Positions 1-64,000 of a DNA stretch of 64,000 bases are shown here, in pieces. A program made the position numbers and the translations under genes. The DNA comes from Oceaniferula marina (lineage in GTDB: Bacteria; Verrucomicrobiota; Verrucomicrobiia; Verrucomicrobiales; Akkermansiaceae). The notes under the pieces were generated by a model, which saw nothing but the letters and a program-made list of their open reading frames with translations, searched no databases and was not told the origin of the DNA. Location of the stretch: NCBI RefSeq assembly GCF_013391475.1, contig NZ_JACBAZ010000001.1, positions 516,377 to 580,376 of the forward strand, written 5' to 3'. Every line of letters begins with the position of its first letter. Position 1 is the first letter of the stretch.

Positions 1-1311
1 AACGATCGTGACACCGTCGGCAAAGCGAACCGGTCCTTGGACCGTCAATTTTCCAGCTTGAACAAGCGAGGGCATCCCCAGACCTTCCAAGCTATCGACC
101 AACTTGTATTCGTCACTCAGATCAATCACGGGAGGTTTACCATCGCGTTCGGCGACCAGGGCAATACGGCCATCTTCTGTGCGTTCATAGGCGTCGGATC
201 GCAGGGCAAAAAGATCGGATGTGGTTTTCACTGGAGCAAATCGAGATCGGGGCACGCAAATCGCACCGGATCCGGGGAACGATTCTATGGCTGCTCCCAT
301 GGCTGTTTCGAGTTGATACACCTGTGTCGACTGTTTGTCACGGGGATCCACCGTCTTGGTGTTTTTGATCATCGGCAATGGAAGCACGCCATTTTCTTTT
401 TCAAGCAACTCTTTCAATACATCCAAACGAATCCAGAGGCTGTTGGTATTAAAGTATTGATGTTTCGAAACATCCTGGAATTGCTCCAAATCTTCCTCTG
501 GGCATTGGGCCACTTCACGCAGCAAAAGCTGCTCATCACTTGAGCGAACAGCAAGATGTCCCCCTTTTTTATCCGCTTCCGTGCGCCGGGTAGCTTCCAT
601 CAAGAACGGTTTACCACTTTCCGCAAAGTAACGAAGCAAGTTGGCATCCAGAATGGCCCCCAAATTGTCTGAGTTCGATACAAATGCGTATTTCACCCCT
701 CCGGCCAGTAGGGCATCAAGCCATCCACTTCCGGCCAACGCAGCGTAAAGATCACCATGTCCGGGTGGACACCATTCCAAAGAAGGGTTCTTTTCCCAAT
801 CGACCGGCAACATCGAATTTACATCAATTTTGGGAATCTGATTCTGCATCATTTCGACGCTTTCGGCGCCAGCGAGATCATTCTCCTGATATGCCTCCAT
901 GTGCTCCAAGGTATCCTCGGACGTACTAAAGCTGTTCATCAGCAAAAAGCGAACTTTGCCTCCCGTGGTTTCCCGTAAATGGAGGATCTGCTGCGCGATG
1001 ATATCAAGAAACGTGGTATCATCCTTCACAGGAAGTAGGCTTTTAGCTTTTTGAAGCCCCATGCTGGTCCCAAGGCCACCATTCAGCTTAATAACCACCG
1101 TCTGCTTTAACAGCTCGGGATCAAAAGCCTCACCGTCAACCGAGACATCCTCGAGCAAGGGCAAACTTTCACAAGGGCGAATGCTGTCCTCGGAAATCAA
1201 GCCACTTTCATTCAGGCAAAGTAGTTGATAGTTGCGTTCAAAGGCACGGATGGCAGCTTCACTCACAGAGGCAGCTTCCATCTTCTCTCTAAATGGGGAA
1301 AAATCACTCAT
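1..1311 (-). CDS. UTP--glucose-1-phosphate uridylyltransferase (UDPGP family), 3' end off window
   Basis: Cytoplasmic enzyme expected to make UDP-glucose from UTP and glucose-1-phosphate for glycan and envelope synthesis. The frame is open from ATG at 1311 to the window edge (437 codons) without a stop, so the C-terminus is missing. I translated it by hand from the minus strand. The nucleotide-binding motif NGGLGTSMG is at residues 77-85, followed by a stretch reading PPGHGDLYAAL and VSNSDNLGA, all typical of the eukaryote-like UDPGP type 1 family rather than bacterial GalU. It diverges from dnaX across about 210 bp. A UDP-sugar pyrophosphorylase of broader specificity in the same superfamily is possible. 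No Shine-Dalgarno motif precedes the start. Confidence 0.85.
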   Translation of the reverse strand, partial: MSDFSPFREKMEAASVSEAAIRAFERNYQLLCLNESGLISEDSIRPCESLPLLEDVSVDGEAFDPELLKQTVVIKLNGGLGTSMGLQKAKSLLPVKDDTTFLDIIAQQILHLRETTGGKVRFLLMNSFSTSEDTLEHMEAYQENDLAGAESVEMMQNQIPKIDVNSMLPVDWEKNPSLEWCPPGHGDLYAALAGSGWLDALLAGGVKYAFVSNSDNLGAILDANLLRYFAESGKPFLMEATRRTEADKKGGHLAVRSSDEQLLLREVAQCPEEDLEQFQDVSKHQYFNTNSLWIRLDVLKELLEKENGVLPLPMIKNTKTVDPRDKQSTQVYQLETAMGAAIESFPGSGAICVPRSRFAPVKTTSDLFALRSDAYERTEDGRIALVAERDGKPPVIDLSDEYKLVDSLEGLGMPSLVQAGKLTVQGPVRFADGVTIV

Positions 1312-1524
1312 AAGACAAAAATTGATGAAACGACGGGGCGGATCGCGGAGCAGGCAATAACCTGCCCCCCTGCGGATTACAACCATAATCAGGTAACGGC
1401 TGCGGTCACACTGTGGGATGAAGCAATCTTCCGGAAACCCCTCCCTTTGCCCCGCCCCTCCAGCCGAAGAAATATTTCACAGTTTCGTATTTTCAAACCG
1501 CACATCTCGATTACCCTATCCCGC

Positions 1525-3153
1525 GTGAGCTACCAGGTCTTTGCCAGAAAATACCGTCCAAAAACATTCAATGATGTACTTGGACAGGATCATGTCATCT
1601 CAACCTTGCGCAATGCCATTGAGCGAAATCGGCTCGCCCATGCATGGCTCTTTGTCGGCCCGCGCGGAACCGGCAAAACGACCACCGCCCGGATTCTCGC
1701 CAAAGCCCTCAACTGCCCGGAAGGCCCCAGCGCTGATTTCGACCCGGAATCTCCACTCTGCCGGGAAATTGCGGAAGGCACATCCCTCGACGTCATGGAA
1801 ATCGACGGAGCTTCAAACAATGGAGTCGACAACGTTCGCGACCTCAGGGAAAATGTCCAGTTCACTCCAGCCCAGGGGAAATTTAAAATCTATTACATCG
1901 ATGAGGTTCACATGCTTTCCACCGCGGCCTTCAACGCCCTGCTGAAAACGCTCGAAGAACCACCGGAGCACGTCAAATTCATTTTTGCTACCACCGAACC
2001 GAATAAAATCCTGCCCACCATCATTTCCCGTTGCCAACGCTTCGATCTTCGACCTATCCCGACCCCCACGATTGCAAAACACCTGCAACACATCGCCACC
2101 GAGGAGGGCGTTAAACTCGATGACCCGGCAGCGTGGGCCATCGCCAAAGGTGCAGACGGTGGCATGCGCGACGCCCAGTCGATGCTCGATCAACTCGTCG
2201 CCTTCTGCGGAGAAGAGATCACCGAGCAAAATGTGCTCGAAATCTTCGGGTTCACCTCTCGCGAAACCGTCGCATCTCTCACTACCCACTTGATCAAAAA
2301 AGACTCACCTGCAGCACTTGAACTGATTCACCAACAAGCGGAATCCGGCAAGGAACTCTCCCAGTTGCTCGGTGAACTCATCGGCTGCTTGAGAGCCCTT
2401 CTCGTTACCCGTCTCGACTCCCAGGCATCAAACGAAGGTTTTCCCGAAGAACTCTGGAAACCTCTGGTCGAAGCGGCCCAACCCATTCAAACCGACCGCA
2501 TTCTCGCCTTGATCGACACCCTGGCCGACACCGAAGGCCGCATGAAGTGGGCCGCCAATAAACGCCTCCACTTTGAAATCGGACTGATCAAAGCCATTCA
2601 GACACTCAACGACATCAGAATCGGAGACGTCATCAAAGCTCTCGCCGGCGCCGGCCACGTCGAGCCCCCACCTACAGCTCCGGCGCCTACTCTCCCCGAA
2701 ACAAGTCCTGATCCCCACTCCGAAACTCAAGCCTCCGCCCCCGCCAGCCCTGAAGTGGCCATGGAAGAGGCCATGGAAGAGGCTCCGAAAACCGAGCCCT
2801 CAAACTCCGAGGAGCCATCACTTGTGGCAGAACCAACGACCATTCCGGAATCAGCTCCCGCAAACCAGGCCACGTCGCCACCCACTGAATCGACAGCTCC
2901 GCCCGTCAACGAACCACCAGTAGAAAAAGTCGGTCTGGACGCTCTGATCGCCAGTGCCCCTGACGGTCCGCCCACCGCCACCATCCCAGTGGGAGAACTC
3001 CCACCCAAGGACACACCCACACCAGAAACTCCAGCGCCGGAACCAGAAGTTGTAGCCCCCCCCGAACCGGAAACTCCTGAAGAAGATGAATTTCATAACG
3101 ACCCCCTGATCAAGAAAGCACTCGAAATTTTCGAAGGCACACTCAGAACCTAA
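1525..3153 (+). CDS. dnaX: DNA polymerase III subunit gamma/tau
   Basis: AAA+ clamp-loader subunit that opens the beta clamp at the replication fork. I chose GTG at 1525 because the product then begins MSYQVFARKYRP, the usual DnaX N-terminus; the frame is open upstream but that part resembles nothing. The protein has 542 residues. Walker A GPRGTGKT is at 45-52, with DEVHML (Walker B region) and the sensor region near TTEPNKILPTI. A Pro/Glu/Ala-rich low-complexity linker runs from about residue 375 to 520, followed by a short acidic tail. Odd: the structural zinc finger keeps only the first and last cysteines (C64, C79); the positions equivalent to E. coli C73 and C76 are Asp and Ser. The next gene is ybaB, a common dnaX partner, 35 bp downstream. 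Confidence 0.93.
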   Translation: MSYQVFARKYRPKTFNDVLGQDHVISTLRNAIERNRLAHAWLFVGPRGTGKTTTARILAKALNCPEGPSADFDPESPLCREIAEGTSLDVMEIDGASNNGVDNVRDLRENVQFTPAQGKFKIYYIDEVHMLSTAAFNALLKTLEEPPEHVKFIFATTEPNKILPTIISRCQRFDLRPIPTPTIAKHLQHIATEEGVKLDDPAAWAIAKGADGGMRDAQSMLDQLVAFCGEEITEQNVLEIFGFTSRETVASLTTHLIKKDSPAALELIHQQAESGKELSQLLGELIGCLRALLVTRLDSQASNEGFPEELWKPLVEAAQPIQTDRILALIDTLADTEGRMKWAANKRLHFEIGLIKAIQTLNDIRIGDVIKALAGAGHVEPPPTAPAPTLPETSPDPHSETQASAPASPEVAMEEAMEEAPKTEPSNSEEPSLVAEPTTIPESAPANQATSPPTESTAPPVNEPPVEKVGLDALIASAPDGPPTATIPVGELPPKDTPTPETPAPEPEVVAPPEPETPEEDEFHNDPLIKKALEIFEGTLRT

Positions 3154-3188
3154 TCAACTAACTAACCCATTCACCAATCAACGATCCC

Positions 3189-3494
3189 ATGGACCTCAAC
3201 AAACTCATGCAGCAAGCCCAGCAAATGCAAGCCGGCATGCAAAAAACCCAGGAAGAACTTGCCGCCAAAACCGTCGAAGCCAGTGTTGGAGGCGGCAAGG
3301 TAACCGTCGTCGCCAATGGTGCCGGAGACGTTCAATCCATCAGCATCGACCCTGCTGTGGTCGACCCCGATGACGTTGAGTTTCTTGAGCAATTGATCCT
3401 CTCCGGAGTGCAGGAAGCCGTCACCAAAGGCAAAGACATGGCCGCAGGTGAAATGAAAAAGCTCACCGGAGGGCTTGGCATCCCCGGATTATAA
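3189..3494 (+). CDS. YbaB/EbfC nucleoid-associated protein
   Basis: Small dimeric DNA-binding protein of the YbaB/EbfC family. The 101 residues are the usual length. An N-terminal helical stretch rich in Met and Gln (LMQQAQQMQAGMQ) is followed by the family core with GGGKVTVVANG and the C-terminal GGLGIPGL, which matches the GGMGLPG-type ending of the family. It follows dnaX by 35 bp, the standard dnaX-ybaB-recR arrangement, but recR is not next; tgt follows 72 bp later. Confidence 0.92.
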   Translation: MDLNKLMQQAQQMQAGMQKTQEELAAKTVEASVGGGKVTVVANGAGDVQSISIDPAVVDPDDVEFLEQLILSGVQEAVTKGKDMAAGEMKKLTGGLGIPGL

Positions 3495-3566
3495 CTGACA
3501 GGACGGCTTGCCCCCCATCCGCCACTGATCAGCGCCCCTCCATAGGAGCGCCCCCTTCCCTATACC

Positions 3567-4733
3567 ATGTCATTTCAAATCCACAGCAGCTGTGCCAATA
3601 CCTCGGCGCGCACAGGAACCCTGACCACCGCCCACGGTGAGATTCCGACTCCGATCTTCATGCCCGTCGGGACACAGGGAATGGTCAAAACCCTGTCACC
3701 GGACGAACTCACCGATGTCGTGGACGCCCGGATTATCCTGGGCAACACCTACCACCTTTATCTCCGCCCAGGATTGGATGTCATCCGAAAAATGGGAGGC
3801 CTGCACAAGTTTTCCACCTGGGACAAACCCATTCTCACCGACTCCGGGGGGTTCCAAGTCTGGTCACTCGCCAAGTTAAGAAAGATCAGCGAACAAGGCG
3901 TTCAGTTCGCCAACCACCTCGACGGCTCTAAAACCATGCTCACCCCCGAGCTGAGTATGGAAATCCAGGCGACTCTAGGATCTGACATTGCCATGCTCTT
4001 CGATGAGTGCCCACCCTACCCCTGCGAGGAAAAATACGCCGCCAACTCCCTGGGGCTGACCTCCCGCTGGGCACAACGTTGCAAAGACTGGCACGTCGAA
4101 AATGCAGCCAAACACGTCCCCTGGATGCTTGGAACTGAACATGCAAAACTGGAAACTCACCAGCGACAATTGATCTTCGGCATCGTCCAAGGCAGCACAT
4201 TCGCTGACCTGCGCGAGCAATCAGCCAAAGAACTGGTCTCCATCGGCTTCGACGGCTACGCCATCGGCGGAATCTCTGTGGGAGAACCCGAGCACGAAAT
4301 GATTCGCGCTATCGATAATGCTGTCCCCTTCCTTCCTACAGATAAACCACGCTACGCCATGGGACTTGGCACCCCACCGCAAATGCTAGAGATGATTGCC
4401 CGCGGTGTCGACATGTTCGACTGCGTGATGCCCACCCGCGTCGCCCGGCATGGACTGGCATTCACTGAAGACGGCCCCATCCACATTAAAAACAAAGCCT
4501 TTGAGTTTGATGCCCGCCCACTAGACGAAACGACCCATCCGAGCCTGCAAAAATACTCACGCTCCTTTATCCGTCATCTGTTCCGTTCACGCGAAATGCT
4601 CTCTTTAAGATTGCTTTCCCTGCATAATCTGCATTTCTACCTGCGCCTTATGGCTCAAGCACGGGAGCACATCGCTGCTGGCACTTTTGAGACATTCAAG
4701 GACCACTTTATCAAACGCTACACTAAAAACTAA
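3567..4733 (+). CDS. tgt: tRNA-guanine(34) transglycosylase, lacking the zinc-binding cysteines
   Basis: Exchanges guanine-34 for the queuosine precursor preQ1 in GUN-anticodon tRNAs. It would act on the tRNA-Asn(GUU) encoded at 8832. The 388-residue protein has LTDSGGFQVWSL (general acid/base Asp) and FDCVMPTR with Asp285 as the expected nucleophile. DECPPYP (Cys) and GGISVGE (Val) fit a bacterial preQ1 enzyme rather than a eukaryotic queuine enzyme. Odd: the C-x-C-x2-C zinc knuckle expected between PLDE and YSR reads TTHPSLQK (residues 322-329), with no cysteine. The downstream His in LSLHNLHFY is kept, and the rest of the fold looks intact. It lies 8 bp upstream of yajC, the usual tgt-yajC-secD order. 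Confidence 0.93.
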   Translation: MSFQIHSSCANTSARTGTLTTAHGEIPTPIFMPVGTQGMVKTLSPDELTDVVDARIILGNTYHLYLRPGLDVIRKMGGLHKFSTWDKPILTDSGGFQVWSLAKLRKISEQGVQFANHLDGSKTMLTPELSMEIQATLGSDIAMLFDECPPYPCEEKYAANSLGLTSRWAQRCKDWHVENAAKHVPWMLGTEHAKLETHQRQLIFGIVQGSTFADLREQSAKELVSIGFDGYAIGGISVGEPEHEMIRAIDNAVPFLPTDKPRYAMGLGTPPQMLEMIARGVDMFDCVMPTRVARHGLAFTEDGPIHIKNKAFEFDARPLDETTHPSLQKYSRSFIRHLFRSREMLSLRLLSLHNLHFYLRLMAQAREHIAAGTFETFKDHFIKRYTKN

Positions 4734-4741
4734 TTAAGAAC

Positions 4742-5053
4742 ATGAATTCAACCATTCAACTCCTCGCCGAAACCACCAGTAATTACCAGCCCATCATCAT
4801 GATGGTTCTGATGTTTGTGATCTTCTGGGTTGTCCTGATCCGTCCGCAACAAAAACAGCGAAAAGAACTCGCAGCCAAACAGGCAGCCATCAAAAAAGGA
4901 GACAAGGTGATCACCATCGGCGGCATGCACGCATCCGTCAATGCGGTCAACGAACGCACAATATCCCTCAGGCTCGCCGAAGGAATTTTTGTCAAATACG
5001 ACAAAACCGCCATTGCCACCGTGAATCCGGAAAAAGGCAAAGACAGTAAGTAA
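4742..5053 (+). CDS. yajC: Preprotein translocase subunit YajC
   Basis: Small inner-membrane accessory of the SecDF complex. The 103 residues contain a single transmembrane segment at about 17-35 (IIMMVLMFVIFWVVLIRPQQ), then the classic RPQQKQRKE and a compact cytoplasmic domain with KKGDKVITIGG. Start is ATG at 4742, eight bases after tgt, without a Shine-Dalgarno motif. It is followed by a SecD-like periplasmic domain protein and then secDF, so the four genes probably form one transcript. Confidence 0.93.
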   Translation: MNSTIQLLAETTSNYQPIIMMVLMFVIFWVVLIRPQQKQRKELAAKQAAIKKGDKVITIGGMHASVNAVNERTISLRLAEGIFVKYDKTAIATVNPEKGKDSK

Positions 5054-5071
5054 ATAACGAGCTTTTCCAGC

Positions 5072-5908
5072 TTGAAACGCCTGCTTCCATTTCTCTCCTG
5101 TTTCCTGTCCTTTGCCTACGCGCAAGTGGAGCGGGTCGACACGCAGTACACGCTGCGTGTTCAGCCTCATGCGAATACGGATGAAAATGCCGCGGATGAA
5201 AATACCGAGCGGCCACCCATCACAGCCCGAGAACATAAACAGGCGGCATTTATCCTGCAAAAACGCCTGCGGGCACTCAGGCTCAGCAAGTCGGAGGTCA
5301 CACCACAAGACGAAGACCTGATCCACGTCAGCATCCCCGGGCTGTCACCGGAGGAAGCCGAGTCGGTTAAACACGCTCTGACCACCCCGGCACAATTGGG
5401 GCTCAAGCGTGTCCACCCTGACAATCGTCAACTTGCTGACAAAGTTGCAGATAAAGAAGCCCCTCTGCCAGCCGGATACGAGCTCAAGGTGCTGCACGAT
5501 CTGGATCAAGATGGCCGCCCCACGACCGAAAACCTGCTCGTCCGAAAAAAGGCCGACATCACAGGTTCCGACATCAAAGAGGCCCAGGAGCTCTACGGCC
5601 CCTACGAAGGACAACTCGATGTCACCCTCAATGAGGATGGTGCACAAGAAATGCGACAAGTCACCCAAGCCATGCAGCTTGGGCATGACCGACTCGCGAT
5701 CCTGCTCGATGACGAGGTGCTGAGTGCCCCCGTTGTTCAGGCCGTTCTAGGTGAGAAATTCCAAATTACGGGCATGGGCTCGGTTGAAGAGGCCCAAAAA
5801 TTTGCCTTGGCGCTAAAAAACCCGCTGAAGTATCCCCTGATACTCATCGAGGAAAAGCGCCCCCCGACCCACATTCTTCAAGATCCGGGGAAACAGGCAG
5901 CTCCTTAG
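5072..5908 (+). CDS. Free-standing SecD periplasmic-domain paralogue
   Basis: A 278-residue protein starting with TTG at 5072. It has a short hydrophobic signal-like N-terminus (residues 2-18, ending AYAQ) and no other membrane segment. The rest matches the large periplasmic (P1) domain of the SecDF encoded next door. Shared stretches include ELYGPYEGQLDVTLNEDGA, VLSAPVVQAVLGEKFQITGMG and the ALKNPLKYPLI end; the copy stops where SecDF enters its first post-P1 membrane helix. It appears to be a tandem partial duplication that became a secreted protein. It could be a soluble competitor or helper of SecDF at the outer face of the membrane, or a non-functional relic. The full-length open frame and diverged sequence argue that it is maintained. 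Function unknown. Confidence 0.8.
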   Translation: MKRLLPFLSCFLSFAYAQVERVDTQYTLRVQPHANTDENAADENTERPPITAREHKQAAFILQKRLRALRLSKSEVTPQDEDLIHVSIPGLSPEEAESVKHALTTPAQLGLKRVHPDNRQLADKVADKEAPLPAGYELKVLHDLDQDGRPTTENLLVRKKADITGSDIKEAQELYGPYEGQLDVTLNEDGAQEMRQVTQAMQLGHDRLAILLDDEVLSAPVVQAVLGEKFQITGMGSVEEAQKFALALKNPLKYPLILIEEKRPPTHILQDPGKQAAP

Positions 5909-6038
5909 AGTTTGCCACGCTCTCGTAAATCCCCCGCTTGCCAAGCAAGCCATCTTTCGCTACACCCCGCCCGTGGGGAGTATTGCCCTCTCATTTATTC
6001 TCAATTTTTCATTATTCATTCCCAATTAATACAAAACC

Positions 6039-8567
6039 ATGCTCGCTTCATTATTTAGTGACGACCGTCTATTGACCTTCCTCGCAGGCCTCGGCTTACT
6101 TGGACTGTTTTTCTGGTACTTTGCCTCCGATTACGAACGCCGTAAGCGCAACATCGGATCGGCCATTGTGCTACTTATCGCCCTCTTCAGTTTCATGTCC
6201 ATCATCCCCAAGGAACAATGGGGCAATGTGCTGAAAGGTGAAACTCCCATCAGTAAGGCCCACAACCTCAAAGGAGGGATCGACCTCATCGGTGGATCAT
6301 CCTTCACCCTGAGGGTCCAACCCAGCAAGGGTGACAACGGGGAAGAAATCCCGGTCACGCCTTCTGCGGTGCAACAAGCCATCCAAACCGTTGAAGGTCG
6401 ACTCAACGCCCTCGGAACCAGCGACACCTTGATCGTGGCCCAGGGAGACGACCGCATTCTGGTGCAGATGCCCGGCATCGCTCCAGAAGAGGCCCAGCGC
6501 ACTCGTGAAACCCTCGAGAAAATCGCCAAACTCGAACTCAAAGCCGTTCACCCTGAAAACCGGGTTCTCGCCAATCAGGTTGCAGCCGATCCCGAAAACG
6601 AAATCATCCCCGGCTATGACTTCAAAGTGCTCAAGGACAAGGACGAAGATGGTAAAGCGACCTCGGAAAACATGCTGGTCAAAAGCCGCGCTGCCCTCGA
6701 CGGAACCTACATCGTTCACGCCCAGGAACTCTACGGCCCCTACGAAGGTCAGCTCGATGTTACCCTCAACGATGAAGGGGCATCCAGAATGTTTGATCTC
6801 ACCAGCAAAATGACCCTCCAAGAGGATCGGCTCGCCATCGTGCTCGACGGCAAAGTCCTCAGTGCTCCCACGGTGCAGGCAATTCTGGGTAAGAAATTCC
6901 AGATCACCGGCATGGGCAATGCCAAAGAAGCGAAAGCGCTTGCCTCGGCCCTGCTCAACCCTCTGAAAAACCCACTCATCGTCGAGGAAGAACGCACCGT
7001 GTCCGCCACCCTCGGTAAGGAAACCATCTATTCCGGTATCTACGCCGGTATCGCTGGCCTCGGACTCACACTTGTATTTGTCCTGCTCTACTACCGTTTT
7101 GCCGGGATGATCGCCCTGATCGGACTCGGACTGAATATCTGTGTTCTCTTTGGAACCATGGCCATGTTTGGCTTTACCTTCACCCTCCCCGGTATCGCAG
7201 GTATCATCCTCACCATCGGTGTGGCTGTGGATGCCAATGTGATCATTTACGAGCGACTCCGAGAAGAGCTCGCCGCAGGAAAATCCATCAAATCCGCCAT
7301 CAACACGGCCTACGAAAAAGCCTTCTCCGCTATTTTCGACGCCAACATCACCACCCTGATCACCGCTTTGATTCTGTTCTGGCGTGCCAGCGGCACCGTC
7401 AAAGGTTTCGCCATCACCCTGACCATCGGTATCCTGGCCTCCATGCTCGCGGCCCTGCTCTGCACCCGTGTGCTCTTCTGGTGGTTCTCCGACGCTGGAA
7501 TGCTGAAGAAACTTAACTTCCTCAACCTGATCCCACAACGCTCGTTCGACTTCCTGGGCAAGCGCAAGATCTCATTCCCTATCTCTGCAGCCCTGATCCT
7601 TGCGGGTCTTACGGTCACGGGAATTAAAGGAACGGACGCCCTCGGTATCGACTTCACAGGCGGTGCCCGAATTGCCTTCCAGTTTGAGGATGACACCCAC
7701 ATCAGTCAGCCCGATGCCCAGAAGGTCATCGATGGTCTGAAACTGACAAAAACAGCCTCATCCCAAGAGGAGGAAAACAACATCGGCCACCTGCTGACGG
7801 TTCGTTGTGCCAACAACGAAGTGGAAGCCGGTGAAGAGGCTGATCCCGAAATCATCGTCGAGGCACTCCGTAAAGCCTTCCCTGAAACACTCGGACAGCG
7901 CGTTGCCGTTCTCGATGACAACGGCGCTGAGAAAAAAGACGAAGCTGGTAACACCATCACCGAATGGAAATACCAGGCCGCCAAGGAAACCATCAGTGCA
8001 AGTCTGGGTAGTGAATTCCTCACCACCGCCGTATGGGCGCTGATCATCGGCCTCGCCGCGATCCTGATCTACATCACGATCCGCTTCGAGTTCTCCTTTG
8101 CTCTGGGTGCCTTTGCAGCCCTCTTCCACGACTTGCTGATCTGTCTCGGTATCGTCGTGATCTACGGTCACGAAATGTCACTGATTCACGTCGGTGCCTT
8201 CCTGACCATTGCCGGTTATTCAATCAACGACACCATCGTTATTTTCGACCGGATCCGAGAGGACTTGCAAACCAAGCGTGGTGATGTCAAGGATGTCATG
8301 AACCAAGCCATCAGCTCCACCCTCTCCCGGACGGTGCTGACCTCAGCCACCACCTTTGTGGCCGTTCTGGTGCTCTTCATCTTTGGTGGAACCGCCCTGC
8401 AGGACTTCTCCTTCACCATCATGATCGGCGTGATTGTGGGAACTTATTCCTCGATCTTTATCGCCTCTCCGATCGTTTATATCTGGACCAAGATGCGAGG
8501 AGCCAACCTGCGTCGCGAACTGCTTGACGCCAACCTCGAAGCCGAAGTCAATCCGGCCAAAGGCTAA
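6039..8567 (+). CDS. secDF: Protein translocase subunit SecDF (fused SecD and SecF)
   Basis: Uses the proton gradient to pull preproteins through SecYEG from the periplasmic side. The 842-residue chain fuses SecD and SecF. An N-terminal membrane helix region is followed by GIDLIGG at about 80-86, a periplasmic P1 domain to about 325, and five or six membrane helices to about 490. The SecF half has GIDFTGG at about 537-543, its own periplasmic loop (about 545-660) and terminal helices with SINDTIVIFDRIRE. The conserved GVAVDANVIIYERLREE of SecD is present. It sits 130 bp after the SecD-like paralogue and ends in a strong intrinsic terminator at 8603. Confidence 0.95.
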   Translation: MLASLFSDDRLLTFLAGLGLLGLFFWYFASDYERRKRNIGSAIVLLIALFSFMSIIPKEQWGNVLKGETPISKAHNLKGGIDLIGGSSFTLRVQPSKGDNGEEIPVTPSAVQQAIQTVEGRLNALGTSDTLIVAQGDDRILVQMPGIAPEEAQRTRETLEKIAKLELKAVHPENRVLANQVAADPENEIIPGYDFKVLKDKDEDGKATSENMLVKSRAALDGTYIVHAQELYGPYEGQLDVTLNDEGASRMFDLTSKMTLQEDRLAIVLDGKVLSAPTVQAILGKKFQITGMGNAKEAKALASALLNPLKNPLIVEEERTVSATLGKETIYSGIYAGIAGLGLTLVFVLLYYRFAGMIALIGLGLNICVLFGTMAMFGFTFTLPGIAGIILTIGVAVDANVIIYERLREELAAGKSIKSAINTAYEKAFSAIFDANITTLITALILFWRASGTVKGFAITLTIGILASMLAALLCTRVLFWWFSDAGMLKKLNFLNLIPQRSFDFLGKRKISFPISAALILAGLTVTGIKGTDALGIDFTGGARIAFQFEDDTHISQPDAQKVIDGLKLTKTASSQEEENNIGHLLTVRCANNEVEAGEEADPEIIVEALRKAFPETLGQRVAVLDDNGAEKKDEAGNTITEWKYQAAKETISASLGSEFLTTAVWALIIGLAAILIYITIRFEFSFALGAFAALFHDLLICLGIVVIYGHEMSLIHVGAFLTIAGYSINDTIVIFDRIREDLQTKRGDVKDVMNQAISSTLSRTVLTSATTFVAVLVLFIFGGTALQDFSFTIMIGVIVGTYSSIFIASPIVYIWTKMRGANLRRELLDANLEAEVNPAKG

Positions 8568-8602
8568 CGCATCAGAGACAAATTGACATTCTGATCACCC
8601 AA

Positions 8603-8640
8603 AATGCCTGTCGTGTTTTTGCACGGCAGGCATTTTTTTA
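8603..8640 (+). terminator. Intrinsic terminator of the secDF operon
   Basis: Thirteen-base arms AATGCCTGTCGTG and CACGGCAGGCATT (one G-U pair) close a short T-rich loop and run into a stretch of seven T. It lies 35 bp after the secDF stop codon. Confidence 0.9.
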
Positions 8641-8831
8641 CGCTCAAGAAACAGCTCCTATTCACCCATTCCATTCACGCTCAAACACTAAGCAAGCGAC
8701 TGCAAAAAAAATCTGCATTTCGTGTAAAAAACATCTTGCAAAAATCCGATTTCCTGACATTTTCCCGCCGTCCGAGCGCCACAAACGCAACGACAAAACC
8801 ACAAATCGAAGTTGCAAAACTTCAACATCAT

Positions 8832-8906
8832 TCCTGCATAGCTCAGCGGTAGAGCGGGTGACTGTTAATCACTAGGTCCTTGGTTCGATCCCAAGTGCAG
8901 GAGCCA
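8832..8906 (+). tRNA. tRNA-Asn (anticodon GUU)
   Basis: A complete cloverleaf of 75 bases including an encoded CCA end. Acceptor arms are TCCTGCA and TGCAGGA, the D arm is GCTC/GAGC, the anticodon loop CTGTTAA gives GUU, and the T arm is CTTGG-TTCGATC-CCAAG. Discriminator base is G. As a GUN-anticodon tRNA it is a substrate of the Tgt encoded at 3567. Confidence 0.97.
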
Positions 8907-8909
8907 TCT

Positions 8910-8951
8910 GAAAGCCTCATTCCATTACGGATTGAGGCTTTCGCCTTTTTG
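8910..8951 (+). terminator. Intrinsic terminator after tRNA-Asn
   Basis: Perfect ten-base arms GAAAGCCTCA and TGAGGCTTTC enclose a 13-base loop, followed by GCC and a run of five T. It begins four bases after the tRNA CCA end. Confidence 0.85.
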
Positions 8952-8996
8952 CGAGGCTACATCAAAAATGTCGCAATCATTGGCAAGGATTTCTCC

Positions 8997-10181
8997 TCAA
9001 TGTGGAATGCCGAATTTATGCGCGGCGGCATGTTCCGCCTCGTGGGTCACGGTATGCAGTGACACCCCGTGTTCTTCCGCAGCCTTGCGGCAATCTTCAT
9101 ATTCTGGAGTTGCTCTGAGTGCACCACTGGGAAGTTTCGCCACTTTCACTTGGATCTTACCATAGCGGGTGTCCACGGTGTCAAAATCACGGTGCAAGGC
9201 ATCGCGCCGGGTATCACTCCTGCGAACCCCCAAGGTTGAGGTTTCTTCAAACAAGAGGCGTTCCAGTCGGTCTGCGTCTTCAGGTTTTGCCAGCACTTTA
9301 ACCACATGCGCTGGGCGGTTTTTCTTCATCTGAGCTGGGATGGAAACCACATCGAGGGCCCCAGCCTCCATTATTTTTTCAAAGGCGTGACCAAGTGTTT
9401 CACCTCGGTCATTGTCGAGGTGGGTTTCCAACACCGTGATCGATTCGCTCTGCCACGCACCACTTTCGGAAGACGCCCCTATCAGAACGCGAAGCACATT
9501 CGGAATTTCCAGATCGCGGGTTCCGGCACCGTACCCCACCTCCTGCAAAGTCATTGAGGGTAATACTCCCCAGGCATCGGCTAGCTCCGTTAGCAAAGCA
9601 GCGCCCGTGGGTGTAACAAACTCGACATCAATCGGAGATCCGCAAATCGGCACGCCCTTAAGTAAACCCAAGGTCGCCGGTGCAGGGAGCGGAATCTGAC
9701 CGTGAGCACCATGGATAAAGCCCCGTCCCATCGGCAAGGGAGATACCGTCACACGTTCAATGCCCATCAGTTCTACGGCAGCGAGAACCCCTACGACGTC
9801 GACAATGGCATCCACCCCTCCCACCTCATGCAAGTGAACCTCGTCCACGGCCATATTGTGAATTCTGGCCTCCTCTTGGCAAATACGGGTAAAGACCCTA
9901 ACGGCGCGCTCTTTCACCCTGTCCGAAACACCCGAGTTTTCAACGACTTCACAAAGGTCCTTCAAATGCCTCTCAGGCGCATGGTCATGGGCATGCACAT
10001 CCACTTTGGTGGCGGCAAAGGCATTTTTCATTACCTTACCCACGTGTAGATGAAAATCATCGAGATTCAGCTTGGATAGTTCGGATTCCAGATCAGCGAC
10101 CGGTAAACCCGCGTCAATCAGAGCTCCTAGCAGCATGTCGCCACTGGCCCCGGCAATACAGTCGAAATAGGCAGTTTTCAT
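8997..10181 (-). CDS. larC: Nickel-pincer cofactor nickel-insertion protein LarC
   Basis: CTP-dependent cyclometallase that inserts nickel into the pyridinium-3,5-bisthiocarboxylate mononucleotide, the last step of nickel-pincer nucleotide synthesis. The 394-residue protein starts MKTAYFDCIAGASGDMLLGA, diagnostic for LarC, and runs through EVHLHEVGGVDAIVD and PTGAALL to a C-terminal domain containing GALRATPEYEDCRKAAEEHG. It is one uninterrupted frame, unlike lactobacilli, where LarC arises by frameshifting. Its start overlaps the larB stop by four bases, implying translational coupling. No larA is found in the window. Confidence 0.93.
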   Translation of the reverse strand: MKTAYFDCIAGASGDMLLGALIDAGLPVADLESELSKLNLDDFHLHVGKVMKNAFAATKVDVHAHDHAPERHLKDLCEVVENSGVSDRVKERAVRVFTRICQEEARIHNMAVDEVHLHEVGGVDAIVDVVGVLAAVELMGIERVTVSPLPMGRGFIHGAHGQIPLPAPATLGLLKGVPICGSPIDVEFVTPTGAALLTELADAWGVLPSMTLQEVGYGAGTRDLEIPNVLRVLIGASSESGAWQSESITVLETHLDNDRGETLGHAFEKIMEAGALDVVSIPAQMKKNRPAHVVKVLAKPEDADRLERLLFEETSTLGVRRSDTRRDALHRDFDTVDTRYGKIQVKVAKLPSGALRATPEYEDCRKAAEEHGVSLHTVTHEAEHAAAHKFGIPH

Positions 10182-10852
10182 GATAATGATTGGTGTTGGT
10201 GAGTGAGTATACGGTGGGCCGCCATGGCTGCGCCAAATCCATTGTCGATGTTGACGACCACCAACCCGGAAGCACAGGAATTAAGCATACCTAACATGGC
10301 AGCCAAGCCATGAAAAGAAGCCCCATAACCCACGCTGGTGGGAACCGCAATAACTGGAGCTGAAACCAGCCCCCCCACCACGGTGGGAAGTGCCCCCTCC
10401 ATCCCGGCAACGACAATCACGACCGAAGCCTTACGGATATCATCCATCCGATCAAGCGTCCGATGAATGCCGGCCACTCCAATATCCGTATACGCTGTGA
10501 CCGTGTGGCCAAGGAAAGAAAGCGAGGCCGAGGCTTCCATGGCAACGGGCAAATCCGACGTCCCGGCCGAGACCAGAGCCACCGAAGAAGAGGAATTCAC
10601 AGTGGGGCCGTTGTCCCCGAGCACAATCGTGCGCCCCAAGGCATCATATCGAGCCTCTGGAAGCGCCTGCAACACCTCCTCTGCACGATCAGTTGGCAAT
10701 CGAGTGCCAAGCGCCCGACCGTGAGCATCAGCCAAGGCCCTCAAGTTATCGATAATCTGACCTGCCGATTTACCTTCGCAGTAAACGACCTCGGGAAACC
10801 CCTGACGGGTCAGGCGTTCGGTATCCAAGGTGCTATGGTTTTTCTCAAACAT
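10178..10852 (-). CDS. larB: Nickel-pincer cofactor biosynthesis protein LarB
   Basis: Carboxylates and hydrolyses nicotinic acid adenine dinucleotide to pyridinium-3,5-dicarboxylate mononucleotide, the first step of the pathway. The 224-residue protein has the PurE-like carboxylase core: VSAGTSDLPVAMEA, GMEGALPTVVGGL, PVIAVPTSVGYGASF and NIDNGFGAA. Lies between larE (7 bp gap) and larC (4 bp overlap), all on the minus strand. Confidence 0.93.
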   Translation of the reverse strand: MFEKNHSTLDTERLTRQGFPEVVYCEGKSAGQIIDNLRALADAHGRALGTRLPTDRAEEVLQALPEARYDALGRTIVLGDNGPTVNSSSSVALVSAGTSDLPVAMEASASLSFLGHTVTAYTDIGVAGIHRTLDRMDDIRKASVVIVVAGMEGALPTVVGGLVSAPVIAVPTSVGYGASFHGLAAMLGMLNSCASGLVVVNIDNGFGAAMAAHRILTHQHQSLS

Positions 10853-10859
10853 GCTTCGT

Positions 10860-11699
10860 CTATTCTGATTTTGTTTGAATCACTTCATTCATACTCCCTG
10901 ACCGGAAACCGTCGAGATCCATCGAAACATAGGCAAACCCTGCCTTTTTCAAAGCGGCCGCTACCTCCTCACGCATGTCCAGTAAGCGAATCATCCCGGA
11001 TGGCTCAATTTCCACACGCGCCACTTCCCCATGATCCCTGACCCGACACTGACGGAACCCAAGGGTTTTGAGTTCAGACTCTGCACGGTCGATGCGGTTG
11101 AGCTTTTCGAGCGTAACAGGCGACCCGTATGGCACCCTCGACGATAAACAGGCCGACGCGGGTTTATCCCAAACCTGAAGCCCAAGTTCATTCGCCCATG
11201 CACGAATTGCCTCTTTGCCCATCCCGGCTTCGGCCAGAGGACTGCGAACACCGTGCTCACGCGCAGCTCGTCGCCCCGGGCGAAAGTCGCCACAATCGTC
11301 GGCATTGGTTCCGTCAACAATGCAGGCTACCCCTTCCCGTGATGCCAACTCGGTAAAAGTGCTGTAAGCGATGTTTTTACAGTGAAAACAGCGATCTGTA
11401 GCATTCGCGGCATAATCCGGATTCTCAAGCTCGCTGGTCGCCACTTCAATATGACGGATCCCCACGGCCTCCGCCGCCACTCTGACATCTTCGAGTTCAC
11501 CGGATGCCAAGCTGGGAGAAACAGCGGTCACAGCGGCAGCCTTATCTCCGAGCACCTTTGCAGCCACGGCAGCTAACAGCACACTGTCAACACCCCCGGA
11601 GCAGGCAACCAAAACACTACCACAATCCCTCAAAATCGATTCAACCCTCGCCCGTTGTTGCTGCTGATTCATTTTAAATTCCATCAAACCTTCAATCAT
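10860..11699 (-). CDS. larE: ATP-dependent sacrificial sulfur transferase LarE
   Basis: Converts the two carboxylates made by LarB into thiocarboxylates. In the lactobacillus-type enzyme the sulfur comes from its own cysteine. The 279-residue PP-loop protein has SGGVDSVLL near the N-terminus and KPASACLSSRVPYG with Cys184, equivalent to the sacrificial Cys176 of Lactobacillus plantarum LarE. So it looks like the single-turnover type rather than the iron-sulfur type with three cysteines. Start is ATG at 11699; an internal ATG at about residue 10 (MNQQQQ) is an alternative. It lies 34 bp downstream of the polyferredoxin gene. Confidence 0.92.
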   Translation of the reverse strand: MIEGLMEFKMNQQQQRARVESILRDCGSVLVACSGGVDSVLLAAVAAKVLGDKAAAVTAVSPSLASGELEDVRVAAEAVGIRHIEVATSELENPDYAANATDRCFHCKNIAYSTFTELASREGVACIVDGTNADDCGDFRPGRRAAREHGVRSPLAEAGMGKEAIRAWANELGLQVWDKPASACLSSRVPYGSPVTLEKLNRIDRAESELKTLGFRQCRVRDHGEVARVEIEPSGMIRLLDMREEVAAALKKAGFAYVSMDLDGFRSGSMNEVIQTKSE

Positions 11700-11733
11700 C
11701 GGCCTAACCTACACCCTTTGTTATTTTTGTCAT

Positions 11734-13356
11734 TCAAAATGGAAACTCTTCTTCCAGCTCCCGCACTGTATTTTCTTTGCCAAGTTCGATCACCTTGGCC
11801 CGCTCATGAACTTCCAGGCCCTCCACAATAATGGCTTTTTCCGGGCGAACCGGGCAGATAAATTCACATCCGCCACAACCAATGCAGAGATCAGGCTCGA
11901 TCTCAGGGATCGTCAGGCCATCCTTCCACGGGACCATATGCACGGCTTGGGTCGGACAGTGCTCGCTACAAGCCCCGCAGGAGGTTCCTTCGGTTTTGAC
12001 AACACAACGGCCTTTAAAAAAACGAACCATCCCAGTACGCACAGCGCGCCGTTCATCAATGGTCAACGGTTGAATCGCACCCGTTGGACAAACCTGGGAG
12101 CAGTTAGAACAATTGTAGGAACAGAACGAAACGGAGAAATCCTGATAGGGCTGCAGAAACCCAGCCAACCCATGCTGGGTGATGGATGGTTTGAGCACTT
12201 GATCCGGACAATGAGTCACACACAACTGGCAACCGGTACAGAAGTTTTGAAAATGCGCCAGTGACTTGGCTCCCGGTGGCAAAACCGCACGTTTATTGTG
12301 TTGATCCAACGCATCCGGTAGATCTTTCTCTGTAATCAAGGACGCAGCAGGAAGAGCAAGCGTAGACGAAAGAAAAAACCGACGACTGAGTGAAGGGCCC
12401 ATGGATGGGATCTCAGTCGGGGCAAGCTCAGAGGTAGCCTTCGCTGTGACCTTTTGACAGGTCTGATTCGTCTTCTTCATTTTTATCTTCCCCTCCACGG
12501 CTGTTTCATCCCCCCCCTTGGAAGAGCCACGACGTAGTGTAATCCCACTACGTCGACATGAACTCACACAATCAAGGCACATCACGCAGCGTGAGTGGTC
12601 GATGCGATGATTTCGAAAATCGATACATTGCGCCGGGCAGACACGCTCACACATCGAGCAGGCAACACACGCTGAATTGGCAATTTGTAAGCGGAACAGA
12701 GAGTGTTTTGAGAAAAATCCGAGCACGGCACCAACCGGACAAAAGGTATTGCACCACAACCGCCCACGGTAAATTGCCAACAGCACAATCACAGCGAGGA
12801 TCACCAGTGCCAAAACAAATGACAGCCAAGATACGGGAGAAATATCCACCGGCTGAACCACGCCGGTACTGGAAAGTTGGTGGTTCATCCAAGCTAGCAC
12901 AGGACGGGCGCTGGCGCTGACCACCTTACCAAACAGGCTGTAGGGGTCTAGAAACCCAAGAGGTATCGCCGTTCCGACAAGCAATCCCCCAAAACATAGA
13001 ATGGCCACGGTCAGACGGAGGTATTTGCGGTTTTTTGTATGAGGAAGTTTGCGCTTCTTACCTGTTCTCCGTGCCAACCACGCGGAAAAATCCATGAGCA
13101 CCCCCATGGGACAGAGCATCGCACAATAGATACGACCAAAAAGAAGCGTCAAAAGAACCACCACGACCGCCCCCGCTCCGAACCAGGCCAAGCCTTGAAC
13201 AAGGCTCAATAAGGAAGGCGTGAATTGCAAAAACAAACTAGCCCTGGCCATCGGCACCGATAGCCAATGGCTGATATCGACAAATACCAGCGTGCAACTG
13301 GCAAGAACCAGAGCGCCGATAAGAATGCGAATCTTCCGATAAATAGCTACACTCAT
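11734..13356 (-). CDS. Membrane polyferredoxin, apparent NapH-NapG-like fusion
   Basis: Predicted membrane-bound electron carrier of 540 residues. The N-terminal half is NapH/NosR-like: membrane helices at about 8-28, 52-73, 112-132 and 176-196, with GRIYCAMLCP at 74-83 and WCNTFCPVG at 201-209. Two 4Fe-4S motifs follow (CVACSMCERVCP at 230-241, and CVMCLDCVSSC at 257-267). A linker leads to SRRFFLSSTLALPAAS at about 324-339, which looks like an internal Tat signal. A second ferredoxin block then carries four cysteine clusters (373-383, 412-423, 460-467 and 491-501). This is what a head-to-tail fusion of NapH and NapG would give. It lies 4 bp after a Tat-signal DUF362 gene and 34 bp before larE. 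Donor and acceptor unknown. Confidence 0.82.
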   Translation of the reverse strand: MSVAIYRKIRILIGALVLASCTLVFVDISHWLSVPMARASLFLQFTPSLLSLVQGLAWFGAGAVVVVLLTLLFGRIYCAMLCPMGVLMDFSAWLARRTGKKRKLPHTKNRKYLRLTVAILCFGGLLVGTAIPLGFLDPYSLFGKVVSASARPVLAWMNHQLSSTGVVQPVDISPVSWLSFVLALVILAVIVLLAIYRGRLWCNTFCPVGAVLGFFSKHSLFRLQIANSACVACSMCERVCPAQCIDFRNHRIDHSRCVMCLDCVSSCRRSGITLRRGSSKGGDETAVEGKIKMKKTNQTCQKVTAKATSELAPTEIPSMGPSLSRRFFLSSTLALPAASLITEKDLPDALDQHNKRAVLPPGAKSLAHFQNFCTGCQLCVTHCPDQVLKPSITQHGLAGFLQPYQDFSVSFCSYNCSNCSQVCPTGAIQPLTIDERRAVRTGMVRFFKGRCVVKTEGTSCGACSEHCPTQAVHMVPWKDGLTIPEIEPDLCIGCGGCEFICPVRPEKAIIVEGLEVHERAKVIELGKENTVRELEEEFPF

Positions 13357-13360
13357 CCGC

Positions 13361-14281
13361 TTAGGCGTCGATCGTGATGCGTTTGATCTTCACCTTCGAA
13401 AGATCTGCGTGCCCAGCTCCCATTTTATCCGCGATCTTCACAAAACCGAGTTCCTCGGGTTTCTTTCCATACAACTTGGCCGATGCCGCGTCGAGAGCCA
13501 CCATATCCTTACCGATCATAAGGTATTTCGCCAGTTCCCCATCCTCTTCGGCTTTGCCTTGGGGGCCGTTTTTACGTAAAATCCGATAGGCGTCGACGAT
13601 GTTGAGATCGGGAACCCGCGGGGCGAAGCACATATCGGCAATACACTGGTCGAGCCCGTTCTTGTGGAAAAAGCGGCGATCCCAGACGACACCCATCAGG
13701 TTTTTCATGCAAAGTGATAGTTTTGCACCTCCGTGGTGCTTTAAGACCGGCACGTTGATCAGGACATCGCAGTCGAGCATTTCCTTATGGATCTGAGCTT
13801 TCTTCAACGACTTGGCCTTGGGCAGTTTGACCTCCCGGTAATGGTCCTCTAAATTCGCTGGAGCCATTGTGCCTCCGGCATCTTCCACGGCTTTGGCGAT
13901 CCCACTCGTTTTGTATGCCCGTTTCCAGTTGTGGCAAGTATGGTCAAAGACGGTGACTTTGGATGCGCCTGCCTTTAAGCACTCCTTTACAATCGCTCCC
14001 ACCAGATCCGGGTTCGTATTGGCCGGAATTTCAGGTGGTTGGTCCCAGGCAATGTTTGGCTTAACAACCACACTCTGCCCCTTTTTTACAAAGGCTTGCA
14101 TACCTCCAAGAGCCGCAATACCTGCGTTAAACATTTCAACAGGGCCTGCATTGCGGACCGCAACCAAATCCCAGGGGCCTTCGCCATCAGCCTCAGGGGC
14201 TGCAAACAAAGGGTTATGCCACGAAATAGCAGCCGCTGTGGCCGCTGTGGTTTCAATAAAACGACGACGATTAATTTTCAT
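13361..14281 (-). CDS. DUF362 family protein with Tat signal
   Basis: A 306-residue protein of unknown reaction. The N-terminus NRRRFIETTAATAAA is a good twin-arginine signal with an AxA-like site near residues 26-28, so it is probably exported folded. The mature part matches DUF362: SVVVKPNIAWDQPPE, VTVFDHTC, VLINVPVLKHHGGAKLSLCMKNLMG and YLMIGKDMVALDAASAKLYG. Unlike many DUF362 proteins it has no ferredoxin domain of its own; the next gene supplies six iron-sulfur motifs. It heads the minus-strand run ending in larEBC and is one of the few genes here with a clear Shine-Dalgarno motif (AAGGAG at 14290-14295, 8 bases from ATG). Tat export would suit a protein receiving a cofactor in the cytoplasm; that it uses the nickel-pincer cofactor is my inference only. 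Confidence 0.8.
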   Translation of the reverse strand: MKINRRRFIETTAATAAAISWHNPLFAAPEADGEGPWDLVAVRNAGPVEMFNAGIAALGGMQAFVKKGQSVVVKPNIAWDQPPEIPANTNPDLVGAIVKECLKAGASKVTVFDHTCHNWKRAYKTSGIAKAVEDAGGTMAPANLEDHYREVKLPKAKSLKKAQIHKEMLDCDVLINVPVLKHHGGAKLSLCMKNLMGVVWDRRFFHKNGLDQCIADMCFAPRVPDLNIVDAYRILRKNGPQGKAEEDGELAKYLMIGKDMVALDAASAKLYGKKPEELGFVKIADKMGAGHADLSKVKIKRITIDA

Positions 14282-14422
14282 AATTTCTTCTCCTTCTGAT
14301 AATTATTTCAGACATTAACGATCCCCCCACATGAAGCAAGAAGGAAGAAAATCTGCACGGGCTTTCATCAGATAAGCACAGTCGCCAAGCATCAAAGCTC
14401 CAAAGGTCTAAAAATAAGACCA

Positions 14423-14438
14423 GATAGTATTCACTATC
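14423..14438. promoter_or_regulatory. Inverted repeat upstream of the glycan locus
   Basis: GATAGT-ATTC-ACTATC, two perfect six-base arms about 50 bp upstream of the first GH20 start, in the divergent gap of about 210 bp to the DUF362 gene. It could be an operator or a small hairpin. No regulator gene is adjacent, so the assignment is weak. Confidence 0.3.
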
Positions 14439-14490
14439 GATAGGCGTATGCTTGTGCCATATATTGTCTAATCACACACACAAAGCACCC

Positions 14491-16557
14491 ATGAGCATTC
14501 ACTCTCTTCTTAATCGATTCGTGACCGGACTCAGCATCGGTCTCGCCCTCGCATCCCCCGTTTCGGCATCCGATGCCCAGGTCAACCCGCAAATGCCGGG
14601 ACTGCTACCCATGCCCCAGTCTGTTACCTGGAATGACAAGGCCATTGCCATTGACAGCGTGCAGGTCAATTTGCCTTCTCTCAAAGGAGACTCACTGAAA
14701 ATCAAGCAGCTGAAAAAAGAGCTCCTGGACATCCTGAATCGCAACCACATCCGGGTATCCCAAGATGCAGCCACCCAGATTCGTCTTCGCCTCGGCAAGG
14801 TTGTCGTTCCGGGGTACTGGGACGGGCAGGATCAGGAGGCCTACTCGCTGGTTTCCGAGAAACGAGGTGTCGTCATCACGGCCAATGCCATCGAGGGACT
14901 CTACTACGGAGTGCAGACCCTGCGCCAACTCATGGTCCATAAAGACGGCAAAACCACCGTCGCGGCATGCCAGATCTCCGATTACCCTGCCTTCAAAATC
15001 CGTGGGTTCATGCACGACGTTGGTCGCAATTTCCAGACCATTGAGCAACTCAAAATGCAAATCGATGTCATGGCGAAACACAAACTCAACGTCTTTCACT
15101 GGCATCTTTCCGAACACTACGGATGGCGGTTGGAAAGCAAGATTCACCCCGAACTTCAGTCCGACAAGGCATTTGGCCGCTGGCATGGCAAGTTCTACAC
15201 CCAGAAAGAGTTCGTGGATATGGTCGATTACTGCTGGGCCCGAGGTATTATCATCATCCCCGAATTTGACACCCCCGGACACTCGGATGCTTTCCGCAAG
15301 GGGTTGGATATCCCCAACATGAAAGACCCCAGGGCAAAAAAAGCCATTTGTGAATTGATTGATGAGCTTTGCACCCTCGCTGACAAAAAACGGATGCCCT
15401 ACATCCACGTTGGCACGGATGAAGTCCGTCATGCTGCCGAGCGAGTCAACAGCGATTACCTTCCAGCCCTCCACAAAACGGTTCAAGACAACGGCCGCGA
15501 AGTCATCGGATGGGCCAAAGGCATGACATTCAAAGGGGCCAAACAGATCTCCCAGACCTGGGCCACCTCCAGACCGTTTGGAGGAACCAAGCATATCGAT
15601 TCCCGATCAAACTACGTCAATCACCTCGAGGCACTGGATTTCGCCCAGCGTATGTTTTTCCAGCAACCTTGCCGAGTCCCTCACGGTGATGAGGTCCAAC
15701 TCGGGGGGATCCTCGCCTACTGGCCGGACACCCTGACGGACAACGAAAAGCGCAGCCTGACCAACAACCCGGTTATCCCTGCCATGGTTGCCTATTCCGA
15801 GGCCGTATGGAAAGGGATTCAAAAGGATCGTCCCGAATTTTGGGCCAAGGTTCCAACCAAAGGGACTGCCGAGTATGATGCCTACGCCGATTTTGAAAAC
15901 CGTATCGCCGAACAGCGCGACCGCTTTCATCGCGACACCCCGTTCATCATGGTCAAAAGCCACGACATCGAATGGAGACTACTCGGCCCGGTTGCAGACA
16001 ATGAAGCCGTAGATCTCGAAAAAGGCATCGTCAAAGAGCAATACGAACTCCAGGGCAAACCACTGAACTGGACCAAACCGGTCTACGGTGGAGCCATCCA
16101 CGTCAAACATTTCTTCGGGTTCCAGAGTCATTTGAAATCCTTCCCCAAAGGAAAGAACGTCGTGTGGGCCAATACCCACATCTACAGTCCGAAAGATCAG
16201 GAAGTGGATGCTTGGATCAACTTCAACACTATCTCCAGCTCCGACCCACGTGCCGGTGTTGCCCAACAGGGGGATTGGGGCCCGAACCCCGCTTGTAACA
16301 TCTGGCTCAACGGCAAACGCATCGATCCTCCAACATGGAAAAACAAAGGTAAAGCCGCCAAGGAAATTGCCCTAATCGACGAAATCTACACCAGCCGTGA
16401 ACCAAGCAAAATCAAACTCAATAAGGGTTGGAATACCGTCCTGGTCAAATCCGCCCCTACGTGGAAATGGGTCTTCTCATTCAGCCCGGTTGAGAAAAAC
16501 GGCCAAGCCTACCGGGAAGTAGAGGGACTCAAATACTCGGCAAGCCCACCCAAATAG
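14491..16557 (+). CDS. GH20 beta-N-acetylhexosaminidase (copy 1)
   Basis: Secreted exo-enzyme expected to remove terminal beta-linked GlcNAc or GalNAc by substrate-assisted catalysis. I chose ATG at 14491 (688 residues) over an upstream TTG because it gives a clean signal peptide ending near VSASDA. A GH20b-type N-terminal domain (about 35-165) precedes the TIM barrel. Key motifs are GFMHDVGRNFQ, HWHLSEHYGWRLE, EFDTPGHSDAFRK and IHVGTDEV with the catalytic pair Asp310-Glu311. A C-terminal beta-sandwich-like extension of about 180 residues (from WRLLGPVADNEAV) is shared with copy 3 and may bind carbohydrate. The catalytic pair has the same residue numbers in copy 3, so the two are duplicates. 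First gene of a seven-gene same-strand locus. Confidence 0.92.
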   Translation: MSIHSLLNRFVTGLSIGLALASPVSASDAQVNPQMPGLLPMPQSVTWNDKAIAIDSVQVNLPSLKGDSLKIKQLKKELLDILNRNHIRVSQDAATQIRLRLGKVVVPGYWDGQDQEAYSLVSEKRGVVITANAIEGLYYGVQTLRQLMVHKDGKTTVAACQISDYPAFKIRGFMHDVGRNFQTIEQLKMQIDVMAKHKLNVFHWHLSEHYGWRLESKIHPELQSDKAFGRWHGKFYTQKEFVDMVDYCWARGIIIIPEFDTPGHSDAFRKGLDIPNMKDPRAKKAICELIDELCTLADKKRMPYIHVGTDEVRHAAERVNSDYLPALHKTVQDNGREVIGWAKGMTFKGAKQISQTWATSRPFGGTKHIDSRSNYVNHLEALDFAQRMFFQQPCRVPHGDEVQLGGILAYWPDTLTDNEKRSLTNNPVIPAMVAYSEAVWKGIQKDRPEFWAKVPTKGTAEYDAYADFENRIAEQRDRFHRDTPFIMVKSHDIEWRLLGPVADNEAVDLEKGIVKEQYELQGKPLNWTKPVYGGAIHVKHFFGFQSHLKSFPKGKNVVWANTHIYSPKDQEVDAWINFNTISSSDPRAGVAQQGDWGPNPACNIWLNGKRIDPPTWKNKGKAAKEIALIDEIYTSREPSKIKLNKGWNTVLVKSAPTWKWVFSFSPVEKNGQAYREVEGLKYSASPPK

Positions 16558-16631
16558 CCACAACAACTCACATCACTCCCCGAGTCTATCATAGGGGAGC
16601 GATCTGTTCAGGATTCAACTCTCGCACAACG

Positions 16632-18809
16632 ATGATCCGTCCATTGATTGCAGTCCTGTTTGCATTATCGACAATGCATGCCGTGGCATCCACGTGGACG
16701 CTTCCCACACCTGATTCCACTCAATCAAAGGTCAGCCTGATTCCCTACCCTGTCGAGGTCAACTGGCAGCATCAGGATACGGCCGTCCACGGCCCCATCA
16801 AAATCAGCACACCTTATCAGTCGGACGACGCGGGCAGCGGTCATCTATCCAATCACATCGCTCAAATATTCAAGGAGAGCCGAGTGCCATCGTCAGCGAA
16901 AACCCCTGCTGCTCACTATCACATCCAACTCATTGAAGGCAACGTCTCAGAAGCTCGTATTTCTAACGAAGCCTACACACTGGAAACAAAGCCTAACGGA
17001 GTCACCATTACGGCCCGACACCCGCATGGTTTTTTCAATGGTTTACAAACGTTCAGGCAATTGCTCTACCACAATGGGGACTCCCTGATGGTGGCTGGCT
17101 GTAAAATTCGTGACTGGCCCGCCTTCCAAACCCGCGGTGTCATGCTCGATGTCGGACGCAACTACATGTCTCCAGATTTCATCAAACAACAAGTGGATCG
17201 ACTCGCCCGTTATAAAATCAACGTGCTCCACTTGCACTTCACCGAAGATGCTGCGTGGCGCTTGCAAATCAAACAACACCCCCAACTCACCCAAGCGAAA
17301 TTCCACTGGCCAACACGCCAACCCGGAAAACACTACACACACGAGGAAATCAGAGATCTTGTCGCCTATTGTCAGGCGCGCCACATCTCCGTGATTCCTG
17401 AAATTGATATGCCCGGTCACAGCGAAGCCTTCCGCCACGCCATGGGAGTCGATATGCAAAGCCCGGAAGGTATCCGCATTCTGAAAGAGGTGATTGACGA
17501 AGTCGTCAGCCTCTTTCCTGCCAAATCGATTCATCTTGGCTCCGATGAAGTAAAAATACGTATGCCGGAATTTATGCCGACCATGGTCGATTACGTGCGT
17601 AGCTTGGGAAAACAGGTCATCGTTTGGAGTCCCGGGAACCAACCCGCCAAAAAGGTCATCAACATGCATTGGGGTGATCATAACGGCCACCAAGTGGACC
17701 CAGAAATGAAGCATCTTTCGACCATCGGCTTTTATATGGACTGGATCGACTCGCAATCCGGGGTCTATCAATATTTTTTCCAGCAGCCTTGTGATGTCCC
17801 GTATGGCAACCAAAATGCTATGGGCGCCGTTACCTGTGTGTGGACTGACGGGGCGCTAAGCAACGAAAAGCGGGTCCTCACCCAATACCCGTTTTACCCA
17901 TGTTCACTGACCTTTGCCGAACGCATCTGGAGAGGAGCTCATCAAGCGCGTCCCGATCTCTACGCCAAACTCCCCCAACCCGGAACCCCGGCTTATAACG
18001 CCTTCGCTGAGTTTGAAACGCGTCTGACAGACCACCGCGACAAATTCTTCAAAGACCTCCCATTTGCCTATGTCAAACAAAGTCACATTCCGTGGCGCTT
18101 GATCGGCCCCTTTGACCACCATGGGGTCAATGACAGATCATTCGGTCCGGAACAGGCGATTCAGGACAGTTATCGTGACGGGAATCGAACCCTCACTTGG
18201 GAGCATCAACCGGCCTGGGGAAGCGCCATTCACTTGCGGCACCACTACTCCGTGTTCAATCTCCACCAGAATCAGGTTGCTCCCGACTACTGGCCAGCCA
18301 CGATGAACCACCGTGTCGGCAAAGGCGGAGGAACCTGCTATGCGCTCCAATATATTCACAGCCCCCAATCGCAATCCATCCACTTAATGTTTGGTATCGG
18401 TGGGCAATGGGGCCACTCCGGAGGCTACCGAACGGCCCGGGCGCCCTCTCAAGGGTCTTGGGATTTCTCCGGTGGCGATCTCTGGCTCAACGATCAACGG
18501 GTCACTCCACCCCACTGGCCATTCAAAAGCCTACCCTGGAGTGGTTGGCGCAAAGGCAGGATCGAACACGCCCCACTAACAGAAGAAGGGTATTTCTTTC
18601 GCCCACCTGTTCCTGTCACCCTCCAACAAGGTTGGAATAAAATTCTGGTCCGCATTCCATTCGGATGGTGGAAAGAGGACAAAGGTCAACGCAAGTGGTT
18701 CTTCAACTGCGTTCCAGTGAGCTGGGACGGCACCCACTACCGCGAAGTTGATCAACTTCAATACGCAACCACACAAGATCACACACCAAACCCACCACAG
18801 TCAAAATGA
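16632..18809 (+). CDS. GH20 beta-N-acetylhexosaminidase (copy 2, divergent)
   Basis: A 725-residue secreted GH20 enzyme more distant from copies 1 and 3. Signal peptide of about 20 residues, N-terminal GH20b domain (about 35-155), then the barrel with GVMLDVGRNYMSPDF, HLHFTEDAAWRLQ, EIDMPGHSEAFRH and IHLGSDEV, catalytic Asp305-Glu306. The C-terminal part repeats the WRLIGPFD extension and adds about 90 residues including a Gly/Trp-rich stretch at about 575-625, suggesting a larger sugar-binding lobe. Its stop overlaps the next sialidase start by four bases (18806-18809), so the two are translationally coupled and may act on one substrate. Confidence 0.9.
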   Translation: MIRPLIAVLFALSTMHAVASTWTLPTPDSTQSKVSLIPYPVEVNWQHQDTAVHGPIKISTPYQSDDAGSGHLSNHIAQIFKESRVPSSAKTPAAHYHIQLIEGNVSEARISNEAYTLETKPNGVTITARHPHGFFNGLQTFRQLLYHNGDSLMVAGCKIRDWPAFQTRGVMLDVGRNYMSPDFIKQQVDRLARYKINVLHLHFTEDAAWRLQIKQHPQLTQAKFHWPTRQPGKHYTHEEIRDLVAYCQARHISVIPEIDMPGHSEAFRHAMGVDMQSPEGIRILKEVIDEVVSLFPAKSIHLGSDEVKIRMPEFMPTMVDYVRSLGKQVIVWSPGNQPAKKVINMHWGDHNGHQVDPEMKHLSTIGFYMDWIDSQSGVYQYFFQQPCDVPYGNQNAMGAVTCVWTDGALSNEKRVLTQYPFYPCSLTFAERIWRGAHQARPDLYAKLPQPGTPAYNAFAEFETRLTDHRDKFFKDLPFAYVKQSHIPWRLIGPFDHHGVNDRSFGPEQAIQDSYRDGNRTLTWEHQPAWGSAIHLRHHYSVFNLHQNQVAPDYWPATMNHRVGKGGGTCYALQYIHSPQSQSIHLMFGIGGQWGHSGGYRTARAPSQGSWDFSGGDLWLNDQRVTPPHWPFKSLPWSGWRKGRIEHAPLTEEGYFFRPPVPVTLQQGWNKILVRIPFGWWKEDKGQRKWFFNCVPVSWDGTHYREVDQLQYATTQDHTPNPPQSK

Positions 18810-20488
18810 AACGACATCTCATCGTCTCCGCTCTTTTAACGCCTCTCTCATTTGCAGCTGAAGCTCCTTATATTGTCGCCACTCCTCCCGCCGATGCCGG
18901 CCGTGGACTGATCCGTGTTTCGGACAAGGAAATACGGCACTATCCAGGAAAAGGAGGAAAACAAATGCTTCAATCGCTGGACAACGGCGAAACATGGAAA
19001 CTCGTTCCTCTTCCCGCTAGCTACCCCGGAGCCACGTGCCTGAGCAAAGAGTCTCCAGCCATCGCACAAAACCCGGTGAGCAAAGAGTTCATCCGCTTCG
19101 AACCCCTTTATCGGGGAAAAAACAATGACGACGGGGTTTATATCACGGAGGGGGGCATTGACGGAAAATGGAATCTAGTTAGAGATAAGGACGGTAACAG
19201 CGTGCGGCCAGGAGGAATCCTCCGTAACCCGCTTTGGGTAAACCAGAACAAACGTATCGTCATTCCCGGCCATGGCGGAGGGTGCTACACATGGTATTCT
19301 GACGACCAGGGGCTCAGCTGGCAGCGCTCCAATAAAATCCAATCGCCACCACACCAACTGGGAGGCATCCACAAAGGAACGCGCTGGAACCACGGTATGG
19401 TCGAAGCCACTCTGGTGGAGTTAAAAAATAAAAAGCTCTGGATGGTTGCACGAACAGCCCAGGACCAGCACTATCAAAGTTTTTCCTCCGACTTCGGTAA
19501 GACCTGGAGCAAAGCCGAACCCTCACGCTTCTGGGGAACCATCACCATGCCCACGTTCCATCGACTCGACGATGGTCGTATCCTTTTCCTCTGGTCCAAT
19601 ACCACTGCCCTGCCTGAAATTGAAACCGCAACAGGTCGTGGGGAAGACGCGTTCACTAACCGCGACACCATCCACGCCGCCATCTCAGAAGATGAGGGGA
19701 AAACTTGGATTGGTTTCCGCGAACTGATCCTCGACGAACATCGAAACCGTGGTGATTACGGAACCTTCAATGGCTCTCAAGACCGGGGTAAACATCAAGC
19801 CGAAGTGGTCCAGCTTGATCAAAACCGCGTGCTCTATTCCTGCGGGCAACACGCCATGCACCGCCGGTTGATGATCATGGATGTCCGCTGGCTCTACGAA
19901 AAAGAACGTAGCTCGGATCTCGCCAAGGATGGTACCAAGGACTGGACCACCCACCAATTCATCGCCAAATACGTCGGTCACTGTGCTTACAACCGGACTC
20001 ACGGTGCCCAAGTCGAAGATGGCGCATTGCGTCTCCGCCGAGTTGAGGCAAGCAACCTGACCAACCCCAATCAAGGAGCTGTCTGGAACTTTCCAGCCGG
20101 TGACACAGGACGCCTCACCACCAAGGTCCGACTCGAACCCGGCGGTGCCGGACTCCAAATTGCGCTTACTGACCGCTGGTTCAGCGCTGTCGACCACTCC
20201 GTTGATCAACTTGCCAACTACGTGCTCAAAATCGATGGCGAAGGAAAAACGCCAGAAGGTAAGCGCCTGCTGACACCTGGAAAAGTCCACGAACTGGCAA
20301 TCACCTGGCAGGGAGTCGATAAAAAAGGCAGCGCTACACTGTCGCTCGACGGCCGCAAAACCACCATCAAAATTCCCTGCCAGCACGCCACCCCGAACGG
20401 TATCAGCTACGTCCACTTCTATAATCCGGCTACCACCACCGATACCAACGGAGCCTCTGTTATGAGCACTCACGCAAAGGTAAAATAA
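18806..20488 (+). CDS. Sialidase-fold protein with Asp boxes, not typical GH33
   Basis: A 560-residue secreted protein. The signal peptide is about 15 residues (MKRHLIVSALLTPLSFAAEA). The six-blade propeller fold is indicated by Asp boxes SDDQGLSWQ, SSDFGKTWS and SEDEGKTWI. The N-terminal Arg-Ile-Pro motif of GH33, present in the two other sialidases of this locus, is absent. Conserved-looking stretches instead include GTRWNHGMVEATL, MPTFHRLDDGRILFLW and YGTFNGSQDRGKHQAEVV. A C-terminal domain of about 130 residues (from about 425) resembles a laminin-G-like sandwich. It could be a non-GH33 sialidase, such as the GH181 family described from Akkermansia (my recollection), or another exo-glycosidase. 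Overlaps the GH20 copy 2 stop codon. Confidence 0.75.
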   Translation: MKRHLIVSALLTPLSFAAEAPYIVATPPADAGRGLIRVSDKEIRHYPGKGGKQMLQSLDNGETWKLVPLPASYPGATCLSKESPAIAQNPVSKEFIRFEPLYRGKNNDDGVYITEGGIDGKWNLVRDKDGNSVRPGGILRNPLWVNQNKRIVIPGHGGGCYTWYSDDQGLSWQRSNKIQSPPHQLGGIHKGTRWNHGMVEATLVELKNKKLWMVARTAQDQHYQSFSSDFGKTWSKAEPSRFWGTITMPTFHRLDDGRILFLWSNTTALPEIETATGRGEDAFTNRDTIHAAISEDEGKTWIGFRELILDEHRNRGDYGTFNGSQDRGKHQAEVVQLDQNRVLYSCGQHAMHRRLMIMDVRWLYEKERSSDLAKDGTKDWTTHQFIAKYVGHCAYNRTHGAQVEDGALRLRRVEASNLTNPNQGAVWNFPAGDTGRLTTKVRLEPGGAGLQIALTDRWFSAVDHSVDQLANYVLKIDGEGKTPEGKRLLTPGKVHELAITWQGVDKKGSATLSLDGRKTTIKIPCQHATPNGISYVHFYNPATTTDTNGASVMSTHAKVK

Positions 20489-20630
20489 TCCCAACGAGCA
20501 GAGCAGCTTTTCAATCTGTCGACAAGCATCGCAAGCGCAAAGGCAAGCCTAGTCCCCAAACCAGATGACAGATCACAAACCTGTCCTACATTAGCCTGCA
20601 CCTCGGCTACTAAACACACACAATTCAACC

Positions 20631-22232
20631 ATGAACACACACTTATCCATCACTCTTCTGTTAGCATGCTCCAGCATCGCTTCAGCTGACATCCTCTACG
20701 AAACCTCCTTTGAAAAAAGCTGGAACGCCAGCGACAAAAACTACAAGGATGCGGAAGATGCCGTCTGGGTATCAAAAAAAGGATTCAACATTAGTAAGAA
20801 GCACGCAAAGACGGGAAAACAATCTCTACATCTCATAGGTGGAGAATCGGAAGTGGTGCTGCACCTGCGAGATAACGCCAGCAAGGCCAAAGGTCTGAGT
20901 TTCAGAGCCGAGCGCTGGACATCCTCCCCTCCATTCGAATTCAGAATCTCCGCCAAACAAGGAGACAAGTGGACCAAACTCACCCCGCTGGATTTGATTG
21001 TCCAAACGGGACGTGGATTCCCCAGCAAGGTTGAACTGAAACTCCCTGAAGGTGAAGCAATCAGCGCGCTCAAATTCACTTCGACCACACCGAAGGACAA
21101 GGGAATCTTGATCGACGATCTCAAACTGCTGTCCAAGGCACCCGAATACCCGAGTATGGCTCCCCCACCCTATGTGAAGCCCACGGAGCCTCTGAAATTA
21201 ATTGAACATAACGATGTCTTTGTATCCGGGCAGGACAATACCAAGATCTATCGAATCCCCGCTATCATCACCGCTAAAAACGGAGATCTGCTCGCTGTGA
21301 TTGATGCCCGGCGCAACAACGCCGCTGACCTGATCCACCAACGCTCGATCGACATCACCTACAAACGATCCACCGACAACGGAAAATCCTGGGGGGCGAT
21401 GAAAACCATTGCCGATTTACCCAAAGGTGAGGGAGCGAGTGATGCCTCCTTGATTCTCAACCGGGACAATGGTGAGATTTTCTGTTTTTATAACTGGATG
21501 GGCAAAACCAAAGAGTTCCGCTTCTATCTGCAAAGCTCAAAAGACAACGGCCATACTTGGTCGGAACCTAGCGATTTCACCGACCAAATCACTCCGAAAA
21601 ATTGGGGTAAACTCGATTTCAAATTCATCACCTCCGGCCGTGGCATCCAGACACGAAATGGTAACCTGCTCCACAATGTCGTGCATTTACCCACGCGTGC
21701 CGTCTACCTCTATGGGAGCACGGATGGAGGCAAAACCTGGAGTGTCAACGAAACCCCCGTCACACCAGGAGACGAATCCAAGGTCGTGGAACTCAATGAC
21801 GGAACCCTGATGGTCAACTCACGTGTCGGTGCCGACTACCGCTGGGTGCACCGCTCCAAAGACCAGGGAAAAACCTGGGAATCCAACAAGGAATATCAGT
21901 TACCGGACCCAAGGTGCAACGGCTCCATCATCCGCTATACAAGCACCAAGGACGGTTACGCCAAGGATCGCTTGTTGTTCAGCAATGCGGGCTCGCAAAC
22001 TGGACGGAACAATCTGACCATTCGCATTTCTTATGATGAAGGGCGGACCTGGTCAGCTGGCAAGGTGGTCAACCCGGGAGCATCAGCCTACTCATCACTA
22101 ACAATCCTCGAAAATGGCAATATCGGAGTTCTCTACGAAAATGGGAATGCCCGCACCAAATTTGCCAGTTTCACCCTCGAGGATTTAACCGATGGCAAGG
22201 ACAAGCTGAACAAAGTCTACGAAATACGTTAG
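20631..22232 (+). CDS. GH33 exo-alpha-sialidase (copy A)
   Basis: Secreted enzyme expected to release terminal sialic acid. The 533 residues begin with a signal peptide ending at about ASAD. An N-terminal beta-sandwich of about 150 residues follows (carbohydrate-binding-like, with FRAERWTSSPPFEFRIS). The propeller has YRIPAI with the catalytic-triad Arg208 and at least five Asp boxes: STDNGKSWG, SKDNGHTWS, STDGGKTWS, SKDQGKTWE and SYDEGRTWS. FITSGRGIQTRNGNLL and the YENGNA region near the end fit the catalytic Tyr/Glu area. It has the same architecture as copy B at 26029, so both arose by duplication. A gap of about 140 bp separates it from the preceding sialidase-fold gene. Confidence 0.9.
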   Translation: MNTHLSITLLLACSSIASADILYETSFEKSWNASDKNYKDAEDAVWVSKKGFNISKKHAKTGKQSLHLIGGESEVVLHLRDNASKAKGLSFRAERWTSSPPFEFRISAKQGDKWTKLTPLDLIVQTGRGFPSKVELKLPEGEAISALKFTSTTPKDKGILIDDLKLLSKAPEYPSMAPPPYVKPTEPLKLIEHNDVFVSGQDNTKIYRIPAIITAKNGDLLAVIDARRNNAADLIHQRSIDITYKRSTDNGKSWGAMKTIADLPKGEGASDASLILNRDNGEIFCFYNWMGKTKEFRFYLQSSKDNGHTWSEPSDFTDQITPKNWGKLDFKFITSGRGIQTRNGNLLHNVVHLPTRAVYLYGSTDGGKTWSVNETPVTPGDESKVVELNDGTLMVNSRVGADYRWVHRSKDQGKTWESNKEYQLPDPRCNGSIIRYTSTKDGYAKDRLLFSNAGSQTGRNNLTIRISYDEGRTWSAGKVVNPGASAYSSLTILENGNIGVLYENGNARTKFASFTLEDLTDGKDKLNKVYEIR

Positions 22233-22289
22233 AAACAACTTGGTTTGTATAAGATTCAATCATGCTCATTTGATTAACCCATATCTCCC

Positions 22290-24362
22290 ATGATGACCCA
22301 CAACCGCTTCCATTTCAAGCTGCTTACGCTTGCGCTGCCAATCGCTTTACTCCCCTGTGCCCTCATGGCCAAGGGGAAGGTGGCAGAAGCCAAACCGGCG
22401 CTACTCCCCTTACCCCAGTCTGTTGAGTGGCACGACCAGGCGATACAACTCAGCACCGTTAACGTGACTCTCCCAAAGCTCAGAGACACGCCAATCAAAG
22501 CGGCCAGGCTCAAGCGAGAGTTACAGGAACTGCTCCAAGAAAATCACATCACCCCCAGCGCTGATGCCAAACAAAACATCATCCTCAAACTAGGCAAGGT
22601 GGACGTCCCCCGCCAATGGGTAGGCCAGGAGAAGGAAGCCTACTCCCTGATTGCGGAGCAACGAGGTGCTGTCATTACGGCAAATGCGGTGGAAGGGCTC
22701 TACTGCGGACTCCAAACCCTACGTCAACTGATGGTCCGACAAGATGGTAAAACCACTCTTGCGGCATGCAACATCCACGACTACCCCGCTTTCAAAATCA
22801 GGGGGTTCATGCATGACGTTGGGCGTAACTTTCAATCGCTTGAGCAACTTCGGATGCAGATTGATGTCGCGTCCCGATATAAAATCAACACCTTCCACTT
22901 TCACATCACCGAATACCACGGCTGGAGACTTGAAAGTAAGGTCTTCCCGGAACTTCAACGGATCGACACCTTCACTCGCAAACCCGGCAAGTATTATACT
23001 CAAAAAGAATTTGTTGAGTTTGTCGATTACTGCTGGGCGCGCGGCATCACCGTGATCCCGGAGTTCGATACCCCGGGCCACAGCGACGCTTTCCGTAAGG
23101 CCCTTGGCATTAAAAACATGAAAGACCCCAAGGCTAAAGAAGCCATGGTGAAACTCTTCGATGAGCTTTGCTCACTCGTCCCCAAAGAAAAAATGCCCTA
23201 CATCCACGTCGGCACCGATGAAGCATCCAGACCTGCCGAACGCGTGAACGCCGACTACTTACCCGCATTGCACCAAGTCATTCACAAAAATGGTCGTGAT
23301 GTCATCGGCTGGGTGCACGGCATGCACATCAAGGGAGACACAAAACAAATCCAGCAAACCTGGGCCAGCTCAAAACCACTGCCCGAATTGCGCCATATCG
23401 ACTCCCGCTCCAACTATCTCAACTACCTTCAGGCACTGAACTTTGCCACCCGTATGCACTTCCAACAACCGTGCCGAGTTCCTCATGGTGACGAAACCAA
23501 CCTGGGAGGCATTCTCTGTTACTGGCCGGACACTAAAGTCGATGATGAAAAACAAGCCCTGCTCAACAGCCCGGTTCTCTCAACGGTGGTCGCCTATTCT
23601 GAAGCCGTCTGGAAAGGAGTCAAAAAAGACCACCCGGAATACTGGTGCAAAATTCCTCCACGTAACAGTGAGGCATTTAAAACGTACGCCGATTTTGAAA
23701 CCCGACTTCTCCAACAGCGCGACCGCTTCATGGCGGGTAAACCTTTTCTTGCCCTGCGCACCTACGATGTCAACTGGCGCTTGCTAGGCCCTGTGGCAGA
23801 GGATGAGGTCGCAGAACTTGAAAAGGGTGTTATCAAAGACCATTACCCCGATCACGCATGGTCGACCTCCGTGCAAGGGGCTGCCATTCATCTTCGCCAT
23901 TTCTTCAAGTTCCCCAGCCACATCCAAAACTTCCCCAAAGGGAAAAACATCGTTTGGGCGAACACCTTCATCTACAGTCCGAAAGATCAAACAGTCGACG
24001 CCTGGATCGATTTCAACACCATCGCGGCCTCCGGTTACAAACGGGGTGAACGTATCCCCGAGCAGGGCAATTGGGACGGTAACCCGGCCTGCAATCTGTG
24101 GATCAACGGCAAACGCATCGATCCTCCAGTTTGGCAAAGCAAGCACCAGGGGATGGAGCACGCCCTGACCAATGAAATCTACAGTGCCCGCCCACCATCC
24201 AAAATCACCTTGAAAAAAGGGTGGAACCCCGTGCTGGTGAAAGCCGCCAATTCTTATAAATGGTGTTTTGCTTTCCTACCAATTCACGTCCATCCAAATG
24301 GCGATATCCGTGAAGTGGAAGGGCTCATTTTCTCTCCCACGAAACAGAAAAAGCAGCGGTAG
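22290..24362 (+). CDS. GH20 beta-N-acetylhexosaminidase (copy 3)
   Basis: A 690-residue paralogue of copy 1, same length and domain order: signal peptide to about residue 27, GH20b domain, barrel with GFMHDVGRNFQSLEQ, HFHITEYHGWRLE and EFDTPGHSDAFRKA, IHVGTDEA with catalytic Asp310-Glu311, and the WRLLGPVAEDEVA beta-sandwich extension. Copy 1 and copy 3 share long blocks (PCRVPHGDE, GGILCYWPDT, VVAYSEAVWKG), so they probably arose by duplication within this locus. The sulfatase start lies 34 bp downstream. Confidence 0.92.
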   Translation: MMTHNRFHFKLLTLALPIALLPCALMAKGKVAEAKPALLPLPQSVEWHDQAIQLSTVNVTLPKLRDTPIKAARLKRELQELLQENHITPSADAKQNIILKLGKVDVPRQWVGQEKEAYSLIAEQRGAVITANAVEGLYCGLQTLRQLMVRQDGKTTLAACNIHDYPAFKIRGFMHDVGRNFQSLEQLRMQIDVASRYKINTFHFHITEYHGWRLESKVFPELQRIDTFTRKPGKYYTQKEFVEFVDYCWARGITVIPEFDTPGHSDAFRKALGIKNMKDPKAKEAMVKLFDELCSLVPKEKMPYIHVGTDEASRPAERVNADYLPALHQVIHKNGRDVIGWVHGMHIKGDTKQIQQTWASSKPLPELRHIDSRSNYLNYLQALNFATRMHFQQPCRVPHGDETNLGGILCYWPDTKVDDEKQALLNSPVLSTVVAYSEAVWKGVKKDHPEYWCKIPPRNSEAFKTYADFETRLLQQRDRFMAGKPFLALRTYDVNWRLLGPVAEDEVAELEKGVIKDHYPDHAWSTSVQGAAIHLRHFFKFPSHIQNFPKGKNIVWANTFIYSPKDQTVDAWIDFNTIAASGYKRGERIPEQGNWDGNPACNLWINGKRIDPPVWQSKHQGMEHALTNEIYSARPPSKITLKKGWNPVLVKAANSYKWCFAFLPIHVHPNGDIREVEGLIFSPTKQKKQR

Positions 24363-24396
24363 GAATCATCGCAATCAGCACCCTTCCCCATCACGA

Positions 24397-25902
24397 ATGA
24401 CAATGAAAAAATTAACCACTATTGCTGGAATTACTGCCGTTACCAGCCTGCTTCCCCTCCCGCTGCTTGCTGACTCTTCAGACGAAAAATCTTCACCCAC
24501 CCAACAACCTAACATCATTCTTGTTATGAGTGATGACCAAGGCTGGGGTGACGTTGCCTACAATGGCAACAAAACCGTAAAAACGCCCCACCTCGACACC
24601 ATGGCTCGTGAAGGCGTTAGGTTGGATCGTTTCTACGCAGCGGCCCCGGTCTGCTCACCCACTCGAGGGTCCTGCCTGACCGGAAGGCACCCCTACCGCT
24701 ACAACATCCAGTGGGCTGGAGAAAAAGGTCTCCCGGCAGAAGAAATCACCTTGGCCGAAACACTGCGCGAGGCGGGGTACGCCACCGGACACTTTGGCAA
24801 ATGGCATATCGGCCAATTGAGCAAAACAGTCAAACAAACTTATTTTCCGGGAGACAAGGCGGATCCTGAGCACTACTCGCCACCATGGGAAAATGGTTAC
24901 GACGTTACATTCGCCACAGCGGCTTCCGTCCCAACATACAACCCATACTTCCATGACAGCCCTGAGCTAGGCCAACCCGGCTACAAATTCATCATGGATA
25001 AACCGGTCGCACACGGTTCGACCATCGGCGTTCGCGTCAGGGAAAACTATTGGACAGGCCCCGGTCAATTTGTCGACGAAAACCTCGCAGGTGAAGATTC
25101 CGAGATCCTGATGAGCCGGGCTCTTCAATTCATCCAAAACAACGCCAAAGAACAAAAGCCATTTTTCACAAGTATCTGGTTCCATTCCCCCCACACACCC
25201 ATTGTGGCAGGCGACAAGATGCGGGCGTTGTATCCCGATGAAAGTATCGAACGCCAACATTGGTTCGGCTGTCTATCAGCGATTGATGTGGAAATAGGAC
25301 GACTTCGCAAATTGCTCAAAAAACTCGGTATTGCAGACAATACCATCGTCTGGTTCTGCAGTGACAACGGTCCTTCCTACATCCACAACCATAACTCATC
25401 CAGACCGTTCCGCGGAAAAAAGGCAACCCTCTGGGAAGGTGGAATCCGCGTCCCTGGGATCGTGGAGTGGCCTGCTCGAATCAAAGGGCAACGAGTAATT
25501 GATGTCCCTATGAGCACCAGTGATTTCTACCCTACCTTGCTTTCAGCAGCCGGCGTCCCCACCCCCGAAAAACAACCTGTCATCGACGGTGAAAATGTCC
25601 TGCCCATTCTCACAGGCCAACAACCAAAGCGTTCAACGCCTATCGCATTTCAAGCTCCGGTGATGAATGACAAAAACGTGCATGCTAAAAAGGGATCGCT
25701 GCAATTATGTCTACAAGGAGATCAATACAAACTAATCAGCTTCGATGGCGGAGCATCATGGCAACTCTACGATCTACTCAACGACAAAGAGGAACAAAAC
25801 GACATCGCACAAAAACACCCCGAACTCGTCCAAAAAATGGCGGAAACACTCAAACAATGGACCGCTTCCTGCTCACATTCAGCCCAAGGTAAAGATTACT
25901 AG
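24397..25902 (+). CDS. Secreted sulfatase, formylglycine (Cys) type
   Basis: Alkaline-phosphatase-superfamily sulfatase expected to remove sulfate from glycans. From ATG at 24397 (an ATG at 24403 is equally plausible) the product has 501 residues with a Sec signal peptide ending near LLADSS. Metal-site SDDQGWGD and signature CSPTRGSCLTGRH with Cys86 as the residue to be oxidised to formylglycine are both present, so an anaerobic or aerobic maturase is needed elsewhere in the genome. Further family marks are HFGKWH, HSPHTP and SDNGPS. Its position between GH20 copy 3 and sialidase B points to sulfated mucin-like or glycosaminoglycan substrates. An open frame upstream of the start overlaps copy 3 and is not counted. 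Confidence 0.9.
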   Translation: MTMKKLTTIAGITAVTSLLPLPLLADSSDEKSSPTQQPNIILVMSDDQGWGDVAYNGNKTVKTPHLDTMAREGVRLDRFYAAAPVCSPTRGSCLTGRHPYRYNIQWAGEKGLPAEEITLAETLREAGYATGHFGKWHIGQLSKTVKQTYFPGDKADPEHYSPPWENGYDVTFATAASVPTYNPYFHDSPELGQPGYKFIMDKPVAHGSTIGVRVRENYWTGPGQFVDENLAGEDSEILMSRALQFIQNNAKEQKPFFTSIWFHSPHTPIVAGDKMRALYPDESIERQHWFGCLSAIDVEIGRLRKLLKKLGIADNTIVWFCSDNGPSYIHNHNSSRPFRGKKATLWEGGIRVPGIVEWPARIKGQRVIDVPMSTSDFYPTLLSAAGVPTPEKQPVIDGENVLPILTGQQPKRSTPIAFQAPVMNDKNVHAKKGSLQLCLQGDQYKLISFDGGASWQLYDLLNDKEEQNDIAQKHPELVQKMAETLKQWTASCSHSAQGKDY

Positions 25903-26028
25903 CCAACCATTCGGGACAACACCATCCGAACTGGTAGAGCGAAAATACCACTTCGAAAATGACAGCCTCGACATCCTGCGCGGGTATGAACGTTACCAAG
26001 CATAAAACCACCCATTTGATTTAATCCC

Positions 26029-27654
26029 ATGAAACTGAAAAGCACACTGACCTCCGTCCTTCTCCTCTCCTTCTTGCTGGGCTCCGCAAACGCAGCCAAA
26101 CAAGAAATACTGCACAAAACATCCTTCGAAAAACTCAAGCGCGGCAATCTCAGCACGCAGAGAGATGGCAAAACGCAATGGAAGTCACTTGGCAAAAGCG
26201 AAGTCACCTCGAAATTTGCCAAGACCGGCAAACAAAGCCTGCACATTTTTGGAGGAACAAACAACACCGTCGAACTGACCCTCGACAACGAGCTCCAACA
26301 AATCAGAGGACTCAGTTTCAAGGCCGAGCGCTGGACCAGTAAGAGCCCGTTCGAGTTCCGTATCCTCGCTCAGGTGAATGGCAATTGGAAAGAGGTATCC
26401 AAACTCGATGACCTCATCATGGTGGGCCGTGGTTTCACCTCCGATATCGTCGTCAAGCTCCCGCATGAAATCATCGGAGGGCTTCGCTTGGTCTGCACCG
26501 CCCCGGACAATGCCGGAGTCCTCATCGATGACCTCAAGCTCCTCAAGGGAGAACCCGAAAATGTCTCCAAAGCGCCGGAAGTCTGTAAGGACCCCATTCA
26601 TAAACTGCTGGAGAAAAAAGATATCTTTATTTCCGGAACGGAAAACACCCACACCTTCCGTATCCCCGCGCTGATCACGGCAGCCAACGGCGATCTCATT
26701 GCCTGTGTCGACGCCCGACGCAAAGGTGCAGGCGATCTGATCTGGGTGAAGGACATCGATATTGTCGTCAAACGAAGCTCGGATAATGGTAAAACCTGGG
26801 GTCCCATGGAAACCGTCATTGACTACGGCGACGAAAGCGTTGGCAAACCCGCATCCGACCCCTCATTCATTTTGGATAAAACAACCGGCGAGATCTTCTG
26901 TTTCTACAATTTCATGGATCAAATCAATAGTCCAAAGGAGTTTCGCCTCCACGTCCAGAGCTCCAAGGACCACGGCAAAACCTGGAGCAAACCACGCGAC
27001 ATCACCGACGACATTGCCAAACCGGAATGGAAAATGGATTTTAAATTCATCACCTCCGGTCGTGGCATCCAGCGCAACAACGGTGATCTGATGCACACTC
27101 TGGTCAATCTCAAGCGCGGCCTGCACCTTTTCGGCAGCAAGGACCACGGCAAGACCTGGGGCTTTATCGACACCCCGATCAAACCGGCCAATGAGTCCAA
27201 AGTCATCGAATTGGTTGATGAAAGCCTGATGATCAACTCCAGACTCAACGGTAAGGGGTTCCGAGGAGTGCACCGCTCCAGTGACAACGGCAAAACCTGG
27301 GATTTTGAAATCGACCGCGGCCAGGTCGACCCCGGATGCAACGGTAGTATCCTGCGATATACCTCAATCAAAGACGGCTATAAGAAAAACCGACTGCTGC
27401 TTTGCCACGCCAACTCCAACCGTGGACGTAAAAACCTGACCGTCAAAATCAGCTACGACGAAGGAAAAACCTGGAGCAAGGGCAAGGTGATTGATGCAGG
27501 GCCATCCGCATACTCAAGCCTGAGCATCTGCAAAGACGGCAGCATCTCCGTGCTCTACGAACCCGGATACAAGGCCATCCGCTTTGCACGTTTTACTCTG
27601 GAAGACCTCACTGACGGCCAAGACAAACTCAGTAAGCCATACAGAGTCAAATGA
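26029..27654 (+). CDS. GH33 exo-alpha-sialidase (copy B)
   Basis: A 541-residue paralogue of the sialidase at 20631 with the same order: signal peptide ending at about ANAAK, N-terminal sandwich domain (FKAERWTSKSPFEFRI), then FRIPALI with Arg211 and Asp boxes SSDNGKTWG, SKDHGKTWS, SKDHGKTWG, SSDNGKTWD and SYDEGKTWS. FITSGRGIQRNNGDLM matches copy A. It is the last gene of the glycan locus and ends 7 bp from the convergent outer-membrane gene. The two paralogues may differ in linkage preference; this cannot be read from sequence alone. Confidence 0.9.
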   Translation: MKLKSTLTSVLLLSFLLGSANAAKQEILHKTSFEKLKRGNLSTQRDGKTQWKSLGKSEVTSKFAKTGKQSLHIFGGTNNTVELTLDNELQQIRGLSFKAERWTSKSPFEFRILAQVNGNWKEVSKLDDLIMVGRGFTSDIVVKLPHEIIGGLRLVCTAPDNAGVLIDDLKLLKGEPENVSKAPEVCKDPIHKLLEKKDIFISGTENTHTFRIPALITAANGDLIACVDARRKGAGDLIWVKDIDIVVKRSSDNGKTWGPMETVIDYGDESVGKPASDPSFILDKTTGEIFCFYNFMDQINSPKEFRLHVQSSKDHGKTWSKPRDITDDIAKPEWKMDFKFITSGRGIQRNNGDLMHTLVNLKRGLHLFGSKDHGKTWGFIDTPIKPANESKVIELVDESLMINSRLNGKGFRGVHRSSDNGKTWDFEIDRGQVDPGCNGSILRYTSIKDGYKKNRLLLCHANSNRGRKNLTVKISYDEGKTWSKGKVIDAGPSAYSSLSICKDGSISVLYEPGYKAIRFARFTLEDLTDGQDKLSKPYRVK

Positions 27655-27661
27655 TGCCCAA

Positions 27662-28681
27662 CTAAAATCGGAGATTGATACCGAGCTGAAGGTAAGGGCT
27701 GAGCTCAATATCCTCTTCAAAGAGCGATTTGTTCGAAAGGTCCTCAACTTCAAACCCCTGCCCGACAGATACCCCGGCTCCAGCAAAGCCCCACAGGGCT
27801 TTGTAAAGCTGGCCCTCTACCCGCACCCCAAACTGCATGCCTCCGAGTTTGACATAACGGTCGGGGGCCACTCCATTGCCTTCCACATACCAAGTTGGCC
27901 AGGTGTAACGCCCATACAACCCAACCAACCATTGGTCGTTGATGCTGTAATTCACGCCACCAATCGGCGGCAACAAATACGCCTGCCACCGCGGTGCCGG
28001 ACGCCAAATAAAACCAACACCCGGAACCGCAAAATCGTTTCCATACCCAAACTGGGCATACACTCCCGCAAACACCTCCAGATTTTCATTCCACGCATAC
28101 CCAAGCGCCAAGGCGGCCCCGAGCATCATACCATCGCTGCCACCATCCCCTGTCATACCGGGCATGATCATCCCTCCCCACACCCAATCGCTGGAAACAT
28201 CATGCACAAATACAATCGGAACATAAATCCCCTCAAGCGTTTCCTGACTCAGTAACCCGAAGTCCCCACGAAAATCGGACCGACTCGAGCCGTAATACAA
28301 CCAGGCAAAGAGATGATACTCATCTTGATTCAATGCCAAAAACGGAAGAAAGGCTCGAGTTTCCTCAGATGAAACTTCCCCAGGCAACGAATCAAAATCC
28401 GCACTGGCTCGGTAGGTGTAGGAAGCTGATCCCACCACGTAACCGAGAGGCCAATCGCTCTCCTTTTTCGAAGCAAACTGAATATCCGGAGCCCCAAACA
28501 ACGACTGTTGTTTCGCCGTAGCTGCTGGGACAATTCCAAGGTCGTCCATCACGGATCCACCTGCCATACAAGCAAGGGAACTGTAAAGCATCCAACTGAC
28601 CAACAAGCATGCGACTTTCACGGCCCCGTCATCACATAGGCCATGTCCCATGGCAATGACAATCAAGGCTTTTAAATGCAT
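27662..28681 (-). CDS. Outer-membrane beta-barrel-like protein of unknown function
   Basis: About 339 residues from ATG at 28681, or 319 from GTG at 28621, which gives the better signal peptide (KVACLLVSWMLYSSLACMAGG). The frame is open further upstream to 29026, but that part lies antisense to apt and is discounted. The mature protein is rich in alternating aromatic and small residues and ends in LQLGINLRF, the terminal Phe expected of an outer-membrane barrel. Recurrent motifs such as LEVFAGVYAQFGYG, WQAYLLPPIGG and LVGLYGRYTWPTWY look like beta-hairpins. It resembles the DUF6268-type barrels as I recall them. It is convergent with the sialidase locus, so it could be its glycan porin, but the gene orientation does not support an operon. 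Confidence 0.6.
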   Translation of the reverse strand: MHLKALIVIAMGHGLCDDGAVKVACLLVSWMLYSSLACMAGGSVMDDLGIVPAATAKQQSLFGAPDIQFASKKESDWPLGYVVGSASYTYRASADFDSLPGEVSSEETRAFLPFLALNQDEYHLFAWLYYGSSRSDFRGDFGLLSQETLEGIYVPIVFVHDVSSDWVWGGMIMPGMTGDGGSDGMMLGAALALGYAWNENLEVFAGVYAQFGYGNDFAVPGVGFIWRPAPRWQAYLLPPIGGVNYSINDQWLVGLYGRYTWPTWYVEGNGVAPDRYVKLGGMQFGVRVEGQLYKALWGFAGAGVSVGQGFEVEDLSNKSLFEEDIELSPYLQLGINLRF

Positions 28682-28742
28682 CCTTGGATCATTTTTCTGT
28701 CTTTTGCCTTTAGCCAACACCGCACTGTGATTAGCTTCAGGC

Positions 28743-29270
28743 ATGACCAGTCCATCCGACCAGATACGTGCAGGCATCCGCGATGTTCCCGACTTTCCAA
28801 AGCCAGGGATCGTATTCAAAGATATCGCCCCGATTCTCTCGGACCCCGAACTGCTGAAAAAATCGATTAACCTTCTGACGGCCACCGCAGGAGATGTCAA
28901 CATCGACAAAGTGGTAGGTATTGACGCCCGGGGATTCATCTTTGCGGCACCTGTCGCTCTGGCTCTGAATGCTGGCTTTGTCCCGATTCGAAAACAAGGC
29001 AAGCTCCCATGGCAAACCCACAGCATGGCTTACTCACTGGAGTATGGCGAAAATGTTGTTGAAATCCACAAAGACGCGATCCTCCCGGGAGAAAATGTTC
29101 TGCTCGTCGATGACCTTCTGGCTACCGGCGGCACCGCAGCGGCTGCCATCAAACTCATCGATCAATTGGAAGCCAACCTGATTGCGGCCTCCTTCTTAAT
29201 CGAACTCAACTTCCTCAACGGCCGTGACCTCCTCGGAGATACCCGGGTGGAAGCCGTAGTCGATTTCTGA
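28743..29270 (+). CDS. apt: Adenine phosphoribosyltransferase
   Basis: Salvages adenine to AMP using PRPP in the cytoplasm. The 175 residues are the standard length, with the type I PRTase signature VLLVDDLLATGGTAAAA, the VVGIDARGFIF region and RKQGKLPW. Start is ATG at 28743, divergent from the outer-membrane gene with a gap of about 60-120 bp depending on that gene's start. Confidence 0.95.
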   Translation: MTSPSDQIRAGIRDVPDFPKPGIVFKDIAPILSDPELLKKSINLLTATAGDVNIDKVVGIDARGFIFAAPVALALNAGFVPIRKQGKLPWQTHSMAYSLEYGENVVEIHKDAILPGENVLLVDDLLATGGTAAAAIKLIDQLEANLIAASFLIELNFLNGRDLLGDTRVEAVVDF

Positions 29271-29352
29271 ATCGTCCCGGGCTCTCACCAGAGGCGATCG
29301 ACCCAAAGCAAAAAAACACCCCAAAAAGCAAGGGTTCGGACTTCGCTACCAC

Positions 29353-29380
29353 TTGTGACAAGCAAAATACGTGTTACCTT
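29353..29380 (+). promoter_or_regulatory. Possible promoter of the truncated heat-shock gene
   Basis: TTGTGA at 29353-29358 and TACCTT at 29375-29380, separated by 16 bp, placed just upstream of the structured leader that starts near 29385. The match to a vegetative promoter is imperfect. Confidence 0.3.
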
Positions 29381-29384
29381 TCAC

Positions 29385-29528
29385 AGGGTGGCGTGGGATG
29401 CTCATACAGGCTCCATGCATTGGGGGCATGTGACCAGCATGTGACCACATCCTAAAACCGTTGGTTCTTCGGCGGAAGGTCCGTTGAGTATCGACGGCTG
29501 CCACCCTCTAATCTCCAATAGAAAGGAG
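29385..29528 (+). promoter_or_regulatory. Structured 5' leader of the truncated hsp20 gene, RNA-thermometer-like
   Basis: Eight-base arms AGGGTGGC (29385-29392) and GCCACCCT (29500-29507) could pair perfectly and close a 107-base region. Inside lie CATGC/GCATG (29414-29430), a perfect 11-bp direct repeat GCATGTGACCA (29426-29447), and an eight-base hairpin GGTTCTTC/GAAGGTCC with one mismatch (29463-29482), which competes with CCGTTG/CGACGG (29481-29497). After the closing stem, CTCC (29513-29516) can mask GGAG (29525-29528) of the ribosome binding site in a weak four-base hairpin. A series of hairpins with a masked SD upstream of a small heat-shock gene is the general design of ROSE-type RNA thermometers. 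Whether this is one is inference. Confidence 0.45.
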
Positions 29529-29534
29529 CAAGCG

Positions 29535-29696
29535 ATGAGCTATCGACTAGGAACATGGGACCCCTCCCATGATCTTGGAGGGCTACAAAAACGCCTATCG
29601 AACATATTCGGAGGCGACAGCGAAAAGAGGCTATCTCTCAAAGATGATACCGACTGGGCGCCGGCTGTTGATGTCGCCGAAGACGATGCGGCCTTT
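29535..29696 (+). pseudogene. Truncated small heat-shock protein (Hsp20/alpha-crystallin family)
   Basis: ATG at 29535 follows a strong ribosome binding site (GAAAGGAG). The first 54 residues, beginning MSYRLGTWDP, contain LGGLQKRLSNIFGG and DWAPAVDVAEDD, the N-terminal arm and first strand of bacterial Hsp20 proteins. Homology then stops at three exact copies of TTTTTTCTC. The frame stays open to 29906, but the remainder is antisense to the inositol-phosphatase gene. The entire alpha-crystallin core is missing, so the gene is a 3'-deleted remnant. Confidence 0.75.
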
Positions 29697-29720
29697 TTTC
29701 TCTTTTTTCTCTTTTTTCTC
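29694..29720. repeat. Three tandem copies of a 9-bp unit TTTTTTCTC
   Basis: Three perfect copies at 29694-29702, 29703-29711 and 29712-29720, lying exactly at the break between the Hsp20 remnant and the 3' end of the convergent inositol-phosphatase gene (its stop is at 29733). It may mark the deletion junction or a slippage site. Confidence 0.9.
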
Positions 29721-29732
29721 TTCAATCTCGGC

Positions 29733-30563
29733 TCACAGCTGGTAGCTATCGGCCACAATGCCGAGGAGCTTTTCGTGCACCCCCGGCAAAGCAGCCACCA
29801 TCAGACGGTCGTTCCACAGATCATAGGGAGATCCAGACTGATTACTCACGATGACACCATTCTCCCTCATCAAAACCATAGCCGCCGCGCAGTCATATGG
29901 TTGTAAATCCGTCTCCCAGAACCCCTGAATCCAACCCATACTCAGAGTGGCAAGGTCCAGGGCGGCACTACCTGAGCGACGGATCCCCCTACCTGTAGTC
30001 AACACCTTGGCCGCAGCGTCAAAGAAACAAGAACTGACATCCGGGGAGCGATAGGGAAAGCCCGTCATAAACAAAGCTTCCTCAGCAGGAAAAACATCAA
30101 CAAAGCGAGTGGAGGCTTCTCCATTCCAATAAGCACCCTGCCCTGCCATGGCCGAAAACACCTCGTCGGTGCTTGGCTTATACACCAGTCCCAGCACCGG
30201 TTCGTTTTCACGAATCAAGGCGACTGAAATAGAAAAGTGGTCCAAACCACTCAGGTAATTGGTGGTCCCATCCAGCGGGTCCACCACCCAGAAACATTCC
30301 CGGGACCCGGACCTCCCGGTTTCTTCACCAAAAAAACCAGCCTCGGGCACAATCCTTCCCAGCCCCTGAAACAACATGGATTCGGATTCTTCATCAACAA
30401 AAGAAACAGTCTCCCGAACCGCCTTCATTCGTCCCATCGTCCCCCCCGATTCCGGCCCTCCGGTGTCAGGCATCGAACGAAAGTGCTTCATCTGGAACAC
30501 CCCAACTTCACGAACCAATTGCAGGCACGCCTCCATCGTTGACTGATCAACCATCCTCATCAT
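29733..30563 (-). CDS. Inositol monophosphatase family protein
   Basis: Mg-dependent sugar- or inositol-phosphate phosphatase, 276 residues (start ATG 30563; a second ATG lies three codons in). Metal-binding motifs are present: GEETG (first Glu site), WVVDPLDGTTNYLSG (Asp pair) and the C-terminal WETDLQPYDCAAAMVLMRENG. Substrate cannot be told: inositol-1-phosphate, histidinol phosphate, fructose-1,6-bisphosphate and PAP phosphatases share this fold. Convergent with the Hsp20 remnant. Confidence 0.88.
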   Translation of the reverse strand: MMRMVDQSTMEACLQLVREVGVFQMKHFRSMPDTGGPESGGTMGRMKAVRETVSFVDEESESMLFQGLGRIVPEAGFFGEETGRSGSRECFWVVDPLDGTTNYLSGLDHFSISVALIRENEPVLGLVYKPSTDEVFSAMAGQGAYWNGEASTRFVDVFPAEEALFMTGFPYRSPDVSSCFFDAAAKVLTTGRGIRRSGSAALDLATLSMGWIQGFWETDLQPYDCAAAMVLMRENGVIVSNQSGSPYDLWNDRLMVAALPGVHEKLLGIVADSYQL

Positions 30564-30688
30564 TTCGAAAACCTAGGCAGGAACCCCAAGGCTGGCAAGC
30601 CCTTCGAAACAATCCACTGCCCAGGACAAATACAATAGGGGCTAACAGACCAGGAAGCTAACAGAATTCACATGATTGGAGAGGATTT

Positions 30689-30766
30689 ACAGGATTTTTT
30701 TAGAAGGTAGCAATAGGTTTGAGGCACACCTTGATCTTTAAAAAATAAAAATCCGGAAAATCCTGT
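30689..30766. repeat. Inverted repeat in the gap before proC
   Basis: The 30564-30946 gap has no convincing gene. It holds ten-base arms ACAGGATTTT (30689-30698) and AAAATCCTGT (30757-30766) around 58 bp. Could be the remnant of a miniature element or simply a large hairpin; no flanking duplication is evident. Confidence 0.35.
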
Positions 30767-30946
30767 CAGCGCCGCAGGCATCACCGAGATCATCTCCCTA
30801 ATGTAGGAGCCCTGATCCACGGCCCCATCCAATTTCACTGAAACAAAACACCCCGATTGCTTCAAGCCCCAGCTCAAGCTGAGAAATCAGCTTTGCATGC
30901 TTTTTAGCGGCTTGCATTCGTTCGTTTGACCGGACTACGCTTGGGC

Positions 30947-31753
30947 ATGACAATAGGATTTATTGGATGTGGCCGTATGGGAAGTGCTCTCCTTGAAGGA
31001 GCCCTCAATGCCAAGATGGTTCAAGCCTCCGAGGTTTGGGGATACGACCCATTCCCTGGGGCGGCAGAAGCTCTTTCTGAGAGGCTTGGCATTCAGGTGG
31101 CCCAAGACAACCGGGATCTGGCTGCACAATCTGATCTCATCCTGCTCGCCTGTAAACCATATCAAGTAGTCGAAATCCTACAGGAAATCAAAGACCTGCT
31201 GACCGAGGATAAACTGATTCTTTCGATAGCTGCAGGCATCACCATCCCAACCATGCAATCCCAGTGCCCGGATAAAACCAAAATCATCCGGATCATGCCG
31301 AACACTCCTTCCTTGATCACCCAGGGAGCAAGTGGCATCGCCGCTGGCGCACATGCCACCGAACAAGACTTGGCACAGGCCTGCAAAATCATGAAATCGG
31401 TGGGGCTGGTGGAAGTCGTCGACGAAGATCAACTGGACGCCGTAACTTCTCTCTCCGGAAGTGGTCCGGCATACATTTACACCCTGATCGAATCCCTTGC
31501 CGGTCAGGCACAACAAGAAGGCTTATCCGCTGATGCCGCACTACGGCTGGCTACCCAAACCGTCATCGGAGCTGGAAAAATGGTGGAAGCTACCGGTATG
31601 TCTCCGGCAGAGCTCAGAAACCAAGTCACCTCCCCCGGAGGAACCACCTTGGCGGGACTTGAAGCTCTCAGCGCCAACGGATTCGAATCAAGTATCAAGG
31701 CTGGCGTTCATGCCGCCGCCGAGCGATCCCGGGAAATAGCACGGGAATCGTAA
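30947..31753 (+). CDS. proC: Pyrroline-5-carboxylate reductase
   Basis: NAD(P)H-dependent last step of proline synthesis. Start ATG 30947 gives 268 residues beginning MTIGFIGCGRMGSALLEG, the Rossmann dinucleotide site; an upstream TTG adds seven unsupported residues. Family signatures: IIRIMPNTPSLITQGASG, SLSGSGPAYIYTLIE and the C-terminal QVTSPGGTTLAGLEAL. The proB kinase for the same pathway is at 33323, but on the other strand, so they are not co-transcribed. Confidence 0.95.
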   Translation: MTIGFIGCGRMGSALLEGALNAKMVQASEVWGYDPFPGAAEALSERLGIQVAQDNRDLAAQSDLILLACKPYQVVEILQEIKDLLTEDKLILSIAAGITIPTMQSQCPDKTKIIRIMPNTPSLITQGASGIAAGAHATEQDLAQACKIMKSVGLVEVVDEDQLDAVTSLSGSGPAYIYTLIESLAGQAQQEGLSADAALRLATQTVIGAGKMVEATGMSPAELRNQVTSPGGTTLAGLEALSANGFESSIKAGVHAAAERSREIARES

Positions 31754-31837
31754 GGGGTGACCAAAGAGCCAAGGCTCATTTTTCCATACCATCTTCGCAA
31801 AAGAGATGGAAACCGGCGAAAAAAAGCCACGGTGAAA

Positions 31838-31880
31838 GGCGTAGTCTGTTTAGCTCGTCCACAAGTGGACAGATTACGCC
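31838..31880. repeat. Long imperfect hairpin between proC and tatA
   Basis: GGCGTAGTCTG (31838-31848) can pair with CAGATTACGCC (31870-31880) with one G-U, and an inner TCCA/TGGA stem lies between. There is no T-run, so it is not a standard terminator. The 266-bp gap has no credible gene. Confidence 0.5.
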
Positions 31881-32019
31881 ATCGATTCTATTTGCCAAAT
31901 CAAGCAAAGGAGCTAGCTTTCACTGCATTCAGCGCCCCCCATAACCAGATCCTCAACAAGCTCTGAGAAACCTCTTGTTTTTAATCCAACCATAAACAAC
32001 TCAACCACCTTTCAATCCT

Positions 32020-32265
32020 ATGACAGAACTTAGTACCATCGCCTTCCTTGGCACGCTCGGAACCCAGGAAATGGTGATCATTTTCCTGATTGTCCTCCTT
32101 CTTTTCGGAGCAAAAAAACTCCCTCAACTTGCCCGAGGAGTCGGCAAAAGCATGGGCGAATTCAAAAAAGCCAAAGAGGAGTTCGAACACGAAATTTCCC
32201 GGGCCGAGGAAGAAGCGACCAAGCCAAGCAAAGAAAGCAGCCCTCGCAAGGAGGAGGCCAGCTAA
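32020..32265 (+). CDS. tatA: Sec-independent translocase protein TatA/E
   Basis: Forms the size-adaptable pore of twin-arginine export. The 81 residues have a short membrane helix at about 15-33 (TQEMVIIFLIVLLLFGAKKLP), the FGAKKLPQLARGVG hinge and an amphipathic helix with GEFKKAKEEF, then a charged tail. No tatC is adjacent. A Tat substrate, the DUF362 protein at 13361, is encoded in the same window. Confidence 0.93.
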   Translation: MTELSTIAFLGTLGTQEMVIIFLIVLLLFGAKKLPQLARGVGKSMGEFKKAKEEFEHEISRAEEEATKPSKESSPRKEEAS

Positions 32266-32279
32266 GCACCTTCCCCCCG

Positions 32280-33311
32280 ATGCTCCGACATCCATTCCAA
32301 TACAAATCCATTGCCTCGATTCTTTTCGGGGCATTTTTTTGCCTCTGCACTTCCGCCTGCAGCGAGGAGCCAAGCACCCCGGAGTGGAGTGAGTCTCAAT
32401 CCAAAAATGAGAGCCGCGAAACTCAACGTGAACAAACAACGCCCCGCCATCAGGGAACAAACCCGAGAACAAACAAGCAAGCGGACGCTTCACCCCAGGT
32501 TCGGTTTATCTCATACAACCTGAAAAACTACCTCAGCATGCCACGCTACGTAAGTGGCAAACAAATCACCACGCAGAAGCCAGCATCGGAAATTCAAGCG
32601 CTGATATCCATTCTTGCCGACCAGCAACCGGATATCCTCGGCATCTGCGAAATCGGCACGGATGACGATCTGACAGACTTCCAAACGAAACTTCGCCGCG
32701 CTGGAGTGGATCTCCCCCACAGCCGACGCGGCTACGGAGCTGACCGCAGACGATCGCTGGCCATTCTCTCCCGCTTTCCCATCGTGGCATGGAAGTTGCC
32801 GGAAAAGACCAACTACAAACTGAACGGCCGCACCTTTTCAATCAGCCGGGGAATCCTCGACACCACCATCCAATTGCCAGGGAAACAATTCCGCATGGTC
32901 GGAGTACACCTGAAGTCCAAACGCCCGGTGGAAGATGCCGACCAGGAATCGATGCGACGCAACGAAAGCATGCTGCTCAGACAGCATTTGGAAAATATCA
33001 TCAAACAATCGCCAAAAACGAATTTGATCGTCTACGGAGATTTTAACGACACCAAGGCAAGCCGATCCATCTACAGCATTCGAGGCAGACCCAACAGCCC
33101 CGACCACATGCAACTCCTCGATCTCGCCGACGCCAACGGCCACCGCTGGACCCATTACTGGAAACGGGAAGACGTCTACTCACGCTTCGATTACATCATG
33201 GCCAACGAAGCAGCAATGATGTGGATCGACAGAAAACAATCATGTATCCTCTCACCTCGAAACTGGCTTGAGGCAAGCGACCACCGCCCGATCTCCGTCA
33301 TCATTCGCTGA
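32280..33311 (+). CDS. Secreted endonuclease/exonuclease/phosphatase-fold protein
   Basis: A 343-residue phosphodiesterase-fold protein starting 14 bp after tatA. The N-terminus is hydrophobic and ends in CTSACSEE, a weak lipobox, so it may be a lipoprotein. A Ser/Arg/Gln-rich linker reaches about residue 70, then the EEP core: FISYNLKNY, LGICEIGTDDD (metal Glu), YGDFNDTK and ASDHRPISVI (catalytic Asp-His). Substrate could be extracellular DNA, a lipid head group or phosphorylated sugar. It ends 11 bp from the convergent proB gene. Confidence 0.8.
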   Translation: MLRHPFQYKSIASILFGAFFCLCTSACSEEPSTPEWSESQSKNESRETQREQTTPRHQGTNPRTNKQADASPQVRFISYNLKNYLSMPRYVSGKQITTQKPASEIQALISILADQQPDILGICEIGTDDDLTDFQTKLRRAGVDLPHSRRGYGADRRRSLAILSRFPIVAWKLPEKTNYKLNGRTFSISRGILDTTIQLPGKQFRMVGVHLKSKRPVEDADQESMRRNESMLLRQHLENIIKQSPKTNLIVYGDFNDTKASRSIYSIRGRPNSPDHMQLLDLADANGHRWTHYWKREDVYSRFDYIMANEAAMMWIDRKQSCILSPRNWLEASDHRPISVIIR

Positions 33312-33322
33312 TCCCACCCGTA

Positions 33323-34084
33323 TCAGGGGGTAAAGCGGGTGCCCGACGCTCCACCGTTAACGATGGTTTCCAACTTCTGAGGTTTGCGTCCGCTGGCAAT
33401 AACCGTTTCAATCCCGGCATCCAAAGCAACTCCCACCGCTTTCAACTTCGATGCCATCCCTCCAATGGAAAACTTTCCATGATCATCCCGAACGTGGTCC
33501 GCAACCGAATGGATATCCTCCACCCGCTCGACCACAGAGCCATCAGGCCGCTGTAGGCCATCCACAGTACTGAGCATCACCAACAAACGGGCACCCAGCA
33601 ACTTGGAAACCTTGGCTGAAAGCATGTCATTGTCACCAAATCGAAGTTCGCGCACTGCCACTGTATCGTTTTCATTGATGATCGGGATAATGTTCCCGGC
33701 TCCAATCAATCGATGCAACGTGTTCATCACATGATCGCGCCGTTTATCACTTTCCAAATCCGCAGCCGTCAGGAGGATCTGGGCCACATTCAAACGAAAC
33801 TTCTGAAACAGGTTTTCATAGGCATGCATCAAGCGGCTCTGACCGACAGCGGCACAGGCCTGACGGGAAGCGGTATCATCAGGATAGCCATCGAGCGCCA
33901 AAGCTGAGACGCCAGCGCCAACCGCTCCACTCGATACCATCACGCATGGCACGCCCCTCAACATAAGTTCGGAAACGGAAGTCACCAATCGAACCAAAGA
34001 TGCTTCGTCAAGGGTTCCATCCTCCTCCCGGGTCAAGACCCCGGTTCCTATCTTAATCACTACAATTTCCTCGGACATTGGCAT
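33323..34084 (-). CDS. proB: Glutamate 5-kinase, short form without PUA domain
   Basis: Phosphorylates glutamate in the first step of proline synthesis. The 253-residue product (start ATG 34084; MSEE at 34078 is an alternative) has IKIGTGVLT, VMVSSGAVGAG, NENDTVAVRELRFGDND and GTRFTP at the C-terminus. The family usually adds a PUA domain of about 100 residues, absent here. Downstream of the pyrophosphatase gene on the same strand with 33 bp spacing. Confidence 0.92.
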   Translation of the reverse strand: MPMSEEIVVIKIGTGVLTREEDGTLDEASLVRLVTSVSELMLRGVPCVMVSSGAVGAGVSALALDGYPDDTASRQACAAVGQSRLMHAYENLFQKFRLNVAQILLTAADLESDKRRDHVMNTLHRLIGAGNIIPIINENDTVAVRELRFGDNDMLSAKVSKLLGARLLVMLSTVDGLQRPDGSVVERVEDIHSVADHVRDDHGKFSIGGMASKLKAVGVALDAGIETVIASGRKPQKLETIVNGGASGTRFTP

Positions 34085-34117
34085 GGTTTTCTATCTCAAA
34101 TTACTAAAAGGTCATGA

Positions 34118-35815
34118 TTATTGGCTGGCAGCCGCCACTCGCAGTGCCTGACAAACAGCCGGGAATACTTGCTTTTTACGACTCACCACACCAGGTGCCT
34201 GAAACACCCCCTGCCCGTCCCGATCAAAAGGTAAGGCTTGAACGATTTTCTCGTCCCCACTCGCCAAAAGCACACTGTGCAGCTTGTTAATATCGGTCAC
34301 AATCATCAGGGCGAGGTCATATCCCTTATGAGCCACCAAACTGTCAAGCGTTGTCATCAACTCCTCACGCCGGTCATCAAAAAAGTCCAGACCGGCCTCT
34401 TCCACATGGGAAATACTTACCCGGGCACCATTTTCTTCAAAAACCTTACGGTCTTCACCCACAGCATCCGAGCTGGTTCCATGTGCGAGCAACGAACCGG
34501 AAGCAAAAAAATCACGGGTGAACTGCCCGGCATCCACTTCGGCAATTCCGCACAACCATTGCAATATCTCCCGATCCAGATCCGTGGTTGTCGGTGAGGT
34601 CAGGTTCAAGGTGTCAGAAATCATCCCGGCGATCAAACACTTCGCCACAGGCTTGGGCACCTCGATGCCCGCATAGCGGTACTCCCTTGCCACCAAGGTG
34701 GAGGTTGATCCGACAGGTTCGTTCAAGTAGCGAATCGGCTCGCGGGAAATGATGTCGCCCGCCAAGCGGTGGTGGTCAATCACTTCCAGCACTTCGGCAT
34801 CCTCCACCCCCTCGACAGCCTGTGAATACTCATTGTGATCCACCATCACCATGCGAATCCTCGGTGGATCAATCAAATCGGACTTGGAAATCACCCCTAT
34901 CAGGCTGTTATCACCTGGATTGACTACTGGAAAAAGGTCCTGTTTGTGGTTGGCGATGCGCTTGCGCATCCCCCGGACCGACTCATCAGCCAGCACCCGG
35001 TAAACATCCTTATTCAAAGCATGGCTGACCATGCGGGAGCAACGGATTAACTTCGCCGCCGATGCCGTATCCAAGTTACAAGACAAAATACCCACCCCAT
35101 TCTCGCGGGCAGCCTGAATGAGATGCTCGGGAGGCTCAAATCCGGAAGTCACCACCAGCATGCGAACTCCGTATTCAATCGAAATCCGCTGCACATTCGG
35201 CCTGTCTCCGCACATCACCACATAAGAGCCGACGTCTCCCTTCTCCTTTGCCATCTCCAACCTGCGTTGGACCGTTTCAGGGCTGGAGGCTCCAACCAGC
35301 ATCACAATCTCCCGCTCCTCACTCTCCAACTCAGCTCCTACGGATTTTGCTTCGAGCGTGGTTTGAATTTTTTCCGGAGACACCTGCATTCTACGCACAG
35401 ATTCAGCACCGAGTTCGGAGGGCATCAATAATTGCAACAAATCGAGATACTTAAGCAAGCCCCGCAGCTCTCCTTGGTCGTTAACCACAGGAATACTGCG
35501 CACCCCTGTCGACAGCATCAAACGATAGGTCGCTAAAAAGGTCTCGTTTTCATTCACCTGAACCACCTCCTTGCGACAAATCATTTCAGCCGTCGCATTA
35601 ACATCGTCGATCAACAAAGGCTTTTCCATCCCTGCCTGTTCAAGCACCCAGGCCGTCCGCGCGGGAACGGGTCCGCAGCGTGCAGCCACAGCCTTGCTTT
35701 CCCCCTTGCGACGCAATAGGTCAGCGTAGCCAATCGCCGCGCAAATGGCATCCGTGTCGGGGTTGCGGTGCCCCACCACATACAGGGGCATTTCAATAGT
35801 AGGATTTTTGATCAT
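34118..35815 (-). CDS. Manganese-dependent inorganic pyrophosphatase with CBS and DRTGG domains
   Basis: Family II pyrophosphatase of 565 residues hydrolysing PPi to phosphate. GHRNPDTDAICAAIGYADLL near the N-terminus is the first DHH metal motif. A regulatory insert of about 240 residues follows: a CBS domain (GVRSIPVVNDQGELRGLL), a DRTGG-like domain (about 140-250), and a second CBS (DLFPVVNPGDNSLIGVISKSDL). The DHH domain resumes with EVIDHHRLAGDI, and the DHHA2 domain ends the protein. In characterised members the CBS pair senses AMP, ADP, ATP or Ap4A, so activity here is likely tuned by adenine nucleotides. It lies about 55 bp after yraN. Confidence 0.92.
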   Translation of the reverse strand: MIKNPTIEMPLYVVGHRNPDTDAICAAIGYADLLRRKGESKAVAARCGPVPARTAWVLEQAGMEKPLLIDDVNATAEMICRKEVVQVNENETFLATYRLMLSTGVRSIPVVNDQGELRGLLKYLDLLQLLMPSELGAESVRRMQVSPEKIQTTLEAKSVGAELESEEREIVMLVGASSPETVQRRLEMAKEKGDVGSYVVMCGDRPNVQRISIEYGVRMLVVTSGFEPPEHLIQAARENGVGILSCNLDTASAAKLIRCSRMVSHALNKDVYRVLADESVRGMRKRIANHKQDLFPVVNPGDNSLIGVISKSDLIDPPRIRMVMVDHNEYSQAVEGVEDAEVLEVIDHHRLAGDIISREPIRYLNEPVGSTSTLVAREYRYAGIEVPKPVAKCLIAGMISDTLNLTSPTTTDLDREILQWLCGIAEVDAGQFTRDFFASGSLLAHGTSSDAVGEDRKVFEENGARVSISHVEEAGLDFFDDRREELMTTLDSLVAHKGYDLALMIVTDINKLHSVLLASGDEKIVQALPFDRDGQGVFQAPGVVSRKKQVFPAVCQALRVAAASQ

Positions 35816-35870
35816 ATGAATGTGCGCAGAGAGTTTCCGAAGATCCGCTCAATTGCAATCATCGAGTGCG

Positions 35871-36314
35871 TCAAAACGCGTTCCGAATGACCACAATTTC
35901 CGGAACTTCACCATCCGTGAGAATGACTTCGACAACGTCAAAGCGCCAGAGTAACTGACGAGTCCCCAGCAAATGCAACCAGGCATTGGCACCGCGTTCG
36001 ATCAAGTCCTGCTTGGCCAGATCGACAGCCTCCAAGGGACGCCCATACCCCCGGTGCGTGCGAGTCTTCACCTCGACAAATCCGAGCGTATCGCCGTCAC
36101 GCGTGACAATATCGATCTCGCCTCCCTTTGGCCCACGATAATTGCGGTACAAAACCTTACGCCCCTCGGATCGCATCCGGGAACAGGCAATCCTCTCACC
36201 CAGGTCCCCAATCGCGATACGGCTCAACTTTTCCCCAGTGGCATCATACAATGACACCGGGGCATTCAATAAACGGCTCCAACGTCCGTAGAACCATGAT
36301 CCAGCCGATTTCAT
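35871..36314 (-). CDS. YraN/UPF0102 family nuclease-fold protein
   Basis: A 147-residue protein of the UPF0102 family, related to Holliday-junction resolvase folds. The core motifs are GERIACSRM, LYRNYRGPKGGEIDIVTRDG and FVEVKTRTHRGYG, i.e. the Glu, Asp and E-V-K metal residues of this nuclease fold. The N-terminal 25 residues are extra compared with the usual start near GDLGE. Cellular role not established for the family. Gap of 24 bp to the cytochrome b562-like gene upstream. Confidence 0.85.
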   Translation of the reverse strand: MKSAGSWFYGRWSRLLNAPVSLYDATGEKLSRIAIGDLGERIACSRMRSEGRKVLYRNYRGPKGGEIDIVTRDGDTLGFVEVKTRTHRGYGRPLEAVDLAKQDLIERGANAWLHLLGTRQLLWRFDVVEVILTDGEVPEIVVIRNAF

Positions 36315-36338
36315 CGAAACTCAGAAACATCAAACCGA

Positions 36339-36779
36339 CTAGTCGTCTTCGTATTTCTTGTGCCCTTCTTTTTTAACCGATTTGATCTTGCTCATCGCAG
36401 CATCCACCTTGGCCTGATCTTCGTCCAAATAGGCAAGTTCGAGCTCACACAAGGCGGCGTAACACACCCCCATCAAACGCTTGTAATCAGCCAAGGCCTT
36501 CGCCTTCTCCTTGCCCTCCGGCATCTCTTTCAGCATCGCAGGTTCATAAGCCATGCCTTTGCGGCACCCGTCAGCGGCAACACGGGCAGCCTTGGCGCCC
36601 CCAGCCCAATCAGCCTTATCAATCGTTCGCAACGATTTCAGGGCCTTGGCACTCTGTTCCATGGCTTCACCCAAGGGAGTGTGATCTTCCTCATCCGCAA
36701 CAACAGGTGCTACCAAACATAAAGAAGCAGCGCCAAGGGACAAAAACATACGATTGATACAATGTGTGAATGTCATCAT
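36339..36779 (-). CDS. Cytochrome b562-like periplasmic four-helix protein
   Basis: From ATG at 36779 the product has 146 residues with a signal peptide ending near APVVADEEDH. Mature sequence is helical and charged. GEAMEQSAKALKSL near the mature N-terminus places a Met where cytochrome b562 has its axial Met7. The C-terminal KKEGHKKYEDD places a His where b562 has its axial His in YHQKY. I infer a soluble b-type haem protein, but the identity is low and the cysteines in DGCRKG and GVCYAALC are not b562-like. A TTG 12 bases upstream is open but unlikely. Confidence 0.5.
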   Translation of the reverse strand: MMTFTHCINRMFLSLGAASLCLVAPVVADEEDHTPLGEAMEQSAKALKSLRTIDKADWAGGAKAARVAADGCRKGMAYEPAMLKEMPEGKEKAKALADYKRLMGVCYAALCELELAYLDEDQAKVDAAMSKIKSVKKEGHKKYEDD

Positions 36780-36926
36780 ACCCCTATCCAAGCAGGGACA
36801 ATGGATCTGTCAATCTTCTATCAGACCAGGATCTTGATCTCTGCAGAAAAATAGATCCGTCCGCCCCACTGGAAATCAGCCCCTCTCGACCCCAAAAAAT
36901 CCATGATGATGCATACAAAAATAGTA

Positions 36927-36955
36927 TTGACTCTATCTGTTATGTGGAGATACTG
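36927..36955 (+). promoter_or_regulatory. Possible promoter in the divergent gap before the DPBB protein
   Basis: TTGACT (36927-36932) and ATACTG (36950-36955) with 17 bp spacing, inside the 345-bp divergent gap 36780-37124. The gap otherwise holds only a poor short frame. Confidence 0.3.
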
Positions 36956-37124
36956 GGGTTGCTTTCAAAGTTGGGCATTGCTTCAGCCACCCCCTAAACG
37001 ACTGAGGCTTCTCGTTCATTATGAATGAAAGACCGACTCCAAAGCACTCACCCATCCTCCCTCCCGAAACCCAAAACCTTTCCTGCCACTGACATCTAGT
37101 AAAAAGACCAGAAATCCATAAACA

Positions 37125-37931
37125 ATGCTACAAGCATTTCAATTCGTATCGATCAGCCTGAGCCTCTGTGCAATCTTTTGCACACCCGAGTCTCAGGCGC
37201 AATATGTACAGATTGACCAGGAGTTTGGCTTAAACCAGCATACAGAACACCAACACCTCGCATTTCTCGCAGCCCGTCGAGACTCGATCCCAGGCCTATT
37301 GAGCCCATTCAACGCACCGCCCAAAGCTAAAGTCCTCGTAGAAGAACCCGAACCGTGGCTCACAACCCCACATCCATGGAGGCGGGGTATCACAGCAACC
37401 GTTTTTTGGGTTGGAGAGCGAGCCAGCGAACGCAACCCTACACCCAACGACTCCAGTGCTTGGGACCCCAACTGGCAGGCCAACTTCGGAGGGGAAGACC
37501 ACCCGGCAAAGCGGAATGGCTACCTTCCAGCTGGGTTCACACCCAAGTTAAACCCCTTTTATATCGCCCTTCCGTATAACGATCTCGCCCCTGATGGCGT
37601 TCATTACCCAGAAGCATCCGAGGTCATCCCATGGTTCTGGAAAACCTACCGTGGTGAATGGACCTCCGTTTGCAAAGGCCGCTGGATTGCCGTCCACTAC
37701 CGAGGGAAAGTTTGCTATGCCCAATGGGAGGACTGCGGCCCATTCAACTCAGACGATTGGCAATACGTGTTCAGAGGGCAACAACCGAAACCCACCCCCA
37801 ATGGCAACGCGGGAATCGAGGTCAGCCCGGCAATCCGCGACTATCTCGGCATCCGTAGCGGCTTCCGAGTATCTTGGAAATTCATCGAAGACCACGAGGT
37901 CCCCAACGGCCCTTGGACACAAAGACACTAA
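37125..37931 (+). CDS. Secreted double-psi beta-barrel-like protein of unknown function
   Basis: A 268-residue protein with a signal peptide ending near SQAQYV. The C-terminal half contains KGRWIAVHYRGKVCYAQWED followed by CGPF and, later, NAGIEVSPAIRDYLGI. The order Asp-Cys-Gly-Pro-Phe then a D-L-S-like segment mimics the RlpA/MltA double-psi barrel (NDRGPF ... DLSRAA). So it may bind or cleave peptidoglycan glycan strands, but this is a motif-level guess. The N-terminal 130 residues match nothing I know. It precedes the X-Z-Y cassettes by 116 bp of G-poor leader and could be part of that cluster. Confidence 0.5.
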   Translation: MLQAFQFVSISLSLCAIFCTPESQAQYVQIDQEFGLNQHTEHQHLAFLAARRDSIPGLLSPFNAPPKAKVLVEEPEPWLTTPHPWRRGITATVFWVGERASERNPTPNDSSAWDPNWQANFGGEDHPAKRNGYLPAGFTPKLNPFYIALPYNDLAPDGVHYPEASEVIPWFWKTYRGEWTSVCKGRWIAVHYRGKVCYAQWEDCGPFNSDDWQYVFRGQQPKPTPNGNAGIEVSPAIRDYLGIRSGFRVSWKFIEDHEVPNGPWTQRH

Positions 37932-38047
37932 ACTCTATACAGCCCACACAACGTATTCTCCAAAAGATCACTCCATTTTTCCAATTTCATTCCATATAAA
38001 CACTCCAATTCACACAAACAATCCAATACCAACAAACAAATAATACC

Positions 38048-38833
38048 ATGAAAACCAAGACAAGCATCAACACACTCGCCCTTCTGGCCATGAGTGTGGC
38101 AACCAGTCAGGCAGACCTGACATTCACAGCGCCCGGCGGAGATTCCGCAACCGGAAGCAGCACATCAGGCACCCTGGCCATCAATGCCGGAGAACACAAT
38201 AAATACCAGATCACAGGCTACACACTCGATGCCGGTCAAACAAATAAAGGTCTGACCGTCTCAGCCTCGGCCAACGGCACCAGTATCTTCAGCAACGCAA
38301 GCCTCGTTAAAAAAGGTGGTGTAACCACCGTAACCTTGGCTAACCCCATCACCATCGAAAACTCAATTACGACCATAACGCTTAGTTATAATGGCGAAGA
38401 AGCTCCCAAATCCGGCGTCGTTGTCGAAATTCTTGCCACCATCACCGATGCATCAGTCGAACCAACCGGAACTTTAGAAGCCCCGCTGCTTGCTGCAGAT
38501 GACGGCCAGGAACTCCCATTTCTCAATTGGACTATCTCCAAACTCATGGATGCCAACGCTGAAACAGCCAACCCAGCCACGGGTTCATCCGGAGAAGACC
38601 AGAGTGAATCAGAAGATGCTGACAACATTGGTAAAGCAAAAAGCAACAATGGTCACGGTAACAACCTCGATGGCATCGATGTCTCCAACCCTGGCAAAAG
38701 CGCCGAAAAATGGGCCTCACAAGGAAAACTCGACACCGATTACAATGGGGATGGCGAATATGAGGACGACGAAGGAAAAGGCGGCGGATCAGCCATGAGC
38801 CAAACTCCTGTCAAGAACACCACATCTTCCTAA
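38048..38833 (+). CDS. Cassette protein X1: secreted beta-sandwich protein with EF-hand-like tail
   Basis: A 261-residue protein of unknown function. Signal peptide of about 22 residues ends at SQADL. The next 140 residues alternate in a beta-sandwich pattern without cysteine. An acidic linker (about 180-200) leads to a tail with NNGHGNNLDGIDVSNPGKS and an EF-hand-like loop starting at Asp229: D-x-D-x-N-x-D-x-E, last ligand Asp240. X2 at 47272 is a clear paralogue, and its tail is nearly identical at DNA level (33 identical bases at 38731-38763). Start is preceded by a G-poor A/C-rich leader without Shine-Dalgarno motif. First gene of cassette 1. Confidence 0.75.
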   Translation: MKTKTSINTLALLAMSVATSQADLTFTAPGGDSATGSSTSGTLAINAGEHNKYQITGYTLDAGQTNKGLTVSASANGTSIFSNASLVKKGGVTTVTLANPITIENSITTITLSYNGEEAPKSGVVVEILATITDASVEPTGTLEAPLLAADDGQELPFLNWTISKLMDANAETANPATGSSGEDQSESEDADNIGKAKSNNGHGNNLDGIDVSNPGKSAEKWASQGKLDTDYNGDGEYEDDEGKGGGSAMSQTPVKNTTSS

Positions 38834-38857
38834 GATTCCATTGCTTTGTCCTCTTCT

Positions 38858-39331
38858 ATGAAGAATATCTATCCAGCACGATTTGGCATCACCGCCCTTC
38901 TGGCAGTCATCACTTTGACCTCTTGCCATTGGGTAAGCGCTCAAACCCAACCGTCAAGCGGCAAACCCAAAGTCGATATCAAACGCCCATCCGTCTACGA
39001 TGGGTGCAAGATCGTCAATAACAACAAAGAACACGCCATCCTTCCGATCGGAAGCATCGTATTCTTGCCAGATCGCGTCAAATCCAGAGTTTCGGATAAA
39101 CCCGAAGGCCGATTTAAACTCTGGCCGGATTTCCTCAAGCGCAACAGAGACTGGATTTGGACTTTCGAAGTTACTCTCGATCAAGCCAAAGGCATTGCAC
39201 CAATCCCACAGGCCAAGCTCGATGAGTTTACCAAACTCAACCGCATGGTCGTAGCCACCAACAATGGCAACCCGGTTGCAATCCTCTCCAAAAAGCAAAA
39301 AAGCAAGGAAGGCAAAGCCGAAAACAAATAA
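38858..39331 (+). CDS. Cassette protein Z1: small secreted, probably lipoprotein
   Basis: 157 residues from ATG at 38858 (a TTG 12 bases upstream is possible). The N-terminal hydrophobic stretch ends in ITLTSCHW, which fits a lipobox with Cys. The conserved core is shared with Z2 at 45135: LPIGSIVFLPDRVKSRV, GRFKLWPDFLKRNRDWIWTF, VTLDQAKG and RMVVATNNGNPVAI. Lys-rich C-terminus. Function unknown. It stands 24 bp after X1 and 31 bp before Y1. Confidence 0.7.
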   Translation: MKNIYPARFGITALLAVITLTSCHWVSAQTQPSSGKPKVDIKRPSVYDGCKIVNNNKEHAILPIGSIVFLPDRVKSRVSDKPEGRFKLWPDFLKRNRDWIWTFEVTLDQAKGIAPIPQAKLDEFTKLNRMVVATNNGNPVAILSKKQKSKEGKAENK

Positions 39332-39362
39332 ATACATCAACAAACCCCAACATCACAAAACC

Positions 39363-40559
39363 ATGAAAACATTCCAAAGTCATCACAGCGCCGCCATTGC
39401 CTGCGCCGCCATGCTCGCCAGTATGAGCCTGGTATCAGCCAGCAATGACAGCTTCATCAAACAATGGCAATTATCAGATGACGGCAGCCGCGTCTGCGTC
39501 AGCACCATCTATTTTGCAGGTCCAAATGACGGCAGCAGCTCCAGTGGCACAAAAACTTCCGAGCAAACCGTTGGCTCAGCGGGTTCGTATTACGAACTCT
39601 GGACCGATGGTATCGGCTCGGATAACAGCACCAACTACCTGCTCGACACGGCCTATGTCGCACCCTATGCCCCGGAATCGACTATCACCTTCAGCTCGGG
39701 CGACCCCTATGCCACAGCGCGAACCCGTGCCGACGAATCCTTCTGGGTCCATGTTGGAGTCAAAGACCTCATGGCACCAGACACCGGAGCCCCTGATTCC
39801 GCACTGAATGTCTACTTCCAACACACCGCCCTCGCCTATGACTCATCTACCAATGGGGCTGCAGCTGGCGCCGAAGAAGCATTCATTCAAGATGCCTACA
39901 TCAATGATAACGGGACCATTCACTTGGAAGGAGCCTCTCAGCTCGCCAACGAGGGAGTGACTGCAGATGACCCCGACGGCATCGCTTACAAGCAACGTGG
40001 AGAGGACATCTTCCGTTCATATGCCTTTGTCCGTGATGGAACCGCTTCCAGCGGCCTCCAGATCGCCGAAGGTAAAATCCAGATTTGGCCCATTGCCGAG
40101 GCGAGCATCTACCTCAAGGATTATGAGCCAGATGCCACACTCACCCGCTCGCTTCCCGACATCGAAGTCTCAGTGACGGACGCATATCCCTACAGCACCA
40201 CCTATGTTTTGATCTACAAAGGGCAAAAGGATTCAAGCGGCCGTGACAGTGCTCAGGTCATTGAGGCCTACCGCCGCAGCTTCCCAAGCACCACAACGGT
40301 ACCTCAGAACCTCAGCATCACTATTCCAGCAACGAACTGGACAGCCTATGTTCCTGATGATGGAACCTACACCCTTGAGGTAGTCACCCATACGCCGTTC
40401 GAAGGCCTCGCTTACCCAAGCACGTCAACGGACACCGATGGAAACAATATCCTGGATACCGACCACCTCCCTACATCCGGAGGACTCCGTCTCGTCCACA
40501 ATACCTTCACCGTTGACCGGACCGTTCAGGTCAAAGGCAACGTTATTTCTTCGGAATAA
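39363..40559 (+). CDS. Cassette protein Y1: secreted protein ending in GNVISSE
   Basis: 398 residues from ATG at 39363 (the frame is open upstream, but the paralogue Y3 starts MKTFQ at the same place). Signal peptide ends at about VSASND. The mature protein is beta-rich with Tyr/Ser/Thr abundance, lacks cysteine apart from one near the N-terminus, and contains AEGKIQIWPIAEASIYLKDY and DIEVSVTDAYPYSTTYVLIY, shared with Y3 and, weakly, Y2. It ends VDRTVQVKGNVISSE. I read it as a structural or cargo protein made of immunoglobulin-like sandwiches. The stop codon lies inside a terminator-like hairpin. Confidence 0.72.
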   Translation: MKTFQSHHSAAIACAAMLASMSLVSASNDSFIKQWQLSDDGSRVCVSTIYFAGPNDGSSSSGTKTSEQTVGSAGSYYELWTDGIGSDNSTNYLLDTAYVAPYAPESTITFSSGDPYATARTRADESFWVHVGVKDLMAPDTGAPDSALNVYFQHTALAYDSSTNGAAAGAEEAFIQDAYINDNGTIHLEGASQLANEGVTADDPDGIAYKQRGEDIFRSYAFVRDGTASSGLQIAEGKIQIWPIAEASIYLKDYEPDATLTRSLPDIEVSVTDAYPYSTTYVLIYKGQKDSSGRDSAQVIEAYRRSFPSTTTVPQNLSITIPATNWTAYVPDDGTYTLEVVTHTPFEGLAYPSTSTDTDGNNILDTDHLPTSGGLRLVHNTFTVDRTVQVKGNVISSE

Positions 40560-40565
40560 CGTTTT
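40541..40565 (+). terminator. Terminator-like hairpin overlapping the Y1 stop codon
   Basis: CGTTATT (40541-40547) and AATAACG (40555-40561) pair perfectly around TCTTCGG, then TTTT. The stem includes the last Y1 codons and its stop, and also the last codon and stop of the convergent gene at 40543. Confidence 0.5.
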
Positions 40566-41106
40566 GATTACGGTAGAGTATGGAAAAGCGGGCCGATTGA
40601 CGTTGGCTGGCCGTATCCTCCACCTCCGTAAACGCAATCAATAACAGGAGCCCGGAAACGGGCTCCACATGATACGACACCGACTTGCGCAATAGCTGTC
40701 CCTCCTTTTTTTGCTGCTTATTGTTCGGCGTAAACTCACCATGCTTCAAGGTTAAGGCTTTTTTCACCTTCTCAAAATCAGCCTTGACCGAAGCAGGTTT
40801 CATTCCTGGCGCACCATAGTGCACAGAAACTTCATACAGCTTACCCCAATGGTAATGAGCTTCCAGAGCATATGCCTGATGACCGGGAAGAGGGCCCCGG
40901 ATCGAAGAAACACGGATTTCCCTGATTTCAGGATGATTCCCGGGCATCTTGATGTTCACATCCAAGCTCTTCGCTTGCGCCCAGTCCAGCACCTTATCCG
41001 GGGTGCCTCCCCATTCTAATCCAAAAGGAGGAGAAAGAATCGCCTGAGCCCGCACCCCACCCCCATGGATGAGAACAAGAGTGAAAACAATCGATACAAT
41101 TCTCAT
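40543..41106 (-). CDS. Secreted protein of unknown function between Y1 and the pseudopilins
   Basis: 187 residues from ATG at 41106, which gives a signal peptide ending at VRAQAIL; the longer frame to 41172 is not supported. Contains FGLEWGGTPDKVLDWAQAKS, HYHWGKLYEVSVHYGAPGM and a basic stretch NNKQQKKEG. I do not recognise a family. It overlaps the 3' end of Y1 by 17 bases in convergent orientation and starts 110 bp from the divergent pseudopilin P1. Confidence 0.6.
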   Translation of the reverse strand: MRIVSIVFTLVLIHGGGVRAQAILSPPFGLEWGGTPDKVLDWAQAKSLDVNIKMPGNHPEIREIRVSSIRGPLPGHQAYALEAHYHWGKLYEVSVHYGAPGMKPASVKADFEKVKKALTLKHGEFTPNNKQQKKEGQLLRKSVSYHVEPVSGLLLLIAFTEVEDTASQRQSARFSILYRNQNVIPKK

Positions 41107-41216
41107 AAAACGTGTTAACCTAATGCACATACGCAGCGAGAAGTAACGAAATACCCGACAAATGACAAGCAAGTTGCTCTACCCAACAGGCTGAAACCAT
41201 CAATTGAAGACCAAAC

Positions 41217-41717
41217 ATGCGCATCCTGAAAAAACAACACCGAGTCCAACACCATGCCGCCGGCAGCATGTTACTCGAAATGACCGTAGCATTGGGGCTA
41301 CTGACGGCCATCAGTTTTTTTCTATTCAAAGGAAGCCTGGACGTCATGAAACCCCGTCAATGGGTGATCAGACAAAACATCACCGACGCCTACCTCAGCT
41401 ACGAGGAGGCCTACGCCAAGCGGGTCAGCTTTGAAGAATTGACAGCCTCGGAATCGAACTGGCCTGTGTATCCCGACACCAGCAGCAGTACGGTCGAGGT
41501 AGGCAAGGCCCCCGGGGGGGATGCCATTAACGGGACGCTCATCCGCACGCGCGTTGCAGGAGAAAACAATATTCCCGACTCAAGTGATAGCGATTACGCC
41601 ACCAAACTAGCACTCAACCCAGCAAAAATGGAAACTTGGAAACTGAAAAGCCATCTTAGCTACACCTTAAACGGTAAAACATACGTAAAATCAAGAACCG
41701 TGGTCCGCACCCGATGA
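41217..41717 (+). CDS. Pseudopilin-like protein P1 (E5-containing)
   Basis: 166 residues. A short basic leader precedes AAG-SMLLEMTVALGLL, with cleavage expected after Gly16 and Glu at position +5 of the mature protein, the hallmark of type IV prepilins and type II pseudopilins; Ser replaces the usual Phe at +1. Helix spans about 17-37. The C-terminal domain is beta-like and carries a seven-G run (41514-41520). Overlaps P2 by ATGA. Probably a minor pseudopilin (GspI/J or PilV/W class). Confidence 0.72.
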   Translation: MRILKKQHRVQHHAAGSMLLEMTVALGLLTAISFFLFKGSLDVMKPRQWVIRQNITDAYLSYEEAYAKRVSFEELTASESNWPVYPDTSSSTVEVGKAPGGDAINGTLIRTRVAGENNIPDSSDSDYATKLALNPAKMETWKLKSHLSYTLNGKTYVKSRTVVRTR

Positions 41718-42274
41718 AGACGCACTCATATCAACACACGGTGAAGCCTGGATTCACGCTCATCGAATTAACCATCGCCATGATCGTCGGCTTGATGATC
41801 ATCATGGTCACTTTGTCGCTGTTCACACAACAAACCCGAGCCTTTGATATTCTTAAAAAGCAAAATTTTATGATCCGCGAGGCTCCTCAAATCAACAACT
41901 TACTCAACAGTATTGTTTCACGAGCCGACGCCATTCAAATGTATCCCACAACAGCCGATGCGATTTCAGGAACCAATGCGGCAACAACCAATGCCACTGT
42001 GCTTGCACTCAAATTTCAGGGCGTCAGCGTGGAGTCTGGAACCACAGCGATATCCGAAAGTTATGGCGTCGTTGCCTACGACACCGCCACACAGGTACTG
42101 AATTACTATGGCAATTTAACGACCTTGGCAGATCTCGATCCCTCCACCCCCTCCTGGGCTGTCTCCACGCAGCTCAAAAATGCAACCTTCTCCGTTGAGA
42201 ACGGGGTCCTAAGAATTCAACTCACAGGCCCCCATGACGGAGTTATCACCTATTCAACCACTCCGCTGCAATGA
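41714..42274 (+). CDS. Pseudopilin-like protein P2 (canonical GFTLIE)
   Basis: 186 residues with a textbook prepilin peptidase site KPG-FTLIELTIAMIVG: cleavage after Gly13, Glu at +5, hydrophobic helix to about residue 35. The rest (about 150 residues) resembles the GspJ/PilW class by the order of helix then QQTRAFDILKKQNFMIR, but is divergent. The four-base overlaps with P1 and P3 mean the three are translated as one unit. Confidence 0.78.
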   Translation: MKTHSYQHTVKPGFTLIELTIAMIVGLMIIMVTLSLFTQQTRAFDILKKQNFMIREAPQINNLLNSIVSRADAIQMYPTTADAISGTNAATTNATVLALKFQGVSVESGTTAISESYGVVAYDTATQVLNYYGNLTTLADLDPSTPSWAVSTQLKNATFSVENGVLRIQLTGPHDGVITYSTTPLQ

Positions 42275-44043
42275 TCACCAACGCGAACTGCCACCATCAA
42301 AAAAACGCACCGGGATTTGCGTCCGTTCTTTCCGTTCTAGCTCTAGGAATGGGCCTACTTACGGTGCTCATCATGATCTACAAGGATACCTTGCAAACCC
42401 AAAGCGATCAAAAAAACCTCCTATTAAGAAACGACTACGAACAGCGTGAAAGTGCCTTTTTAAGTGCTCTGACCAATATCATCCCCAACAAAGCCATGCG
42501 CGGTATGATGGAAGGTGCTGACGCGGAATCTGACCTTGAGTGGGAAAGCATTTTTAATGAAGCCCTCACCCAGGCCAACGCCCATCAGGCAGTCAACTCG
42601 GCAGAAGCCACTGCTCTCGGCTTGAGCAGCATGCGCTCGGCGAACACCGCCAACACCACTCTGGATCCAAGTTCGATCATCCACTCGATTTTTGAAGATG
42701 GAGGCCTGATTAGCTCGGGGACCAACTCCGTTGGAACTTCGACCTACAACTACCCTCCACTGCTAGGATGCGATTCCAGTTTAAAAGCGGATGACGAGTC
42801 GGCCCCCATTATTTCACATTTAAAATCTGACGGGACCGGCAACGCTTACAGCAAAATTCCAGCACCAGCATTGCAGTTCAATTACCAAAACAACAGCACG
42901 TTCATTGCCAAACACAATTGGTGGACGTTCAAAGTTTCATTTGCAGAGCAAGACGCCAGCAAAACCAATCTATCACGAACAAGCAAACAATATCTCATCT
43001 CCCTATATGAAGTTCCAGCCCAGTTGGCGATCAATAGTGCCGCCTACACCAATTTCGGTGCCCATGCAGATGGCACGGAGTGGTCTAACATAACAACATC
43101 CGGCGGAGTTTTCGCGTCCAGTGTAAAAACAAAAGGAGGATTTTCACCGGATGCCATCGCCAGCCGAAAAGGTATCGAAGTCGCCGATAATTCGAACCCA
43201 TTTGCTGTCGATAACGCAGATCACAATAAAAAGCTCTACGGAGGCGCGTCCTCCGTCTACTCCTCCGCATCAGAAGGCGGCCGGGTAGCATTTATCCCCA
43301 TTAACCGCGGCTACGATTTCTACGCCAGAAGCCTGGATGTCGAAAAAACACCAGACACCAATATGCAATCGTCTTCTGCCATTTCCTCCCAATCAACCGC
43401 ATGGGAGTTCTATAGCGCGGGTGCCAACCAATGTGTCATGACCTTTACAGGTGAAACGCTATACTACCTCGAAGATGGCAAGAGCACACTCTCCGCCGTT
43501 GACATGACAGAAACACTCAATGCCTTCACCTATGAGGATTCCGCGGCTGGTGATCAATGCATCAAAGTCAACATGGAAAACCTGATTGCTTTCCTGGGCG
43601 ACAACCTAGCACTCAACCCCTCACTCTGCGTCAATACCGACCGATACGTGCTCCTCGCCAAAGCTGATGACCTTTCAGACTTCGAAAACGGCTTTTCCCT
43701 CGTTGCTAATCAGCGGCTCATTCTGGATGGTGACATCAACATCACCAAACTCGACAGCGCGGACCGCTACCCCCCACTCTCCCTCTACGCCCCCGAAAAA
43801 CGTTTTGGTAACGGAGATGGCAACGCTACGCTTAAAATTGAAATTGAAGGACAAATGGGATCTCTCGCCGATAATACGGATAAATCAAATGCCGTTAATA
43901 TTGGAGACCTCATGGTCAACGGTGAGTCCACTGTCAGAGCGGATGACATCAAAGCAACGCTTAGTTCCGTCACCGAAGTAAACCAACTTCCACCTATCAA
44001 CATGATGAACTGGATGATCGTCATCAGAGAGATTCGACCTTAA
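42271..44043 (+). CDS. Large pseudopilin-like protein P3 (GspK/PilX-like, no Glu at +5)
   Basis: 590 residues. The N-terminus NAPG-FASVLSVLALGMGLLTVL has a prepilin-like leader and helix, but Leu instead of Glu at +5. That is the rule for the tip pseudopilin GspK and for PilX-like proteins, which cap the filament. The long C-terminal part (Ser/Asp/Asn-rich, YLEDGKSTLSAVDM and LRNDYEQRESAF) is unlike any domain I know and unusually large for GspK. It overlaps P2 by four bases and is followed by a 393-bp gap and cassette 2. A relation to the Verru_Chthon cassette proteins, known from Verrucomicrobium and Chthoniobacter, is possible (recollection, not checked). Confidence 0.65.
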   Translation: MITNANCHHQKNAPGFASVLSVLALGMGLLTVLIMIYKDTLQTQSDQKNLLLRNDYEQRESAFLSALTNIIPNKAMRGMMEGADAESDLEWESIFNEALTQANAHQAVNSAEATALGLSSMRSANTANTTLDPSSIIHSIFEDGGLISSGTNSVGTSTYNYPPLLGCDSSLKADDESAPIISHLKSDGTGNAYSKIPAPALQFNYQNNSTFIAKHNWWTFKVSFAEQDASKTNLSRTSKQYLISLYEVPAQLAINSAAYTNFGAHADGTEWSNITTSGGVFASSVKTKGGFSPDAIASRKGIEVADNSNPFAVDNADHNKKLYGGASSVYSSASEGGRVAFIPINRGYDFYARSLDVEKTPDTNMQSSSAISSQSTAWEFYSAGANQCVMTFTGETLYYLEDGKSTLSAVDMTETLNAFTYEDSAAGDQCIKVNMENLIAFLGDNLALNPSLCVNTDRYVLLAKADDLSDFENGFSLVANQRLILDGDINITKLDSADRYPPLSLYAPEKRFGNGDGNATLKIEIEGQMGSLADNTDKSNAVNIGDLMVNGESTVRADDIKATLSSVTEVNQLPPINMMNWMIVIREIRP

Positions 44044-44436
44044 CTCTCTACCTCACCTAACACACAAATCAAACCGCCCTGTTTTTATAAAAAAAAGCAA
44101 CAAATGAAGATCGAAACTAACTTATCTTCAACCGCTTAGGGCTTATTGTTTTTTCTGCTATTTCTGCTAGACAAGCAGCGAGATTTACTTGATTAGATGC
44201 GTATGCAATCGCAGCCCACTCCAATCTAACACAATAGATTGCTATCCCCCCAAGGTAAAGGCCTCCCCAGAGCCCACCTCCAAAGTCTCCCTCAGAGCTA
44301 CTCAAAGCTAAACATTTGTGCATTCGACCTGCCACAAACAGGCCTAATATACAATCTATAGCCTATTGTCTGCATCTTCCGGTGCACACTTAGTCAAACA
44401 AGAGAAACAACATCCATCAATCTAACACATATAGTT
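44044..44436. other. 393-bp gap before cassette 2 without a supported gene
   Basis: A/T-rich with T-runs and several short frames, none with coding character. The segment 44360-44436 is A/C-rich and G-poor and is the leader of W. A minus-strand frame at 44117-44335 has no recognisable sequence. No intrinsic terminator is evident for the pseudopilin unit. Confidence 0.6.
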
Positions 44437-45114
44437 ATGAAACACTCATCCATTATATTATTGGCTATTGCCAGCCTCAGCACCGTAGCGTTGGCCAACC
44501 AATCTCCCACTGGCCAACTAACCGTAGACAAGTCCATGGTCCGAAAAGGAGGTATACCAACCCTAACATGGAACATCTTCCACCCGATCAAACAAATCGA
44601 AGAAGTCGTCGACATTGACGATAATGATGAAATCACAGCAAAAAAGCGCCTACGGGTTCAAGTCTCCGTCATTGGCATCGGCATCACAGACGGACGCAAT
44701 GAATACAAGTCCACATCGTGGCTTCATTTTTCATCATCCGGGTGGAAACATGTATTTGAAGGCTATGGCAGCCAAGTGAACACATCACAAATCAATATCG
44801 ACAGAATTCTCGAACCAGGAGAAAAAATCAAATTCGCGGCCCGGTACTACTGGAACAGCTGGCAACCCTATTACTATAGCAACGGAGACAATGTCAAAGC
44901 CCTCATCAATGGAGATCAACCACCCAGCAAAGCAGGAGGCTATGATCAATCTTCACTTAACGACTACCTCCGCCCATACGTTAAAGACGGAAAACTCAAC
45001 CTTGGAGAACTGGATATTATTTATGCAGCAGAATTAACGCATACAGATCAAAGAGCTTCAGGATTTGATATGCAGGATACGATTATCTTACTTAGATTTA
45101 GCGAAGTGGAATAA
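44437..45114 (+). CDS. Cassette protein W: secreted protein replacing X in cassette 2
   Basis: 225 residues with a signal peptide ending at VALANQS. Contains TLTWNIFHPIKQIEEVVDID, KKRLRVQVSVIGIGITDG, a Tyr/Trp-rich stretch WNSWQPYYYSNGDN and a C-terminal DMQDTIILLRF. One cysteine-free domain, beta-rich. It sits where X stands in cassettes 1 and 3 (immediately before Z or Y) but shows no evident similarity to X. I recall similar proteins in other Verrucomicrobiota genomes; function unknown. Confidence 0.7.
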   Translation: MKHSSIILLAIASLSTVALANQSPTGQLTVDKSMVRKGGIPTLTWNIFHPIKQIEEVVDIDDNDEITAKKRLRVQVSVIGIGITDGRNEYKSTSWLHFSSSGWKHVFEGYGSQVNTSQINIDRILEPGEKIKFAARYYWNSWQPYYYSNGDNVKALINGDQPPSKAGGYDQSSLNDYLRPYVKDGKLNLGELDIIYAAELTHTDQRASGFDMQDTIILLRFSEVE

Positions 45115-45134
45115 GCCCAGACCTTCACACCGCA

Positions 45135-45689
45135 ATGATCAAGTCATCACTGTATGGATTGTGCTACCTCCTGAGTTTATTCGTCTTGTCCTGTACCTTT
45201 GCTGCTGCAGAAACAAACAATCACTCAGCTAACACACCCAAGAAAAGACCTAGTCATGAGGATATCCTTGATAAACAAGCGAAAAGCCCTCGACCAGTTC
45301 CAACAACAAATTCCGCACCTGCCCAAAGCGAAAAAATACATACCCCACAGAAAAATAAACCACTTAGCCGCTCCACCATTTTGTCTCACGCGAACAAGTG
45401 GACTAAAATCCCCCAAGGCAGTATCATGTATACGCCAGATCACTTGAAAAAAAATATCGTGGCAACACCGACTGGAAAAATCCTCAGTTGGAATGATTTC
45501 TACCGGAAAAATGCCGGTTGGATACACCTGCACCCGGTCACGATCAACCAAGCCAGAGGACTCACAGTGATCAAAGCTGATATCATTAAGGCATACCAGT
45601 CTATGGGGAAAGTCGTCGTCGCTACCTACCACAAAGCACCGATTTCAGTCATGCCCAAGGCTTTGGAGCCAGAAACCTTAAAACAATAA
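45135..45689 (+). CDS. Cassette protein Z2: paralogue of Z1
   Basis: 184 residues. Hydrophobic N-terminus ends in LFVLSCTF, a possible lipobox, followed by a Ser/Pro/Lys/Thr-rich linker (about 25-90). The C-terminal core matches Z1: IPQGSIMYTPDHLKKNI, GKILSWNDFYRKNAGWIHLH, VTINQARGLTVI and KVVVATYHKAPISVM. The Gly-Ser-Ile start, Trp-Asn-Asp-Phe centre and Val-Val-Val-Ala-Thr end are all conserved. Function unknown. Twenty bases after W and 25 before Y2. Confidence 0.7.
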   Translation: MIKSSLYGLCYLLSLFVLSCTFAAAETNNHSANTPKKRPSHEDILDKQAKSPRPVPTTNSAPAQSEKIHTPQKNKPLSRSTILSHANKWTKIPQGSIMYTPDHLKKNIVATPTGKILSWNDFYRKNAGWIHLHPVTINQARGLTVIKADIIKAYQSMGKVVVATYHKAPISVMPKALEPETLKQ

Positions 45690-45714
45690 CCAACCATTGA
45701 ATCCCTAACACAGC

Positions 45715-46740
45715 ATGAAAACATGTATCATAACACTCGTCCTAAGCTCAGCCAGTATCATGGCTGATTCCTACCTGAATGAAATCAGGCAAATCAATAC
45801 ATTCAAAACCGATCAAGGAGAAATCATCCAAACCGAATTATCCCTGAGTCATCTCGATAACGCAGGTAGCAAGGCCGCGGCAGAGGGCGTCATGGGACGC
45901 AGTGTCTTTGAATTGATTACAACCAACGGAGAAAGTGGTGAAGAAACCCTTCTGGATACAGTAACGGTCTCAAGTTATCTTGCTGATGCCTCCATCCAAA
46001 TCCAGGGCCCGCAAGCCGATCCTTACAACCTGATACCGTCGAACACCCCCCGAACTCAAGTGGGTCAAGGGTTCACCTTAAATTATACCATCTCAGACCT
46101 TCTTCCATCCGGTGCTGATACACCTGAAGCCGCAAGCAGTCTCTTGTTCGAGCATGCCGTTTATAACTATGCCGAAGGTCAAAGCTCGGTGGCCCAAGGA
46201 GCTCTTCCAAATAAAAAAAACCAAAGCCACCTATCACAAAATGGGACTTTCGAGCACTCCCTTTCAACCAGCCTCTCAGCTGCCGACCTCACCCGGGTTC
46301 GAGGTGAAGAAACATTCACCGTTTATATGAAGCCGGACAACGAAAATCCGGACTACAAAGAAATCGATAGCGCGAAAGTAATTATTTGGCCCATCTCCAA
46401 CGGTAGTATGTCCGGATTAATAGCCGGGAAAACCTATTCCAAGATTCCTTCCGTCACCCTTGACTTGGTTGACCTTTACCCAGGAAGTGACACCTACCTC
46501 GAAATCACGAGCCCCGCTTTGGACGCTCCTCTGATCTACGGTGGCCGAAAAAACACCAGCGACGTCCCTTTGACTGTCAAATATGAACTCAAAGACTTGG
46601 ATTTAGTACTAAAAAAAGATGGCGTTTACCGCATTCAACTACTTCACAAAAGCCCGTTCGAGACCTTGGTCTTTGAAGACCTTTCTTTTGAAGTTAGCCG
46701 CGTGATCAAAGTCAACGGCAACATCATTTCTTCAGAATAA
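45715..46740 (+). CDS. Cassette protein Y2: divergent Y paralogue
   Basis: 341 residues with a short signal peptide ending at about IMADSY. Weak but collinear with Y1 and Y3: DSAKVIIWPISNGSM matches the AEGKIQIWPIAEASI segment, SVTLDLVDLYPGSDTYLEI matches DIEVSVTDAYPYSTTYV, and LLHKSPFETLVFED matches THTPFEGL. Ends in SRVIKVNGNIISSE. It lacks most of the N-terminal 80 residues shared by Y1 and Y3. Followed by a strong terminator. Confidence 0.7.
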   Translation: MKTCIITLVLSSASIMADSYLNEIRQINTFKTDQGEIIQTELSLSHLDNAGSKAAAEGVMGRSVFELITTNGESGEETLLDTVTVSSYLADASIQIQGPQADPYNLIPSNTPRTQVGQGFTLNYTISDLLPSGADTPEAASSLLFEHAVYNYAEGQSSVAQGALPNKKNQSHLSQNGTFEHSLSTSLSAADLTRVRGEETFTVYMKPDNENPDYKEIDSAKVIIWPISNGSMSGLIAGKTYSKIPSVTLDLVDLYPGSDTYLEITSPALDAPLIYGGRKNTSDVPLTVKYELKDLDLVLKKDGVYRIQLLHKSPFETLVFEDLSFEVSRVIKVNGNIISSE

Positions 46741-46771
46741 ATCATCTCCGCCTGCTCATTCTTTCGTTTTC

Positions 46772-46808
46772 ACGGCCCTAAAGCTTCATGCTTTAGGGCC
46801 GTTTTTTA
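46772..46808 (+). terminator. Intrinsic terminator after cassette 2
   Basis: Perfect thirteen-base arms ACGGCCCTAAAGC (46772-46784) and GCTTTAGGGCCGT (46790-46802) with a five-base loop, followed by TTTTT. It lies 32 bp after Y2. Confidence 0.92.
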
Positions 46809-47271
46809 TATTTCTACTCCCCGCAGCCCAGTCAGCCTTGCTATTAAAGTTATAATTTTTGCAATCTCGCCCCTAACAGCCCCAATAAATAAACTTTTAC
46901 ATAACCAGCTCAATATGAACGACTAACGCTATTTTTATCTGGACACTTCGCCCATCATACAGCATAAATATAGCAGTTGAGGGCCACACGGCCATCAGCA
47001 TCCCCATCAGAAACACCCCCTCATCTTCCTGTTTCTATCACCTCTCCCCCAAGCGCCCTCCCTTCTCCTGATCATTCAGGAACCATCACATTTGTCTTCC
47101 CTCCAGGGCATCAATCAACGCGCGCTTCAGGCTGGTTTCCGGACCGTCCCTCCAACGGGATTCCGTGTACACCCAACGAGCTCAACAAAAGGGGTCAAGT
47201 AGCCAAACCAACCCGACCTTGAACATAACTAGACATTGATAGACATACACAAAACGAAAACCCATACCATA
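46809..47271. other. 463-bp gap before cassette 3 without a supported gene
   Basis: The middle (about 46980-47210) is C-rich and holds a Pro/Ser-rich frame without recognisable sequence. The last 50 bases form the A/C-rich leader of X2. A promoter for cassette 3 is expected here, but I cannot place one with confidence. Confidence 0.5.
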
Positions 47272-48054
47272 ATGAAGACAACAACCATACTCACCATCGG
47301 CACTGCCATACTGATCAGCACAGCCATCAGCCAGGCAGATATTACACTCAAAGCACCTGGAGCGACATCTGCAATAGGAACCAGCACTCCAGGAAGTCTC
47401 ACATTGGACGCAGGAAACCACAAAAAATATGAAATCACCGGATATGCAGTCGATGCAGGTCAGACCAATCAAGGCCTGAGCGTCTCAGCCTCAGTCAACG
47501 GAACCCGGATTTTCAGTGGCATTTCGTTGGTAAAAAAGGGAGGCGTTTCCGTGGTCACCCTCGACACACCCATTGTCATCAAAGATGCCAATGCCATCAT
47601 CTCTCTGAGCTATGACGGGAGCGAAGATCCCAAATCAGGTGTAAGTGTTGAAATTCTAGCTACCATCACCGATGCCACGGTCGAACCGGTCGGCACCCTG
47701 AAGGCTCCACTTGTTGTCAAAAATGACGGTCTTGAACTCCCCCTCCTAAACTGGAGCATTTCCAAATTTCTCGATAATGAAGCGGTGACACCTCCATCGA
47801 CCGGAGGAGGAAATGAAGACGAGTCCTCATCCGAAGACGCAGCCAATGTCGGCAAAGGGAAAAGCAACAACGGTCACGGAAACAACCTCGACGGCATCGA
47901 TGTCTCCAACCCCGGAAAAAGTGCTGAAAAATGGGCCTCATACGGAAAATTCGACACCGATTACAATGGGGATGGCGAATATGAAGACGATGAAGGACGT
48001 GGTGGCGGATCCGCTATGAGTAACACCCCGGTCAAAAATACGGTCAGCCAGTAA
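47272..48054 (+). CDS. Cassette protein X2: paralogue of X1
   Basis: 260 residues from ATG at 47272 (the frame runs upstream to 47236). Signal peptide ends at ISQADI. Same order as X1: sandwich region containing GYAVDAGQTNQGLSVSASV and SLVKKGGVSVVTL, acidic linker (EDESSSED), then NNGHGNNLDGIDVSNPGKS and an EF-hand-like loop from Asp228. The tail is nearly identical to X1 in DNA, more than the body, suggesting gene conversion or strong selection. Cassette 3 lacks a Z gene; Y3 follows directly (87 bp). Confidence 0.75.
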   Translation: MKTTTILTIGTAILISTAISQADITLKAPGATSAIGTSTPGSLTLDAGNHKKYEITGYAVDAGQTNQGLSVSASVNGTRIFSGISLVKKGGVSVVTLDTPIVIKDANAIISLSYDGSEDPKSGVSVEILATITDATVEPVGTLKAPLVVKNDGLELPLLNWSISKFLDNEAVTPPSTGGGNEDESSSEDAANVGKGKSNNGHGNNLDGIDVSNPGKSAEKWASYGKFDTDYNGDGEYEDDEGRGGGSAMSNTPVKNTVSQ

Positions 48055-48141
48055 AAGAACTTCTTCCACCGTAATCGCGGGTCACCCAGACAAGCATCAC
48101 ATCAAAAAAGGATTCTGAATCATTCAAACATCATACTCACC

Positions 48142-49332
48142 ATGAAAACATTCCAACGTATTCTGCCCGTTTCCCATATCGGGATCATCGCGGCAGCCAT
48201 CAACCTAGCCTGCCTCCCCCCCACAACGGCAAACGACAGCTTCATCAAACAGTGGCAATTAACAGAAGATGGCACACGCATCTGCATTAGCACCATCTAC
48301 TTTGCGGGGCCCGCGGACGGACAATCATCCACAGGAACCAAAACATCCGAACACACAGTGGGATCCGCAGGTTCCTACTATGAGCTCTGGACCGACGGAA
48401 TTGGATCGGACAGTGGAACGGACTACCTACTCGATACCGCTTATGTCGCCCCTTACGCCCCTGAATCTAAAATCACCTTCAGTACAGGCGACCCCTATGC
48501 CTCGGCGCGCACCCGTGCCGATGAACCCTTCTGGATACATGTCGGAGTGAAAGACTTGATGGAGCCAGACACTGGAGCCCCCGACTACGCCCTGAACGTG
48601 TATTTCCAACATACAACGATGACATACGATTCATCGACCAACGGAGTTCCAGCCGGCCAGACAGATGAATCCTTTATTCAGGATGCCTATATATCAGAAA
48701 ATGGGACCATCCACCTTGAAGGAGGGTCCCAACTTCCCAAAGAAGGAGTCTCACAAGAGGCTCCCGAGGGCATCGCCTACAAACAACGCGGCCAAGATAT
48801 ATTCCGAACCTATGCCTTTGCTTCGGATGGAACCGCCAGCGGGCTTCAAATTGCCGAAGGAAAAATCCAGATCTGGCCCATCGCAGAGGCCACCATCTAT
48901 CTGAAAGATTACGAACCCGATGCCACCCTGACGCGCTCGCTTCCCGACATCGAGGTGACGGTCAAAGATGCCTACCCTTACAGCTCCACCTACGTGCAGA
49001 TCTACCCCGGCATCAAAGACTCAGCAGGAAGGGAAAGCGCTCAAGTCATCGAGGCCTATCGTCGATCTTTCCCTAGCACGACAACCGTGCCGCAAAATCT
49101 ACAAATCACCATTCCTGCAGCCAACTGGAAGGATCTGGTCCCCACAGACGGAATCTACACCATCGAAGTGATTACCCATACCCCATTCGAAGGTCTTGTC
49201 TACCCTACAACGGGCAAGGTCATGCTCGATGCTACGGAACTCCCCAGCACCGGAGGCCTCAGATTAGTCCATAACACATTCACTGTAGACCGGACGGTTG
49301 AGATCAAAGGCAACATCATCTCATCTGAATAA
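48142..49332 (+). CDS. Cassette protein Y3: close paralogue of Y1
   Basis: 396 residues, collinear with Y1 over the whole length: NDSFIKQWQLTEDGTRICIS, SYYELWTDGIGSD, LDTAYVAPYAPES, ALNVYFQHT and the tail VDRTVEIKGNIISSE. Divergence is spread over surface-like positions, and the two differ by a few short insertions. Y1 and Y3 are the recent pair and Y2 the old branch. Signal peptide about 29 residues. Ends 31 bp before a strong terminator. Confidence 0.73.
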   Translation: MKTFQRILPVSHIGIIAAAINLACLPPTTANDSFIKQWQLTEDGTRICISTIYFAGPADGQSSTGTKTSEHTVGSAGSYYELWTDGIGSDSGTDYLLDTAYVAPYAPESKITFSTGDPYASARTRADEPFWIHVGVKDLMEPDTGAPDYALNVYFQHTTMTYDSSTNGVPAGQTDESFIQDAYISENGTIHLEGGSQLPKEGVSQEAPEGIAYKQRGQDIFRTYAFASDGTASGLQIAEGKIQIWPIAEATIYLKDYEPDATLTRSLPDIEVTVKDAYPYSSTYVQIYPGIKDSAGRESAQVIEAYRRSFPSTTTVPQNLQITIPAANWKDLVPTDGIYTIEVITHTPFEGLVYPTTGKVMLDATELPSTGGLRLVHNTFTVDRTVEIKGNIISSE

Positions 49333-49362
49333 ACAAACTCTCCCGCCCCAAACACCCTTACC

Positions 49363-49408
49363 AACGGCCCCGGCTCCTCTCAGGAGTCCGGGGCCGTTGC
49401 TTTGTTTG
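49363..49408 (+). terminator. Intrinsic terminator after cassette 3
   Basis: Perfect eleven-base arms AACGGCCCCGG (49363-49373) and CCGGGGCCGTT (49388-49398), inner CTCC/GGAG extension, then a T-rich stretch. Confidence 0.88.
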
Positions 49409-49507
49409 TAATCAACACGCGCACATCCCTCAAAAAAAATGAGCCTTGCCTAATGATCTGAACCCTGTAGGATGTCCTGCTCGAAACACCACCTCGCATA
49501 CGAACGT

Positions 49508-50161
49508 ATGAAATCTTTCATCCACTCCCTGCCTCCGCTCTTTGTGACATGCTTTTTATTATGTTCCTGTGGAGACCCCAACACTCCCAACCCCAGACAA
49601 ACCGCACCGCTTAAAGCAGCGCACGTCAATCCCTTCGCCAAAGGTACCTACGCCCACTTTCGAGCACAAAAAGGATACCCCAGAAACTATGCCATCTGGA
49701 AAAATGAAGAGGTTTTGGCCCGAACCACCCCCTCGAATTCAAGTATCCGAATCGACCTGTCTGCCCAACGGGCTTATCTGATGAACGGCCGGGATTTGGC
49801 AATGGACTATCCTATTTCCACCGGAACCTCCAGCTTCCCCACACCAACCGGCAGCTACCAAATCCTTGAAAAAAAACCGTCCGAAAAACGGTCCAATACG
49901 TACGGGAAAATATATGATGCCGAAGATAAAGTCGTAAACAGCAATGCCGATATTCGAACAGATCCGGTCCCGGAGGGGGGCAAATTTGTAGGAGCGGCCA
50001 TGCCATACTGGATGCGCCTGACTTGGGACGGCGTCGGAATGCACAAAGGAAAAGTGCCACGCTATCCCGCATCACACGGCTGCATTCGCACCTACTATAA
50101 AGTCGTGGAAACCGTCTACAGCAAAGTGCAAAAAGGAACGCCTGTCAGTATTGTTCAATAA
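49508..50161 (+). CDS. L,D-transpeptidase (YkuD family) lipoprotein
   Basis: 217 residues from ATG at 49508. FLLCSCGDPN is a lipobox, so it is likely membrane-anchored. The catalytic domain has RIDLSAQRAYLMNGRDL, YPISTGTSSFPTPTG, MPYWMRLTWDGVGMHKG and SHGCIRTYYKVV with the active-site His and Cys. It would make 3-3 peptidoglycan cross-links or attach proteins to peptidoglycan. Upstream frame to 49472 has no support. It lies directly after the cassette cluster and could anchor its products; this is inference from position only. Confidence 0.88.
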   Translation: MKSFIHSLPPLFVTCFLLCSCGDPNTPNPRQTAPLKAAHVNPFAKGTYAHFRAQKGYPRNYAIWKNEEVLARTTPSNSSIRIDLSAQRAYLMNGRDLAMDYPISTGTSSFPTPTGSYQILEKKPSEKRSNTYGKIYDAEDKVVNSNADIRTDPVPEGGKFVGAAMPYWMRLTWDGVGMHKGKVPRYPASHGCIRTYYKVVETVYSKVQKGTPVSIVQ

Positions 50162-50200
50162 GCCAGCTTCAGCCGGCTCTTCCTCTGGTTTAATTCAGGG

Positions 50201-50560
50201 TCACATCAGGTTCACCCCAAACCGCTTCACAATCCAGGCGGTAAAAAGAAAAAGAACGACCGTCAGGACACAGCCTGCCAAAAGGCTTACGCCATAATGC
50301 CACCCCCTGCGCAGCATCCAGGGAATCAGCAAAAACATCGGCAATGTCGGCAAGGCATACCAAAAAGTGTAATACGCATGCCTGGCTATTTTTTCCGTCC
50401 GAACATCTCCCTTCATTTCGAAAAACATCCAGGTCATGACCAACACCGTCACCATGGGTAAAGCCGCGATCAATGCCCCCAATCGGTCACTCCTCCGGGC
50501 AATCTCAGAAATGAGAACCACCAAGCCGGATGTAATGAGATATTTTAAAACCAAGGGCAT
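50201..50560 (-). CDS. DUF3147 family membrane protein
   Basis: 119 residues from ATG at 50560 (TTG at 50593 gives 130). Four membrane helices with YLITSGLVVLISEIARRSDR, GALIAALPMVTVLVMTWMF and AYYTFWYALPTLPMFLLIPW match DUF3147. No known function. It is convergent with the L,D-transpeptidase (39-bp gap) and about 240 bp divergent from rpoA. Confidence 0.75.
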   Translation of the reverse strand: MPLVLKYLITSGLVVLISEIARRSDRLGALIAALPMVTVLVMTWMFFEMKGDVRTEKIARHAYYTFWYALPTLPMFLLIPWMLRRGWHYGVSLLAGCVLTVVLFLFTAWIVKRFGVNLM

Positions 50561-50798
50561 CACAAAGGACAAGATCGAAGCTTTCCCAGTCAAGTCCAGT
50601 TGAAAAACGCCGCAGAAGGCGCTTGCAGGGCATAAAACCCGAAAAAAACGGTTGCAATATCCACCTTCTTCTCCTTAATTCACCGCCCCGCGAGCTAGAA
50701 ACTTGCCGTAGGTCCTCTGCAAATCTGCCAACTGTCCACTCTGGACGACCCGCGGATCCCCGCTCGCCAGAGGGTAACCCGGCCACCCACAACATACT

Positions 50799-51926
50799 AT
50801 GTCAGAAGACACCACAACGACCGAAACCAACGAATCCGTCGAAGATACCGCATTTAAGCTGGATCGCTTCGAACTCCCAAACCGCCTCACCAAAACTGAG
50901 GAAACCGAATCCGAAACCTACGCTCAGTTCGTCGCTGAGCCATTTGAAGGCGGATACGGCCACACCATCGGCAACTCGCTTCGCCGCGTCCTGCTTTCCT
51001 CATTGGAAGGTGCCGCCATCACTTCTGTGCGCATCGCAGGAGTGCAACATGAGTTCTCAAGCCTTCCTGGCTGCCACGAAGATGTCACCGACATCATCCT
51101 CAACCTGAAAAAGGTGAAGTTCAAGCACCACGGCAAAGAGCCTCGCGTTCTGACCATCAAGATTGAGAAAGAAGGCGTCGTCACAGCCGCAGATATCAAC
51201 GAGGACACCATGTATGAAGTGGTCAACCCCGACCAAATCATCTGCACCCTCGACCGCAAAGTGAAATTCGACTGCGAATTCGAAGTCAAAGTAGGCCGTG
51301 GATTCAACACCGGCGACGAAAACAAGCGCCCGGACATGCCTATTGGTGTCATCGCCATTGACTCCATTTTCTCTCCTGTCGTCCGCGTGAAATATGCCGT
51401 TGAGAACACCCGTGTGGGTCAAATGACCGACTACGATAAGTTGATCCTCGACATCTTCACCGACGGTCGCGTTGCTCCAAATGACGCACTCCTCCAAGCA
51501 TCCGCCATTCTTCGTCACCACCTTGATGTCTTCGTCAACTACGACGAAAACGCTGTTGACTTCGAAGAGGCACCAGCTGAACAGAGCGAAGAAAATGCCG
51601 CACTGAAGAAGTTGCTCAACATGAGCGTCAACGAGATCGAACTCTCGGTTCGTGCCGCAAACTGCCTGAACAACGCCAATATCACAACGGTCGGACAACT
51701 CGCAACCAAAACAGAAGCCGAGATGCTCAAATACCGTAACTTCGGTAAGAAGTCTCTTAACGAGATCAAGGAGAAGCTTGTTGAACTGGGTCTTGGACTC
51801 GGCATGAACATCGATCCTTCCCTTCTTACAGGTTCGCTGCCATCAGTCGCGGCACCACGCCTCGGAGCTGAAGATGAAGCACCGGTTGGCCTCGCCGACC
51901 TCATTGCCCAAAACCTTAACGATTAA
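50799..51926 (+). CDS. rpoA: DNA-directed RNA polymerase subunit alpha
   Basis: Scaffold subunit of RNA polymerase. The 375 residues exceed the usual length of about 330. They have an N-terminal acidic extension (about 20 residues, EDTTTTETNESVEDT), the alpha-NTD with GYGHTIGNSLRRVLLSSLEG, the alpha-CTD with LLNMSVNEIELSVRAANCL and YRNFGKKSLNEIKEKLVELGLGLGM, and a 40-residue tail after the CTD. Ribosomal genes rpsM, rpsK and rpsD, the usual upstream partners, are not here. rplQ follows after 27 bp. Confidence 0.97.
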   Translation: MSEDTTTTETNESVEDTAFKLDRFELPNRLTKTEETESETYAQFVAEPFEGGYGHTIGNSLRRVLLSSLEGAAITSVRIAGVQHEFSSLPGCHEDVTDIILNLKKVKFKHHGKEPRVLTIKIEKEGVVTAADINEDTMYEVVNPDQIICTLDRKVKFDCEFEVKVGRGFNTGDENKRPDMPIGVIAIDSIFSPVVRVKYAVENTRVGQMTDYDKLILDIFTDGRVAPNDALLQASAILRHHLDVFVNYDENAVDFEEAPAEQSEENAALKKLLNMSVNEIELSVRAANCLNNANITTVGQLATKTEAEMLKYRNFGKKSLNEIKEKLVELGLGLGMNIDPSLLTGSLPSVAAPRLGAEDEAPVGLADLIAQNLND

Positions 51927-51953
51927 TTACACCCTTAACTTACCCTTTATCCA

Positions 51954-52346
51954 ATGAGACACAGAAAAAAAACTGTCAAACTGCAACGTGACGCCGCACA
52001 CCGTCGTTCACTGCTCGCTAACCTCGCCTGCAGCCTAATCGAGCACGGCCGCATCAAAACAACCGTCGCTAAGGCCAAGGCCCTGCGCCCGGTAGCAGAA
52101 AAAATGGTTACTCTCGCCAAGCGTGGCGACGTCCATGCCCGCCGCCAGGCCATCGCCTTCCTTCGTCAGAAGAGTGCTGTAAAGAAACTCTTCACCGAAA
52201 TCGGACCCGCTTGCGAAGACCGTCAAGGTGGCTACTGCCGCATCACTAAACTCGGCGCACGCATGACAGACTCCGCCCCGATGGCTTACATCGAGTGGAC
52301 TGACATCGAAGATATGGCAGTTGCCGGAACCAGCGAAGATGAATAG
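51954..52346 (+). CDS. rplQ: 50S ribosomal protein bL17
   Basis: 130 residues. The N-terminal MRHRKKTVKLQRDAAHRRSL and the LIEHGRIKTTVAKAKALRPVAEKM segment are diagnostic; the C-terminus is slightly extended and acidic. Co-transcribed with rpoA, ends before a perfect terminator at 52392. Confidence 0.97.
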   Translation: MRHRKKTVKLQRDAAHRRSLLANLACSLIEHGRIKTTVAKAKALRPVAEKMVTLAKRGDVHARRQAIAFLRQKSAVKKLFTEIGPACEDRQGGYCRITKLGARMTDSAPMAYIEWTDIEDMAVAGTSEDE

Positions 52347-52391
52347 TCTGACGTTAGTTAACTAAACTAACTCATCACTAACACTTTAACA

Positions 52392-52425
52392 AATACGTAA
52401 TTCCGCAAGGAATTACGTATTTTTT
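52392..52425 (+). terminator. Intrinsic terminator of the rpoA-rplQ unit
   Basis: Perfect thirteen-base arms AATACGTAATTCC (52392-52404) and GGAATTACGTATT (52409-52421) with a GCAA tetraloop, running into a stretch of T. Confidence 0.92.
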
Positions 52426-52523
52426 ATGTAATTTAACGAAAAAATAATCATTTTTTTGCAAGAGTTGTTGGACAAAAGTGGATCTATCATTTATAAGTGT
52501 TAGCGAATCCAACATATATTGTT

Positions 52524-52784
52524 ATGAAATCCAGAAAGAACCTAACTCGTTTCACATACGAAACTACTGCATTCCAGGGATGGCGCTTGAGCCTAAGCCG
52601 CTCGGGAACCACATTCACCAAGTATTTTTCCGACAAAAAATACGGTAGTGAACGCAAAGCCCTGAAGGCAGCAGAGGCCGCCTTGAAAGAGCTTAAAGAA
52701 CTCGTCGAAAATTCACGCAAGGTGAATGGCAAGCTCAGCAAGACGACTACGAATAAAGCAAAGAAGCTTCTCAAGGACGTATAA
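52524..52784 (+). CDS. Small basic AP2-like domain protein
   Basis: 86 residues from ATG at 52524 (the frame is open 27 bases upstream without support). KSRKNLTRFTYETTAFQGW, then RLSLSRSGTTFTKYFSD and KKYGSERKALKAAEAALKEL, resemble the AP2/ERF-like domain found in some bacterial and phage proteins: a beta-sheet with aromatic and basic residues, then a helix that starts at the ALKAA stretch. The C-terminal 20 residues are Lys-rich. It may bind DNA. It stands alone between two terminators, so it is a monocistronic gene. Its T-rich, AT-richer upstream region differs from its neighbours. Confidence 0.6.
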   Translation: MKSRKNLTRFTYETTAFQGWRLSLSRSGTTFTKYFSDKKYGSERKALKAAEAALKELKELVENSRKVNGKLSKTTTNKAKKLLKDV

Positions 52785-52821
52785 AAATCCATCGGAAGCA
52801 CATACTCAAACATCAAACCTA

Positions 52822-52857
52822 AAACAGGCGGGAGTCGAATCCCCGCCTGTTTTTTTG
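52822..52857 (+). terminator. Intrinsic terminator after the AP2-like gene
   Basis: AAACAGGCGGG (52822-52832) pairs with CCCGCCTGTTT (52842-52852), loop AGTCGAATC, followed by further T. Confidence 0.9.
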
Positions 52858-53042
52858 TACCTTCGCTCCTTGGGATGCGACATCATAACACAAAGGATTT
52901 CAGACACCTCCCCGCGTGGATAAAATCCCCATCACTTGTCGTCAGTGAAGCTGGATAACACAGCCATACCACAACATGCCTCGGCTCGGATTCATTCGAA
53001 AAAATATGGCAATTGAATCAATCATCACTATGCTCCGCCTCC

Positions 53043-53933
53043 ATGAAGGACATTGAATTCTACAATCGGTATACAGGAAAAATGGAAACCGAGCAGGTCT
53101 ATGGCGAAGCCTTTTTGAAATGGGCCTATGGAAACCCACTAGGTAAGGCGGCGCTTCACACCTTGGTCAAACGTCCCTTTTTCTCTCGCTGGTATGGAGG
53201 CCGTATGGATCTGGCCAACAGCGCACAGCGAATCGATTCCTTTATCCACGACTATGACCTCGACGTCTCAGAATTTGCGGATGAACCGAAAAACTATCAA
53301 TCGTTCAACGAGTTCTTCTATCGTAAACTCAAGCCTTCTGCGCGCCCAATAGCCAACAGCTCCGTGGTATTCCCAGCGGATGGGCGCCATCTCGGATTCG
53401 CCAACACCAATGACATTCAGGGCGTTTTTATCAAAGGGCAGCAATTTGATGTATTGAAACTGCTCGGAGACGAGAAGCTGGCGGATCGCTATCTGGGAGG
53501 AAGTCTCGTGCTTTCCCGTCTCTGTCCGGTCGATTACCACCGTTACCATTTTCCGGTCAGTGGCACCGCATCAGAGACCCAAATGATCAACGGTCCGCTC
53601 TTTTCCGTTTCTCCCATCGCGCTGAGAAAACAGCTTTCCTACCTCTGGCAAAACAAAAGAACCATCACCAGCATCAAAACAGAAACCATGGGAACGGTCA
53701 TCATGATGGAAATCGGGGCAACCTGCGTGGGCTCAATCCAGCAGACATTCACCCCGAAACAGCCAGTCCAAAAAGGTGAAGAAAAAGGCTATTTTGCGTT
53801 CGGGGGTTCCTCCACACTTACCCTCTTCGAACCGGATACGATCAAGATTGCCGACGACCTGTTGGAAAACTCATCCAAACAAATCGAAACCTATGCCCGT
53901 ATGGGAGACCATCTGGCAGAAGCCAAGAATTGA
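53043..53933 (+). CDS. psd: Phosphatidylserine decarboxylase
   Basis: Makes phosphatidylethanolamine from phosphatidylserine at the inner membrane. From ATG at 53043 the product has 296 residues (an ATG at 53013 lies upstream). YQSFNEFFYRKLKPSARPI, VFPADGRHLG, LCPVDYHRYHFPVSG with the autocatalytic His, and FGGSSTLTLF, where Gly-Ser is the self-cleavage site giving the pyruvoyl group, place it in the PSD family. The usual LGST is GGSS here. Convergent with thiL. Confidence 0.93.
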   Translation: MKDIEFYNRYTGKMETEQVYGEAFLKWAYGNPLGKAALHTLVKRPFFSRWYGGRMDLANSAQRIDSFIHDYDLDVSEFADEPKNYQSFNEFFYRKLKPSARPIANSSVVFPADGRHLGFANTNDIQGVFIKGQQFDVLKLLGDEKLADRYLGGSLVLSRLCPVDYHRYHFPVSGTASETQMINGPLFSVSPIALRKQLSYLWQNKRTITSIKTETMGTVIMMEIGATCVGSIQQTFTPKQPVQKGEEKGYFAFGGSSTLTLFEPDTIKIADDLLENSSKQIETYARMGDHLAEAKN

Positions 53934-53977
53934 TCAGGTTTCAAGCGCCCGTATCCGATTACCCCCCAACGCCGGCA

Positions 53978-54916
53978 TCAGCCACGGGGCGATGCTCCGG
54001 GCTCCTCTGAAGATTCCGACCGGAAGTGCTCCCAGCCTCCAGCCAATGGAGAACATTTCCCCGGAATCAATGAACCAATTGCAGTCAAGTCAAGATCAGG
54101 GAAGCGCTCTCTCCAAGCAGAGTCCAAGCCAGCGATCTTGTTTGAAGGCATGCTGATGAGCAATTCAAAGTCTTCCCCGTCCTGAAGAGCGGCATCCACA
54201 GAACAGCCTGCGGTTCGAGGGATCATCTCATGGTCAAGCCGGTAGTTGAGGCCACTGGCATATGCCAGCCGGGGGAGATCCTGAGCCAAGCCATCAGATA
54301 AATCCATCATGGCCCGAGGCTTAAAATGCTCCACCAACCAAGCCGATTCCTCAACTCGAGGGGTGAAATCCAGATGTTTTCCCTGAATCGAACCTCCCAA
54401 CCTTCCGGTCACAAAAACCACATCCCCCGCCTCCCCTCCGGAGCGCAACACCAGTTGGTCTTTTTGCACCCATCCGGTCCCTGCGATGGAAATCATCGCG
54501 CAGCCCCCGTCAGGCACCGACGTCGTCTCCCCCCCACAAATCCCAGCTCCAAAGCTGCGTGCACATCGCTGTAATCCACGGTAAATCGATTGAACGTAAG
54601 CCAGTTCACGGTTCGGAGGCATCGCGATAGTCACCAGCAATTGAGAAGGCGTCCCCCCCATGGCCGCAAAATCACTCACAACTCGCGCAACGGCCTTCCA
54701 CCCAACTCTCTCGCCGGACGTTGCAGCCGCATAATGAACCCCTTCTACAATGGCATCCGTCTTGAGCAACTGCCACCGCTCCACGTCACCGACGTCGATG
54801 ACCGCACAATCATCGCCCGGACCAACAACCAACCCTTCTGAGGGCTCACTCGCCCCCAATTCCTCTACCAAGGATGCAATCAACGCATCTTCTCCAATAT
54901 CAGCCAGTCGTTTCAT
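53978..54916 (-). CDS. thiL: Thiamine-monophosphate kinase
   Basis: Phosphorylates thiamine monophosphate to thiamine diphosphate. The 312 residues have GPGDDCAVIDVGD near residues 32-44, LLKTDAIVEGVHY, VARVVSDFAAMGGTPSQLLV, CGGETTS and DLSDGLAQDL, the full AIR-synthase-type signature. The start ATG at 54916 is about 115 bp upstream of the divergent TPR gene. No other thiamine gene is nearby. Confidence 0.93.
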   Translation of the reverse strand: MKRLADIGEDALIASLVEELGASEPSEGLVVGPGDDCAVIDVGDVERWQLLKTDAIVEGVHYAAATSGERVGWKAVARVVSDFAAMGGTPSQLLVTIAMPPNRELAYVQSIYRGLQRCARSFGAGICGGETTSVPDGGCAMISIAGTGWVQKDQLVLRSGGEAGDVVFVTGRLGGSIQGKHLDFTPRVEESAWLVEHFKPRAMMDLSDGLAQDLPRLAYASGLNYRLDHEMIPRTAGCSVDAALQDGEDFELLISMPSNKIAGLDSAWRERFPDLDLTAIGSLIPGKCSPLAGGWEHFRSESSEEPGASPRG

Positions 54917-55031
54917 CGCCTAGGTATTCCATGTGATATCCGACTAAAACCCAAAACAATTCTTCTGAAAATCACATGATTTTCTGTCAACAATTTCTGT
55001 CAATCTCGCGTTTTTGTCGCATAATATCGCT

Positions 55032-57722
55032 GTGATCCTAAGACTCACCATCCTTTTTGCCTCGCTCTGCCTGACCATTCAGGCTGCGCCTGAAAAAACG
55101 GCGCCCCCTGCTCCGCCGCTACCAGACAAAGCCAAAGCCCTGCAAGAGCTCACAAAAAGTAGCCATTATCAGCATGGACTCAAAGCAATGGAGGATCAAT
55201 TGCCAGATCTGGCCATCCGACAATTCCGCACCATTCTGAGCGATCCCAAGCTTGGGCCTGATGCCAAGGCCTACGTCCAATTTGCTTTAGCCAAGGCCCT
55301 GATCCAGACAGGACTCAGCCAGCATGGCAGCGACCAACACGCCCTGGAGGCCTTGGAACTACTCAACACCCCCACACTAAAGCTGCTCCCATCCGCCCCC
55401 CTTTGGAAAGCCGAGGCCTTGGCTGCAATCGGTAAATACCAAGCCGCGGAAGAAGCCTTGGCCCAAATCCCATCGAAACATCCGAAACATGCCACCATCA
55501 CCCTGGTTCGTGCCCGCATTCTCATAGCTCTGGCCCAAAACGACGGAGCTCTCAAACTGCTCAAATCTCTCACCGAATCCAATGTTTCGGAAACTCGCAA
55601 CCTCGCCCACCTGCTAACAGCCGAAATCCAAATCAATAAAAGTGCATTCGACGATGCTCGAAAACAGCTTGATCAAATCAAAAGCACACAAGCGTCAACC
55701 GAAAGACTCAAAGACTATTTAGTTGCTCGTCTCGCTCTGGCCGAGGGCAAATCGGTCGATGCCATCAGCCGTTTCCGCTCGCTCGTCACCGAAACAGACC
55801 ACCTCAGTCAACGCATCTACCACGCCTGCGTCCTCGGACTTTCAGATGCTCTGGCTGCACACAATCAAATCGAGGACTCGATCGGAGTGCTCGAAAACCA
55901 CATCAGCCAACATCCGAATTCATCCATCCTCCTGCAAGGATTCCTGAGACTTGGCCAGCGCCTGTCGCCGAACCTACCAGCCAACCACCCGTCAATGCAA
56001 AAACTGATCGAGTGGAGTGCCCCCCCCATAAAATCCCCCGATGTTCTCTATATCACCGGTGACACATCTGACGCTCTGCCCATGTTCCAGCCACCAGTCA
56101 GTGAACACGACGACTTGGTCACTCTCGCGCTCTACCTCAGAGCCTCTCTCCTCGCCAAATCGAACGATCCGAAACAGCACGCTCAAGCACTGGCTTTGCT
56201 CAACCGACTCCGCACCCTCCACCCGGCGCATAGCCTGCCTCCCAGCGAGCTCTACTTACAGATTTATTCAAAGTCACTACTCGAAACCGCCCAACTCCAG
56301 CTGAAACAAAAACGCACCCAACAAGCGACATACACGCTGGAAGCCTTGGAGAAAGTGGCATTTTCCCCAGCGATGAAAGATCAGGCCAACTCGTTGCTAG
56401 GGATTCTACAAATCGACCAATCACAGTATAAGGAAGCGCTCGCGGCCTTCAATATGGCTCGGGAATCAACATCCGAACAAATAGCCGAAGCTGCAAGTAT
56501 CAACGCCGGCATCAGCGCCCTCTTGGCCAGCGATATGACGGCTTTCAATAAAATCCTCGACGGTAAACAAACAGCTCACATCGAGACATCGCTGACACTT
56601 GAACGGGCTCTTTGGAAATGCCGAAACAACAACGCATCCGGTCGAATGGATCTGGATCGCTTTATTGCAACCCACCCAGGCCACCCCAGAGAAAACGAAG
56701 CACGATTAGCACTCGCTGCCGCCGGTGTAGACATCAGCCCGCCCGACATCCTCCTAACCAATGCACAACTGGAAATCATCACCCCCAAGCTCCCGGATGA
56801 AGCCAGCCAGTATGCCATCACCCGAATCAAAATCAGGGCAGAAGAGCTGTCTCAAAACTGGTCGTCAGCAGCCGCCCTCGCCGAGGGCTTCATTCAACAG
56901 TTCCCCCAATCACCCAACCTGCCAGCAGTAATGCTCAAGCAAGGCGAAGCCTACTACCATAATGAAGACTTCAACAAATCTCGCCGGGTCTTCCAACAGG
57001 TCAATGACCAGTTTCCCTCAAGCCCCTTCGCCCCCTACGCACGCTTTTACACCGCCATGGCAGCCCGCCTGGGAGGAACCACTCAATCCAGGGAGGAAAG
57101 TATCAGCCTGTTCCAAAATATCATCGACAGCAAACATGAGCTTGCCGATGAAGCCAGAATTCAACAAAGCCGGGTCCTCATCGATCTTCGTCGATATGCT
57201 GAAGCTCAAAAGGCTCTGGAGCCCATTCTTTCTGATAAACAAGCGGTTCTCTCAGTCCGCAGGGATGCCGGAGTCCTGCTGGCTGATTGCTTTCACAGAC
57301 AGGCCGCCAACACTCCTGAAAAATACGAGCAAGCGGTTGCCATTTACGATCAACTCCTTGACAGCGATGGCCTTTCATTAGCATGGAATAACCGACTGCA
57401 TTTTCTCAAAGGACAAACGCTGGAAAGCATGGACCGCCGCACAGATGCATTGGACACCTATTACAATGTCGTCATCAAAGGCCAAAATCCGCCGAGTACC
57501 GTCGGCTACGACGTCGAATGGTTCTGGTTCTACCGTTGCGGGTTCAAGGCCCTCTCCATGCTCGAAGCTGATAAACGCTGGGAAGCCGCCGTCAAACTGG
57601 CAAAAAGAATCGCTTCCTTCGATGGCCCCCGAGCCGAAGAAGCCTATAAACGATCCCACAATTTGGCGACCACTCACATGATATGGCTTGAAGACAACAA
57701 AGCCATCCCCGTTGACGAATAA
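55032..57722 (+). CDS. Large secreted TPR-repeat protein
   Basis: 896 residues from GTG at 55032 (TTG at 55014 is an alternative). A signal peptide ends at about IQAAPEK. A long series of helix-turn-helix repeats follows. Typical TPR segments are AIRQFRTILSDPKLG, EALEKVAFSPAMKDQANSLLG and RRVFQQVNDQFPSSPFAPYARFYTAMA, and the last third resembles the YfgM/CpoB- and BamD-like repeat arrangement. Likely a periplasmic or outer-membrane scaffold. coaD follows after 24 bp, but there is no functional link. The repeats make a precise role unreadable. Confidence 0.75.
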   Translation: MILRLTILFASLCLTIQAAPEKTAPPAPPLPDKAKALQELTKSSHYQHGLKAMEDQLPDLAIRQFRTILSDPKLGPDAKAYVQFALAKALIQTGLSQHGSDQHALEALELLNTPTLKLLPSAPLWKAEALAAIGKYQAAEEALAQIPSKHPKHATITLVRARILIALAQNDGALKLLKSLTESNVSETRNLAHLLTAEIQINKSAFDDARKQLDQIKSTQASTERLKDYLVARLALAEGKSVDAISRFRSLVTETDHLSQRIYHACVLGLSDALAAHNQIEDSIGVLENHISQHPNSSILLQGFLRLGQRLSPNLPANHPSMQKLIEWSAPPIKSPDVLYITGDTSDALPMFQPPVSEHDDLVTLALYLRASLLAKSNDPKQHAQALALLNRLRTLHPAHSLPPSELYLQIYSKSLLETAQLQLKQKRTQQATYTLEALEKVAFSPAMKDQANSLLGILQIDQSQYKEALAAFNMARESTSEQIAEAASINAGISALLASDMTAFNKILDGKQTAHIETSLTLERALWKCRNNNASGRMDLDRFIATHPGHPRENEARLALAAAGVDISPPDILLTNAQLEIITPKLPDEASQYAITRIKIRAEELSQNWSSAAALAEGFIQQFPQSPNLPAVMLKQGEAYYHNEDFNKSRRVFQQVNDQFPSSPFAPYARFYTAMAARLGGTTQSREESISLFQNIIDSKHELADEARIQQSRVLIDLRRYAEAQKALEPILSDKQAVLSVRRDAGVLLADCFHRQAANTPEKYEQAVAIYDQLLDSDGLSLAWNNRLHFLKGQTLESMDRRTDALDTYYNVVIKGQNPPSTVGYDVEWFWFYRCGFKALSMLEADKRWEAAVKLAKRIASFDGPRAEEAYKRSHNLATTHMIWLEDNKAIPVDE

Positions 57723-57746
57723 ACCTCAAACCACCTCCACACCACC

Positions 57747-58244
57747 ATGCGCACTGCTGTCTATGCCGGATCCTTTGACCCACTGACCAACGGTCATTTA
57801 TGGATGATCGAACGCGGCCTTGAAATGTTTGATCGACTCTATGTCGCCATTGGAACCAACCCTCTCAAATCATACACCTTTTCCGTCGAAGAACGGCTTG
57901 AACAACTTCATGCCTCCATCCCATCCTGTGAACGGTTAAGCATTTCCGAATTCCACAACCATTATCTGGTCAACTACGCGCGATCCGTCCAAGCCCAATT
58001 TATCCTGAGGGGGATTCGATCCTACACCGACTACGAATTTGAACGAGGCATGCGCCACATCAATAACGATATGGCCCCCTCAATCACAACCATTTTCTTG
58101 ATGCCGCCAAGGGATATTTCCGAGCTTTCATCCAGCATGGTGAAAGGTTTGATCGGACCCGAGGGTTGGCAGGACAGCGTTCGCCGATACGTCCCGGCCC
58201 CAGTCTTTGAGTCCCTCAAAGAAATCGACTTGGACCAAGACTAG
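57747..58244 (+). CDS. coaD: Phosphopantetheine adenylyltransferase
   Basis: Penultimate step of coenzyme A synthesis. The 165 residues are the standard length, with MRTAVYAGSFDPLTNGH (HIGH-type nucleotidyltransferase motif), VAIGTNPLKSYTFSVEERL, LRGIRSYTDYEFERGM and ISSSMVKGLIGPEGW. Confidence 0.96.
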   Translation: MRTAVYAGSFDPLTNGHLWMIERGLEMFDRLYVAIGTNPLKSYTFSVEERLEQLHASIPSCERLSISEFHNHYLVNYARSVQAQFILRGIRSYTDYEFERGMRHINNDMAPSITTIFLMPPRDISELSSSMVKGLIGPEGWQDSVRRYVPAPVFESLKEIDLDQD

Positions 58245-58398
58245 AGGGAGAAAAAACTCCACCTCTCCACGCCCTTCATCAGGTAGAAACAATCTGCCTC
58301 ATTAGAAGGAAATCGGAACACTATCGGCTTGATGTTTTCCCAAAGCCATAGGATCAACCGCGCGCACTGTCCCTATCTCATCACCCCCATATCAAGCC

Positions 58399-59778
58399 AT
58401 GATTTCCATCCTAGACCTTTTTTCCATCGGTATTGGGCCATCCAGTTCTCACACCGTGGGTCCGATGCGAGCTGCGTGCCAATTTGTAAAACAACTGGTC
58501 AACGCCCGACTCCCCAAGCTCCCTGTCCGCATCCAATGCGACCTGTATGGTTCCTTGGCCGCTACAGGCAAAGGACACGGAACCGATACCGCCATCATTC
58601 TCGGACTGATGGGTAACGACCCTGAAACCATTGACGTCAAGTCCGTCCCCACCATGTTGGACGCCATTCGCAAGGAAAAAAAACTCCTATGGCACCCGCA
58701 GCACCGCATCGCTTTCGAGGAACATCAACATATTGTCTACCACTCTGACAATGCCCTGCCGCTCCACCCCAATGGTATGCACCTGTGTGCAAGCTCGGCT
58801 GACGGAGACATCATCATGGAAGAGGTTTACTATTCCGTGGGCGGAGGCTTTATCGCCACTGATGCCGAAATGAAAAACCCTCACTTCGGAACCCCGGCAT
58901 CTCCAGTCTATCCATTCCGATCGGCCGATGAATTGACCTCCCTTTGCGACGACCACCAGATCTCTATCCCCGAGCTCATGCTCGCCAATGAAAATCGAAT
59001 CCGTCCAGAAACCGAAACACTGGCAGCCCTCGACCGAATCTGGGAAACCATGCAGGAATGTGTCCAAAACGGATGCTCCAACCGTGGGGTCCTCCCTGGA
59101 GGGCTAAACGTCGAGCGCAGGGCCTATAAAGTTCACCAAAAACTAGCCAATCATCCGGAAGCCGCACTTTCCGACCCCCTGTCGGTCATCGATTGGGTCA
59201 ATCTCTACGCTCTCGCCGTCAATGAGGAAAATGCAGCAGGCGGGCGGGTTGTTACAGCCCCGACCAATGGTGCGGCGGGCATCATCCCGGCTGTCCTACA
59301 TTACGCCACCCGCTTCCGCCATAGCCCCCACGGCCCCCGTAAGGCCGTACACCGCTTTCTGCTTACCGCGGGTGCCATCGCCACACTCTACAAACGCAAT
59401 GCCTCGATCTCAGGGGCAGACGTCGGATGCCAGGGAGAAGTAGGCGTTGCGTGCTCAATGGCGGCAGGCGCACTTGTCGATTACCTCGGAGGAGACCATC
59501 ATCAGGTCGAAAATGCCGCCGAGATCGCAATGGAGCACAACCTTGGACTCACCTGTGACCCGATCGCCGGACTGGTTCAAATCCCCTGCATCGAACGCAA
59601 TGCCATGGGAGCCGTCAAGGCGATCAACGCTTCCCGCATCGCTCGCTCAGGTGATGGCACCCACTTTGTCTCGCTGGACAAAGTCATCAGCACAATGAAA
59701 GAAACCGGCAAAGACATGCAGGAAAAATACAAAGAAACATCGCGTGGAGGGCTTGCCGTCAATGTGGTTGAATGCTAG
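58399..59778 (+). CDS. sdaA: L-serine ammonia-lyase, iron-sulfur type, single chain
   Basis: Deaminates serine to pyruvate. The 459-residue chain joins the beta and alpha halves found as separate subunits in some bacteria. Signatures: [22 protein letters not shown] at the start, [55 protein letters not shown] and [20 protein letters not shown]. The cysteines in the last two blocks are the usual 4Fe-4S ligands. Confidence 0.95.
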
Positions 59779-59790
59779 AACTCTCTATCG

Positions 59791-61128
59791 ATGAATCCGT
59801 GGGAATCCATACGGTCCAGTATTGCCAACAACGTTTCTGACTACTGGCAGTGGGGAACCATGATCCTCTGCTTTGCTGCAGCGCTCATCCTGACCCGTAT
59901 CATCTACAAAGCTCTCTTTCATGAGAAAGCTTCTTTCCGCAAGTTTTGCTCCCATTTCTTCAATACCGGAGAAAAGATCAATGGCACGCCTCTGGTATTT
60001 TCTGCCCTCCTGTGGATCACCCTCGCCGTCCGCAACCACTGGTCTCAAACGTTGATCGAAAAGGGGGGGGAAGGCATCCAATCCAACTATATTCACACGG
60101 TCGCTTTGATCGTTTCTGGCTACGTCGTCTATCAAGTGGCCCACGCCGTCTCCAAAGGACAGCTCATCCCCCGCATACTTAGCGGCTGCATGCTGGCGAT
60201 CTTCATATTCCACCTGCTTGGCTGGCTCACCCCCTTGAATGAAGCCCTCCAAGACATTGAACTGCCTGTAGGTGATCTGAACGTCAACCTCTGGAACATC
60301 TTTTCATCACTCGCATCTCTGGTGATTTTGCTCTGGATTGTTTCCTTGGCTAACCGCTTCGTCGATGCCGCCATCTTCGCTCAAAAAGAGATCCCCCCCA
60401 CCATCAAAGTCCTCATCAGTAAAAGCTCCCGCTTTTTTCTCTACGGCTTTGCTCTCATTGCAGCCCTATCGATCGGCGGGGTCCCCCTCGGCGGCCTTAC
60501 GGTCTTCAGTGGGGCCCTTGGTCTCGGTCTGGGATTCGGTCTGCAAAAAATCATCGCCAATATGATTTCCGGCCTTATCATCCTCGTTGATAAATCCATC
60601 AAACCCGGAGATGTCATCGAAATGGATGGCACCTTTGGCTCCATCAACTCCATCCATAGCCGTTACGTATCCGTCATCACTCGCGACCGCAAAGAATTCC
60701 TCATCCCGAACGAAGACTTCGTTACCAATAAAGTCATCAACTGGTCATACTCAGATCGTGTGATTCGGGTCAAAGCCGATATCGGCGTCTCTTACGATAC
60801 CGACCTCAATTTGGCCATCCGCCTCTGCACGGATGCTGCCCAGTCTGTTTCCAGAGTCATCAAATCCCCTGCCCCTGTCTGCCTCTTACGCGAATTCGGA
60901 GATTCTGCCATTATTCTCCAGATCCGCTTTTGCATTGAAGATGCCGTTAACGGAGTCAGCAATGTTCGCTCCCAAGTCCTCCTTGCCATCTGGCAATCCT
61001 TCCGCGATAATCATATCGAAATTCCATTCCCTCAACGAGATCTTCATATCAAGTCCGGCACACTCCCATACTCTGCCGACCCAAAGGCAACGCTGCCACC
61101 CGTGGCAACAGCTCCAGATACCCAATAA
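59791..61128 (+). CDS. MscS-type mechanosensitive ion channel protein
   Basis: 445 residues. Several N-terminal helices (about 20-45, 65-85, 100-155, 165-195), then the pore region and MscS core. Key segments: GALGLGLGFGLQKIIANMISGLIILVDKSIKPGD, GTFGSINSIHSRYVSVITRDR and EFLIPNEDFVTNKVINWS. It should gate in response to membrane tension during osmotic downshock. An eight-G run at 60063-60070 lies in the coding sequence (residues LIEKGGEGI). ribBA starts 23 bp downstream. Confidence 0.92.
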   Translation: MNPWESIRSSIANNVSDYWQWGTMILCFAAALILTRIIYKALFHEKASFRKFCSHFFNTGEKINGTPLVFSALLWITLAVRNHWSQTLIEKGGEGIQSNYIHTVALIVSGYVVYQVAHAVSKGQLIPRILSGCMLAIFIFHLLGWLTPLNEALQDIELPVGDLNVNLWNIFSSLASLVILLWIVSLANRFVDAAIFAQKEIPPTIKVLISKSSRFFLYGFALIAALSIGGVPLGGLTVFSGALGLGLGFGLQKIIANMISGLIILVDKSIKPGDVIEMDGTFGSINSIHSRYVSVITRDRKEFLIPNEDFVTNKVINWSYSDRVIRVKADIGVSYDTDLNLAIRLCTDAAQSVSRVIKSPAPVCLLREFGDSAIILQIRFCIEDAVNGVSNVRSQVLLAIWQSFRDNHIEIPFPQRDLHIKSGTLPYSADPKATLPPVATAPDTQ

Positions 61129-61151
61129 CCATTAACTGACACTCATTTTAT

Positions 61152-62351
61152 ATGTCCGCACTTACCTTCCACACCATTGACGAAATTATCAGCGACATTG
61201 CCGCAGGTAAAATGGTTATCGTTACCGACGACCCCAACCGGGAGAATGAGGCCGACCTCATCGCCGCAGCCTCCATGGTCACACCTGAGATCATCAATTT
61301 TATGGTCACCCATGCCCGTGGGCTGATTTGTGCACCCATCACCCCGGAGCGAGCCGAAGAGCTCCAGCTGCCACAAATGGCACGGCGTAACACCGAATCC
61401 ATGCAGACGGCTTTCACCGTTTCAGTCGATGCCGCCCATGACATCACCACCGGCATCTCCGCTGCAGACCGGGCCAGAACCATTCATCTACTGGCGAACC
61501 CGGAAGCGGATGCCAACGCCCTCGTTCAACCTGGACACATCTTCCCTCTTCAGGCTGTTCCAGGTGGGGTTCTCCGCAGAGCAGGACACACCGAAGCCGC
61601 CATCGACCTCACCCGCCTTGCCGGACTTCCCGAAGCTGGGGTCATCTGTGAAATACTCAATGACGACGGCACCATGGCGAGAGCCGGAAACCTTGGTGAA
61701 TTCCAACAAAAACACCAGCTTAAGGCCTGTACCATCGCCGACCTGATCGAACACCGCCGCCATTCCGAAAAACTTGTCCGTCGAGGTGAAACCATCAACA
61801 TGCCTACCGATTATGGAGACTTCGATTGTCACCTCTATTATGTGGAAAACGCAGAAGGCCACCACCTGGCACTCACCCGTGGAGATATCTCAGCCGACAA
61901 CCCCACCTTGGTCCGTGTGCATTCGGAATGCCTCACTGGCGATGTCTTTCACTCACAACGATGCGACTGTGGGGCCCAGCTCGACACAGCATTGAAAAAA
62001 ATCTCAGAAGAAGGAGGGGTGCTACTCTACCTCCGGCAAGAGGGACGAGGCATCGGCCTCCCCGCAAAAATCCATGCCTACAAGCTTCAAGAACAAGGCC
62101 TCGACACCATTGAGGCGAATGAAAAACTCGGTTATGGATCCGACCTCCGCGATTACGGCGTGGGCGCTCAAATATTACACGACCTAGGAGTCAGACAAAT
62201 CAAGCTCATGACCAACAACCCGAAAAAAATCGTCGGATTGGAGGGATACAAGCTCGAAATCACCGAGCAAATTCCGGTCAGCATACCAGCCAACCCACAC
62301 AACGAAAAATACCTCCAAACAAAAAAAGACCGGATGGGGCACACCCTCTAA
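61152..62351 (+). CDS. ribBA: Bifunctional 3,4-dihydroxy-2-butanone 4-phosphate synthase / GTP cyclohydrolase II
   Basis: Two entry reactions of riboflavin synthesis in one 399-residue protein. The N-terminal DHBP synthase (about 1-205) has [47 protein letters not shown] and [13 protein letters not shown]. The C-terminal GTP cyclohydrolase II (about 210-395) has [20 protein letters not shown], whose three cysteines bind zinc, then [20 protein letters not shown] and LTNNPKKI-like [14 protein letters not shown]. Both active sites look intact. Convergent with feoB; the 93-bp gap contains a nine-base hairpin (62370-62388). Confidence 0.96.
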
Positions 62352-62444
62352 TCACGAACAACCGGTAGAGAGGATTGGCCCAATCCTCCAGCTCCTCGGT
62401 GTCTCGAATTTGAAATTTAAATATTCAAATACTTAGAGGTGCCC

Positions 62445-64000
62445 TTAAAACAATCGCCAGATCGAAGCGGTGGCAACACAGATCACCACACCAAAAATCA
62501 GAGGCAGAAACGTCGCGACTGAAGTCCATTTCCACGACCCGGTTTCACGGTAAATCGTGTAGATTGTGGTACTACATGGATTGTGACACAGCGAAAACAG
62601 CATCAGACAGACCACAGTCATCATGGTCCAGCCCGCATGCACCAAAATGCTATGAATCCCCTCGTCCCCGGTTTCGAACATCACCCCCGCCCCGGAACCC
62701 CAGTCAGATTGACCGGACACCAGCACGCTCAGCATGAGAATCGTCGGTATCACAATCTCATTCGCGGGTATCGCTACGATATACGCTAAAAGAATCACAC
62801 CTGTCAGCCCCATCAACTCTCCGGGACCGTCCAGAAAACCAATGAGCCAATGAGCCAATGGCTGACCACCAATCGAAAGATTGGCCACAAGCCAAATGGC
62901 AGCCCCTGCTGGCATGGCAAAGACGACAGCACGCCACAAAACAATCAGAGTGCGGTCAATCAACGATGTATACAAGGTGCGTAAAATGTTGGGAGGCCGA
63001 TACGGAGGGAGCTCCAAGGAAAATGATGTCGCCTCACCCCGTAACACCGTCCGGGCTAACATCCAGGAACTCAACAGCGTCAAGCCAAAGCCCAACACCG
63101 TCACCAACAAAACGGACCCCACAACCACCGGACTTGACCAGGCACTCGGAACCGCCGCTCCTATAAAAATGGACGCAAGTAAAATCTGGGTTGGCCAACG
63201 ACCGTTACACAACGAAAAATTATTCGTGATGATCGCGATCAAACGCTCCCGGGGAGAGTCAATGACCCGGGTGGCAACAACCCCCGCGGCATTGCAGCCC
63301 AAGCCCATGGCCATCGTCAACGCTTGTTTGCCATGAGCTCCAACCTTCTGAAACATTCGGTCCAGATTGAAAGCGACTCGTGGCAAAAAACCAAGGTCCT
63401 CCAATATCGTAAAACAGGGGAAAAAAATAGCCATCGGAGGCAGCATCACCGAGATCACCCAGGCCGTTGCCAAGTACATACCATCCACCAGTAGCCCCTT
63501 AATCCAGAATGGTGCCCCCAAAGCGTCAAACCATGAGCTCAACAAGCTATGCCCATTATCGACCAATAAGCTTGCCAGCATCTGAGACGGCACATTGGCT
63601 CCGGCAATCGTCAACCACAAAACAAAAGCAAGCACTGCAGCCATCACCGGAAAAGCCGTCACCGGGTGCGTCAACCAACGGTCAACACGCTGCTGCCATA
63701 ACAACCGACTTGATCCACCGTGGTGAACTACCGACTGAGACGCAATCCGCGCAGCTTCTCCATAAATCGTTTCCGTTATCCGATCATGTAAGTTTTTAGG
63801 AAGCTTCCACCCAAGCCGGTGAGCCATATCCAATATCGCCTCCCGCTCTTGCACCGTCGTTTCCGGTGGATCCATCGGCTCGCTGCGATCTGCATCGGCC
63901 GCAAAACAGGCCAATTGGGCTAAATCCCCAGTGCGCACCGCATCCACAACCTGACGATCCCCCTCCAACAGTCGGAGAGCTGTCCATCGGGATTGCTGGA
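62445..64000 (-). CDS. feoB: Ferrous iron transport protein B, 5' end off window
   Basis: Membrane iron(II) permease. The frame is open to the right edge with no start in the window. The last in-frame residues before the edge read SRWTALRLLEGDRQ, the segment linking the G domain and permease in FeoB, so the G domain lies outside. The visible part has the FeoB gate regions MAMGLGCNAAGVVATRVID, FSLCNGRWPTQI and IPANEIVIPTILML, helices throughout, and the C-terminal FSLCHNPCSTTIYTIYRETG. A TTG at 63968 gives a 507-residue product, but this is a mid-gene codon. Confidence 0.93.
   Translation of the reverse strand, partial: QQSRWTALRLLEGDRQVVDAVRTGDLAQLACFAADADRSEPMDPPETTVQEREAILDMAHRLGWKLPKNLHDRITETIYGEAARIASQSVVHHGGSSRLLWQQRVDRWLTHPVTAFPVMAAVLAFVLWLTIAGANVPSQMLASLLVDNGHSLLSSWFDALGAPFWIKGLLVDGMYLATAWVISVMLPPMAIFFPCFTILEDLGFLPRVAFNLDRMFQKVGAHGKQALTMAMGLGCNAAGVVATRVIDSPRERLIAIITNNFSLCNGRWPTQILLASIFIGAAVPSAWSSPVVVGSVLLVTVLGFGLTLLSSWMLARTVLRGEATSFSLELPPYRPPNILRTLYTSLIDRTLIVLWRAVVFAMPAGAAIWLVANLSIGGQPLAHWLIGFLDGPGELMGLTGVILLAYIVAIPANEIVIPTILMLSVLVSGQSDWGSGAGVMFETGDEGIHSILVHAGWTMMTVVCLMLFSLCHNPCSTTIYTIYRETGSWKWTSVATFLPLIFGVVICVATASIWRLF

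Follow-up and report, generated by a model that had tools for sequence, protein, structure and literature searches.

A conserved minor pilin operon of Verrucomicrobiales carries an exported three-protein cassette and may encode the tip of a divergent type IV pilus-like machine

Within the window, a 64,000-nucleotide stretch of the Oceaniferula marina genome, lie three gene cassettes (X1-Z1-Y1, W-Z2-Y2 and X2-Y3), with the pilin-like genes P1, P2 and P3 between the first and the second. Reading of the open reading frames (ORFs) confirmed every gene named in the first-pass annotation, all on the + strand and in the order it had given. The features of the locus are as follows.

37125..37931, + strand: D, an ORF for a conserved exported protein, function unassigned
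38048..38833, + strand: X1, an ORF with a family HMM, its tail searched for in 58 genomes
38846..39331, + strand: Z1, an ORF with an HMM, for a small basic protein (pI 10.0) with a signal-like N-terminus
39363..40559, + strand: Y1, three tandem Ig/FnIII-like domains predicted from an AlphaFold2 model and fold search
40543..41172, - strand: R, an ORF between Y1 and P1 with a signal-like N-terminus
41217..41717, + strand: P1, minor pilin-like by sequence and P1 HMM, with a G-SMLLE prepilin-like N-terminus
41714..42274, + strand: P2, a pseudopilin or minor pilin (GFTLIE) by TIGR02532 match
42271..44043, + strand: P3, a 590-aa putative tip pilin without E5, ComZ-like in its predicted model
44437..45114, + strand: W, an X/W superfamily member by ORF and HMM, opening cassette 2
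45135..45689, + strand: Z2, an ORF with a family HMM match
45715..46740, + strand: Y2, by ORF and HMM, grouping in the tree with Y from W-Z-Y cassettes of congeners
46772..46802, + strand: a 13-pair hairpin then a T-run, the likely cassette 2 terminator and the strongest such site
47272..48054, + strand: X2, by ORF and HMM, sharing the C-terminal tail of X1
48142..49332, + strand: Y3, by ORF and tree a Y1 paralogue (78% amino acid identity)
49364..49397, + strand: a GC-rich inverted repeat 3' of Y3, read from the sequence, a possible cassette 3 terminator

The P1/P2 and P2/P3 junctions are both ATGA overlaps, and an ATG at 38858 is a possible alternative to the TTG at 38846 as the start of Z1. 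The 87-base gap between X2 and Y3 holds no Z, so cassette 3 does lack this gene, as first described. Promoter and terminator counts across the region were not above those of shuffled sequence. D and R are two conserved neighbours that were absent from the earlier gene set. Clustering placed a homologue of D in 42 of 80 neighbourhoods, often as the first gene before a cassette or near P1, and D had no match in Pfam, NCBIfam or PHROGs; R is kept at the same position, in the Y1-P1 interval, in many loci.

The proposed paralogy of the cassette proteins was borne out, with amino acid identities of 68% for X1/X2, 31% for Z1/Z2, 78% for Y1/Y3 and 31% for Y1/Y2; iterated HMMs also supported membership of the Z and Y families. 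X1 begins with a hydrophobic signal-like stretch and ends in the tail NNGHGNNLDGIDVSNPG, which X2 shares; this motif had no match among plasmids, and a literature search for it gave no relevant paper. The first-pass annotation had set W apart as its own kind. We found that W occupies the X slot in other loci, that X1 scores 1.5e-5 on the W HMM and W 2.4e-4 on the X HMM, and that one homologue scores on both the X and W models (2.9e-87 and 7.5e-50). Because W holds the X slot elsewhere and the two HMMs cross-match, it does not form a protein type of its own; judged from these profiles, W is a distant X relative in the same slot, and X/W is one superfamily. Searches with X, W, Z and Y returned nothing significant in Pfam, NCBIfam, PHROGs or PDB sequences. 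A weak match of Z to a uracil-DNA glycosylase inhibitor (E 0.16) was treated as chance.

Cassette 3 had been thought a recent duplicate of cassette 1, and here the data led us to a different view. For X1/X2 and Y1/Y3, dS is saturated at 1.8 to 2.4 and dN is 0.16 to 0.25; both pairs are under purifying selection. Saturated dS and low dN together indicate an old duplication of which both copies were maintained. In a quick tree of sampled homologues, Y1 and Y3 pair with each other and with no other sequence, but the pair is old.

Structure models cover Y and P3. The AlphaFold2 model of Y1 (pLDDT 86) predicts that Y is composed of three tandem Ig/FnIII-like domains. It matched many Ig/FnIII proteins (Z 6.6 to 8.3), with the adhesins SiiE and BspA ranking high; since the matches listed point to no one family, we claim no homology for Y. 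Nor did sequence searches place Y in any well-characterised family. A low-scoring match of Y1 to a WD40-type Pfam family (E 7e-4, 19.8 bits, cut-off 154) was set aside, the model being one of Ig-like sandwiches. Minor pilins sharing an operon with an exported non-pilin recall the type IVa pilus and its tip adhesin PilY1, a large protein. Here, however, Y1 had no match to the PilC/PilY1 family of Pfam at E up to 1, three small exported proteins stand in place of one, and cassette copies occur elsewhere.

A class III (prepilin) signal is present in the filament subunits, as a TIGR02532 match in P2 (19.9 bits, cut-off 16.3), as G-SMLLE in P1 and as G-FAS without E5 in P3; P2 scores 18.8 on PF07963, under its cut-off. 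By sequence, the proteins of the locus are without a curated family beyond this generic prepilin signal of P2. The predicted model of P3 (pLDDT 84, pTM 0.84) has a helix at residues 15-79, a beta-solenoid, and a last strand at 579-588 after the solenoid, and thereby shows, as a prediction, the pilin domain with inserted beta-solenoid that characterises the ComZ type. The best VIA-align match was ComZ itself (6qvi; Z 9.0, 257 residues, rmsd 4.5), P3 196-583 aligning with ComZ 39-512. Ice-binding beta-solenoids followed (Z 6.2 to 6.8), and the closest relative named for the ComZ solenoid is an ice-binding protein (PMC6561018). Foldseek alone gave no significant match of the P3 model in PDB, and the P3 profile had no match to 6qvi among PDB sequences at E up to 10; the likeness comes from re-alignment, with VIA-align, of a structure that is itself predicted. 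A weak match of P3 to coatomer (E 0.48) was treated as chance.

In Thermus, ComZ is a tip pilin with a GspK-like pilin domain and is proposed to act as the DNA receptor (PMC6561018). P3 resembles ComZ, from the Thermus thermophilus pilA1-pilA4 competence pilin locus (PMC6561018), in being large and a putative tip pilin, in having a beta-solenoid inserted in a GspK-like pilin domain, and in being encoded next to minor pilins. It differs in that the two share no sequence match, P3 is acidic (net charge -17 over its solenoid part, 196-590), and in Verrucomicrobiales the operon also includes X/W, Z and Y, exported by Sec, alongside a separate machine that has an ABC module. The match to a DNA-binding tip pilin (PMC6561018), the presence of a PilT-like ATPase in that machine and a ComEC-family gene in this genome would suit a competence pilus on which P3 binds DNA and X-Z-Y are accessory receptor parts. 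Because the solenoid of P3 is acidic, a DNA-receptor role is not implied. ComEC, moreover, occurs in 54 of 58 genomes of the order without correlation with the machine, and we rejected it as an uninformative, near-universal marker of uptake; several diverged X-Z-Y cassettes also suggest varied ligands over DNA. We regard DNA uptake as improbable.

The Verru_Chthon cassette (TIGR02596, TIGR02598, TIGR02599, TIGR02600) is a set of genes, rich in pilins, already known from Verrucomicrobia. A divergent form of it would account for several prepilin-like proteins with a large, GspK-like, E5-less member in the same phylum, and the P3 and Verru_Chthon A profiles do align (probability 63%), in the N-terminal helix region only. 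Against this, P3 and its longer homologues lack a TIGR02600 or other family-level match, X, Z and Y are not known to belong to that cassette, and 12 separate Verru_Chthon A-like loci coexist in this genome. We consider this origin very improbable.

We found X/W-Z-Y-P1-P2-P3 to be a conserved operon throughout the order Verrucomicrobiales, making the proposed pseudopilin link order-wide. The same gene order was found again in dozens of other genomes, and the arrangement is therefore more than chance. Of the 81 P3 genes that could be tested (79 named P3 loci), 74 have P1-P2 directly 5'. Y is present in 47 of 51 P3 loci having at least 7 kb upstream, and the commonest layout, X/W-Z-Y then P1 or P3 on the same strand, holds for 40 of the 56 Y genes whose upstream sequence extends to 2.5 kb or more. 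Among 58 relatives, 30 carry Y and P3, two Y only, three P3 only and 23 neither (Fisher P = 7e-11, uncorrected for phylogeny). A survey of 289 phylum genomes found Y in 13, and those 13 are also the ones with P3 and with the machine subunit u589. X, Z and Y genes apart from pilins, named at the outset as evidence against a link, do exist for some paralogues, yet every Y-bearing genome of the 289 also carries P3. Such stand-alone loci retained all three genes, X/W, Z and Y, in 14 of 19 retrieved pilin-free Y loci, so X/W-Z-Y behaves as a three-gene cassette, in line with the exchangeability first suggested; genomes hold up to six diverged cassettes. No description of these genes as a set turned up in the literature library searched.

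The neighbour of the operon in many genomes is a complete type IV pilus-like machine. It comprises ATPases of PilB-like and PilT-like type, GspF/PilC, secretin and pilins, plus an ABC ATPase and its accompanying membrane protein, in the gene string ABC-permease-u330-PilT-like-pilin-u589-u181-u204-secretin-u193-PilB/GspE-GspF. The dedicated machine that the first-pass annotation had postulated is present in this genome as the same set, with assembly ATPase, GspF/PilC platform and secretin together, at C1:1141-1157k, ~575 kb from the locus. Its T2SSE and secretin matches exceed Pfam cut-offs, and its best NCBIfam scores (PilB 304 bits, GspF 124.5, PilQ 133) are each under the curated cut-off, as is the PilT-like ATPase on TIGR01420 (247 bits, cut-off 319.1). 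On NF042912, the Akkermansia Amuc_1098-type type IV pilus of the same phylum, the secretin reaches 64 bits against a cut-off of 750.

These components bear on a type II secretion-like piston with X/W, Z and Y as released cargo and the scattered cassettes as further cargo sets, which is the reading nearest to that of the first-pass annotation. At the N-terminus, most X/W, Z and Y proteins carry a hydrophobic segment resembling a signal peptide, and they lack pilin helices. Stand-alone cassettes lie distant from the machine; T2SS cargo genes are usually away from machine genes. Secretin and GspF are present, P3 belongs to the GspK/ComZ class, and GspI-GspJ-GspK are likewise three co-encoded prepilin-type proteins, the large one without E5, that form a tip complex. 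GspK, however, bears a helical insertion where P3 bears a solenoid. On PilQ/PilB models the secretin and the assembly ATPase reach slightly better scores than on GspD/GspE models, and a PilT-family ATPase is typical of retractile pili, not of T2SS. One X-Z-Y copy is nearly always within the operon with minor pilins, and Pfam, NCBIfam and PHROGs gave no enzyme domain for X, Y or Z. On balance we think secretion unlikely.

We favour, as moderately probable, the view that P1, P2 and P3 form the tip of a divergent type IV pilus-like machine and that this tip carries the exported X/W-Z-Y proteins as a receptor or adhesin module. P1, P2 and P3 would be the minor pilins that start the filament, with P3 as tip pilin, its GspK-like pilin domain bearing, like that of Thermus ComZ, a large beta-solenoid. 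X/W, Z and Y would be exported by the Sec system, may form a three-protein complex, and could dock at or near P3 as filament receptor or adhesin; the tip position and ligand binding of the module are what we infer. For extension the filament would rely on components whose genes lie elsewhere in the genome (PilB-like ATPase, GspF/PilC and secretin), and retraction would probably fall to the PilT-like ATPase. Additional X/W-Z-Y cassettes, beside the operon or scattered, would supply alternative tip complexes. X-Z-Y may be kept on the tip or released as cargo, since both fit, and the stand-alone loci and absent pilin helices fit secreted cargo equally well. More speculatively, and doubtful in our estimation, this could be a separate class of retractile pilus restricted to Verrucomicrobiales, whose machine includes an ABC-transporter module and whose tip is a swappable three-protein receptor, the up to six cassettes being different binding heads on the same filament, for example for different polysaccharides.

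If the favoured reading is true, Luteolibacter, Roseibacillus, Haloferula, Persicirhabdus, Verrucomicrobium, Prosthecobacter and relatives would carry a pilus not described before, tipped by a solenoid and fitted with exchangeable exported heads, across an environmentally important order. Attachment, secretion or uptake would become a testable role for these poorly annotated genes, and the ComZ type of tip pilin would extend beyond Thermus. The spread of stand-alone cassettes would then be a natural experiment in pilus tip swapping.

The open reading frames called by the first-pass annotation are real and lie on the plus strand in the order D-X1-Z1-Y1-P1-P2-P3-W-Z2-Y2-X2-Y3, with R reversed between Y1 and P1. 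They comprise three cassettes of exported proteins (X1-Z1-Y1, W-Z2-Y2 and X2-Y3) and the minor pilin-like genes P1, P2 and P3. The conserved neighbours D and R had been overlooked, and the view of W as a separate kind of protein was not upheld, as the X and W HMMs recognise each other's proteins and a single homologue scores strongly with both models. No match to X, W, Z or Y was found in curated family libraries, nor to D in Pfam and NCBIfam; we suspect that D folds as a double-psi beta-barrel. R overlaps the region upstream of P1 in relatives. Features located in the window were:

37125-37931, plus strand: D, conserved exported protein, beside the operon in many loci
38639-38800, plus strand: tail of X1, NNGHGNNxDGxDVSNPG and an acidic stretch
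40543-41172, minus strand: R, conserved exported protein between Y1 and P1
47860-48030, plus strand: the same tail on X2

ATGA overlaps, the usual sign of translational coupling, join P1 to P2 and P2 to P3. P2 carries a standard prepilin signal and matches TIGR02532 above its cut-off, while the N-termini read from the sequence are G-SMLLEM for P1 and G-FASVLSVLAL, without E5, for P3.

Searching the genomes of ~85,000 species with a P3 profile yielded 141 relatives, and every name among the 79 P3 loci listed belongs to Verrucomicrobiota. P1 and P2 lie directly upstream of P3 for 74 of 81 testable P3 genes in these loci, and a Y gene is present in 47 of the 51 whose upstream sequence spans 7 kb or more. 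X/W-Z-Y-P1-P2-P3 is the usual layout, in many cases headed by D and with R on the opposite strand between Y and P1; Roseibacillus-type loci have a divergent cassette, ordered W-Y-Z. Two loci (L057, L058) have one W-Z-Y followed by tandem P1-P2-P3 sets. Four others (L092, L097, L103, L114) have a second W-Z-Y and then another P3 that lacks P1 and P2, as though the cassette duplicated jointly with the tip pilin. Of 58 relatives, 32 have Y, 33 have P3 and 30 have both; outside the genus the counts are 20, 19 and 18 (Fisher P = 3e-9, phylogeny not corrected for). An even phylum sample (n=289) placed Y, P3 and the machine-cluster protein u589 in 13 genomes each, the identical 13.

This last protein belongs to a pilus-like machine that adjoins the operon in many P3 loci: an ABC ATPase, a membrane protein, u330, a PilT-family ATPase, a pilin, u589, u181, u204, a secretin, u193, a PilB/GspE-type ATPase and GspF. 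O. marina has the same set on the same contig (C1:1141-1157k), ~575 kb from the operon. Its best NCBIfam matches (PilT family 247 bits, PilB 304, GspF 124.5, PilQ 133) are all below curated cut-offs, which marks the machine as divergent. From their place and size, we infer that u589, u181 and u204 are the counterparts of PilM/N, PilO and PilP. The ABC ATPase and membrane protein, with u330 (L134, 14883-16470), are conserved at the head of the cluster; to our knowledge, type IV pili rarely have a module of this kind.

The Verru_Chthon cassette, also considered, is a different system from this operon. Twelve Verru_Chthon A-like loci in the O. marina genome (L136-L143 and others) hold ORFs of 1147-1351 aa that match TIGR02600 only over the N-terminal 60 residues.

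The P3 model (pLDDT 84, pTM 0.84) combines an N-terminal helix of 65 residues with a beta-rich body and has its last strand at 579-588. Its best structural match by VIA-align was Thermus thermophilus ComZ (6qvi; Z 9.0 over 257 residues, rmsd 4.5 A), not significant by Foldseek's own ranking. Ice-binding beta-solenoids came next (Z 6.2 to 6.8), and sequence searches showed no P3-ComZ relation. ComZ has been described as a GspK-like pilin with a beta-solenoid, whose nearest relative was an ice-binding protein, inserted before the last strand, and is a proposed tip-located DNA receptor (PMC6561018). Together with the prepilin-like N-terminus, these matches make P3 most probably a tip pilin of the ComZ type. 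A role in DNA uptake is possible, with the fold of P3 as its sole support, since ComEC is found almost throughout the order. The Y1 model (pLDDT 86) comprises three tandem immunoglobulin/fibronectin-like sandwiches with many generic matches, the adhesins SiiE and BspA among them (Z 7 to 8).

The pseudopilin neighbours asked about at the outset are missing for some Y genes: genomes of the family also hold X/W-Z-Y with no pilin gene nearby, and 19 Y genes lie outside the P3 loci. Fourteen of these 19 keep Z and X/W, two Z only, one X/W only, and two stand alone. Phylum-sample genomes with a pilin-free X/W-Z-Y all carry P3 too; two relatives, G032 and G033, have Y without detected P3, but in one the Y gene neighbours machine genes and in the other it lies on a contig of 4.7 kb. 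Some genomes hold six Y matches. The Y tree groups Y1 with Y3 (support 100), and Y2 with congeners' Y from W-Z-Y cassettes downstream of P3. By these groupings, the ancestral cassette of the genus appears to be cassette 2, and cassettes 1 and 3 derive from a single duplication. This was not the recent event proposed for cassette 3, given dS of 1.8 (X1/X2) and 2.4 (Y1/Y3); the lower dN (0.25 and 0.16) shows that purifying selection has maintained both copies of X and of Y.

The C-terminal tail of X1 and X2 is NNGHGNNLDGIDVSNPG plus an acidic stretch, and in the O. marina genome only they carry it. Most matches in other relatives lie near a Y gene or within a Y open frame, and the carriers in named loci are W (9), X (6), Y (3) and P3 (1). 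One tail shared by X/W, Y and P3 suggests that these proteins cooperate, and it is possibly a system-specific sorting or assembly tag.

The machine class and tip-pilin type are already known kinds; the literature searched held no description of their combination with X/W-Z-Y, the order-wide conservation or the cassette behaviour. The best-supported reading is that the locus supplies a divergent type IV pilus-like machine with its tip module, in which P1-P2-P3 would be the initiating minor pilins, P3 being of ComZ type, and X/W-Z-Y would form an exported three-protein head. This head may be kept on the tip or may be cargo that is released, and the evidence is compatible with both.
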